Shown here: positions 1-32,515 of the stretch, piece by piece | How the letters are laid out: the number at the start of each line of letters is the position of its first letter | How positions within the stretch are numbered: the first letter of the stretch is position 1 | The notes under the pieces: model-generated | Database searches by the model: none | What the model saw: only the letters and a program-made list of their open reading frames with translations | What the model was told of the DNA's origin: nothing | Origin: Burkholderiales bacterium | Lineage (GTDB): Bacteria > Pseudomonadota > Gammaproteobacteria > Burkholderiales > Casimicrobiaceae | Length of the DNA: 32,515 bases | Assembly (NCBI GenBank): GCA_016790165.1 | Contig: JAEUPL010000040.1 | Span: 1 to 32,515 of the forward strand | Reading direction: 5' to 3' | Translations under genes and position numbers: made by a program

Positions 1-137
1 GCCTTCGCTTCTCCGCCAAACTTGCGCGAGAGCACCGTGGTGATCGCCGCAGTCAACGTCGTCTTGCCGTGATCCACGTGTCCAATCGTGCCGACGTTCA
101 CGTGCGGCTTCGTACGCTCAAACTTGCCTTTTGCCAT
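1..137 (-). CDS. tuf: Elongation factor Tu, N-terminal part (cut by window edge)
   Basis: The minus strand encodes the first 45 residues of EF-Tu: it opens [20 protein letters not shown] and continues into the P-loop GHVDHGKTT that binds GTP phosphates. EF-Tu is the cytoplasmic GTPase that carries aminoacyl-tRNA to the ribosome. The ATG is at 135-137. The gene lies directly downstream of tRNA-Tyr, tRNA-Gly and tRNA-Thr, the usual arrangement for one tuf copy in beta- and gammaproteobacteria, so it is probably co-transcribed with them from the promoter near 598-626. Which of two possible tuf copies this is cannot be told from the fragment. The rest of the gene lies before position 1. Confidence 0.96.
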
Positions 138-171
138 GATCGCTACCCTTGTGAGGTGAGTTTCAAAGAAC

Positions 172-246
<75 letters not shown>

Positions 247-302
247 GGATGTTTGGGGTCTTCGCAAAGATCACAAACATCTAACCATCAACGACTCGAA
301 GC

Positions 303-376
303 TGGAGCGGGTGAAGGGAATCGAACCCTCGTCATAAGCTTGGAAGGCTTCTGCTCTACCATTGAGCTACACCCGC
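303..376 (-). tRNA. tRNA-Gly (TCC anticodon)
   Basis: The reverse complement is a 74-nt tRNA with a GCGGGTG/CACCCGC acceptor stem and an encoded CCA. The anticodon loop is CTTCCAA with anticodon TCC, and the T-loop is GTTCGATTC. It is the second tRNA of the Tyr-Gly-Thr-tuf operon. Confidence 0.96.
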
Positions 377-495
377 GGGTCGTGTTCGATGTCACCAACT
401 CTGCGAAAACCCGCACAGCCTCACTGGCGGAAAAGACGCGGTCCGCGTCGAACCTTGTCGCCAATTTCGCAGATGACCGAAGCAGTCACTGAAAT

Positions 496-580
496 TGGTG
501 GAGAGGGCTGGATTCGAACCAGCGTACTCATAGAGGGCAGATTTACAGTCTGCTGCCATTAACCACTCGGCCACCTCTCC
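496..580 (-). tRNA. tRNA-Tyr (GTA anticodon)
   Basis: The reverse complement is an 85-nt class II tRNA with a GGAGAGG/CCTCTCC acceptor stem, an encoded CCA, a long variable arm and an anticodon loop containing CTGTAAA (anticodon GTA). The T-loop is GTTCGAATC. It is the first gene of the Tyr-Gly-Thr-tuf transcription unit and lies about 18 nt from the predicted -10 box. Confidence 0.97.
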
Positions 581-597
581 ACGCGGAGGAACTAAAA

Positions 598-626
598 ATT
601 ATGCAGCAAAAGGCCGCACAGGTCAA
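598..626 (-). promoter_or_regulatory. Sigma70 promoter of the tRNA-Tyr-Gly-Thr-tuf operon
   Basis: On the minus strand TTGACC (621-626) is followed by exactly 17 nt and then CATAAT (598-603). The predicted start is near 591, about ten bases before the mature 5' end of tRNA-Tyr. A near-consensus promoter fits stable-RNA and tuf expression. The assignment is from sequence only. Confidence 0.75.
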
Positions 627-636
627 GTCGACCCAG

Positions 637-651
637 CGGCGGTTTCCGCCG
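637..651. other. GC-rich hairpin downstream of clpA
   Basis: CGGCGG (637-642), a TTT loop and CCGCCG (646-651) form a 6-bp perfect stem just after the clpA stop. No U-run follows in the clpA direction, so it is at best a weak terminator or a 3'-end stabiliser. It also lies just upstream of the tRNA operon promoter. Confidence 0.35.
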
Positions 652-661
652 TCTGGTGTGG

Positions 662-2944
662 TTAGGCTGTGGCTTCCTCGGCGGGTTCCTGAGGTGCATC
701 GCTCTCGGGAAACGCAAGCTTGACCTTGCTGTCTTCATCGATATCGATTTTCACCTTGCCGCCGCCCACCAAGCGCCCAAAAAGCAACTCATCGGCAAGC
801 GCCTTGCGGATGGTGTCCTGAATCAGGCGCGCCATCGGGCGCGCGCCCATTTGCGGGTCAAAGCCTTTCTTGGCGAGGAAGTCGCGCAGGCCCTGCGAGA
901 ACTCCGGATCCACCTTCTTTTCATGCAGCTGCGCTTCGAGCTCAAGCAGGAATTTGTCGACGACGCGCAAAATGACCTCGTGGGTAAGCGCGCCGAAGCT
1001 GATCGTCGCATCCAGCCGGTTGCGGAACTCCGGCGTGAACATGCGCTTGATCGACTCCATCTCGTCGCCGGCCTCTTTCGTGTTCGTGAAACCAATCACA
1101 TTCTTGGTCAGCGTCTCGGCACCCGCGTTGGTCGTCATGATGATGATGACGTTACGGAAGTCCGCCTTACGGCCGTTGTTGTCGGTCAGCGTGCCGTGAT
1201 CCATCACCTGCAACAGCACGTTGTAGATGTCCGGATGCGCCTTTTCGATCTCGTCGAGCAACAGCACGCTGTACGGGTGCTTGGTGATCCCTTCGGTCAG
1301 CTGGCCACCCTGGTCGTAGCCGACGTACCCCGGCGGCGCGCCAATCAAGCGGCTCACCGCGTGACGCTCCATGTACTCGCTCATATCAAAGCGCAGCAGC
1401 TCCACACCCAGGCAGTATGCGAGCTGGCGTGCGACTTCGGTCTTGCCTACGCCGGTGGGGCCAGAGAACAGAAAGGAGCCAATCGGCTTACGCGGATTGC
1501 CGAGACCGCTGCGCGCCATCTTGATCGCCGCCGCCAACGCATCGATCGCCTTGTCTTGGCCAAAGACCACGTTCTTAAGATCGCGGTCAAGTGTCTTCAG
1601 CGAATTGCGGTCATCGCTCGACACGTTCTTAGCCGGGATGCGCGCAATCTTGGCGACGATTTCCTCAATTTCGGTCTTGCCGATGGTCTTCTTCTGCTTC
1701 GACTTGGGCAGGATCTTTTGTGCCGCGCCCGCCTCATCGATCACGTCGATTGCCTTGTCCGGCAAGTGACGGTCGTTGATGTGGCGCGCCGAAAGCTCCG
1801 CTGCGGCGGTAATCGCAGCCGGCGAATATTTCACGTGATGGTGCGCCTCAAACTTCGGCTTCAGGCCACGCAGAATTTCCACGGTCTCGCCAATGGTTGG
1901 CTCGACCACATCGATCTTCTGAAAGCGGCGGGCCAGCGCATTGTCTTTCTCGAACACCTGGCGGAATTCAGCGTAGGTCGTAGCACCTACGCACTTGAGG
2001 GTGCCGTTTGCCAGCGCCGGTTTCAGCAGATTGGACGCATCGAGGGTGCCGCCGCTGGCCGCGCCTGCGCCGATGATGGTGTGAATCTCATCAATGAACA
2101 GGATGCCATTGGCCTTTTCACCCAGTTGCTTGAGCACCGCCTTGAGCCGTGCCTCAAAGTCGCCGCGGTATTTGGTCCCTGCGAGCAGTGCGCCCATGTC
2201 CAGCGAGTACACGACACAATCAGACAGCACGTCGGGTACCTCGCCATCGACGATGCGTTTGGCCAAGCCTTCGACAATGGCTGTCTTGCCTACGCCCGCC
2301 TCACCCACCAATAGCGGGTTGTTCTTGCGGCGGCGACACAGCACCTGTACCAGACGCTCAAGTTCTGCCGTGCGACCGATCATCGGATCGATCTTGCCAG
2401 CCCTGGCTTGAGCGTTGAGATTGACGGTAAAGTTTTCGAGCGCGCCTTGCGGAGCCTCTTCCTTCTCCTGCTCACCGCTACCGGCTTCGGCCTTCTCGGT
2501 CTTGTCTTTCGGCACTTTGCTGATGCCGTGGCTGATGTAGTTGACGACATCAAGCCGGGTGACGCCGCGTTGATTCAGAAAGTACACCGCGTGCGAATCC
2601 TTCTCACCAAAGATCGCCACGAGAACATTGGCACCAGTCACTTCCTTCTTGCCGGATGACTGCACGTGCAGGATGGCGCGCTGGATTACGCGCTGGAAGC
2701 CCTGCGTGGGTGTGGTGTCGCTTTCGCTGTTTTGTGGCAGACGCGGCGTGTGTTCGTTGATGAAGTTGGCGAGCGCCGTGCGCAACTCGTCGAGGTCGAC
2801 AGCGCATGCACGCAACACTTCGGCGGCGCTCGGGTTGTCCAGCATGGCCAGCAGCAGATGCTCGACCGTGATGAACTCATGGCGCTTTTGCCGGGCATCG
2901 ACAAACGCCATGTGCAGACTGACTTCCAACTCTTGCGCGATCAT
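662..2944 (-). CDS. clpA: ATP-dependent Clp protease ATP-binding subunit ClpA
   Basis: This 760-residue AAA+ unfoldase matches the usual length of ClpA (about 758). It forms a hexamer that unfolds substrates and threads them into ClpP in the cytoplasm. Residues 1-145 are the Clp N-domain that docks ClpS. The first AAA+ module has Walker A GEAGVGKT (214-221) and Walker B ILFIDE (281-286). The second has Walker A GPTGVGKT (495-502) and Walker B LLLDEIE (561-567). An IGF tripeptide at about 617-619 lies where the ClpP-docking loop is expected. An acidic, Glu/Lys-rich linker (about 145-168) separates the N-domain from the first module. The gene starts at the ATG at 2942-2944 and follows clpS on the same strand with a gap of about 120 nt, so it is probably co-transcribed. 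No clpP is in the window. Confidence 0.97.
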
Positions 2945-3063
2945 TGACTTCTTGCCTTCACTGCCGACGCGTTGCCGGCTCGTACCCGCGGCTGCACCAT
3001 AGCAGCTTGGGCGGGATCACCTTGCCAGTTGCGTGCCACGGACGAATGCCCGACAACCGCAAG

Positions 3064-3381
3064 CTATTCAGGCTCCATCGTACACTGAAGCGGGTGCTGG
3101 TGAGTCGAAGCCAATTCGACGACCTGCGCCACCTTCGTGTCCGCCACTTCCCGCGTGTACACCCCACACGTGCCGCGGCCGCTGCGATGCACCTGAAGCA
3201 TGACGTGCGTCGCTTTTTCACGAGTCATCGCAAACACCTGCTGCAGGATTGCAACCACGAAGTCCATCGGGGTGTAGTCGTCGTTCAGCAGCAAAACGCG
3301 GTACATGGGCGGCGGTTTGGTGGCGATCCGCTCGGCTTCGAGAACGGAGTCGTCGTGCGGTTGACCAGGTGTAACGCCCAT
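3064..3381 (-). CDS. clpS: ATP-dependent Clp protease adaptor ClpS
   Basis: The product is 105 residues, matching E. coli ClpS (106). ClpS binds the ClpA N-domain and delivers N-end-rule substrates to ClpAP. The family hallmarks are present: [20 protein letters not shown] (the NDD(Y/F)TPMEFV hairpin that contacts ClpA and the N-degron) and the [17 protein letters not shown] region with the pocket His. The C-terminus ends [10 protein letters not shown], as in other ClpS proteins. The ATG at 3379-3381 gives the family length. It lies immediately upstream of clpA, and a promoter-like element is just in front of it. Confidence 0.96.
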
Positions 3382-3392
3382 AGCAATACGGC

Positions 3393-3421
3393 AAATATCG
3401 GTCGGCGGTTGTCGATTTCAA
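3393..3421 (-). promoter_or_regulatory. Candidate clpS-clpA promoter
   Basis: On the minus strand TTGAAA (3416-3421), a 17-nt spacer and ATATTT (3393-3398) resemble a sigma70 promoter. The predicted transcription start would lie only about five bases before the clpS ATG, so either the mRNA is nearly leaderless or the true promoter is further upstream. Confidence 0.4.
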
Positions 3422-3516
3422 GAGCATACGACATGCCACGGCCGCGAAAACGCGAGCGACAAGCCTGCTTGTGCCACGAAACCGCACCGATTTCGGGATT
3501 CCTTGATCAAAGCCAC
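3422..3516. other. clpS/csp intergenic region, upstream part
   Basis: The gap between clpS and the cold-shock gene is 334 bp (3382-3715). Outside the two promoter-like elements and the csp leader listed separately, I see no gene, tRNA or clear repeat in it. Confidence 0.5.
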
Positions 3517-3545
3517 TTGACGACTAGGGTTATCGCAGCTACAAC
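3517..3545 (+). promoter_or_regulatory. Sigma70 promoter of the cold-shock gene
   Basis: TTGACG (3517-3522), a 17-nt spacer and TACAAC (3540-3545) match the sigma70 consensus well. Transcription would start near 3552, leaving a leader of about 165 nt before the csp ATG. Long leaders are known for cold-inducible csp mRNAs such as E. coli cspA. No clear cold box was recognised. Confidence 0.6.
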
Positions 3546-3701
3546 CCTTGAAGCACGTACGAATTGAGGCAATTTCGACGTCGTAGCGCTGAATCTACGT
3601 TCAGTAGTTCCGGTCGCCACGCCCGAGCCCATCAACGGCGGCGACCCGTCGAAACTTGCAGGTCGCAAGCCGCAGAAGTAGTGCAGTAATTAGAGCAGTT
3701 C

Positions 3702-3707
3702 AGGGAG
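3702..3707 (+). promoter_or_regulatory. Ribosome binding site deciding the csp start
   Basis: AGGGAG lies 8 nt before the ATG at 3716. It supports the short 69-residue cold-shock protein over an upstream extension beginning at 3656. Confidence 0.7.
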
Positions 3708-3715
3708 AACGTAGC

Positions 3716-3925
3716 ATGACGACAGGTACGGTAAAGTGGTTCAACGACGCCAAGGGCTTTGGCTTCATCAAGCCGGATGACGGCACGGACGACGTGTTCG
3801 CGCATTTTTCGGCGATCCAGATGGATGGATTCCGTTCGCTTAAGGAGGGTCAGCGCGTCGTCTTCGAAGTCGTCGCCGGCCCGAAGGGCAAGCAGGCGTC
3901 CAATATCCAGGCGCCACCACAGTAG
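3716..3925 (+). CDS. Cold-shock protein, CspA family
   Basis: The 69-residue product is a single cold-shock domain (OB fold) that binds single-stranded RNA and DNA and acts as an RNA chaperone. It begins [18 protein letters not shown], contains the RNP1 motif KGFGFI and the RNP2 motif DVFAHFS, and ends in a conserved [10 protein letters not shown] segment. The start at 3716 has a good ribosome binding site and gives the standard length. The gene is divergent from clpS-clpA and convergent with icd, sharing a bidirectional terminator with it. I cannot say whether it is cold-induced or constitutive, although its long predicted leader is suggestive. Confidence 0.95.
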
Positions 3926-3983
3926 GGAGTCCGATGCTGGAGAGGTAGCACGCCTCAGTCGCGGCTACCCTGCACTCAGCCAG

Positions 3984-4012
3984 AAAAACGGCCACGTTGC
4001 GTGGCCGTTTTT
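3984..4012. terminator. Bidirectional rho-independent terminator between csp and icd
   Basis: AAAAACGGCCAC (3984-3995), a 5-nt loop and the perfect complement GTGGCCGTTTTT (4001-4012) form a stem flanked by A-runs and T-runs. It therefore works in both directions and serves the convergent csp and icd genes. Confidence 0.92.
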
Positions 4013-4028
4013 GCTGGAGCCGCGCCGA

Positions 4029-6266
4029 TCAGGTGCTCGCAGCCTCGAGCGCGGCGTTGAACGTCTTGCTGGGGCGCATCACCGCCTTGACCTTGTCGGC
4101 ATCAGCCATGTAGTAACCACCGATGTCGACGGGTTTGCCTTGCACCGTCGCCAACTCGGCGACGATGATTTTTTCGTTGTCTGCAAGCGTTTTGGCGAGC
4201 GGAGCGAATTTCGCGGCCAGGGCCTTATCCTCAGTTTGCGCCGCCAGTGCCTGCGCCCAGTAGAGCGACAGATAGAACTGGCTACCGCGATTGTCCAGCT
4301 CGCCCGTTTTCGGCGATGGTGACTTGCGGTTGTCAAGCAGTTTGCCGGTGGCCGCGTCGAGCGTGTTGGCGAGAATCTTTGCCTGCTGGTTGCCGGTCTT
4401 GATACCGAGATCCTCCAGGCTGACCGCGAGCGCGAGGAATTCGCCCAGCGAATCCCAGCGCAAGTGGTTTTCTTCCACCAGCTGCTGCACGTGTTTCGGC
4501 GCTGAGCCGCCAGCACCCGTTTCGTACATCCCACCGCCGGCCATCAGCGGCACGATCGAGAGCATCTTCGCGCTCGTACCCAATTCCATGATCGGGAATA
4601 GATCCGTGAGATAGTCACGAAGAATATTGCCCGTGACGGAAATCGTGTCGAGGCCCCGCACGATGCGCTCGAGCGAGTAGCGCATCGCGCGTACTTGCGA
4701 CATGATCTGGATATCGAGGCCGGTCGTGTCGTGATCTTTGAGGTAGAGCTTGACCTTCTTGATGAGCTCAGCCTCGTGCGGACGGTAGGCATCAAGCCAG
4801 AACACCGCTGGCATGCCCGATTGACGCGCCCGCGTTACCGCGAGTTTCACCCAGTCACGAATTGGCGCGTCTTTGACCTGGCACATGCGCCAGATGTCGC
4901 CCTGCTCCACGTTTTGTGTCAGCAGGACCTCGCCCGTGGCGAGGTCGGTGATGTTCGCTACGCCGTCTTCGGCGATCTCAAACGTCTTGTCGTGTGAGCC
5001 GTATTCCTCGGCCTGCTGCGCCATCAGGCCGACGTTAGGCACCGTGCCCATCGTCCTGGGGTCGAAATTGCCGTGCCATTTGCAGAAATTGATCATCTCC
5101 TGGTAGATGCGGGCGAAGGTCGATTCCGGCATCACGGCCTTGACGTCCTTCAGGCGGCCGTCGGCGCCCCACATCTTGCCGCCATTGCGGATCATCGCCG
5201 GCATCGACGCATCGACAATCACGTCGTTGGGCGAGTGGAAATTAGTAATGCCCTTGGCCGAATCGACCATCGCCAGCTCCGGCCGATGCTCGTGGCAGGC
5301 GTGCAGATCGCGCTTGATCTCTTCTTGCTTGCTCTGCGGCAGCTTGGTGATCTTGTTGTAGAGATCAACCATGCCGTTGTTGACGTTAATGCCCAGCTCG
5401 TCGAACAATTTGCCGTGCTTGGCAAAAGCCTCCTTGTAGAAGATCTTCACGCAGTGGCCGAACACGATGGGATGCGACACCTTCATCATCGTCGCCTTGA
5501 CGTGCAGCGAGAACATTACGCCGTACTTGCGCGCGTCTTCGATTTCCTTTTCGTAGAACTCGCACAGCGCCTTCTTGCTCATGAACATGCTGTCGATCAC
5601 TTCGCCGTTGAGCAGCGAAACCTTCGGTTTCAGCACAATCGTCTTGCCGCTCCGCGTGACGAGCTCCATCTTCACGTCACGCGCGCGGTCCAGCGTCATC
5701 GACTTTTCGCCGTGGTAGAAGTCGCCCGCGTGCATGTGTGACACGTGGCTACGTGATGCCTGCGCCCACTCACCCATGCTGTGCGGATTCTTGCGGGCGT
5801 ACTCCTTCACCGCCTTGGGCGCACGGCGATCCGAGTTGCCCTCACGCAACACCGGATTCACCGAGCTGCCGATGCAGCGTGAGTAACGGGCCTTGATGGC
5901 CTTTTCGTCATCCGTCTTCGGATCTTCTGGATAGTCCGGCAGTTTGTAGCCCTTGGCCTGAAGTTCGCGGATGCAGGCGGTCAACTGTGCAACGGTCGCG
6001 CTGATATTGGGCAGCTTGATGATATTGGCGTCGGGCTCCAGCGTTTTTTTGCCAAGCTCCGAGAGCGTGTGCGGCACGCGCTGCTCGGGCGGCAGCAGAT
6101 CGGCGAATTCGCCCAGCACACGATGCGCCACCGAGATGTCCGCTTTCTCGACATTAATGCCCGCGGGCTTGGTAAACGCTCGAATCACCGGCAGAAATGC
6201 ACAGGTCGCCAACAGCGGCGCCTCATCAGTCAAGGTGTAGATGATTGTGGGCTGTTGGGTACTCAT
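4029..6266 (-). CDS. icd: NADP-dependent isocitrate dehydrogenase, monomeric type
   Basis: The 745-residue product is the large monomeric isocitrate dehydrogenase (usual length about 740), unrelated in length to the 416-residue dimeric enzyme. It oxidatively decarboxylates isocitrate to 2-oxoglutarate with NADP in the TCA cycle. Family segments visible include [17 protein letters not shown] (isocitrate-binding Ser/Asn/Arg, around residue 130-145), [14 protein letters not shown] (metal-binding Asp pair) and [13 protein letters not shown] (cofactor region). The ATG at 6264-6266 is chosen because GGAGGA lies 10 nt upstream; a longer TTG reading at 6284 would overlap that site. It stands alone and converges with csp. 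Confidence 0.96.
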
Positions 6267-6477
6267 ACGATGACATTCCTCCAAGGTTCAGGACCGCGAG
6301 ACCAGTGCGGGGCTTTCCGGCCCGCAGCATGGATCGCGAATGGGGTCAATTGTGCCGCGCGTTTGCCCGGTGCCATCGCACCGCCAGCCTCCAGGCACCT
6401 TGCTTGGGCGCAAGTGTGCCTGATTTTGCTTGCAACGCTCTGACGCTGGTCAAATCGGGCGTACGGCGACTGACGCA

Positions 6478-6506
6478 TTGGCAAGGCCCGCCGACCGGCT
6501 TACACT
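6478..6506 (+). promoter_or_regulatory. Promoter predicting a leaderless adenine deaminase mRNA
   Basis: TTGGCA (6478-6483), 17 nt and TACACT (6501-6506) form a good sigma70-like promoter. The predicted start falls at about 6512-6514, on or next to the ATG at 6514, and no Shine-Dalgarno sequence is present. Confidence 0.55.
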
Positions 6507-6513
6507 GGCCTGC

Positions 6514-7560
6514 ATGACCTACTTCACCGACCTCCTCAGCAAGGACCGCACGTCCGACGCGGCGGCCCTCGACACCCTCATCAGCCGCATGCCCAAGGCG
6601 GAACTGCATTTGCACATCGAAGGCTCGCTCGAGCCCGAGATGATGTTCGCCAAGGCGAAAAAGCACGACATCTCGCTGCCTTACGCCAACGTGGACGCCC
6701 TGCGGGCAGCGTATGACTTTGACAACCTCCAGCAGTTTCTCGACCTCTACTACGCCGGGGCGGATGTCCTGCGCGATCAGGACGACTTCTACGACCTCAC
6801 CTGGGCCTACCTGCAACGAGCCAAGGCCGACGGCGTGGTGCACGCGGAGATTTTCTTCGACCCGCAGACGCACACCGCGCGGGGACTGGATCTGGAGCCT
6901 GTCGTCGAGGGCATTGTGCAGGCGTTGCACGACGGTGAAGCCGAACTGGGCATCACCTGGCGGCTGATCCCCAATTTCCTGCGCCATTTGACCGAGCAGG
7001 ATGCGATCGACACGCTCGCCGAACTGGAACCCCACTTCTCCCACTTCCACGGCTTCGGACTCGATTCCAGCGAAGTCGGGCATCCACCGTCGAAATTCCA
7101 GCGCGTGTTTGCCGAGGTGCGCTCGCGCGGCTACCCGGTGGTCGCGCATGCCGGCGAGGAAGGGCCTCCGGCCTACATCGTCGAGGCGCTGGATCTGCTG
7201 CATGTGGCCCGCATCGACCACGGCATCCGTGCGATCGAAGACGCCGGGCTGACTTCTCGCCTCGCACGCGCGCAAATGCCACTCACCGTCTGCCCGCTGT
7301 CGAACGTTAAGCTCTGCGCCGTGCCGTCGCTTGCCGCGCATCCGCTGAAGAAACTCATGGACGCCGGCTGTCTGGTGACCATCAATTCAGACGACCCGGC
7401 TTATTTCGGCGGCTACGTCGGCGAGAACTACCGCGCCACGACGCGCGCCCTCAACCTCAGCGCGGACGACCTGAAAAAGCTCGCCGCAATGAGCATTCGC
7501 GCGAGCTGGCTACACGATGTGCAGAAGGCGCGGCATCTGGCGGCGATTGACGCGCTTTAG
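6514..7560 (+). CDS. Adenine deaminase of the adenosine deaminase superfamily
   Basis: The 348-residue cytoplasmic zinc hydrolase belongs to the adenosine/adenine deaminase family (COG1816). Visible metal and catalytic residues are H32 and H34 (ELHLHIEGSLE), H212 and E215 (VAHAGEEGPP), H236 (RIDHGI) and D293/D294 (NSDDPAYFGG). The segments FDPQTHT, GLDSSEVGHPPSKF and CPLSNVKLC are close to my memory of P. aeruginosa PA0148, which was shown to deaminate adenine to hypoxanthine rather than adenosine. I therefore favour adenine deaminase in purine salvage, although automatic annotation would often say adenosine deaminase (add). The start at 6514 is chosen from the promoter position and family N-terminus; an upstream extension to 6430 has no support. 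Confidence 0.88.
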   Translation: MTYFTDLLSKDRTSDAAALDTLISRMPKAELHLHIEGSLEPEMMFAKAKKHDISLPYANVDALRAAYDFDNLQQFLDLYYAGADVLRDQDDFYDLTWAYLQRAKADGVVHAEIFFDPQTHTARGLDLEPVVEGIVQALHDGEAELGITWRLIPNFLRHLTEQDAIDTLAELEPHFSHFHGFGLDSSEVGHPPSKFQRVFAEVRSRGYPVVAHAGEEGPPAYIVEALDLLHVARIDHGIRAIEDAGLTSRLARAQMPLTVCPLSNVKLCAVPSLAAHPLKKLMDAGCLVTINSDDPAYFGGYVGENYRATTRALNLSADDLKKLAAMSIRASWLHDVQKARHLAAIDAL

Positions 7561-7579
7561 CGCACTCACGTCGCAGCGA

Positions 7580-9175
7580 TTACTTCGACCGAGCCGCCGG
7601 ATTCGGAGGCGCGAACCACCGCACGAATCGAACTTCGCGCTCGAACGTGGTGGCCGTCTCCATCCGCCGCGCCGCGTCGGCAAACTTCTCCGAGATCGCA
7701 GCGACGTCGGCCCGCTGCCACGCGCTGCGGCGCATGCGCAGTGCGAGCTTTGCACCGACCGGCAGCAATATTCCGATGAGGACGCCATACGCGACGGGTG
7801 CGCTCAGGCCGGCAATGCCCCACGCGGCAATCGCATTGGCGGCGAACAAACCGCCCCCGGCCAGCACTGGGACCAACAGCATGGCGAGCAGTGTCCACAG
7901 GGGCGCGCGGCGACTGGCGAGTGCGCGCGGCGAAAGCGCGCCGATCACGCTCGCGGTGTAAGCCGCACCGTGGAGCACAAACGCGAGAAAGAGCGGCGCC
8001 CACAGCAGTTTGTCCGCCAAGGTGCGTTGGCCGTACAGCAGTGCCCAGCGATCAAGCCATGCCGGATAGAACATCTGCAGCGCCGCGAGAATGACCATGC
8101 CCAAGGCCACGCCCGTCGCGATCCGCACGCGCACCTGCCGAATCCACACTGCTGCGATGAGTTCGCCCGAGGAATGTTGACGCAGCCCAAGTGGTAACAA
8201 CCAAAGCGACGCAATCCCGATCGGGCGTGGAATCGCGACGAACATGGCCACCACGCCAACAAATAGATCGGAGGCTGCCCCCCAACGCGACAGGGATAGG
8301 GGCTGTACGACGACCACGAAGTAAGCCAACATCAGTGCGCTGAACCACGAAAACCCCGTCGCGCTCGAGTCACTCAGCAAGGCCAGCGCCACGGCGCGCT
8401 TGTCCTCCCTCGCCCGGATGGCACGACGCAGGCGGTGGGCGCGCCAGCGTTCGCGCCTTGGTGAATGGCGCTCGGGCTTGACGAATACGTACATCGGGTC
8501 ACCCAGCATGGGTGGCCGCGCCGGAGCGTCGTCGCGCTTGAACCGCGAGTAAAGCCAGAAGCCCCCGACCAACACCAATGCCATCAGCGCGGTGATCCAC
8601 CAATATCGCACGTTCAGCTGCAATGCCCAGAGATTGAGCACGCCGTACAGCAGGTTTGGTGGAGTACGCAGACCGCGACCCAGCCATAGGGTCAGGCCGG
8701 CCCCCGCCAGCAGGTAAAGCGCCCAGGCTCGCCAGACGTGGGTGTCCACCATCCCCAGGGTGACCCACGTACCGCGCGGTGCGTGGGTCAGCGCATCGGC
8801 GAAGCCATGCAGAACCAGCGCTGGAATGAAGCTCAGCATCGCCAGACCGCCCAGCCGGAGCGACAGCGCGCGCAATCGCCGCTCGCCATCCGGCGCCAAG
8901 TGAAACAGGGGATGCCGACGCGCCTGTAGCCAAACCTGGGATGCCACGGCAGGTATCAGCAAAAACGCGAGCGATGCCGCATAGGCAGTCATCTGCGTAC
9001 TCACGCTGCCTCGGCCAAGCGCGTAGGGCGGCCATATCAACGCGTACGCGAGCCCCGCCCAGGCCGCGACCCACGCCACGGCAGCGACCCAGATCATGTT
9101 GCGATCACCCATGAGCGCATGGGCGATTCGCCACAGTGTCCGCTCGGAGTCACGTGTCGCATTCATCGCGCTCAT
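7580..9175 (-). CDS. ABC transporter permease, large integral membrane protein
   Basis: This 531-residue protein is rich in long hydrophobic segments, with roughly ten to twelve likely membrane spans. They lie in two halves separated by a basic cytoplasmic stretch (about residues 225-265, rich in Arg). It has no signal peptide. Its start (ATG 9173-9175) overlaps the stop of the ATPase gene by four bases, so it is translationally coupled and is the membrane partner of that ATPase. The substrate is unknown. In YtrA-type operons of Firmicutes the equivalent transporters respond to cell-wall-active compounds, but that link is only an analogy here. It converges with the adenine deaminase gene. Confidence 0.8.
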   Translation of the reverse strand: MSAMNATRDSERTLWRIAHALMGDRNMIWVAAVAWVAAWAGLAYALIWPPYALGRGSVSTQMTAYAASLAFLLIPAVASQVWLQARRHPLFHLAPDGERRLRALSLRLGGLAMLSFIPALVLHGFADALTHAPRGTWVTLGMVDTHVWRAWALYLLAGAGLTLWLGRGLRTPPNLLYGVLNLWALQLNVRYWWITALMALVLVGGFWLYSRFKRDDAPARPPMLGDPMYVFVKPERHSPRRERWRAHRLRRAIRAREDKRAVALALLSDSSATGFSWFSALMLAYFVVVVQPLSLSRWGAASDLFVGVVAMFVAIPRPIGIASLWLLPLGLRQHSSGELIAAVWIRQVRVRIATGVALGMVILAALQMFYPAWLDRWALLYGQRTLADKLLWAPLFLAFVLHGAAYTASVIGALSPRALASRRAPLWTLLAMLLVPVLAGGGLFAANAIAAWGIAGLSAPVAYGVLIGILLPVGAKLALRMRRSAWQRADVAAISEKFADAARRMETATTFEREVRFVRWFAPPNPAARSK

Positions 9176-10071
9176 CCGTTCAGGGCGAGGTAAAGATCCA
9201 CCAGGCTCAGCGCACGCAGATCGGCGGTTGGCGGCAACACGGCCGGATCAAGCACGCGCAGGTCGAGGACGTTTTGCCACGACCCGTCGGCCCGTCGGCG
9301 ACTGCGCAAAACACCGGGCACGCGCTCCAGCGCTGCGCCGCTGTCAAACTCACGCACGCAGTCAGCCAGTTCGTCGCGTCCACCGAACAGTTGTACGCGC
9401 CCCTGTTGCAGAAATAGCAGATGGGTGACGACGCGTTCAAGGTCGTCCAACAGGTGGCTTGAGATGATCGCCGTGGCGGCCGCGTGGTGCAGGGTGTCAT
9501 GCTCGAAAAGCAGGCGAAGAAAGTCACGCCGCCCCACGGGATCAAGGCTCGACACGGGCTCATCAAAGATGAGCAGATCGGGCCGATGCTGCATGGCCAG
9601 CACAATCGCCAGCCGCTGCCGCTCACCGGGCGACAAGTTGCCCACGCGCACGTCGTCGGGCAAGTCAAGACGCAAGCTCAGTTCGCGCGCATGCGCCGCC
9701 GTCCACCCGGGATAAAGTTGCCCAAACAGGGCCAACTGCTCGCGCACACGCAGCCAGTCGTAGAGCTCGGGCCGCTGCGCGACGTAGCCCAGCCGCGTGC
9801 GGACCGGGTCAGTCAGGTCGCGACTGTCGCAACCGTACAGCCGGCTCGCCCCCACTGTCGGGGGTGTCAAACCCAACAGGCAGCGCAGCAACGTGGTCTT
9901 GCCGGCACCGTTGCCACCGACCAGCCCGAGCACCGAGCCCGGCACCAGCGTGAAGCTCACGTCATCGAGCACGGTCACCGGGCCATACCGCATGCTGATG
10001 TGCACCGCTTCGACCGCGGCCGCCGATTCGTCTTGCGTGCAGAGGTCTGCCTGAGTGCTGGATTCATTCAT
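9172..10071 (-). CDS. ABC transporter ATP-binding protein
   Basis: The 299-residue nucleotide-binding subunit shows Walker A GGNGAGKTTLL, a Q-loop region (GYVAQRP), the signature LSPGERQRLAI, Walker B LLIFDEPVSSLDP and the switch His in IISSHLLDDLERV. It resembles the CcmA/YtrB type of ATPase that powers a two-gene exporter or ABC-2-like system. The ATG at 10069-10071 overlaps the end of the GntR gene by 8 bp, and its stop overlaps the permease start by 4 bp, so all three are one operon. The C-terminal 80 residues beyond the ATPase core are variable in this family. Confidence 0.9.
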   Translation of the reverse strand: MNESSTQADLCTQDESAAAVEAVHISMRYGPVTVLDDVSFTLVPGSVLGLVGGNGAGKTTLLRCLLGLTPPTVGASRLYGCDSRDLTDPVRTRLGYVAQRPELYDWLRVREQLALFGQLYPGWTAAHARELSLRLDLPDDVRVGNLSPGERQRLAIVLAMQHRPDLLIFDEPVSSLDPVGRRDFLRLLFEHDTLHHAAATAIISSHLLDDLERVVTHLLFLQQGRVQLFGGRDELADCVREFDSGAALERVPGVLRSRRRADGSWQNVLDLRVLDPAVLPPTADLRALSLVDLYLALNG

Positions 10072-10456
10072 GGTTTTTCTCCTGCTCGCTGTCCGCGAGT
10101 GTTTGCGCAAACGCACGGAGCGCGTCTTCGGGATCGATGCCGAGCTGCCGCGCCACCTTTGCGGCGTGTTCCAGCGCGGGTGCCAACAAGGCAAATCGGT
10201 CAGGTGCACCGGTCGCGCTGGCGGCAACCGCCATGCCCACCCCGCGCCGCCGCTCGACGACGCCCTGCGCTTCGAGCAGCGAGTACGCTTTCGATACCGT
10301 CATCGGGTTGACGACGTGGTCCTGCGCTACGGCGCGCACCGACGGCAACGCGTCGCCCGGTGCCAGCGTGCCGGCAGCGACGGCGCGCGTGATCTGCTCG
10401 ACGATCTGGCGATAGATCGGCGTGGGCGAGGCGGGTTGCAGGTCGAGGCGGAACAC
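10064..10456 (-). CDS. GntR-family transcriptional regulator, YtrA type
   Basis: The 130-residue protein has an N-terminal winged helix: PIYRQIVEQITRAVAAGTL, then the GDALPSVRAVAQ segment and the recognition region NPMTVSKAYSLLEAQGVVE. A short C-terminal helical tail of about 50 residues is typical of the YtrA subfamily, not of the large-effector GntR types. YtrA regulators normally repress their own operon with an adjacent ABC transporter, and that arrangement is seen here. A TGTAT-N10-ATACA inverted repeat lies about 40 bp upstream of its start and is a candidate operator. Confidence 0.9.
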   Translation of the reverse strand: MFRLDLQPASPTPIYRQIVEQITRAVAAGTLAPGDALPSVRAVAQDHVVNPMTVSKAYSLLEAQGVVERRRGVGMAVAASATGAPDRFALLAPALEHAAKVARQLGIDPEDALRAFAQTLADSEQEKNHE

Positions 10457-10489
10457 GGTGACGCTCGGCGCAGGGTTGAAGCGATTTGT

Positions 10490-10777
10490 CTACTGTATCA
10501 CTACATTAATACACAGACCGCGATGCGTCAATGGCATCGCCATGGCATCAACCCGGCGATACAGCTCACGTGCCTCATCGACAGTCAGATGGTCGTTACA
10601 GGCCGGAATATTGATAAGTCGACTATATCCAAAACCAGCCGCTATCGACCGTCGGCTGGTCGTTAAGACCACAAAGCCGTTGGCGACCGCAGAGCGACGG
10701 TCACGCGCGCCGTTCACGAAGCCCGGCGGCAAGTGGCGAACCGTGGCGCCCGGTTGGTCGTACGCCGCTGGTCGCAT
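10490..10777 (-). CDS. Doubtful small open frame in the GntR/2TM gap
   Basis: The 347-bp gap between the GntR gene (from 10456) and the 2TM gene (10804) holds one minus-strand frame of 95 codons, whose stop abuts the candidate operator. Its second half (around TVDEARELYRRVDAM) looks protein-like, while its Arg-rich first half does not. I recognise no family and see no ribosome binding site. It may be a gene remnant or chance coding. Apart from the operator, nothing else was recognised in this gap. Confidence 0.2.
   Translation of the reverse strand: MRPAAYDQPGATVRHLPPGFVNGARDRRSAVANGFVVLTTSRRSIAAGFGYSRLINIPACNDHLTVDEARELYRRVDAMAMPLTHRGLCINVVIQ
10494..10513. promoter_or_regulatory. Candidate YtrA-type operator
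   Basis: TGTAT (10494-10498) and ATACA (10509-10513) form a perfect inverted repeat with a 10-nt AT-rich spacer in otherwise GC-rich DNA. It lies 38 bp upstream of the GntR start at 10456. Autoregulation at such a site is known for YtrA regulators; binding here is inferred. Confidence 0.45.
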
Positions 10778-10803
10778 CGCCGTACGATTCGCACAATGCG
10801 CTC

Positions 10804-11154
10804 ATGTTTCACCTCACCAAAAATCCAACCATGGACGACGACGAACTGACCTACCCCGGCATGTCTGAACGCGAGGCCGCGATTCGCCGCCGCGTGCACC
10901 GGCTGGCCGAGTTCTACCGGCACCTGTTCGTTTACGTGCTGGTCAACCTGCTGCTGTGGGCGATCAATGGCTGGCAGCTCTGGAATTCACCCGCCGCGAG
11001 CAAATGGTGGGCGTACTGGGCGTTGTGGCCGACGCTGGGCTGGGGCATTGGCGTGCTGGGGCACGGTCTCTCGGTGCTGCCCGGTGGCATGTTCACGCAG
11101 GACTGGGAAGAGCGCAAAGTCCGTGAAATCATGGCGCGCGAGAACAAGCAGTGA
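10804..11154 (+). CDS. 2TM domain-containing membrane protein
   Basis: The 116-residue protein contains two predicted membrane helices (FYRHLFVYVLVNLLLWAING and the WAYWALWPTLGWGIGVLGHG region) followed by a charged tail EERKVREIMARE. This is the 2TM domain often found N-terminal to LytS-like kinases. Its stop overlaps the GTG start of the following kinase by four bases, so the two are coupled. The same domain recurs at the front of that kinase, suggesting a duplication and possibly a partner or sensor subunit. The start is uncertain: ATG 10804 or ATG 10831, neither with a good ribosome binding site. Confidence 0.85.
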   Translation: MFHLTKNPTMDDDELTYPGMSEREAAIRRRVHRLAEFYRHLFVYVLVNLLLWAINGWQLWNSPAASKWWAYWALWPTLGWGIGVLGHGLSVLPGGMFTQDWEERKVREIMARENKQ

Positions 11155-12092
11155 ACGGGGCGCACGATGCGCGCTACAACGTGGCGCTGCACAACGCGCG
11201 CAAGCGGGTCAAAGAAATCCGCAGCTTCTATATCTCGCTCGCGATCTTCGCCATCATCATCCCCTGCCTATGGGTTATCAACGCCTTCACGCCAGGCCCG
11301 CGCTGGGCGCACTGGCCGACCATCGGCTTGGGCATGGCCATGCTCGTACACGGACTGTCGGTGTTCGCGGGCCGCTCGTTCTTTGGTACCGAGTGGGAGC
11401 AGAAAAAAGTGGACGAGATCATGGCGCGCGAGAAACTGCGCGTGGTCTCAAACGAAAAGCAGCTGGTTCAGGCGCAGATGCGAATGCTGCAAGCGCAGAT
11501 CGAGCCGCACTTCCTGTTCAACACACTGGCCAATATCCAGAGCCTGATCAATCGCTCGCCCGAACGCGCGAATCTCATGATGGACAACTTCATTGCCTAC
11601 CTCCGGCAAAGCCTGTCTGCAAGCCGGTCGCAGGAGGGCACCGTGAGGCAGGAGACTGAGTTGCTCCGGCACTATCTTGAACTCATCAAAATCCGCATGG
11701 GTGAGCGGCTGCACTACACCTTCGACGTTGATCCCGCATTGACGTCGGCGCCGCTCGCACCGATGCTGCTGCAACCGCTGGTCGAAAACGCCATCAAGCA
11801 CGGGCTGGAACCGAAGGTTGAAGGTGGACGCGTCGACGTACGCATCGCACGCGAGCCCGGCGCCACTGTCGGCGCGGACGTGCGGATGCGGTTGACCGTG
11901 CGTGACAACGGGCTCGGCTTTGGCGAGCACGCCGACAGCGCGGACACCGGCGTCGGCCTCGCGAATTTGCGCGAGCGACTCCATGTGCTCTACGATGGTC
12001 GCGCCACGCTCACCGTCGCCGACGCCAACCCCGGCACCGAGATCACCCTTCGGGTACCGGTGTCCCCCCTGCAATCAACACCGTCCTCATGA
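11151..12092 (+). CDS. LytS/YehU-type sensor histidine kinase with 2TM sensor
   Basis: The 313-residue kinase starts at GTG 11151. Residues 20-75 form a 2TM module (two hydrophobic helices, HGLSVFAG, then EIMAREK). The His_kinase segment follows with QIEPHFLFNTLANIQ, H120 being the phosphorylated histidine. The ATPase domain shows N213 in LVENAIKHGLEP and the G box DNGLGFGE, then GVGLANLRERL. No periplasmic sensor domain is seen, so sensing probably involves the membrane segment. The gene overlaps the LytTR regulator by ATGA at 12089-12092, so they are the two halves of one two-component system. Confidence 0.93.
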   Translation: MNGAHDARYNVALHNARKRVKEIRSFYISLAIFAIIIPCLWVINAFTPGPRWAHWPTIGLGMAMLVHGLSVFAGRSFFGTEWEQKKVDEIMAREKLRVVSNEKQLVQAQMRMLQAQIEPHFLFNTLANIQSLINRSPERANLMMDNFIAYLRQSLSASRSQEGTVRQETELLRHYLELIKIRMGERLHYTFDVDPALTSAPLAPMLLQPLVENAIKHGLEPKVEGGRVDVRIAREPGATVGADVRMRLTVRDNGLGFGEHADSADTGVGLANLRERLHVLYDGRATLTVADANPGTEITLRVPVSPLQSTPSS

Positions 12093-12874
12093 CCACCGCC
12101 CTCCTCGCTGACGACGAATCCCTGCTGCGCGACGATCTGCGCGACAAACTGGCCGCGCTCTGGCCGGAGCTCGAGATCGTGGCCGAAGCCACAAACGGCA
12201 ACGAGGCCGCCGCGCTCATCGCCGAATACGCGCCTGACATCGTATTTCTCGACATCAAGATGCCCGGCCAAACCGGCATCGAAGTGGCGCAAGGCATCGA
12301 AACGGACAGCCGCATCGTCTTCGTCACCGCTTACGACCAATTCGCCGTCGACGCCTTCGAGCGTGAAGCCATCGACTATCTGCTGAAACCCGTCACGCGC
12401 AAACGGCTCGCGCAGACCGTGGCGCGGCTGAAGCACGCAGTGGCACAGCCAGCCGCACCGGCATCGCAAGCCGCCCCCGAACTGGCGCATCTCCTGAACC
12501 TGTTGTCACGCGCGGGCATCGCCGCACCGGCGGGCGCTGCAGCGAAGCCTCCGTTGCGCTGGATCCGCGCGAGCCGCGGCGACACCACCTATCAGATTGC
12601 GGTCGACGAGGTGCTGTACTTTCAGAGCGACGACAAATACACCATCGTCTACACCGCGAACGGGGACCACGTGATCCGCATGCCGCTCGCCGAGTTGGTC
12701 GCCTCGCTCGACGCCGAAACCTTCTGGCAGGTGCATCGCGGCACCATCGTCAATATCCGCAACGTACTCTCCAGCAAACGCGACGGCGACGGCCGCCTGT
12801 CGCTCAACATCAAAGGCGTGGCGAAACCGTTGACAGTCTCTCGCGCTTACCAGCATTTGTTCAAGCAGATGTAG
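12089..12874 (+). CDS. LytTR-family response regulator
   Basis: The 261-residue protein has a receiver domain (residues 1-120) with acidic pocket D8/D9, phospho-acceptor D55 in IVFLDIKMPG, T80 and K100 in DYLLKPV. A Pro/Ala-rich linker (about 115-155) leads to a C-terminal LytTR DNA-binding domain, with features such as VLYFQSDDKYTIVYT and FWQVHRGTIVNI. It is the partner of the preceding kinase, with overlapping genes. Its targets cannot be read from the window. The gene ends six bases from the convergent GNAT gene without a visible terminator. Confidence 0.95.
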   Translation: MTTALLADDESLLRDDLRDKLAALWPELEIVAEATNGNEAAALIAEYAPDIVFLDIKMPGQTGIEVAQGIETDSRIVFVTAYDQFAVDAFEREAIDYLLKPVTRKRLAQTVARLKHAVAQPAAPASQAAPELAHLLNLLSRAGIAAPAGAAAKPPLRWIRASRGDTTYQIAVDEVLYFQSDDKYTIVYTANGDHVIRMPLAELVASLDAETFWQVHRGTIVNIRNVLSSKRDGDGRLSLNIKGVAKPLTVSRAYQHLFKQM

Positions 12875-12880
12875 CGAGCG

Positions 12881-13354
12881 CTACCGCAGTTCGCGCAGCA
12901 TCGCCAGGCACGGATTCTGGGCCGACCAATAGTCGTCGAATTGCATGATGGGCTGAAAACCCATCTCCGCGTAGAACGCGCGCGTCTCGGCGTAGGCGAA
13001 ATGGTTCACCGCGGGCGAAAGCGTGCGCACCGTCAGAAACCGCGCGTCACGCGCCCGCAACCAGCGAACCGCCCAATCGATCAGCGCCCGGCCGATGCCT
13101 TGCCGGTGTGCCGCGGGGTGCACCGCCATGCACTCCACTTCCCACGCGTTCGCCGCATGTTGGCGCAGCGTGATAAAGCCCACAACCTCGCCTCGCCGCA
13201 GCGCGAATGCAGTGGGCAAACGTGTCACCTGTGCCGCGTAGGTGGTGAGCGCCGATTCGATGGCGAACCATTGCGGCAACGCCCGCAGCAACTGCTCGCA
13301 ACGGCCCTGCGCATCGGCCGGGGTCGCTTGTTCCGGGGCGCGAATTTCCAGCAT
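12881..13354 (-). CDS. GNAT-family N-acetyltransferase
   Basis: The 157-residue protein has a GNAT fold. The acetyl-CoA-binding motif A is visible as MAVHPAAHRQGIGRALIDWA (the R/Q-x-x-G-x-G/A loop), preceded by the beta-strand segment VVGFITLRQH and followed by YAETRAFYAEMGFQPI, the usual C-terminal GF(xP) element. The ATG at 13352-13354 gives the standard length; an extension to 13576 would run through the neighbouring hydrolase. It starts two bases after the serine hydrolase stop, so the two are probably co-transcribed. The acetylated substrate is unknown. Confidence 0.88.
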   Translation of the reverse strand: MLEIRAPEQATPADAQGRCEQLLRALPQWFAIESALTTYAAQVTRLPTAFALRRGEVVGFITLRQHAANAWEVECMAVHPAAHRQGIGRALIDWAVRWLRARDARFLTVRTLSPAVNHFAYAETRAFYAEMGFQPIMQFDDYWSAQNPCLAMLRELR

Positions 13355-13356
13355 GA

Positions 13357-14454
13357 TTACGACTGACGCAACGCCGCCGCAACGCGTGCCGTGAACCCCG
13401 TCGCGTGCGCGGAGTCCAGCCAGCGCACGACAATCACCGCATCCTGCGCCGGCTCGATCCACACGTAGTGCCCGCCCGCGCCAATCATAAAGCTCGCCTC
13501 GCGCGAGGCGCCCGGAAACTGCGTGCCGTTGCGATTGAGCCACATCAGCCAGCCGTAAAACGGCGCCAGCGCGCACGGCGCGGTCATTTGCGCAAGCCAG
13601 GCGGCCGATACGATCTGCCGCCCCACATAGCGTCCGCCGTCGAGGAAGAGCTGCGCGATGCGTGCCTGTTCACGCGCGCTGATCGTGACGCCGCCGCCCC
13701 AATGGGTGCCGCCAGGAACGCTCTGCATGCGCCGCGCGACGCCAGCGCCGTCGATGACAGTCGTCCAGGCATCGTCGTAGCCGCGCCAGGCGAAGTCCCC
13801 GTCAAGACCAAGCGGTTGCCGAATGGCCTCGGCGAACACCTCGGACAACGGTTGCCGGAACAAATGCAGCAGCGCGAGCGACAACTGGTTGATGCGCACG
13901 TCGTTGTATTCCCAGTAGCTGCCCGGCGCGCACAGCGGTCGTGCGTCGCCCTTCACGCCACCCGGCGGACGAGGGTCATGCGATACCGCGCGATAACGGT
14001 CCACCGTGTCGGGCAGACCAAAGCAGTTGCCCTCCCACTCACTCGTTTGTTCCAGCAAGTGCGCCCAGGTGATGCTGCGATTGTGCGCACTGTCAAAGCC
14101 GATGCCCGGCAAGCGCGCCGACACCGGCTCGTGCACATCCGGCAGCAGGCCGCGCATATACGCCACGCCCGCGAGCAAAGCCAGATAGGTCTTCGCGACG
14201 CTGAAGGTCAGATCGGCACGATCCGGCTCACCCCACGCGGCCACCTCGCGGCCATGCTGCAGGATCACACCGGACACGCCGCCGCGCGCCTGCACCGGAC
14301 CGCGCAGCACATTCCACGGCGCCGGATCGCCATGATGTACGCCAAACGGCATTTGCCCGGGGCCTGGCGCGGCCAGCGGGTCGCGTGGCCAGTTCACTTC
14401 GTGGGCCAGGGCGAAATCGATCGCATCGTGAAAATCGGTCATGACGGGCTGCAT
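13357..14454 (-). CDS. Serine hydrolase of the beta-lactamase class C/esterase family
   Basis: The 365-residue protein has the nucleophile motif S-x-x-K in TFSVAKTYLALLAG (S85, K88) and a second motif Y183-N-D in YWEYNDVRIN, where class C enzymes have Y-x-N. A Gly-rich GAGGHYVWIEP strand near the C-terminus fits the KTG-equivalent region. No signal peptide is visible, so it is probably a cytoplasmic esterase or peptidase-like hydrolase, not a true beta-lactamase. The start is uncertain (ATG 14454, ATG 14442 or TTG 14469). It is upstream of, and probably co-transcribed with, the GNAT gene, and divergent from the SDR epimerase gene. Confidence 0.82.
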   Translation of the reverse strand: MQPVMTDFHDAIDFALAHEVNWPRDPLAAPGPGQMPFGVHHGDPAPWNVLRGPVQARGGVSGVILQHGREVAAWGEPDRADLTFSVAKTYLALLAGVAYMRGLLPDVHEPVSARLPGIGFDSAHNRSITWAHLLEQTSEWEGNCFGLPDTVDRYRAVSHDPRPPGGVKGDARPLCAPGSYWEYNDVRINQLSLALLHLFRQPLSEVFAEAIRQPLGLDGDFAWRGYDDAWTTVIDGAGVARRMQSVPGGTHWGGGVTISAREQARIAQLFLDGGRYVGRQIVSAAWLAQMTAPCALAPFYGWLMWLNRNGTQFPGASREASFMIGAGGHYVWIEPAQDAVIVVRWLDSAHATGFTARVAAALRQS

Positions 14455-14550
14455 CCCGAGGTCAACCAAGTGCCGTCAATGCTACGACGCGGCGCAAACG
14501 CGACACAATACGCAACATCACTCAACCTCACGCGTCATCGCGTTTCGCTC

Positions 14551-15573
14551 ATGCGCCTGCTGATTTTGGGGGGCACCGGCTTTATCGGTGAACATCAGGT
14601 TCGCTACGCGCTCGAGCGCGGGCACACGGTCACCCTGTTCAATCGGGGGCAGCGCGCCGCAACGCGCCTGCCGAAGGTCGACTACCTGGTGGGCGACCGC
14701 GACCAGAACGACTACGCGGCGCTGCGCGGACGCACGTTCGACGCCTGCATCGACAACGCGACGCTGGTGCCGCGTTGGGTGCGAAGCGCGGCCGCGCTGC
14801 TGGCCCCTCACATCGGTCACTACACATTGATCTCCACCGTCTCGGTGTACGCCAGCGACGCTGAGCCCGACGCCGACGAGGGCGCGGCACGTCAAACCTG
14901 TGATCGCGCCGACGCCTTCGACCTGTCGCCCGCCGACGTGCGGGCGGACATGAGCCTGTACGGGCCACTCAAGGCGCTGTGCGAGGACGAGGCGATGCGG
15001 CAGTACGACGGGCGCTGCGCCATGCTTCGGCCAGGATTGATCGTGGGGCCCGGTGACGAATCCGATCGCTTCACGTATTGGCCGGTTCGCATCGCGCAAG
15101 GCGGAGAGGTGCTCGTCCCGCCGCGCGCGGATCCGGTGCAATTCATCGACGTGCGCGACGTGGCGGCGTGGAGCGTGCAGGTTGCCGAGCAGCGGCTCAC
15201 TGGGGCATTCAACCTGAAAGGCCCAGCGAGCGCGATGACGATGGGCGAGTTTCTCGACACCATCCGTTCCGTCGTCAATCCGGACGCGATCCTGCGCGAA
15301 GCCTCACGCGAATTTCTCGCGGCTCAGCAGGTCAACGCGTGGACTGACCTGCCCGTCTGGATTCCGGGCGTCGGCGAGACCGCCGGTGCGCATCGGCGCA
15401 GCAGCGCCCGCGCGCTCGCCGCCGGCCTGCCCTTGCGCCCCTTGTCCGTCACGGCCGCAGATACGCTGGCGTGGTGGCGAAGCCTGCCGATAGAGCGCCA
15501 GACGAAGTTTCCTGCGAAACAATTTGGACTGTCCGCAGCACGCGAACGCGCGCTACTTGCGGCGATGGGTTGA
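14551..15573 (+). CDS. NAD(P)-dependent epimerase/dehydratase (extended SDR)
   Basis: The 340-residue protein begins with a Rossmann fold, MRLLILGGTGFIG, and continues ERGHTVTLFNRG, the cofactor-binding beta-alpha-beta unit. The Y-x-x-x-K pair occurs in LYGPLKALCE, with the ISTVSVYA strand before it giving the catalytic Ser/Thr. It resembles the NAD-dependent epimerases of the CSP41/isoflavone-reductase-like group, which act on sugar nucleotides or related compounds; the substrate here is unknown. The start at 14551 fits the family N-terminus. An in-frame extension upstream to 13405 lies antisense to the hydrolase and is not credible. Confidence 0.87.
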   Translation: MRLLILGGTGFIGEHQVRYALERGHTVTLFNRGQRAATRLPKVDYLVGDRDQNDYAALRGRTFDACIDNATLVPRWVRSAAALLAPHIGHYTLISTVSVYASDAEPDADEGAARQTCDRADAFDLSPADVRADMSLYGPLKALCEDEAMRQYDGRCAMLRPGLIVGPGDESDRFTYWPVRIAQGGEVLVPPRADPVQFIDVRDVAAWSVQVAEQRLTGAFNLKGPASAMTMGEFLDTIRSVVNPDAILREASREFLAAQQVNAWTDLPVWIPGVGETAGAHRRSSARALAAGLPLRPLSVTAADTLAWWRSLPIERQTKFPAKQFGLSAARERALLAAMG

Positions 15574-15589
15574 TGGACGCAGCCGCCAA

Positions 15590-16101
15590 TCAGGGTCGCA
15601 GCACCGCGCTCAGCAGCCGAAACAATCCATAGAAGTGTTCGTCAACGCAGAGCGACCGTGCAGGCGAGAACGCGGTGTTCCGCAGATAGTCGATGCTCAG
15701 GTTCATGGTGAAGGTGAAGAATTTCCACCACGGCTCCATGCCCGGCGCCTCGCGGAGATTCGGCCACAACAGATAAATCAGCAGCACCGCCCAGTACGCC
15801 GGCAGGGTGCGAAACGCACGCCGCCAGTAGAAATCCGCGAACGAGAAAGTTTCGCCGCGTGCCAGCGGCTTCAGCACCTGGGTGCCAATGAGGAAACCGC
15901 TCAACACGAAGAATAGGTCAACACCCATCCAGCCGCAACGCGATAACCACGACCACGACGGCCGAGTCCGCCAACGACAAACGAGTGGAACAGCATCACC
16001 CAGAGGATGGCGATGCTGCGGAGGAGGTCGAGTCCGGGGAGGCGGTCAGCGATGTTCAAAACGGGTGCCGGCGCACTGCAACTCGCGTGCGGGGTGCGCA
16101 A
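15590..16101 (-). pseudogene. Acyltransferase 3 (OafA/YrhL-like), frameshifted and truncated
   Basis: Two minus-strand frames together read as the N-terminal third of a membrane acyltransferase. The first (16101 to about 15961) gives RLPGLDLLRSIAILWVMLFH, with the conserved His. The second (about 15958 to 15590) gives WLSRCGWMGVDLFFVLSGFL, then FYWRRAFRTLPAYWAV and SLCVDEHFYGLF. The join around 15959-15960 needs one base more (or two fewer) than are present. The family is normally about 350 residues or longer, and everything after about residue 165 is missing, the neighbouring epimerase gene ending 16 bases away. Both a frameshift and 3' truncation are therefore present. Only a sequencing error could rescue the frameshift, and not the truncation. 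Confidence 0.82.
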
Positions 16102-16482
16102 TCAGTAGGGCGTGCCCTGATGAAAGCGCATCACCCAGCCCTGCACGGTGTGCGACCATATCGAACTGCGATGCGCGCGCTCGACGACGCCGTCGTAAAC
16201 GACTTCGGAGTCATAGGTGACAAGCGCCGTGCAGGCATCAATCATCTTGATCTCCATGTTCGGTAGTGGCAGCTTCGCCGCGATCGCTTGTCCGCTCCGG
16301 CGAATGGCGTCGGCGCGGCGGTACACGCGCCCCGATCGTCCAAATTCCACGAAGTCGGCGGCAAAGCGCTCTTCCTGAAACGCCAGATCGAACCGTGACT
16401 CCGCTCGCCACATCGCTTCTTCAAGTTCGGTGAGTTCGATGCGCGCCTGTGGCGACAGCGTCGCCGTTTCTGGCCCCGACAC
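16102..16482 (-). CDS. DUF4440 (SnoaL/NTF2-like) domain protein
   Basis: The 126-residue protein looks like a single NTF2-like cone fold: a helical N-terminus ELTELEEAMWRAESRFD, a central FVEFGRSGRVYRRADAI segment, and beta strands ending in IWSHTVQGWVMRFHQGTPY. This Trp/His/Gln-rich ending is typical of DUF4440 proteins, whose function is mostly unknown. It starts at GTG 16480-16482, which shares one base with the TAG stop of the rRNA methyltransferase gene, so translation is probably coupled. The next gene downstream is the acyltransferase pseudogene. Confidence 0.8.
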   Translation of the reverse strand: MSGPETATLSPQARIELTELEEAMWRAESRFDLAFQEERFAADFVEFGRSGRVYRRADAIRRSGQAIAAKLPLPNMEIKMIDACTALVTYDSEVVYDGVVERAHRSSIWSHTVQGWVMRFHQGTPY

Positions 16483-17711
16483 TAATTGCCCCGCTCAAAC
16501 ACTGCCGCGAAAAAACCATCGCAGCCGTCACGATGCGGCAACAGCTGCGCAAAGCGTGCTTCGCCTGCTTCGTCGCCGCGCAACGACGTTGGCACCAGGG
16601 TCCAGTCCACATTCGCATCGAGAAATGCTTCCGCGATTTTCTCGTTTTCTTCTGCGAGCACGCTGCACGTCGCGTAAACGAGACGCCCGCCGGGCCGCAC
16701 GAGGCGTGACGCCGCGGCGAGGATGCTGCTCTGCTTTTCGATGAGTTCCTTGACGCTTGCCGGCGATTGCCGCCACTTGAGATCGGGGTTCCGCTTGAGC
16801 GTGCCGAGGCCGGAGCACGGCGCATCCACCAGCACGCGGTCGGCCTTGCCGATGAATTTGTCGAGGCGCTTGTCGTGCTCGCTCTCGATGCGCATCGTCT
16901 GCACGTTGCTGGCGCCGCTGCGCGCGAGGCGCGGGCCGAGGTTATCGAGCCGCTTTTCACTGACATCACAGGCGTAGAGCCGCCCCGTGCTCGCCATCAT
17001 GGCGGCGAGTGCGAGTGTTTTGCCTCCGGCGCCGGCGCAGAAATCGATGACCATCTCGCCGCGTTTGGCGCCGACGATTTGCGCGAGCAACTGGCTGCCT
17101 TCGTCCTGCACTTCGAGCGTGCCATCTTCAAACAGCGGGTGGCGCGAGATGTCCACGCGATGCGGCAAGCGAATGCCCACGGGTGAGAGCGGCGTGGCGC
17201 GCGCGTCGGGGAAACCTTCTTTCTGTAAACGGCCAAGAATGGCGTCGCGCTTGGCCTTGAGCGTATTGACGCGAAGGTCGAACGCGGCTGGTTCGAGCAA
17301 CGCATCGGCCAGAGCGAGTCGCTCGTCATTGCCGTACTGCGCGCCGAGCCGATCCCACAGCCAGGTGGGCAACTCGCGGCGCGGATGCGGCCCGAGCGCT
17401 TCGTCCGCCTTCAGGAATTTAGCGTAGCGGTCGTCCTCGCCCGGCGGCACCTTGGCGCGGCGACGAAACTGCCGCGCCAGCGCGGCCAGCGCAATGGCAT
17501 CGAACTTGGCGCCGTCGCCGGCAATCGCCTCCACCGACAGCCGATGCCGCAGCCACGCGTAGTAGCCCTCGGCCACGACGACGCGATCCTGAGAGCCCAC
17601 CCGCTTTTCGCGCAGCACGTAAGACAGCGTGCGGTCGGCAGGGTAGTCGAACTTGGCAGCGGACTGGATGGCAAAGGCAAGTGCGCTGAGCGCGGAGGGT
17701 CGGGCAAGCAT
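16482..17711 (-). CDS. RsmB/NOP-family rRNA (cytosine-5) methyltransferase
   Basis: The 409-residue protein is a SAM-dependent RNA m5C methyltransferase. The C-terminal catalytic domain shows the SAM loop DFCAGAGGKTLAL (223-235), motif IV DAPCSGLGTLKRNPDLKW with C299 and motif VI YATCSVLAEENE with C349, the two cysteines used in catalysis. The N-terminal 150 residues are helical, where RsmB has a NusB-like domain. E. coli RsmB (429 residues) methylates C967 of 16S rRNA; whether this is the true RsmB or a paralogue cannot be decided from sequence alone. The ATG at 17711 is preferred over 17735. It heads a pair with the DUF4440 gene. Confidence 0.9.
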   Translation of the reverse strand: MLARPSALSALAFAIQSAAKFDYPADRTLSYVLREKRVGSQDRVVVAEGYYAWLRHRLSVEAIAGDGAKFDAIALAALARQFRRRAKVPPGEDDRYAKFLKADEALGPHPRRELPTWLWDRLGAQYGNDERLALADALLEPAAFDLRVNTLKAKRDAILGRLQKEGFPDARATPLSPVGIRLPHRVDISRHPLFEDGTLEVQDEGSQLLAQIVGAKRGEMVIDFCAGAGGKTLALAAMMASTGRLYACDVSEKRLDNLGPRLARSGASNVQTMRIESEHDKRLDKFIGKADRVLVDAPCSGLGTLKRNPDLKWRQSPASVKELIEKQSSILAAASRLVRPGGRLVYATCSVLAEENEKIAEAFLDANVDWTLVPTSLRGDEAGEARFAQLLPHRDGCDGFFAAVFERGN

Positions 17712-17810
17712 GCGGCCATTGTAGGAGCGGCACATGCCAAGTGTGCATGCTTCGAGATGACATACTCACTCACGTCCACCGACGATCATTGCGGTGACAG
17801 GGAGCTTGTC

Positions 17811-18299
17811 ATGCTCATGCCCTCCAATCTGGATATCAACGTTGAGGCGGCCGCGTTGCGCCGCCACGGCCTGATCGGTCGTGGCGGTGAAATGGGCAAC
17901 GCTTTGTTTGCCATCGACATCGGCGCTCTCCCTTCAGAGGCGCGACAAGCCATCAACCTCATTGCTCAGGGCGGACCGTTTCCGTATCCGCAGCATGATG
18001 GGCACCGCTTCGGCAACCGCTTCGGTGATCTGCCGACGGGTGGTGAATACCTGGAGTTCACCGTGCGGACGCCGGGCGTAACCAATCGCGGGAAGCGACG
18101 CATCGTCGCGCGACGATCCGGCGTACTCTTCTTCACCGCCTGTCACTACGAGCGCGTGCCTGGTCAGATGTCACAGGAGCATCGGATCGCAGCCACCGCA
18201 CAGCTTGACGCACACTGGCGCAACGGCTTTTACGTAGTGACAGGTATTGACGCCCGAATGAGGAGCCGTCTGGCGGATGCGTTGCACGCGCTGCCGTAG
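17811..18299 (+). CDS. Guanyl-specific ribonuclease domain protein (barnase/RNase Sa fold)
   Basis: The 162-residue product carries a microbial ribonuclease domain at about 55-115. The family signature is clear: GPFPYPQHDGHRFGNR, LEFTVRTPGVTNRGKRRIV and FFTACHYE. By alignment with RNase Sa from memory, the catalytic triad is E82, R97 and H112, with nearly the same spacing as E54, R69 and H85. Such enzymes cleave RNA after G. Unlike secreted relatives it has no signal peptide: residues 1-54 are an unrelated charged segment, and about 45 extra residues follow the domain. AGGGAG 6 nt before ATG 17811 decides the start; ATG 17757 is an alternative. No barstar-like gene is adjacent. It could be a toxin, a detached effector domain or a decaying gene. 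Confidence 0.82.
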   Translation: MLMPSNLDINVEAAALRRHGLIGRGGEMGNALFAIDIGALPSEARQAINLIAQGGPFPYPQHDGHRFGNRFGDLPTGGEYLEFTVRTPGVTNRGKRRIVARRSGVLFFTACHYERVPGQMSQEHRIAATAQLDAHWRNGFYVVTGIDARMRSRLADALHALP

Positions 18300-18306
18300 G
18301 CGTCGC

Positions 18307-19473
18307 TCACTTCGCCAGCGCCCACATCTCCGCAATCAAATCACGCTTGCCCTCAAACCCAATTCCCGGTAACGAAGGCAAAGTCACATATCCGTTCTCG
18401 ACACGCACGCCATCCGGGAAGCCGCCGTAGGGCTGGAACAAATCCGGGTAGCTTTCGTTGCCGCCGAGGCCGAGGCCGGCGGCGATCGCCAGCGACATCT
18501 GATGGCCGCCGTGCGGGATGCAGCGACTGGGTGACCAACCGTATTCCTTGAGCATGTCCAGCGTGCGCAGGTATTCGACCAGCCCGTAACTCAGCGCGCA
18601 GTCGAACTGCAGCCAGTCGCGGTCCTTGCGCATGCCGCCGTGGCGGATCAGGTTTCTGGCGTCCTGCATCGAGAACAGGTTTTCGCCGGTGGCGAGCGGG
18701 CCGGCGTAGCTGTCGCCGAGGTTGGCCTGCAGCTCGTAGTCGAGCGGGTCGCCCGCCTCTTCGTACCAGAACAGCGGGTACTGCGCCATCGCCTTGCCGT
18801 ATTCGATGGCGGTCTTCAGGTCGAAGCGGCCATTGGCGTCCACGGCCAGTTGCTGGCCCGGCTTGAGCATCTTGAGCACGGCTTCGATGCGTTCGATATC
18901 GTCCTTGAGCGGTGCGCCGCCGATCTTCATCTTGACGACCGAATAGCCGCGATCGAGATAGCCCTGCATCTCGCCGCGCAGACCGTCGAGGCCTTTGCCA
19001 GGGTGGTAGTAGCCACCGGCGGCGTAGACGAACACCTTCGGGTTCGCCGTGCCGTTGCCATATTGCTTCGCGAGCATTTCATGCAGCGGCAGGCCTTCGA
19101 TCTTCGCCACGGCGTCCCACACCGCCATGTCGATGGTGCCAACCGCCACCGAGCGCTCGCCGTGACCGCCAGGCTTCTCGTTGGTCATCATGCAGGCCCA
19201 CACCTTGTGCGGGTCGAGGTTGGTGCCGGCCGCGTTGACCAGCGACGCGGGGTCGGCCTCCATCACCCGCGGGATGAAGCGCTCGCGCATCAGATTGCCC
19301 TGACCGTAGCGGCCATTGGAATTGAAGCCGTAACCGATCACCGGTTTGCCGTCGCGGATGACATCGGTGACAACCGCGACGAGGCTCAGCGTCATCTTGC
19401 TGAAATCGATGTAGGCGTTGCGGATCGCCGATTTGATTGGGCGCGTGGATTCGAGGATGTGGGTGATTTTCAC
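18307..19473 (-). CDS. tarD: D(-)-tartrate dehydratase, enolase superfamily
   Basis: The 388-residue enzyme closely follows my memory of Bradyrhizobium D-tartrate dehydratase (389 residues), including RNAYIDFSKMT, NEKPGGHGERSVAVGTIDMA and the C-terminal NESYPDLFQPYGGFPDGVR. Catalytic and metal residues line up with a one-residue offset: K183 in KMKIGG, D212 in VDANGRF, E238 in FWYEEAGDP, E264 in ATGENLF and H321 in IPHGGHQ. The enzyme dehydrates D-tartrate to oxaloacetate with Mg2+. The GTG at 19471-19473 matches the family start; a TTG at 19491 is possible. It is the last gene of a minus-strand cluster with an SDR, a Bug receptor and a DapA-family lyase. Confidence 0.9.
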   Translation of the reverse strand: MKITHILESTRPIKSAIRNAYIDFSKMTLSLVAVVTDVIRDGKPVIGYGFNSNGRYGQGNLMRERFIPRVMEADPASLVNAAGTNLDPHKVWACMMTNEKPGGHGERSVAVGTIDMAVWDAVAKIEGLPLHEMLAKQYGNGTANPKVFVYAAGGYYHPGKGLDGLRGEMQGYLDRGYSVVKMKIGGAPLKDDIERIEAVLKMLKPGQQLAVDANGRFDLKTAIEYGKAMAQYPLFWYEEAGDPLDYELQANLGDSYAGPLATGENLFSMQDARNLIRHGGMRKDRDWLQFDCALSYGLVEYLRTLDMLKEYGWSPSRCIPHGGHQMSLAIAAGLGLGGNESYPDLFQPYGGFPDGVRVENGYVTLPSLPGIGFEGKRDLIAEMWALAK

Positions 19474-19501
19474 AGTGTGTATCCGTGGCAATAAGTCTTG
19501 A

Positions 19502-19607
19502 GTAGCCTCGATGCAGCGAGGCGAAGTCGAGGGAAACGCGCCGCGAAGAGTCGCTATTGAGGCGGGTGCCGACGAACCTCGATTCCACTTCGTTGCATCG
19601 AGGCTAC
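19502..19607. repeat. REPIN-like pair of GTAG-type REP hairpins
   Basis: Two copies of a REP-like unit lie in inverted orientation. The left arm begins GTAGCCTCGATGCA at 19502 and runs to about 19533. The right arm ends with its complement at 19607 and begins near 19576. The arms match over about 32 bp with six mismatches. Each arm holds its own small palindrome, CCTCGA...TCGAGG, preceded by GTAG, which is the standard head of RAYT-associated REP sequences. The element fills the gap between tarD and the SDR gene and nearly touches the SDR stop at 19610. No RAYT transposase is in the window. Confidence 0.75.
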
Positions 19608-19609
19608 GA

Positions 19610-20296
19610 CTACCTGTTCAGCGATGACCCGCCGCAAATCTGAACGTCCTGGCCGGTGATCGCCGCAGCGCTTGCCGAGAGCAGGAAGGTGACCAGTGCT
19701 GCCACTTCTGCCGGCTCAATCAATCGCCCAATCGGCGGCAACACTGGCGCTTCGGTCGCGCGCTTCGGGTCGGCGAGCATCCCCGTCGCGGTGGCTGCGG
19801 GCGACACCACGTTGACCGTCACGCCACGCGCTGCAACCTCGGCGGCCCAGCTCTTCGCCAGCGCGATCAGCGCGGCCTTGGTCGCGGCGTACTGGCTGCG
19901 GCCGGCCTTGCCTGCGGCAACACGGCTGCCAATCAACACCACGCGCCCGCTGCCGCGCGCCGCCATCGCCGGGACCAGCACATCGGCAAGACGGGACGCC
20001 GCGTCGACATGCAGCTTCCACATCAGTTCGCCACCCGCGTGATCGAGCGCACCGACATTGCCCACGCGCAGCACGCCCGCCGCGTGCACCAGCGCATCGA
20101 CGTCCGCGTGCGCCTGCGCAGCGGTGGTGAGCGCCGCGCTGTCGGTCAGGTCGACGAATTGATGCGTGTAGGCGGTGTGGCTAATCGCGGCGTCGGCACG
20201 GTCGAGCCCGGTCACACGCCAACCGGCGTCGAGCAGTGCTGACGCGATGGCGCGACCGATGCCGGAACTGCTGCCGGTGACGAGCGCATGCTTCAT
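19610..20296 (-). CDS. Short-chain dehydrogenase/reductase
   Basis: The 228-residue classical SDR starts MKHALVTGSSSGIGRAIAS, the NAD(P)-binding TGxxxGIG loop. It has the structural HAAG motif (about 71-74) and the catalytic set S124, Y136 and K140 in GSRVAAGKAGRSQYAATKAA. The C-terminal GQDVQICGG strand is typical. It oxidises or reduces an alcohol or ketone group of an unknown compound, probably a hydroxy acid judging by its neighbours. The ATG at 20294-20296 lies 16 bases after the stop of the Bug receptor, so they are co-transcribed. Confidence 0.9.
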   Translation of the reverse strand: MKHALVTGSSSGIGRAIASALLDAGWRVTGLDRADAAISHTAYTHQFVDLTDSAALTTAAQAHADVDALVHAAGVLRVGNVGALDHAGGELMWKLHVDAASRLADVLVPAMAARGSGRVVLIGSRVAAGKAGRSQYAATKAALIALAKSWAAEVAARGVTVNVVSPAATATGMLADPKRATEAPVLPPIGRLIEPAEVAALVTFLLSASAAAITGQDVQICGGSSLNR

Positions 20297-20312
20297 CGTG
20301 CTGCGCGGTGAA

Positions 20313-21281
20313 CTATTCGAACTTGATGCCGCTGTCGGCAATCGTCTTCATCGAGCGGGCGGTGTCGTCGCGCTGGAACTTCGCGAAGTCATCCGGCGTG
20401 CCGGCTTCGATAACGAGCCCGTTGCTGATCAGGCGATCTTTCATGTCACCCGCCAGCGCCTTGTTGGTCTCCGCATTGAGTTTTTGAATGATGTCCGCAG
20501 ACGTCTTCGCTGGCGCCCACAGGCCGTACCAGCTGAACGCCTCGTAGCCCGGCACCGTTTCGCCCACGGTCGGCACGTCCGGCATTGACGGCACCCGCTT
20601 CGCCGACGTCACGGCGATCACCTTGAGCTGCCCCGCCTTGGCGTAGCCTGCAGAGCCGAGGATCGGGTCGATGAACCCGGCAATACGGTTGCCCAGCAAA
20701 TCCTGATACGCCGGGGTCGAGCCCTTGTACGGCACGATCAGCAGTTCCAGTCCGGCGGCGCGGCGCAGTTGCTCGGTGGCAAGGTGTCCGGCCGACGCGT
20801 TGGAGCCGATCGCGAACGACAGCTTGCCAGGATTCGCTTTGGCGTGGGCGATCAGCGACTTGACGTCGGTGACCGGCAGCTCCTTGGCGACGGCGACAGC
20901 GAGCGGCGCTTTCGCCACCAGCGCAATGGGCGCGAAGTCCTTCACGATGTCGTACGGCGGCGACTTGAGCGCCAGCGTTGACGTGGTAAACGTGGACGCG
21001 TTGAACAGCAGCGTGTAACCGTCGGCGGGCGCCTTGGCAACGGCATCGGCGCCGATGGTGCCGTTGCCACCGGGCCGGTTTTCCACCACGAACGATTGCC
21101 CGAGCTGATCGCCGAGCTTTTGCGCCAGCAGCCGTCCGACGGTATCGAGGGTGCCGCCTGGCGGGAACGGGATGATCACGCGGACTTGCTTGTTGGGGTA
21201 GGCCTGCGCGGACGCGGCGGCGCCAACGACGGCGAACAGGCCAACGACGAGTGCCTTGCTGATGAAAGATGGGGTTTGCAT
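20313..21281 (-). CDS. Bug/TctC-family periplasmic solute-binding protein
   Basis: The 322-residue protein has an N-terminal signal peptide (about 1-27, cleavage after AASAQA) followed by YPNKQVRVIIPFPPGGTLD, the opening strand and ligand loop of Bug receptors. Other family segments include VVENRPGGNGTIGADAVA, ADGYTLLFN and FSWYGLWAPAKT. These proteins capture carboxylic acids in the periplasm, usually for a TctAB tripartite transporter. No tctA or tctB gene is present, as for most of the many orphan Bug receptors in Burkholderiales. GGAGG lies 7-8 nt before the ATG at 21279-21281. Confidence 0.94.
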   Translation of the reverse strand: MQTPSFISKALVVGLFAVVGAAASAQAYPNKQVRVIIPFPPGGTLDTVGRLLAQKLGDQLGQSFVVENRPGGNGTIGADAVAKAPADGYTLLFNASTFTTSTLALKSPPYDIVKDFAPIALVAKAPLAVAVAKELPVTDVKSLIAHAKANPGKLSFAIGSNASAGHLATEQLRRAAGLELLIVPYKGSTPAYQDLLGNRIAGFIDPILGSAGYAKAGQLKVIAVTSAKRVPSMPDVPTVGETVPGYEAFSWYGLWAPAKTSADIIQKLNAETNKALAGDMKDRLISNGLVIEAGTPDDFAKFQRDDTARSMKTIADSGIKFE

Positions 21282-21327
21282 TGAATCCTCCTTGCGATAG
21301 TTCCTTTTGACGGCGCGACGCGCAGCG

Positions 21328-22263
21328 CTACGCCTTCAACAACCCGGCTTGGGCGAGTGCGGCGCGGATCACCTCGAGCTCCAGCGCGCTCGGTGCGTGA
21401 GTGGGCGGACGCACGTGGTCGTTGGCAATCACGCCCGCCAGGCGCATCGCGGCCTTCATGCGGGCGTGTGCTTCCCCGGTCGGCTCGCCGGCGCCGTAGA
21501 CGGCTTCCTTGATCGGGGTGATCTTTGCCTGCACCGCCATCGCGCGGTGCAGGTCGCCGGCTTTCACAGCGTTCCAGAGGTCGATGATCAGCTGCGGAAT
21601 GGCGCTGGCAAAGCCCACCAGAGCGCCATCGACGCCCTGCACCATCGAGGCGAGCAGGTATTCATCGTGACAGGTCAGGATTGCCTTGCTGGCGTCGGCG
21701 TCGCGGATGGCCTTGATGTCGCGGGCGTATTTGCTCATCTCGCGCTGGCCGACCTTGAAGGCCTGTACGTAGGGCAACTTCGCGAGTTCCGCAAGCAACG
21801 CCGACGAGTAGGAGGCACGCGTCCAGGCGGGATACACATGCGCGATGAGATCGAGCCCGGTGGCGTCGTAGATATTCTTGAAGTAAGCCGTCGCATGATC
21901 GGCGTGAAAGCCGAAGCGCAGCCAGTGGTGCGGCGGCATCACGTCAATCCCGACAGCGCCGGCCTGCTTGGCCAGTTTGGCGTGATGCGCAGCGTCGGTC
22001 AGCCCTTCGCAGACCACGGATGAAATGACGGGCAGCTTGCCTTTGAGCTCGTCGGCGACGATGCGCGTCACCTCCGCGCGTTCTTTCGGGTCGAGCGCAA
22101 ACACTTCACCCGTGTGGCCGTTGGTCATCACAGCGACGATGCCGTCGTGGCCGGCGAGCCAGGACGCGAGCTGGCGCAGCGCCGGCTCGTCGATGCGGTT
22201 GTCATTGGTGAACGGGGTGGAGATTGCGGGGATAATGCCGCGATAGTTGGCGATGGTAGGCAT
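21328..22263 (-). CDS. Dihydrodipicolinate synthase (DapA)-family lyase/aldolase
   Basis: The 311-residue protein is a class I aldolase-type TIM barrel of the DapA family. The Schiff-base lysine is K170 in VQAFKVGQREMS and the conserved Tyr is Y144 in IAHVYPAW. The substrate-binding loop reads MTNGHTGE (46-53) where true DapA has a GTTGE-type motif. This and its catabolic neighbours argue against a lysine-biosynthesis role. It more likely splits or dehydrates a keto acid or sugar acid, with the substrate unknown. The ATG at 22261-22263 fits the family start. It is the first gene of the minus-strand cluster and divergent from the LysR gene. Confidence 0.88.
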   Translation of the reverse strand: MPTIANYRGIIPAISTPFTNDNRIDEPALRQLASWLAGHDGIVAVMTNGHTGEVFALDPKERAEVTRIVADELKGKLPVISSVVCEGLTDAAHHAKLAKQAGAVGIDVMPPHHWLRFGFHADHATAYFKNIYDATGLDLIAHVYPAWTRASYSSALLAELAKLPYVQAFKVGQREMSKYARDIKAIRDADASKAILTCHDEYLLASMVQGVDGALVGFASAIPQLIIDLWNAVKAGDLHRAMAVQAKITPIKEAVYGAGEPTGEAHARMKAAMRLAGVIANDHVRPPTHAPSALELEVIRAALAQAGLLKA

Positions 22264-22380
22264 GCGTGCTGCGTGGTGGCGGTCGTCAAAAGGGTGGCGC
22301 ATTGTTGCTGCGGCGGCGGCCGTCGTCCAATACCCGAAACAGATAGAACTATTCAATAAGCAGGAGGCAGAGCAACCGCG
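22264..22380. promoter_or_regulatory. Divergent control region between the lyase cluster and lysR
   Basis: The 117-bp gap must hold promoters for both directions. An AT-richer patch near 22341-22360 includes ATAG-AA-CTAT, a short palindrome that could be part of a LysR-type binding site. AGGAGG at 22362-22367 precedes the lysR ATG by 13 nt, which is long for a ribosome binding site. Regulation of the minus-strand genes by this LysR protein is inferred from position. Confidence 0.4.
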
Positions 22381-23349
22381 ATGGGGCCCGGCAACCGACC
22401 GCTTGATCTGGATTGGCTGGAAGATTTCATCGTCCTGGCCGAGAGCGGCAATTTCTCGCGCGCAGCACAGGCGCGGCACATCGCACAGCCGGCGTTCAGT
22501 CGCCACATCAAGTCGCTCGAAGCCTGGGTCGGCGTTGAGCTGTTTGATCGCACAACGCATCCGGTGGCCCTGACTGCCGCCGGGAAGCACCTCTTACCCG
22601 AGATTGAAGACGTAGTGCAACGGCTCGAGGCCGCACGTTCCCAGGCGCTCGCTGCGCAGGAGCAGGCCGCAGTGAGTCTGCAATTCGCAGCGACGCATGC
22701 CCTGTCGCTCACGTTCTTCCCGACCTGGCTTGGCAAGATTGAGGCGCAACTCCCGGTCGGCCGCACCATGGGGCCGATCCAGATGGTGTCGGACAGCTTT
22801 GCCGCCTGTGAAGACCTGATGCTGCAGCGCCGCGCGCAGTTTTTGCTGTGTCACGGTCATTCCGAGGTGGAAAACCGGCTCGACCCAACGCAGTTTGACT
22901 TCGTGGCGGTCGGCGTCGATCGCCTGTTGCCAGTCTCCGCGCCAAACGCAGACGGAACGCCGAAGTACGCGGTCGCAGCACAGAGCAGCCGCAAAGCAGG
23001 CAAATCGCGCGCACCAGTGCCCGTCCTCGCCTACGGCGTCGCCTCGGGCATCGGACAGATCATGCACGCCATCTTGGGCGAGGCACTTGGCAAACCCCGT
23101 GGCGTGACGACTCGAAACGTGTTCACAGCGCATCACGCGGTGCTGCTCAAAACCATGGCGATGGAGGGCCGAGGCGTGGCCTGGCTGCCGACCAGCCTGA
23201 TCGCCGCCGAGTTGGCGAGTGGTGCACTCGTCCGCGCCAGCGACGACACGTGGACGGTGCCGATCGAAGTGCGATTGTTCCGCCCGCGCGTGGCCTTGTC
23301 GGACGCCGCGGAGGCGCTGTGGCGTGTCGCCGCAGGCACGGCGAACTGA
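22381..23349 (+). CDS. LysR-family transcriptional regulator
   Basis: The 322-residue protein has the LysR winged helix at residues 8-67 (LDLDWLEDFIVLAESGNFSR, then AQPAFSRHIKSLEAWVGVELF and the TAAG wing). An effector-binding domain follows with the GVASGIGQIMHAIL and MAMEGRGVAWLPTSLI segments. LysR proteins act as tetramers and usually control a divergently transcribed target, here the DapA-Bug-SDR-tarD genes. The inducer is probably the compound bound by the Bug receptor, but this is inference. Confidence 0.93.
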   Translation: MGPGNRPLDLDWLEDFIVLAESGNFSRAAQARHIAQPAFSRHIKSLEAWVGVELFDRTTHPVALTAAGKHLLPEIEDVVQRLEAARSQALAAQEQAAVSLQFAATHALSLTFFPTWLGKIEAQLPVGRTMGPIQMVSDSFAACEDLMLQRRAQFLLCHGHSEVENRLDPTQFDFVAVGVDRLLPVSAPNADGTPKYAVAAQSSRKAGKSRAPVPVLAYGVASGIGQIMHAILGEALGKPRGVTTRNVFTAHHAVLLKTMAMEGRGVAWLPTSLIAAELASGALVRASDDTWTVPIEVRLFRPRVALSDAAEALWRVAAGTAN

Positions 23350-23369
23350 GATCGATTCAGCTTTGGACG

Positions 23370-23385
23370 TCCAGCCACGGCTGGA
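23370..23385 (+). terminator. Possible weak terminator after lysR
   Basis: TCCAGCC-AC-GGCTGGA is a near-perfect palindrome 20 bases after the lysR stop, followed after a few bases by TTTT. The short loop and delayed T-run make it a weak candidate. Confidence 0.3.
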
Positions 23386-23475
23386 TGGTGTTTTCAGGCC
23401 AATAGATTGACATGTCGACTTGGCGGAAAATCCGGCCCAATCGACCGCTGAATAGCCGATAGCAATAAAAAGCTG

Positions 23476-24663
23476 TTACTCCGTCGCAATCGCAGTGAGA
23501 TCGAACGAAGCGCTGCGCCCTTTGCCATCCACCACCTTCAGGCGAAACGGGATGTAGTGAAATTCCGGCGCTAACCAGAACGTGGCGCTTCCGTTGGGCT
23601 GACCGTCGTCAGCCGGTTTTCGCGTGCCTTTCCAGAGCTGCGTGGCGACTTTTTTAAGCGCGGGCTTCCCGCTCAGCGCGTCGGTTTCGCCGGTCGGGAC
23701 TTCGATCTCTTCCTCACCCGCGCGCTCCAGGGTGTACACATCCATTCGCCGCGTGGTGCCCACGGAGAGCGTCACCCGATCACTCTTCGGCGTCGAAAAA
23801 TAGAACTGCACGATCCAGGTGAGCGCGTCGTGCGGCTGGCCCTCGAATGGCAACGGGTCTTTGTCGGGCAGGCGGAGCAAGCGCTGTTCATAGTCAAACA
23901 CGACTTCGCGGCGCTTGTCCGGGTTGCCACGCTCCTCGACGAATTTGTCGGGGCGCAAGCCTTCGCCGGTAATCCTGCCCTCCGATTCGCCGGTGAACGT
24001 GCCGGGGTAGAGCAGCGCGGTCAAGCCGCGCCCCCGCCCGACGATGCGCAGCTTGTAGCGCCCGTCGTCATGCGTGAATTTGAGAGTGACCGGCCCGACC
24101 TCGAACTTTTGCTCGCCGAGGAAGGCGGTGTAGCCCAGATCAATCTTCTTGGGCGGCATGCGCGCTGGCGGCGGTTCCGGCGCAGGTGCAGGCAGCGCAG
24201 TTTCGGCGGGTGATGCCGCGGCGATGGGCTCAGACGCTGGCGCGCTGGCGGGCTCCTGCGCCGCGGCGGCAGGTGCCGCGTCACCCGACGGCTCGGCAGC
24301 CACTGCGACCGGTGACTCGGCCGCGACGACGACCGGCGCGGCGGGTGTGGCCACCGGGCGTGGCCGCTGCGGCTTCGGCTTGGGCTTCGCGGGCCGCGGT
24401 GGCGCGGCGCTCGGCACAGGGGGTGGTGGCAGAGGCATCAGCTTCGCCGCGAGTGTGATGCTCTTCTCGTCAGCTGGTTCGACGTCGGCCGCCAGCCCGA
24501 ACAACAAGTGCAGCGCGATTGAGGCACCGAGCGCCAGCGCTAGCTTGCGGCGTGACGTGGCCAGCCACCCGCGCCGCCGCGCGACGTTGCGCGCCAATGC
24601 AAATTGACCGTCGCCATCAGCGGCCACGGCGGCAATCGCGGGAGTGGTGACGGCGTCAGACAT
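23476..24663 (-). CDS. DUF3108 protein with a TonB-like N-terminus
   Basis: The 395-residue protein has a short cytoplasmic N-terminus, one membrane helix (LALALGASIALHLLFGLA, about 42-59) and a long Pro/Lys/Ala-rich segment (about 75-170, including RPAKPKPKPQRPRP). A C-terminal domain begins at LGYTAFLGEQKF and matches DUF3108, with strands ending at about 390. The layout resembles TonB: an inner-membrane anchor with a Pro-rich arm reaching into the periplasm. DUF3108 has no assigned function known to me. It lies 51 bp downstream of purN on the same strand, an arrangement I know from other betaproteobacteria. Confidence 0.85.
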   Translation of the reverse strand: MSDAVTTPAIAAVAADGDGQFALARNVARRRGWLATSRRKLALALGASIALHLLFGLAADVEPADEKSITLAAKLMPLPPPPVPSAAPPRPAKPKPKPQRPRPVATPAAPVVVAAESPVAVAAEPSGDAAPAAAAQEPASAPASEPIAAASPAETALPAPAPEPPPARMPPKKIDLGYTAFLGEQKFEVGPVTLKFTHDDGRYKLRIVGRGRGLTALLYPGTFTGESEGRITGEGLRPDKFVEERGNPDKRREVVFDYEQRLLRLPDKDPLPFEGQPHDALTWIVQFYFSTPKSDRVTLSVGTTRRMDVYTLERAGEEEIEVPTGETDALSGKPALKKVATQLWKGTRKPADDGQPNGSATFWLAPEFHYIPFRLKVVDGKGRSASFDLTAIATE

Positions 24664-24714
24664 GGCGGGCGCTCAACGCAGTGTGCACCGCCCGCGATGA
24701 CAGGGTTGTCACGG

Positions 24715-25356
24715 TTACCGCATCTGCGCCGGTGACGGCGCGAACGCGCAGTCTCGCGTGCGCACACGCATGCCTTCCACCACCAGGCGGCCCTCACAGA
24801 ACAGGCGTACCGCGTAGGGAAGCACCTGATGCTCCTGCACCAGCACTTTCGTGGCCAGCGTTTCTGGCGTGTCATCGTCGTCGACTTGCACCGCGGCCTG
24901 CATGATGATCGGGCCGTGATCGAGCTCGTTGGTCACAAAATGCACGGTACAACCATGCAGCTTCACGCCGGCCGCCAGGGCTCGGGCGTGAGTGTCGAGC
25001 CCCGCAAAACTCGGCAGCAAGGACGGATGGATATTCATCAGCCGACCCGCGAATGCGTCGACGAAGACCGGCGTCAAAATGCGCATGAAACCCGCGAGCA
25101 CCACCAGATCGGGTTGGTACCTGTTCAGCGCAGTGACCAAGGCAGCATCGAACGACTCGCGGTCCGCGTAATCCTTGTGGTTGACGGCGATCGTGGCAAC
25201 TCCGGCGTCACGCGCCAGCTCAAGGCCCGCCGCGTCGGCCTTGTTGCTGCCCACCACCACGACGTCTCCACCGCAATCATTGCGCAGCATCGCGGCAAGA
25301 TTCGACCCACGCCCCGACACCAGCACGGCAATACGCTTGCGTGCCGGCCTCACCAC
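24715..25356 (-). CDS. purN: Phosphoribosylglycinamide formyltransferase (GAR transformylase)
   Basis: The 213-residue enzyme transfers a formyl group from 10-formyl-tetrahydrofolate to GAR, step three of purine synthesis. It shows the phosphate-binding loop VLVSGRGSNLAA and the catalytic N108 and H110 in MNIHPSLLPSF. D146 lies in ELDHGPIIMQ. The start is GTG 25356 (a second GTG follows directly at 25353), as no ATG lies near. It follows purM with a 22-bp gap, so these two purine genes form an operon with the DUF3108 gene. Confidence 0.95.
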   Translation of the reverse strand: MVRPARKRIAVLVSGRGSNLAAMLRNDCGGDVVVVGSNKADAAGLELARDAGVATIAVNHKDYADRESFDAALVTALNRYQPDLVVLAGFMRILTPVFVDAFAGRLMNIHPSLLPSFAGLDTHARALAAGVKLHGCTVHFVTNELDHGPIIMQAAVQVDDDDTPETLATKVLVQEHQVLPYAVRLFCEGRLVVEGMRVRTRDCAFAPSPAQMR

Positions 25357-25378
25357 AGCTGCCTTCCGTTCGCAGCAC

Positions 25379-26509
25379 TCATCGCAGCTTCAGATCGTCG
25401 GTGCCGTAGGTCACGCCGATCGGTTCGATGATCGCCCGCTTGGGCCCGGCCTCCACCTGCCCCGCGACCCAGGCGTCGATGCCACACTGCTTCGCAATGG
25501 CGACGGTTTGTTCCGCCTGATCCGGGCGCACAAAGAAGGCAAACCCGGCGCCCATGTTGAGCGTGCCGTAGGCCTCGGCGGCGTCGAGCTTGGCTTCGCG
25601 CTGCATGAAGGCGAGCACGGGTGGCACCGGCGGCACCGTGTGGATACGATAGGTCAGTGCACTCGGGTGACGCAGCAGTTTGCGCCAGCCGTGACCAGTC
25701 ACGTTCACGCAATAGTGCACGCCCACGCCGGCCTTGGCGAGCGCCTCGGTGACCGGCGCGTAGAGCACGGTGGGCGCCAGAATCGCCTCGCCAAATGCCT
25801 GTCCGTTGCCAATATCCGACTGGTACCCGTCCGGCAATCGCTCGCAGAGCTTGCGCGCCAGCGAGACACCGTTGGCATGAATACCGCTCGAAGCTAGCAG
25901 CACGATCGCGTCACCTGCGGCCAGCGTGTCGCCGAGTGACAGGCGCGACTTCGGCTGCACGATGCCGGTGCAGCTGGCGCCCAGATCAATCGTGCCGCCT
26001 TCCACCACACCGGCCAACGCCGGTGTCTCGCCACCGCCCCAGGATACGCCGCACACCTCGCAGGCAGCCTTCCAGCCGGCGATCAAATCAGTCGCGCGCT
26101 GGCGGTCGACAAACCAATCACTACCGCCCGCGGCCCAATAGGCCTGCACCACCAGTGGCGTCGCGCCAACCGTGATCAGATCGTTGACCGCCATCGCAAT
26201 CGTGTCCTGGGCGATGGCCGCGTAGTAGCTCTTGCCGGCCTCACGATACACGGCGTCGGCCACGAGGATTTTCGTGCCGAGACATTCCACGATCGAAGCC
26301 AGATAAAACGGGCCGGCGTCGACCACGTAGGCCGACTCGCCGCGTGACGCTGCGATTTCGCTCACACCGTGTTGCGCGAGTTGCGCCGCCGTGGCCTTCG
26401 CGCTTTGTTGCGCCAGCAGCTTGATCGGGTCAACCTGGTCGTAGTTGACGCCCGCTTGGTCGTAGGTCAGGGCGTCAGGATTGCCGGGTGTCGCAGACGG
26501 GGGGGCCAT
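25379..26509 (-). CDS. purM: AIR synthase (phosphoribosylformylglycinamidine cyclo-ligase), divergent type
   Basis: The 376-residue protein is recognisably PurM, which closes the imidazole ring of AIR using ATP. Conserved points are GTKILVAD, DTIAMAVNDLITVGATPL, WGGGETPAL, LLASSGIHANGVSLARKL and CVNVTGHGWRKLL. It differs from the usual betaproteobacterial enzyme as I remember it: the N-terminal glycine-rich FGG segment is replaced by ESAYVVDAGPFYLASIVECL, and the ETAEMPG motif reads ETPALAG. The protein is also longer than usual (about 345-350). Its place next to purN supports the role. The ATG at 26507-26509 is 26 bases from the divergent AI-2E-type gene. Confidence 0.88.
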   Translation of the reverse strand: MAPPSATPGNPDALTYDQAGVNYDQVDPIKLLAQQSAKATAAQLAQHGVSEIAASRGESAYVVDAGPFYLASIVECLGTKILVADAVYREAGKSYYAAIAQDTIAMAVNDLITVGATPLVVQAYWAAGGSDWFVDRQRATDLIAGWKAACEVCGVSWGGGETPALAGVVEGGTIDLGASCTGIVQPKSRLSLGDTLAAGDAIVLLASSGIHANGVSLARKLCERLPDGYQSDIGNGQAFGEAILAPTVLYAPVTEALAKAGVGVHYCVNVTGHGWRKLLRHPSALTYRIHTVPPVPPVLAFMQREAKLDAAEAYGTLNMGAGFAFFVRPDQAEQTVAIAKQCGIDAWVAGQVEAGPKRAIIEPIGVTYGTDDLKLR

Positions 26510-26535
26510 AATGGTTCTTACGTGAACGTGTTGTA

Positions 26536-27864
26536 ATGCCGCCCACCATGAACGCAGACGCGAACAGCAAATTGGACGAGAGCCGCAGCGGCGACGGTTC
26601 AGTCGAAGCCGGCGACGCGGGTCGCCACGGTGGCGAAGCGACCAAAAATTCTAGCCCGCCAGCCGTGGACAACCCGCCCGAGGCCGACGGACCTCCCGCT
26701 GCCGTACCCGCCCAAGCCCCGGTGGCCGGGCCAATGGCGCCGATCGCCAGCGCGGTGGCCCGCACCAACTGGTGGAGCGATCTGGCGCCCGGTCACCGGA
26801 CGCTAGCGGTCATCGCCATCTTCGTCGCGTTCGGCTATCTAATCGGCGCCCTCGCGCCTGTGCTTACGCCTTTTATGTTCGGCGCCATCCTGTCCTACGT
26901 GGGAGCACCGGTGGTAGCCTGGCTCGAAACGCGCCGCGTACCGCGCACCGTCGGATCGGTGCTGGTGATTCTTGCCATCGCCGCCTTCGGCGGGGGGATG
27001 ATGCTGGTGGTGGCGCCACTGATTTCCGCGGAGGTCTCGCGCATCGCGGAAAGAATGCCGGAGCTTCTGACCAAAATTCAGGACGAGTGGCTGCCGTGGG
27101 TCAACCAGACCTTCGGCACTGCATTCTCCTTCGACCTGTCGCAGCTGAAAACGCTTGCCAAAGACAATGCGGGTGCGATTAGCGGCCTCTCAACGAAGCT
27201 CGCGGGATCATTGCAGTTCGGTGGGCAACTGGTGATCGGCCTCATCGTCAATCTGACGCTGGTTCCGGTCGTGATGTTTTACTTTCTGCGCGACTGGCCG
27301 CAGATGATCGAGGGAATTGACCGCATGCTGCCGCGATCAGTACGGCCGACGGTACGGGATCTCGCCAGCGAAATCGACGCCGTGCTGTCCGAGTTCCTGC
27401 GCGGTCAGGGCATGGTGATGCTGGCACTTGCGACCTACTACTGCATCGCCCTGAAGCTTGCGGGACTGGAATTCGCGCTCCCCGTCGGGCTGGTCACCGG
27501 ACTGCTGGTGTTCATTCCCTATGTGGGCTTTGGTCTCGGCCTGATGCTGGGCATGCTGGCTGCGCTGACACAATTCACCACGCCGGGGCCGATCATCGCG
27601 GTCGCTGCGGTCTTCCTGGTTGGGCAGGTGCTCGAGGGTTTCGTGCTTGTGCCCTACCTCGTGGGCGATCGAATTGGCCTGCACCCGCTCGCCGTGATCT
27701 TCGCGTTGATGGCATTCGGGCAATTATTTGGCTTCGTCGGTGTGCTGCTCGCGTTGCCGGCTAGCGCCGCGCTTCTGGTGGCATTGCGGGTCATGCAGCG
27801 CAGGCTGCTCGATGCGGAGGCCCGCGAAGCGCGGGCGGTGGGCGAAACGAAAGCCAACCCCTGA
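26536..27864 (+). CDS. AI-2E family transporter (PerM-like)
   Basis: The 442-residue membrane protein has an unusually long Pro/Ala-rich N-terminal cytoplasmic tail (about 1-75), then the AI-2E/PerM fold. It opens with two hairpin helices (LAVIAIFVAFGYLIGALAPV). A soluble helical segment follows (about 160-220), and then at least five more helices including the hallmark FIPYVGFGLGLMLGM and DRIGLHPLAVIFALMAFGQL. Family members are variously annotated as autoinducer-2 exporters, Na+/H+ antiporters or permeases of unknown substrate. It is divergent from purM and 30 bp upstream of hda, the common betaproteobacterial order. Confidence 0.9.
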   Translation: MPPTMNADANSKLDESRSGDGSVEAGDAGRHGGEATKNSSPPAVDNPPEADGPPAAVPAQAPVAGPMAPIASAVARTNWWSDLAPGHRTLAVIAIFVAFGYLIGALAPVLTPFMFGAILSYVGAPVVAWLETRRVPRTVGSVLVILAIAAFGGGMMLVVAPLISAEVSRIAERMPELLTKIQDEWLPWVNQTFGTAFSFDLSQLKTLAKDNAGAISGLSTKLAGSLQFGGQLVIGLIVNLTLVPVVMFYFLRDWPQMIEGIDRMLPRSVRPTVRDLASEIDAVLSEFLRGQGMVMLALATYYCIALKLAGLEFALPVGLVTGLLVFIPYVGFGLGLMLGMLAALTQFTTPGPIIAVAAVFLVGQVLEGFVLVPYLVGDRIGLHPLAVIFALMAFGQLFGFVGVLLALPASAALLVALRVMQRRLLDAEAREARAVGETKANP

Positions 27865-27894
27865 CAATTTGCGCAAGACCCCGTCGTACCCGCC

Positions 27895-28638
27895 ATGGCC
27901 AAGGCTCCGCAGATCCCGTTTGACTTTTTTGCGCCGACCGCGGCGAGCTTCGAGAGCTTCGTCGTGGGCGACAACGCCGAGGTGGTCACCGCCCTCTACA
28001 CGCTGACCGACGCATTCTCACCGGTGAAAGCGCCGCCCGCCGTCGCGATCTGGGGCGCGTCATCCACCGGCAAAACTCATTTGCTGGCAGCCACCGCCGC
28101 GGCTGCGAATGCACACACGGGTGACTCGGCCCGGTTTCTGGCGGCGCGCGATGCCTTTCCGGTGGACCCGTTCGTGTCGAATCGACTGGTCTGCGTCGAC
28201 AACGCGGATGAGCTCACTGCGGAGCAGCAGGCGTGGCTGTTTACCGCTTTCAACCATGTCGCCCCCATGGGCGGTTCCGTGATAGTGAGTGGCCGCACAC
28301 CGCCGGCGCATTGGCCGTTGCGCGATGATTTGCGCACCCGACTCGGCAGCGGCCTGATTTTTGAGTTGGTCGCGATCCCTCAGGATGCGTTACCCCATGC
28401 CCTCGCAGAGCACGCGGCGCGACGAGGGTTCCAGCTCAGTAATGAAGTGCTCACTTACATTCTGAGCCGTTCCCGAAGGGACGTCGCGTCACTGTGGCAA
28501 ATCGTGCATGGGATCGATGCGCTGTCGCTGGCGCGCAAGCGGGCGGTCACGGTGCCGCTGCTGCGCGAGTATCTGGCGCACAACGCTATCTCGGCGGAAC
28601 GACCATCAGAAAATCGACCAGATTCGGCCGCACAATAA
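27895..28638 (+). CDS. hda: DnaA regulatory inactivator Hda
   Basis: The 247-residue DnaA-like AAA+ protein couples to the DNA polymerase sliding clamp and stimulates ATP hydrolysis by DnaA, stopping re-initiation. The N-terminal QIPFDFF (residues 6-12) is a clamp-binding motif. Walker A is GASSTGKT (54-61), Walker B is LVCVDNADEL, and the sensor region includes RDDLRTRLGSGLIFEL. Unlike DnaA it has no DNA-binding domain IV. A short polar tail after about residue 232 is not conserved. It is probably co-transcribed with the permease gene. Confidence 0.93.
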   Translation: MAKAPQIPFDFFAPTAASFESFVVGDNAEVVTALYTLTDAFSPVKAPPAVAIWGASSTGKTHLLAATAAAANAHTGDSARFLAARDAFPVDPFVSNRLVCVDNADELTAEQQAWLFTAFNHVAPMGGSVIVSGRTPPAHWPLRDDLRTRLGSGLIFELVAIPQDALPHALAEHAARRGFQLSNEVLTYILSRSRRDVASLWQIVHGIDALSLARKRAVTVPLLREYLAHNAISAERPSENRPDSAAQ

Positions 28639-28839
28639 GCGTTTTCCCTAAAACGACGCTACAATCGCAGGCTGAGCTAGAAAAAGAACTTCGTCACGGA
28701 AGATGAGCGCAAGCAGGGGAGCTCCGGTTTGTGTTTTTGTTACTTTCTGTGTCAACCGGCCAGAAAGTGTCTTCGTTATCGGCTCAAGCTCGCAGCAATG
28801 TGAGCCGCGCAAAAAACCAACTCTATAGAGGATTTGAAA
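28639..28839 (+). other. Leader region of the Ala/Lys-rich small gene
   Basis: The 201-bp gap contains TACAAT at 28660-28665, a possible -10 box with no convincing -35. It also contains a stem-loop with perfect 8-bp arms, ACTTTCTG (28742-28749) and CAGAAAGT (28761-28768). GAGGA at 28828-28832 serves as ribosome binding site for ATG 28840. No other gene was seen in it. Confidence 0.4.
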
Positions 28840-29049
28840 ATGAGCAAACTGTTGACCGCCCTGATCGCATCGGCTTTCGCTGCTGTTTCTTTCGCCCAAG
28901 CTCCGGCCGCTCCGGCTGCTGCCCCGGCTAAAGCTGCTCCGGCTGCTGCTCCGGCCGCTGCCCCGAAAGCTGAAGAGAAGAAAGCTGCTCCGGCTAAGGC
29001 TGCTAAGAAAGCCAAGAAAGCCAAGAAAGCTGCTAAGAAAGCTGCTTAA
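28840..29049 (+). CDS. Small exported Ala/Pro/Lys-rich protein
   Basis: The 69-residue product has a signal peptide (MSKLLTALIASAFAAVSFA, 1-19). A low-complexity region of AP/AAP repeats (20-42), a short acidic patch AEEKK and a basic tail of AKKAKK-type repeats ending at residue 69 follow. The tail recalls histone H1-like or PhaF-type C-termini, but the signal peptide implies export, so the target may be a polyanion outside the cytoplasm; this is speculation. Ala is mostly encoded by GCT and Pro by CCG, unlike the GCC/GCG-rich neighbours, which hints at high expression or a repeat origin. It has a ribosome binding site and its own terminator. Confidence 0.75.
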   Translation: MSKLLTALIASAFAAVSFAQAPAAPAAAPAKAAPAAAPAAAPKAEEKKAAPAKAAKKAKKAKKAAKKAA

Positions 29050-29078
29050 TTCGACGGCGCTCAGCGCTTCGAAGCAAG

Positions 29079-29103
29079 AAAGGCACCTTCGGGTGCCTTT
29101 TTT
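29079..29103 (+). terminator. Rho-independent terminator with UUCG loop
   Basis: AAAGGCACC (29079-29087), the stable TTCG tetraloop and GGTGCCTTT followed by further Ts to 29103 form a classic terminator 30 bases after the small-gene stop. The stretch from here to the mnmA start at 29340 holds nothing I recognise. Confidence 0.92.
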
Positions 29104-29339
29104 CATTTCGACACAGGATGTCGCCCGCTGTGCGGGGGAGGACGGAACTGGATTGCTCGCTTCGCTCGCGACCATCCCGCCGCGGCGGCGATTCGCTCCC
29201 GCTGCCGTTGCACGAAAATACCATCCATGCTCAAGCCCCTCCAACGCCCGCACCCCTTGCGTCCTGGCACGAAGCGCGCCGTCCTGGCCCGCGCAGCAGG
29301 GCGGCGTCGTAGCGCAGCGACGTCCTCGGCAACCGTCCT

Positions 29340-30422
29340 ATGAAAGTCATCGTCGGTCTCTCGGGTGGCGTGGATTCCGCCGTCTCCGCCTGGCTGCTCA
29401 AGGAGCAGGGGCACGACGTGCTTGGGATCTTCATGAAAAACTGGGAGGACGACGATAACAGCGAGTTCTGCTCGTCGCGCGAGGATCTGGTCGATGCGGT
29501 GAGCGTGGCCGATCACATCGGCATCGATATCGAGGTGGTCAACTTTGCGACCGAGTACAAGGACCGCGTGTTCTCGTACTTCCTGGCCGAATACCAGGCT
29601 GGGCGCACGCCCAACCCCGACGTGCTCTGCAATACCGAGATCAAGTTCGCGGCGTTCCTTGACCATGCGATGCGGCTTGGTGCCGACAAAATCGCCACCG
29701 GTCACTACGCCGGCGTGCGAGAGGTCGCCGACGGCACCGGGCGCTTTGAGTTGCTTAAGGGTGACGACGACACCAAGGATCAGTCGTACTTCCTGCATCG
29801 CCTGAATCAGGCGCAACTTTCGAAGGCGATGTTCCCGCTGGCCACCATTCCGAAACGCGAAGTCCGCGTGATTGCGGAGCGCGTTGGCATTCCGAATTTC
29901 GCGAAGAAAGATTCGACGGGGATCTGCTTTATCGGCGAACGTCCATTTCGTGAATTTCTGGAACGCTATCTGCCGAAGACGCCAGGACGCATGGTCACGC
30001 CGGAGGGCAACGACGTCGGCACGCATCAGGGGCTCGCCTACTACACCCTGGGGCAACGTGGCGGCTTGCACATCGGTGGCTCGCGCGCGGGCTCGGGCGA
30101 GCCGTGGTATGTGGCCGGCAAGGATCTGAAACACAACACGCTCATCGTGGTGCAGGGGCGCGAACATCCTGCCCTGCGCCGGCGTGACGTGCCAATTGTC
30201 AATACGCACTGGATCAGCGGCCACGAGCCAGCAACCGGCGAACGCTACGGCGCGAAGACGCGCTACAGGCAACCGGACGCTGCGTGTACCTACGCCGCGG
30301 CGGACGACACACGCGGGCTCGCCGAGCTTGATTTTGACGAGGGGCAATGGGCCCCGACGCCGGGCCAATATGCGGTGGTCTATCAGGGCAACGTGTGCCT
30401 GGGTGGCGGAGTTATCGCATGA
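29340..30422 (+). CDS. mnmA: tRNA-specific 2-thiouridylase MnmA
   Basis: The 360-residue enzyme adds the 2-thio group to U34 of tRNA-Lys, -Glu and -Gln, with sulfur relayed from IscS via Tus or directly. The PP-loop GLSGGVDSA (6-14) binds ATP. The catalytic cysteines are C97 in [12 protein letters not shown] and C196 in STGICFIGE. Other family marks are [21 protein letters not shown] and [13 protein letters not shown]. The ATG at 29340 gives the usual length; no good Shine-Dalgarno sequence is visible. Its stop overlaps a candidate start (30419) of the next gene. Confidence 0.96.
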
Positions 30423-30907
30423 TCGCGCCCATGGTAGTGGCAAAGCGCTGGCTGCGGAATGCGGCCCGTGATAGCGTTGCGTCTATGGCAACTTCATCTG
30501 CCCCACGCCGAGCGGTCGCGGCCCTGCTCATCGGCGCGCTGCTCACGCCCTCGTTCACTGTATTCGCGCAGTCGTCGCCCAACCAGCCGCAACAGGCACC
30601 GCTGCGCGTCACGCGCAAGGCCGCCGATCAGTACGCGGTGGTGAACAGCGAGATTGTGGTGCTGACCAAGTATTGCCACGAATACGTCACCAACGAAGAA
30701 GTGCTGCTAACCACGCGCGATGAAGGTGCGGAAAACCTGCTCTACTTCGCCTCGGGTGCCGTGTGCGAAGTGGTGGGCGTCGACAAGCCGAGTGATCGCC
30801 GCTTCGGCTTGATCGATTTCCTGATGCAGCTGGGCTTGCTGCTTCTGGGCAAGCGTTACACACCAAGCGCCCCGCCCGCGACCACGCCAGCACGGCCTGT
30901 GATGTAG
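30419..30907 (+). CDS. Hypothetical exported protein downstream of mnmA
   Basis: I recognise no family. From ATG 30419 the product has 162 residues; this start overlaps the mnmA stop (ATGA), and a GGCGGAG sequence lies before it. From ATG 30485 it has 140 residues and begins directly with a typical signal peptide ([20 protein letters not shown], cleavage probably after VFA). The mature part includes two cysteines (TKYCHEYV and GAVCEVVGV) that could form a disulfide in the periplasm. A hydrophobic stretch near the C-terminus ([14 protein letters not shown]) and a Pro-rich end follow. It is probably translationally coupled to mnmA, though no functional link is evident. Confidence 0.65.
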
Positions 30908-30974
30908 CTTCACCGACAACCGGCGCCACTCGTCATCCCGACGCGGGGACAGGCGCAGCTCCGGCTGCGGAACA

Positions 30975-31961
30975 CTATCGAACGCTGACCACCGTGCGTC
31001 CGGTCACCGCACCTTTTACATACGCATCGAACACCGTCGGTAGTTCCGTGAACGCCACGGTGCGGCAATGCGCCGCGAGTTTTTCGCACTTCCATTCATT
31101 CGCCAGCTTGTTCCATAGCTCCCGCCGCAGTGGCATCGGGCAGTTCACGCTGTCGATCCCGAGCAAGAGCACGCCGCGCAGGATGAAGGGCATCACCGTC
31201 GTCTTCACCTCCCAACCCTGGGCGAGGCCCACGCTGGCAATCGTGCCTCCCACCTTCATCACCCGCGTGAGCCACGAGAGCTGCTCGCCACCAAGGTTGT
31301 CTACCGCGCCGGCATACGTCTCCGGCCCCAGCGGCTTTTCGGTCATCTCGAACTGGCCACGCACCAGTACGTCGTCGGCGCCGATCGATTTCAGCAGATC
31401 GGCGTCTTTCTCCTTGCCGGTCACGGCGACCACCTCGTAGCCGAGTTTGGCCAGAATCTCAATTGCCACCATGCCGACGCCACCGGTAGCGCCGTTCACC
31501 AGCACCGGGCCATTGCCGGGACGCAGGCCATCATGCTGCATGCGATGCACGGCAAGCGCTGCGGTGAAGCCGGCGGTGCCATAGCTCATCGCGTCAAACG
31601 TGCTCATGCCCACCGGGGCCGGTACCAGCCACGCGGCTGGAATGCGCGCCTTCTGCGCATAGCCACCGTGGTGCGCCACGCCCACGTCGTACGAAGTTGC
31701 GATCACTCTGTCGCCGGGCTTGAACGCCGCATCACTCGACGACTCAACCGTACCGGCCAGATCGATACCGCCAACGCAGGGAAATCGGCGAATGATGCGT
31801 CCGGCTCCGGTTGCCGACAGCGCATCCTTGTAGTTCACCGTTGAGTGATCAACGTGGATCAGCACTTCACCGGCATCCAATTGATCAACCGTCATGTCGA
31901 CGAGTTCGGTCTTGACCGTTTTGCCCTCTTGCGAGGTGAGATAGGCTTTGAATGCGCACAT
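30975..31961 (-). CDS. YhdH/AcuI-type quinone oxidoreductase (acryloyl-CoA reductase family)
   Basis: The 328-residue medium-chain dehydrogenase/reductase lacks zinc-binding cysteines. It contains the GroES-like part with STVNYKDALSATGAGRI and the GIDLAGTVESS strand. The NADPH-binding VNGATGGVGMVAIEILAKLG and the C-terminal LLLGIDSVNCPMPLR follow, all typical of the YhdH/YhfP group. AcuI members reduce acryloyl-CoA to propionyl-CoA in the cytoplasm, and YhdH may detoxify acryloyl-CoA; which role applies cannot be decided. The ATG at 31959-31961 gives the family length. It stands alone, divergent from the hsdR remnant. Confidence 0.9.
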   Translation of the reverse strand: MCAFKAYLTSQEGKTVKTELVDMTVDQLDAGEVLIHVDHSTVNYKDALSATGAGRIIRRFPCVGGIDLAGTVESSSDAAFKPGDRVIATSYDVGVAHHGGYAQKARIPAAWLVPAPVGMSTFDAMSYGTAGFTAALAVHRMQHDGLRPGNGPVLVNGATGGVGMVAIEILAKLGYEVVAVTGKEKDADLLKSIGADDVLVRGQFEMTEKPLGPETYAGAVDNLGGEQLSWLTRVMKVGGTIASVGLAQGWEVKTTVMPFILRGVLLLGIDSVNCPMPLRRELWNKLANEWKCEKLAAHCRTVAFTELPTVFDAYVKGAVTGRTVVSVR

Positions 31962-32121
31962 GATCGACCCCTGAATGCGCTGCGACAGCCGCGCAGCGAG
32001 ATAAACATTTACGCCAATTATCGACTTATTGGCGGAGCCAGCGTGTCCCGTAGCCTTCGAGGGTTTCCATGCACGCATAATCAACAGTATCGTCGCGATC
32101 TTGCCTCGCGCTCCTCTTTTC

Positions 32122-32381
32122 ATGCCCGCCAAAGAAGCCACCGCCCGCATCAAGATCAACCGCCTGCTCGAAGCTTCGGGCTGGCGGTTCTTCGATGATG
32201 CACGCGGCCCGGCGAATGTCTCGCTGGAACCCAAGGTCAAGCTCACCCGCACACAGGTTGACGCATTTGGCGACAACTTCGAGGCCACCAGCAACGGCTA
32301 CATCGATTTCCTGCTGCACGACGAGCACGGCTTTCCGCTGGCCGTGCTCGAAGCAAAGTCGGAGGACAAAAACCCGCTAGT
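32122..32381 (+). pseudogene. hsdR: Type I restriction endonuclease HsdR, 5' fragment cut by an IS element
   Basis: From ATG 32122 the frame reads about 86 native residues of an HsdR N-terminal nuclease domain, then runs into an IS481-type end and stops at 32397. The start KEATARIKINRLLEASGWRF and the nuclease core with D62 in GYIDFLL and E77-x-K79 in AVLEAKSE fit the PD-(D/E)XK motif that cleaves DNA in type I systems. HsdR is usually over 750 residues. The rest may continue beyond the element, outside the window. No hsdM or hsdS gene is visible. As it stands the restriction subunit should be inactive. Confidence 0.82.
32376..32381. repeat. Presumed IS481 target site duplication (one copy)
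   Basis: GCTAGT sits directly before the IS end at 32382 and fits the NCTAGN target known for Bordetella IS481. The second copy would lie beyond the window. Confidence 0.6.
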
Positions 32382-32515
32382 TGTTAAGTTGCAATAGGTT
32401 CTTCCCGCTGAGTCGGGAAGCTGGAGGCTTGTGGCCCAAGGCCGAATGGGGCCTGCGGGCGTTGTAGTAGGCCAGGAAGGACGGCAGCCAAGCGGTGCGC
32501 TCGGCGCTGTTGTTC
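32377..32515 (-). CDS. IS481-family transposase, C-terminal end (partial)
   Basis: The minus strand reads NNSAERTAWLPSFLAYYNAR followed by RPHSALGHKPPASRL and ends LLQLNN. YNxxRPHSALGxxPP is the hallmark C-terminus of IS481/IS3-like DDE transposases, just after the catalytic Glu region. The TAG stop (32377-32379) lies in the CTAG target sequence rather than in the element itself, so the stop codon seems to be supplied by the insertion site. Upstream codons are beyond the window. Confidence 0.88.
   Translation of the reverse strand, partial: NNSAERTAWLPSFLAYYNARRPHSALGHKPPASRLSGKNLLQLNN
32382..32515. mobile_element. IS481-family insertion sequence, one end (cut by window edge)
   Basis: The end TGTTAAGTTGCAATAGGTT resembles the B. 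pertussis IS481 terminus TGTGAAGATTCAATAGGTT as I remember it. The minus strand codes for the C-terminus of an IS481 transposase. The other end and most of the transposase lie outside the window. A 7-bp hairpin, CTTCCCG (32401-32407) with CGGGAAG (32414-32420), lies 19 bases inside the end. Confidence 0.85.

Follow-up and report, generated by a model that had tools for sequence, protein, structure and literature searches.

Introduction

Glu60 of barnase and Glu46 of RNase T1 serve in guanine recognition, and we take Glu41 to be the guanine-recognition residue of RNase Sa. The excerpts of published work cited here attribute catalysis in RNase Sa to His85 and Glu54 (PMC2791442), compare MqsR with RNase Sa (PMC2791442, PMC9636575) and describe YoeB as using Glu, Arg, His and Tyr in a similar way (PMC3814384). 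Barnase–barstar pairs are reported to be widespread, as are barnase domains at the tips of polymorphic toxins (PMC3482391). The absence of barstar has precedents, being reported for B. pumilus, B. altitudinis and B. licheniformis (PMC8837141); for B. licheniformis, an inhibitor gene adjoining the RNase gene is described in PMC5021464. Binase, according to the cited part of PMC8837141, is inhibited by barstar with lower affinity than barnase. No RNase Sa relative without the guanine-recognition Glu was recognised in the literature covered, most subscription journals being outside its scope.

The stretch of DNA analysed here (the window; 32,515 nt) is contig C26 of a 3.76-Mb assembly of 41 contigs that is 92% complete, and three tRNA genes, Thr(ggt), Gly(tcc) and Tyr(gta), lie at 172–580 on its minus strand. 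The subject of this study is P0001, our name for the 162-aa product of the ORF at 17811–18299 (+). The initial annotation read it as an active, unprotected guanyl-specific RNase that ought to be toxic in the cytoplasm. We give a probability of about 0.5 to a different reading, that P0001 is an RNase Sa-fold protein, acquired and remodelled, that has lost or changed its guanyl-specific activity and would be tolerated without an inhibitor of its own; the main rival to this reading is a recent relic.

Domain match and layout of P0001

Pfam family PF00545 (Ribonuclease) covers residues 39–114 of P0001 (E = 5.9e-14; 52.8 bits against a gathering score of 24), and RNase Sa chains from the PDB align to residues 35–114 (E about 1e-14), placing the protein in this family by its RNase Sa fold, while NCBIfam, PADLOC and PHROGs returned no match. 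The RNase domain is not a chance match; chance may still account for the head. The locus is laid out as follows.

16482..17735, minus strand: rsmB, 16S rRNA methyltransferase gene, left border of a variable slot, start at 17735
17800..17804, plus strand: GGGAG, likely ribosome binding site, six bases 5′ of the ATG (read from the sequence)
17811..18299, plus strand: P0001, RNase Sa-fold protein, 162 aa (ORF list, Pfam, PDB chain matches)
17811..17909, plus strand: head, residues 1–33; no signal peptide, low-confidence model, no Pfam match
17910..18149, plus strand: RNase Sa-like core, residues 34–113 (Pfam, PDB chain matches, model)
18150..18221, plus strand: inserted loop of ~24 residues, about residues 114–137, low pLDDT (alignment, AF2)
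18222..18251, plus strand: predicted last strand of the RNase fold, about residues 138–147 (AF2, control run)
18252..18296, plus strand: predicted C-terminal helix and end, residues 148–162 (helix 148–160), beyond the part aligning to RNase Sa
18307..19491, minus strand: mandelate racemase/enolase-family gene, right border of the variable slot, end at 18307

Several features first read from the DNA are borne out here: the GGGAG is a likely ribosome binding site, the two neighbours (rsmB and the mandelate-racemase-family gene) both lie on the minus strand, and P0001 is an orphan relative of barnase and RNase Sa that is odd within its family in having neither a leader nor an adjoining barstar. 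The open frame extends from stop to stop over 356 aa, its upstream part being antisense to rsmB, and P0001 is a 162-aa ORF, not the C-terminal tip of a long trafficking protein of the kind that carries Tox-Barnase domains in polymorphic toxins. A promoter scan, which is a weak test, found no plus-strand promoter-like site upstream of P0001; this counts against our preferred reading and for a relic.

The missing signal peptide was assessed as the best 12-residue Kyte–Doolittle mean, a measure of hydrophobicity and not a signal-peptide program. The best window in the P0001 head reaches 1.42, compared with a median of 2.64 in the 218 other rows of the family alignment; 209 of these rows reach 1.8 upstream of the domain, and the six that fall below P0001 include two cut short upstream. 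The head thus has no strong hydrophobic segment, but its description as 54 unrelated residues fails, because the RNase fold begins at about residue 30–35 and helix 42–53 is part of it. Pfam found no match in the head alone or the tail alone, and AF2 gave the head no confident fold.

The tail had been taken as 45 extra residues, and this is correct for the loop (114–137) and the helix (148–160), which are new, but not for residues ~138–147, which are predicted to close the RNase fold as its last strand. The best models of both AF2 runs place this strand within the tail. Against our preferred reading, two of the five models of the first run were poor (mean pLDDT 50 and 40), as were four of five in the control run (34–41), and block means of pLDDT for head and loop were low in both (37–61 and 35–56, respectively). 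The position of the strand also makes simple read-through, following a frameshift or the loss of a stop, a less likely origin of the tail, as do the other frames after His-Tyr, which by eye do not carry on the canonical end. We rejected the tail as a barstar remnant: its last 22 residues look alike by eye, and against a barstar HMM built from neighbouring barstars 3505 of 5000 shuffles score as well.

Catalytic residues are kept and the Glu41 position is changed

Positions of the active site were assigned by alignment to RNase Sa, and the corresponding codons are given below.

18004..18025, plus strand: two exact 10-nt copies, 18004–18013 and 18016–18025, encoding RFG..RFG
18021..18023, plus strand: Phe71 codon TTC, at the RNase Sa Glu41 position (alignment)
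18054..18056, plus strand: Glu82 codon (RNase Sa Glu54, general base; alignment)
18087..18101, plus strand: Arg93 to Arg97 codons (RNase Sa Arg65 to Arg69; alignment)
18141..18149, plus strand: Cys111-His112-Tyr113 codons (RNase Sa Asp84-His85-Tyr86, Asp changed; alignment)

P0001 had been credited with the full E82-R97-H112 set of a guanyl-specific enzyme. The catalytic part of this claim stands, since Glu54, Arg65, Arg69, His85 and Tyr86 of RNase Sa are kept as E82, R93, R97, H112 and Y113, but Glu41 has become Phe71 and Asp84 has become Cys111, and the replacement at position 41 leaves the labels “full” and “guanyl-specific” unsupported. Of the 219 distinct family rows, 214 have Glu at position 41, two Ala, one Asp and one Asn; Phe occurs there in P0001 only. 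The equivalent of RNase Sa Phe89 is displaced to Phe140 (alignment and both models).

The TTC codon of Phe71 sits in the second of the two 10-nt copies, which lie 12 nt apart; a direct repeat of this kind occurs in 45 of 2000 codon shuffles of P0001. A slip that copied RFG over the usual REG may account for the three-base change giving Phe71. A perfect 12-nt inverted repeat pairs 18139–18150, over the catalytic His-Tyr codons, with 18233–18244 in the last strand. Such a repeat turns up in 26 of 2000 codon shuffles.

Barstar genes accompany intact sites among the fetched relatives

To relate active sites to inhibitor genes, we drew on 227 RNase domains from fetched loci (219 distinct rows), collected by their likeness to P0001, with some search matches (e.g., in G814) falling outside the set. 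Within 900 nt downstream of the RNase gene no barstar was found in nine of the 227, namely P0001 itself, present three times (L001, L061, L103), L012, L035, L242, L099, L204 and L237. An intact site was defined as Glu41, Glu54, Arg65, Arg69 and His85, and L242, intact and at a contig edge, was omitted from the comparison. A barstar lies downstream in 210 of 212 intact-site rows, compared with two of six changed-site rows including P0001 (Fisher P-value 2.4e-6). The difference persists with P0001 omitted (two of five; P-value 5.9e-5), and the intact-site count becomes 209 of 211 when a gene of G042 that entered twice (L047, L071) is counted once.

The two intact-site rows without barstar, L012 and L035, are actinobacterial. 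Those with changed sites and no barstar are P0001 and the leader-bearing L099 (2839–3309, plus strand; Caballeronia), L204 and L237 of the same order, which have Ala or Asp at 41, Ala at 54 and Tyr at 85 and form one clade (83–89% alike); an intact copy with its barstar is also present in each of the two genomes that carry L204 and L237 (L201 and L238). Two changed-site rows keep a barstar, L220 (E54D) and L236 (N41, P65), and count against our preferred reading. In L236 (genome G048) the RNase domain ends a longer protein, as in a polymorphic toxin tip, with the barstar 88 nt on. Because sampling followed similarity and the pseudoenzymes are one clade, the barstar counts are not independent events; the pattern fits retention of barstar where an enzyme needs restraint, with few independent events behind it.

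The statement that P0001 lacks a barstar is correct for its surroundings, none being present within 900 nt downstream, but not for the genome. A single barstar was found in this 92% complete assembly, on contig C7 (E = 3.3e-25), and it follows a canonical secreted RNase (1091–1477, minus strand; L002) with leader, RNase domain and Glu41; the barstar ORF as listed (1426–1920, minus strand) overlaps the RNase ORF, and its true start may lie further in. P0001 shares 45% identity with this RNase over the domain and has its nearest relatives elsewhere (L081 and L004, 61% over 75 columns), indicating that it is no recent copy of the genome's own RNase.

Genomic slot, orthologue searches and divergence

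We compared the surroundings of rsmB among relatives, and the same enolase-family gene lay within reach of it in two only, G005 and G008. The two genes are about 200 nt apart in G008, where the slot is nearly empty, and in G005, whose RsmB is 93% identical, it is filled by a DUF3667 gene (L062, 431–1297, plus strand), so that the P0001 gene appears as an addition at a variable place. Among ORFs of at least 80 aa, no other lies wholly between rsmB and the enolase-family gene, where an antitoxin might have been sought. An 11-nt imperfect inverted pair (17702–17712 and 18342–18352) falls within both neighbouring genes, and the repeats around P0001 suggest no insertion mechanism. Carriage by a mobile element or phage was considered and rejected, as phages and viral contigs gave no match to P0001; in plasmids, 16 records at E 0.1 match parts within residues 25–136, none spanning 80% of the query.

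Whether homologues keep the same head and tail was a point raised by the initial annotation. No orthologue with both was found in 60 relatives or in 399 order, 369 class, 64 family and 398 phylum genomes (overlapping samples, each counting the own genome, searched at differing E-value cut-offs of 1e-3, 1e-9, 1e-18, 1e-12 and 1e-17), nor in a further contig search (38 loci), plasmids, phages or viral contigs. Some matches extend past the domain across stop codons, e.g., G104 (34–157) and G415 (31–144) among the order genomes, and L088 and L098, fetched from among such matches, have normal ends. The tail alone gave a best foreign match of E 0.026 in the 60 relatives and a single foreign match in the 399 order genomes (E 0.004, with a stop), which is about chance level. 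Very divergent orthologues, or ones in unsequenced lineages, are possible; as it stands, the absence of an orthologue speaks against our preferred reading and for a relic.

P0001 departs from the family at three of 28 columns conserved at ≥95%, one of these being the displaced Phe, compared with 33 of 53 variable columns (P-value 6e-6). That its changes avoid conserved columns indicates divergence mostly under constraint and argues against a relic. As many conserved columns are departed from by three of 76 relatives, L037 (5/30), L029 (4/28) and L049 (3/29), so the test would come out the same if a normal RNase of an unsampled lineage had recently lost function. An earlier set comprised 80 loci minus the copies L003, L061 and L071. 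In a tree of 86 columns, itself poorly resolved, P0001 sits on a very long end branch (1.93; median 0.1), as a relic might. Codon adaptation of the ORF is 0.575, just below the lowest of the 20 other window genes (0.576–0.752), again in line with a relic, and the tail's value of 0.540 (as low in 3.3% of 152 coding pieces of the same length) also counts against our preferred reading; antisense pieces average 0.55–0.56 in two frames, near the tail value. In head and tail alike, G+C by codon position follows a coding pattern.

Discussion

The replacement of Glu41, together with the tracking of intact sites by barstar genes, largely dissolves the puzzle of toxicity and leaves the view of P0001 as an active G-specific RNase unsupported; the first impression of an unguarded guanine-specific toxin is probably wrong. 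We propose that an RNase Sa-fold gene, through horizontal acquisition or long separation, would have been remodelled for life inside the cell. In this view it has kept the acid-base cleavage residues (Glu82, Arg93, Arg97, His112, Tyr113), the guanine-recognition Glu and the export signal have disappeared, and two additions have arisen, the ~24-residue loop right after the catalytic His-Tyr and the predicted C-terminal helix. Its RNA cleavage would most likely be weak, altered in specificity or absent, and not fast and guanyl-specific, in which case it would need no barstar of its own and could be tolerated in what is presumably a cytoplasmic location. The alternatives offered at the outset (a toxin with a built-in inhibitor, an effector cargo or an inactivated relic) were of the right kind, and we weigh them below.

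The possibility that deserves most attention beside this one, although we hold it to be the less probable, is that P0001 is a relic: a secreted RNase gene in the variable slot that is minus its signal peptide, barstar and guanine recognition, and that is in the course of being lost, its product not made or inert. Besides the divergence, codon and promoter results above, the existence of barstar-less pseudoenzyme copies among its relatives speaks for it, and the 10-nt direct and 12-nt inverted repeats could be scars of slippage or template switching. The ORF nevertheless has no stop or frameshift, its catalytic residues are kept, the last strand is predicted to have survived an insertion of ~24 residues, and the extra helix is confident in the best models.

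Beyond the remodelled RNase Sa-fold protein that we favour, we also advance, with considerable reserve, the idea of an intracellular RNA-cutting or RNA-binding protein from the barnase lineage that resembles YoeB, in which the catalytic residues survive without a guanine pocket, the loop and helix confer a new substrate choice or self-restraint, and barstar is not needed.

An active RNase kept safe by the C7 barstar in trans, or exported as a cargo effector (e.g., by a type VI system), is less likely than either the remodelled protein or the relic, and in our view unlikely. Its catalytic residues are intact, a barstar is encoded in the same genome, and a sheath gene, VipA (C8, 50889–51341, plus strand; L252), makes a type VI secretion system in the host probable; PMC8837141 reports binase-type RNases from Bacillus species that lack barstar, as well as inhibition of relatives by barstar in vitro. 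Set against this are the loss of the guanine-recognition Glu and the flanking genes, rsmB and a mandelate-racemase-family gene. In a DUF4123 search, the controls themselves gave no match.

That the loop or head covers the active site as a built-in inhibitor, freed by cleavage or a partner, is very improbable: the loop does begin directly after His112-Tyr113, and most of head and loop lies outside the part matching RNase Sa2, but pLDDT is low for both, the tail has no relatives in Pfam or, above chance level, in the 60 relatives and 399 order genomes and is not a barstar piece, and the head has no Pfam match.

The worry over unguarded cytoplasmic RNases thus gets a simple test, in that among the fetched relatives the inhibitor gene accompanies intact sites, and four of the six changed-site cases lack it. 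If active, P0001 would show a barnase-type enzyme losing base specificity and inhibitor together, and would provide an RNase Sa scaffold from nature whose active-site rim has been remodelled; an inactive P0001 would be one more pseudoenzyme of the family.

Among known systems, YoeB and MqsR (BECR fold) are alike in mechanism only, whereas P0001 matches RNase Sa in sequence and fold; at P0001 no antitoxin gene was recognised among ORFs of at least 80 aa. The C7 RNase belongs to the same family but has a hydrophobic leader, Glu41 and a barstar gene next to it. The pseudoenzymes L099, L204 and L237 share with P0001 an altered active site and the lack of an adjoining barstar, and in G284 and G152 the pseudoenzyme is a second copy alongside a canonical pair; unlike P0001, they have changed equivalents of Glu41, Glu54 and His85 and keep the leader and a normal C-terminus. 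Compared with the Streptomyces guanyl-specific RNases Sa, Sa2 and Sa3 (PF00545), P0001 has Phe for the guanine-recognition Glu and Cys for Asp84, has no signal peptide, and carries the ~24-residue insertion after His-Tyr and an extra C-terminal helix.
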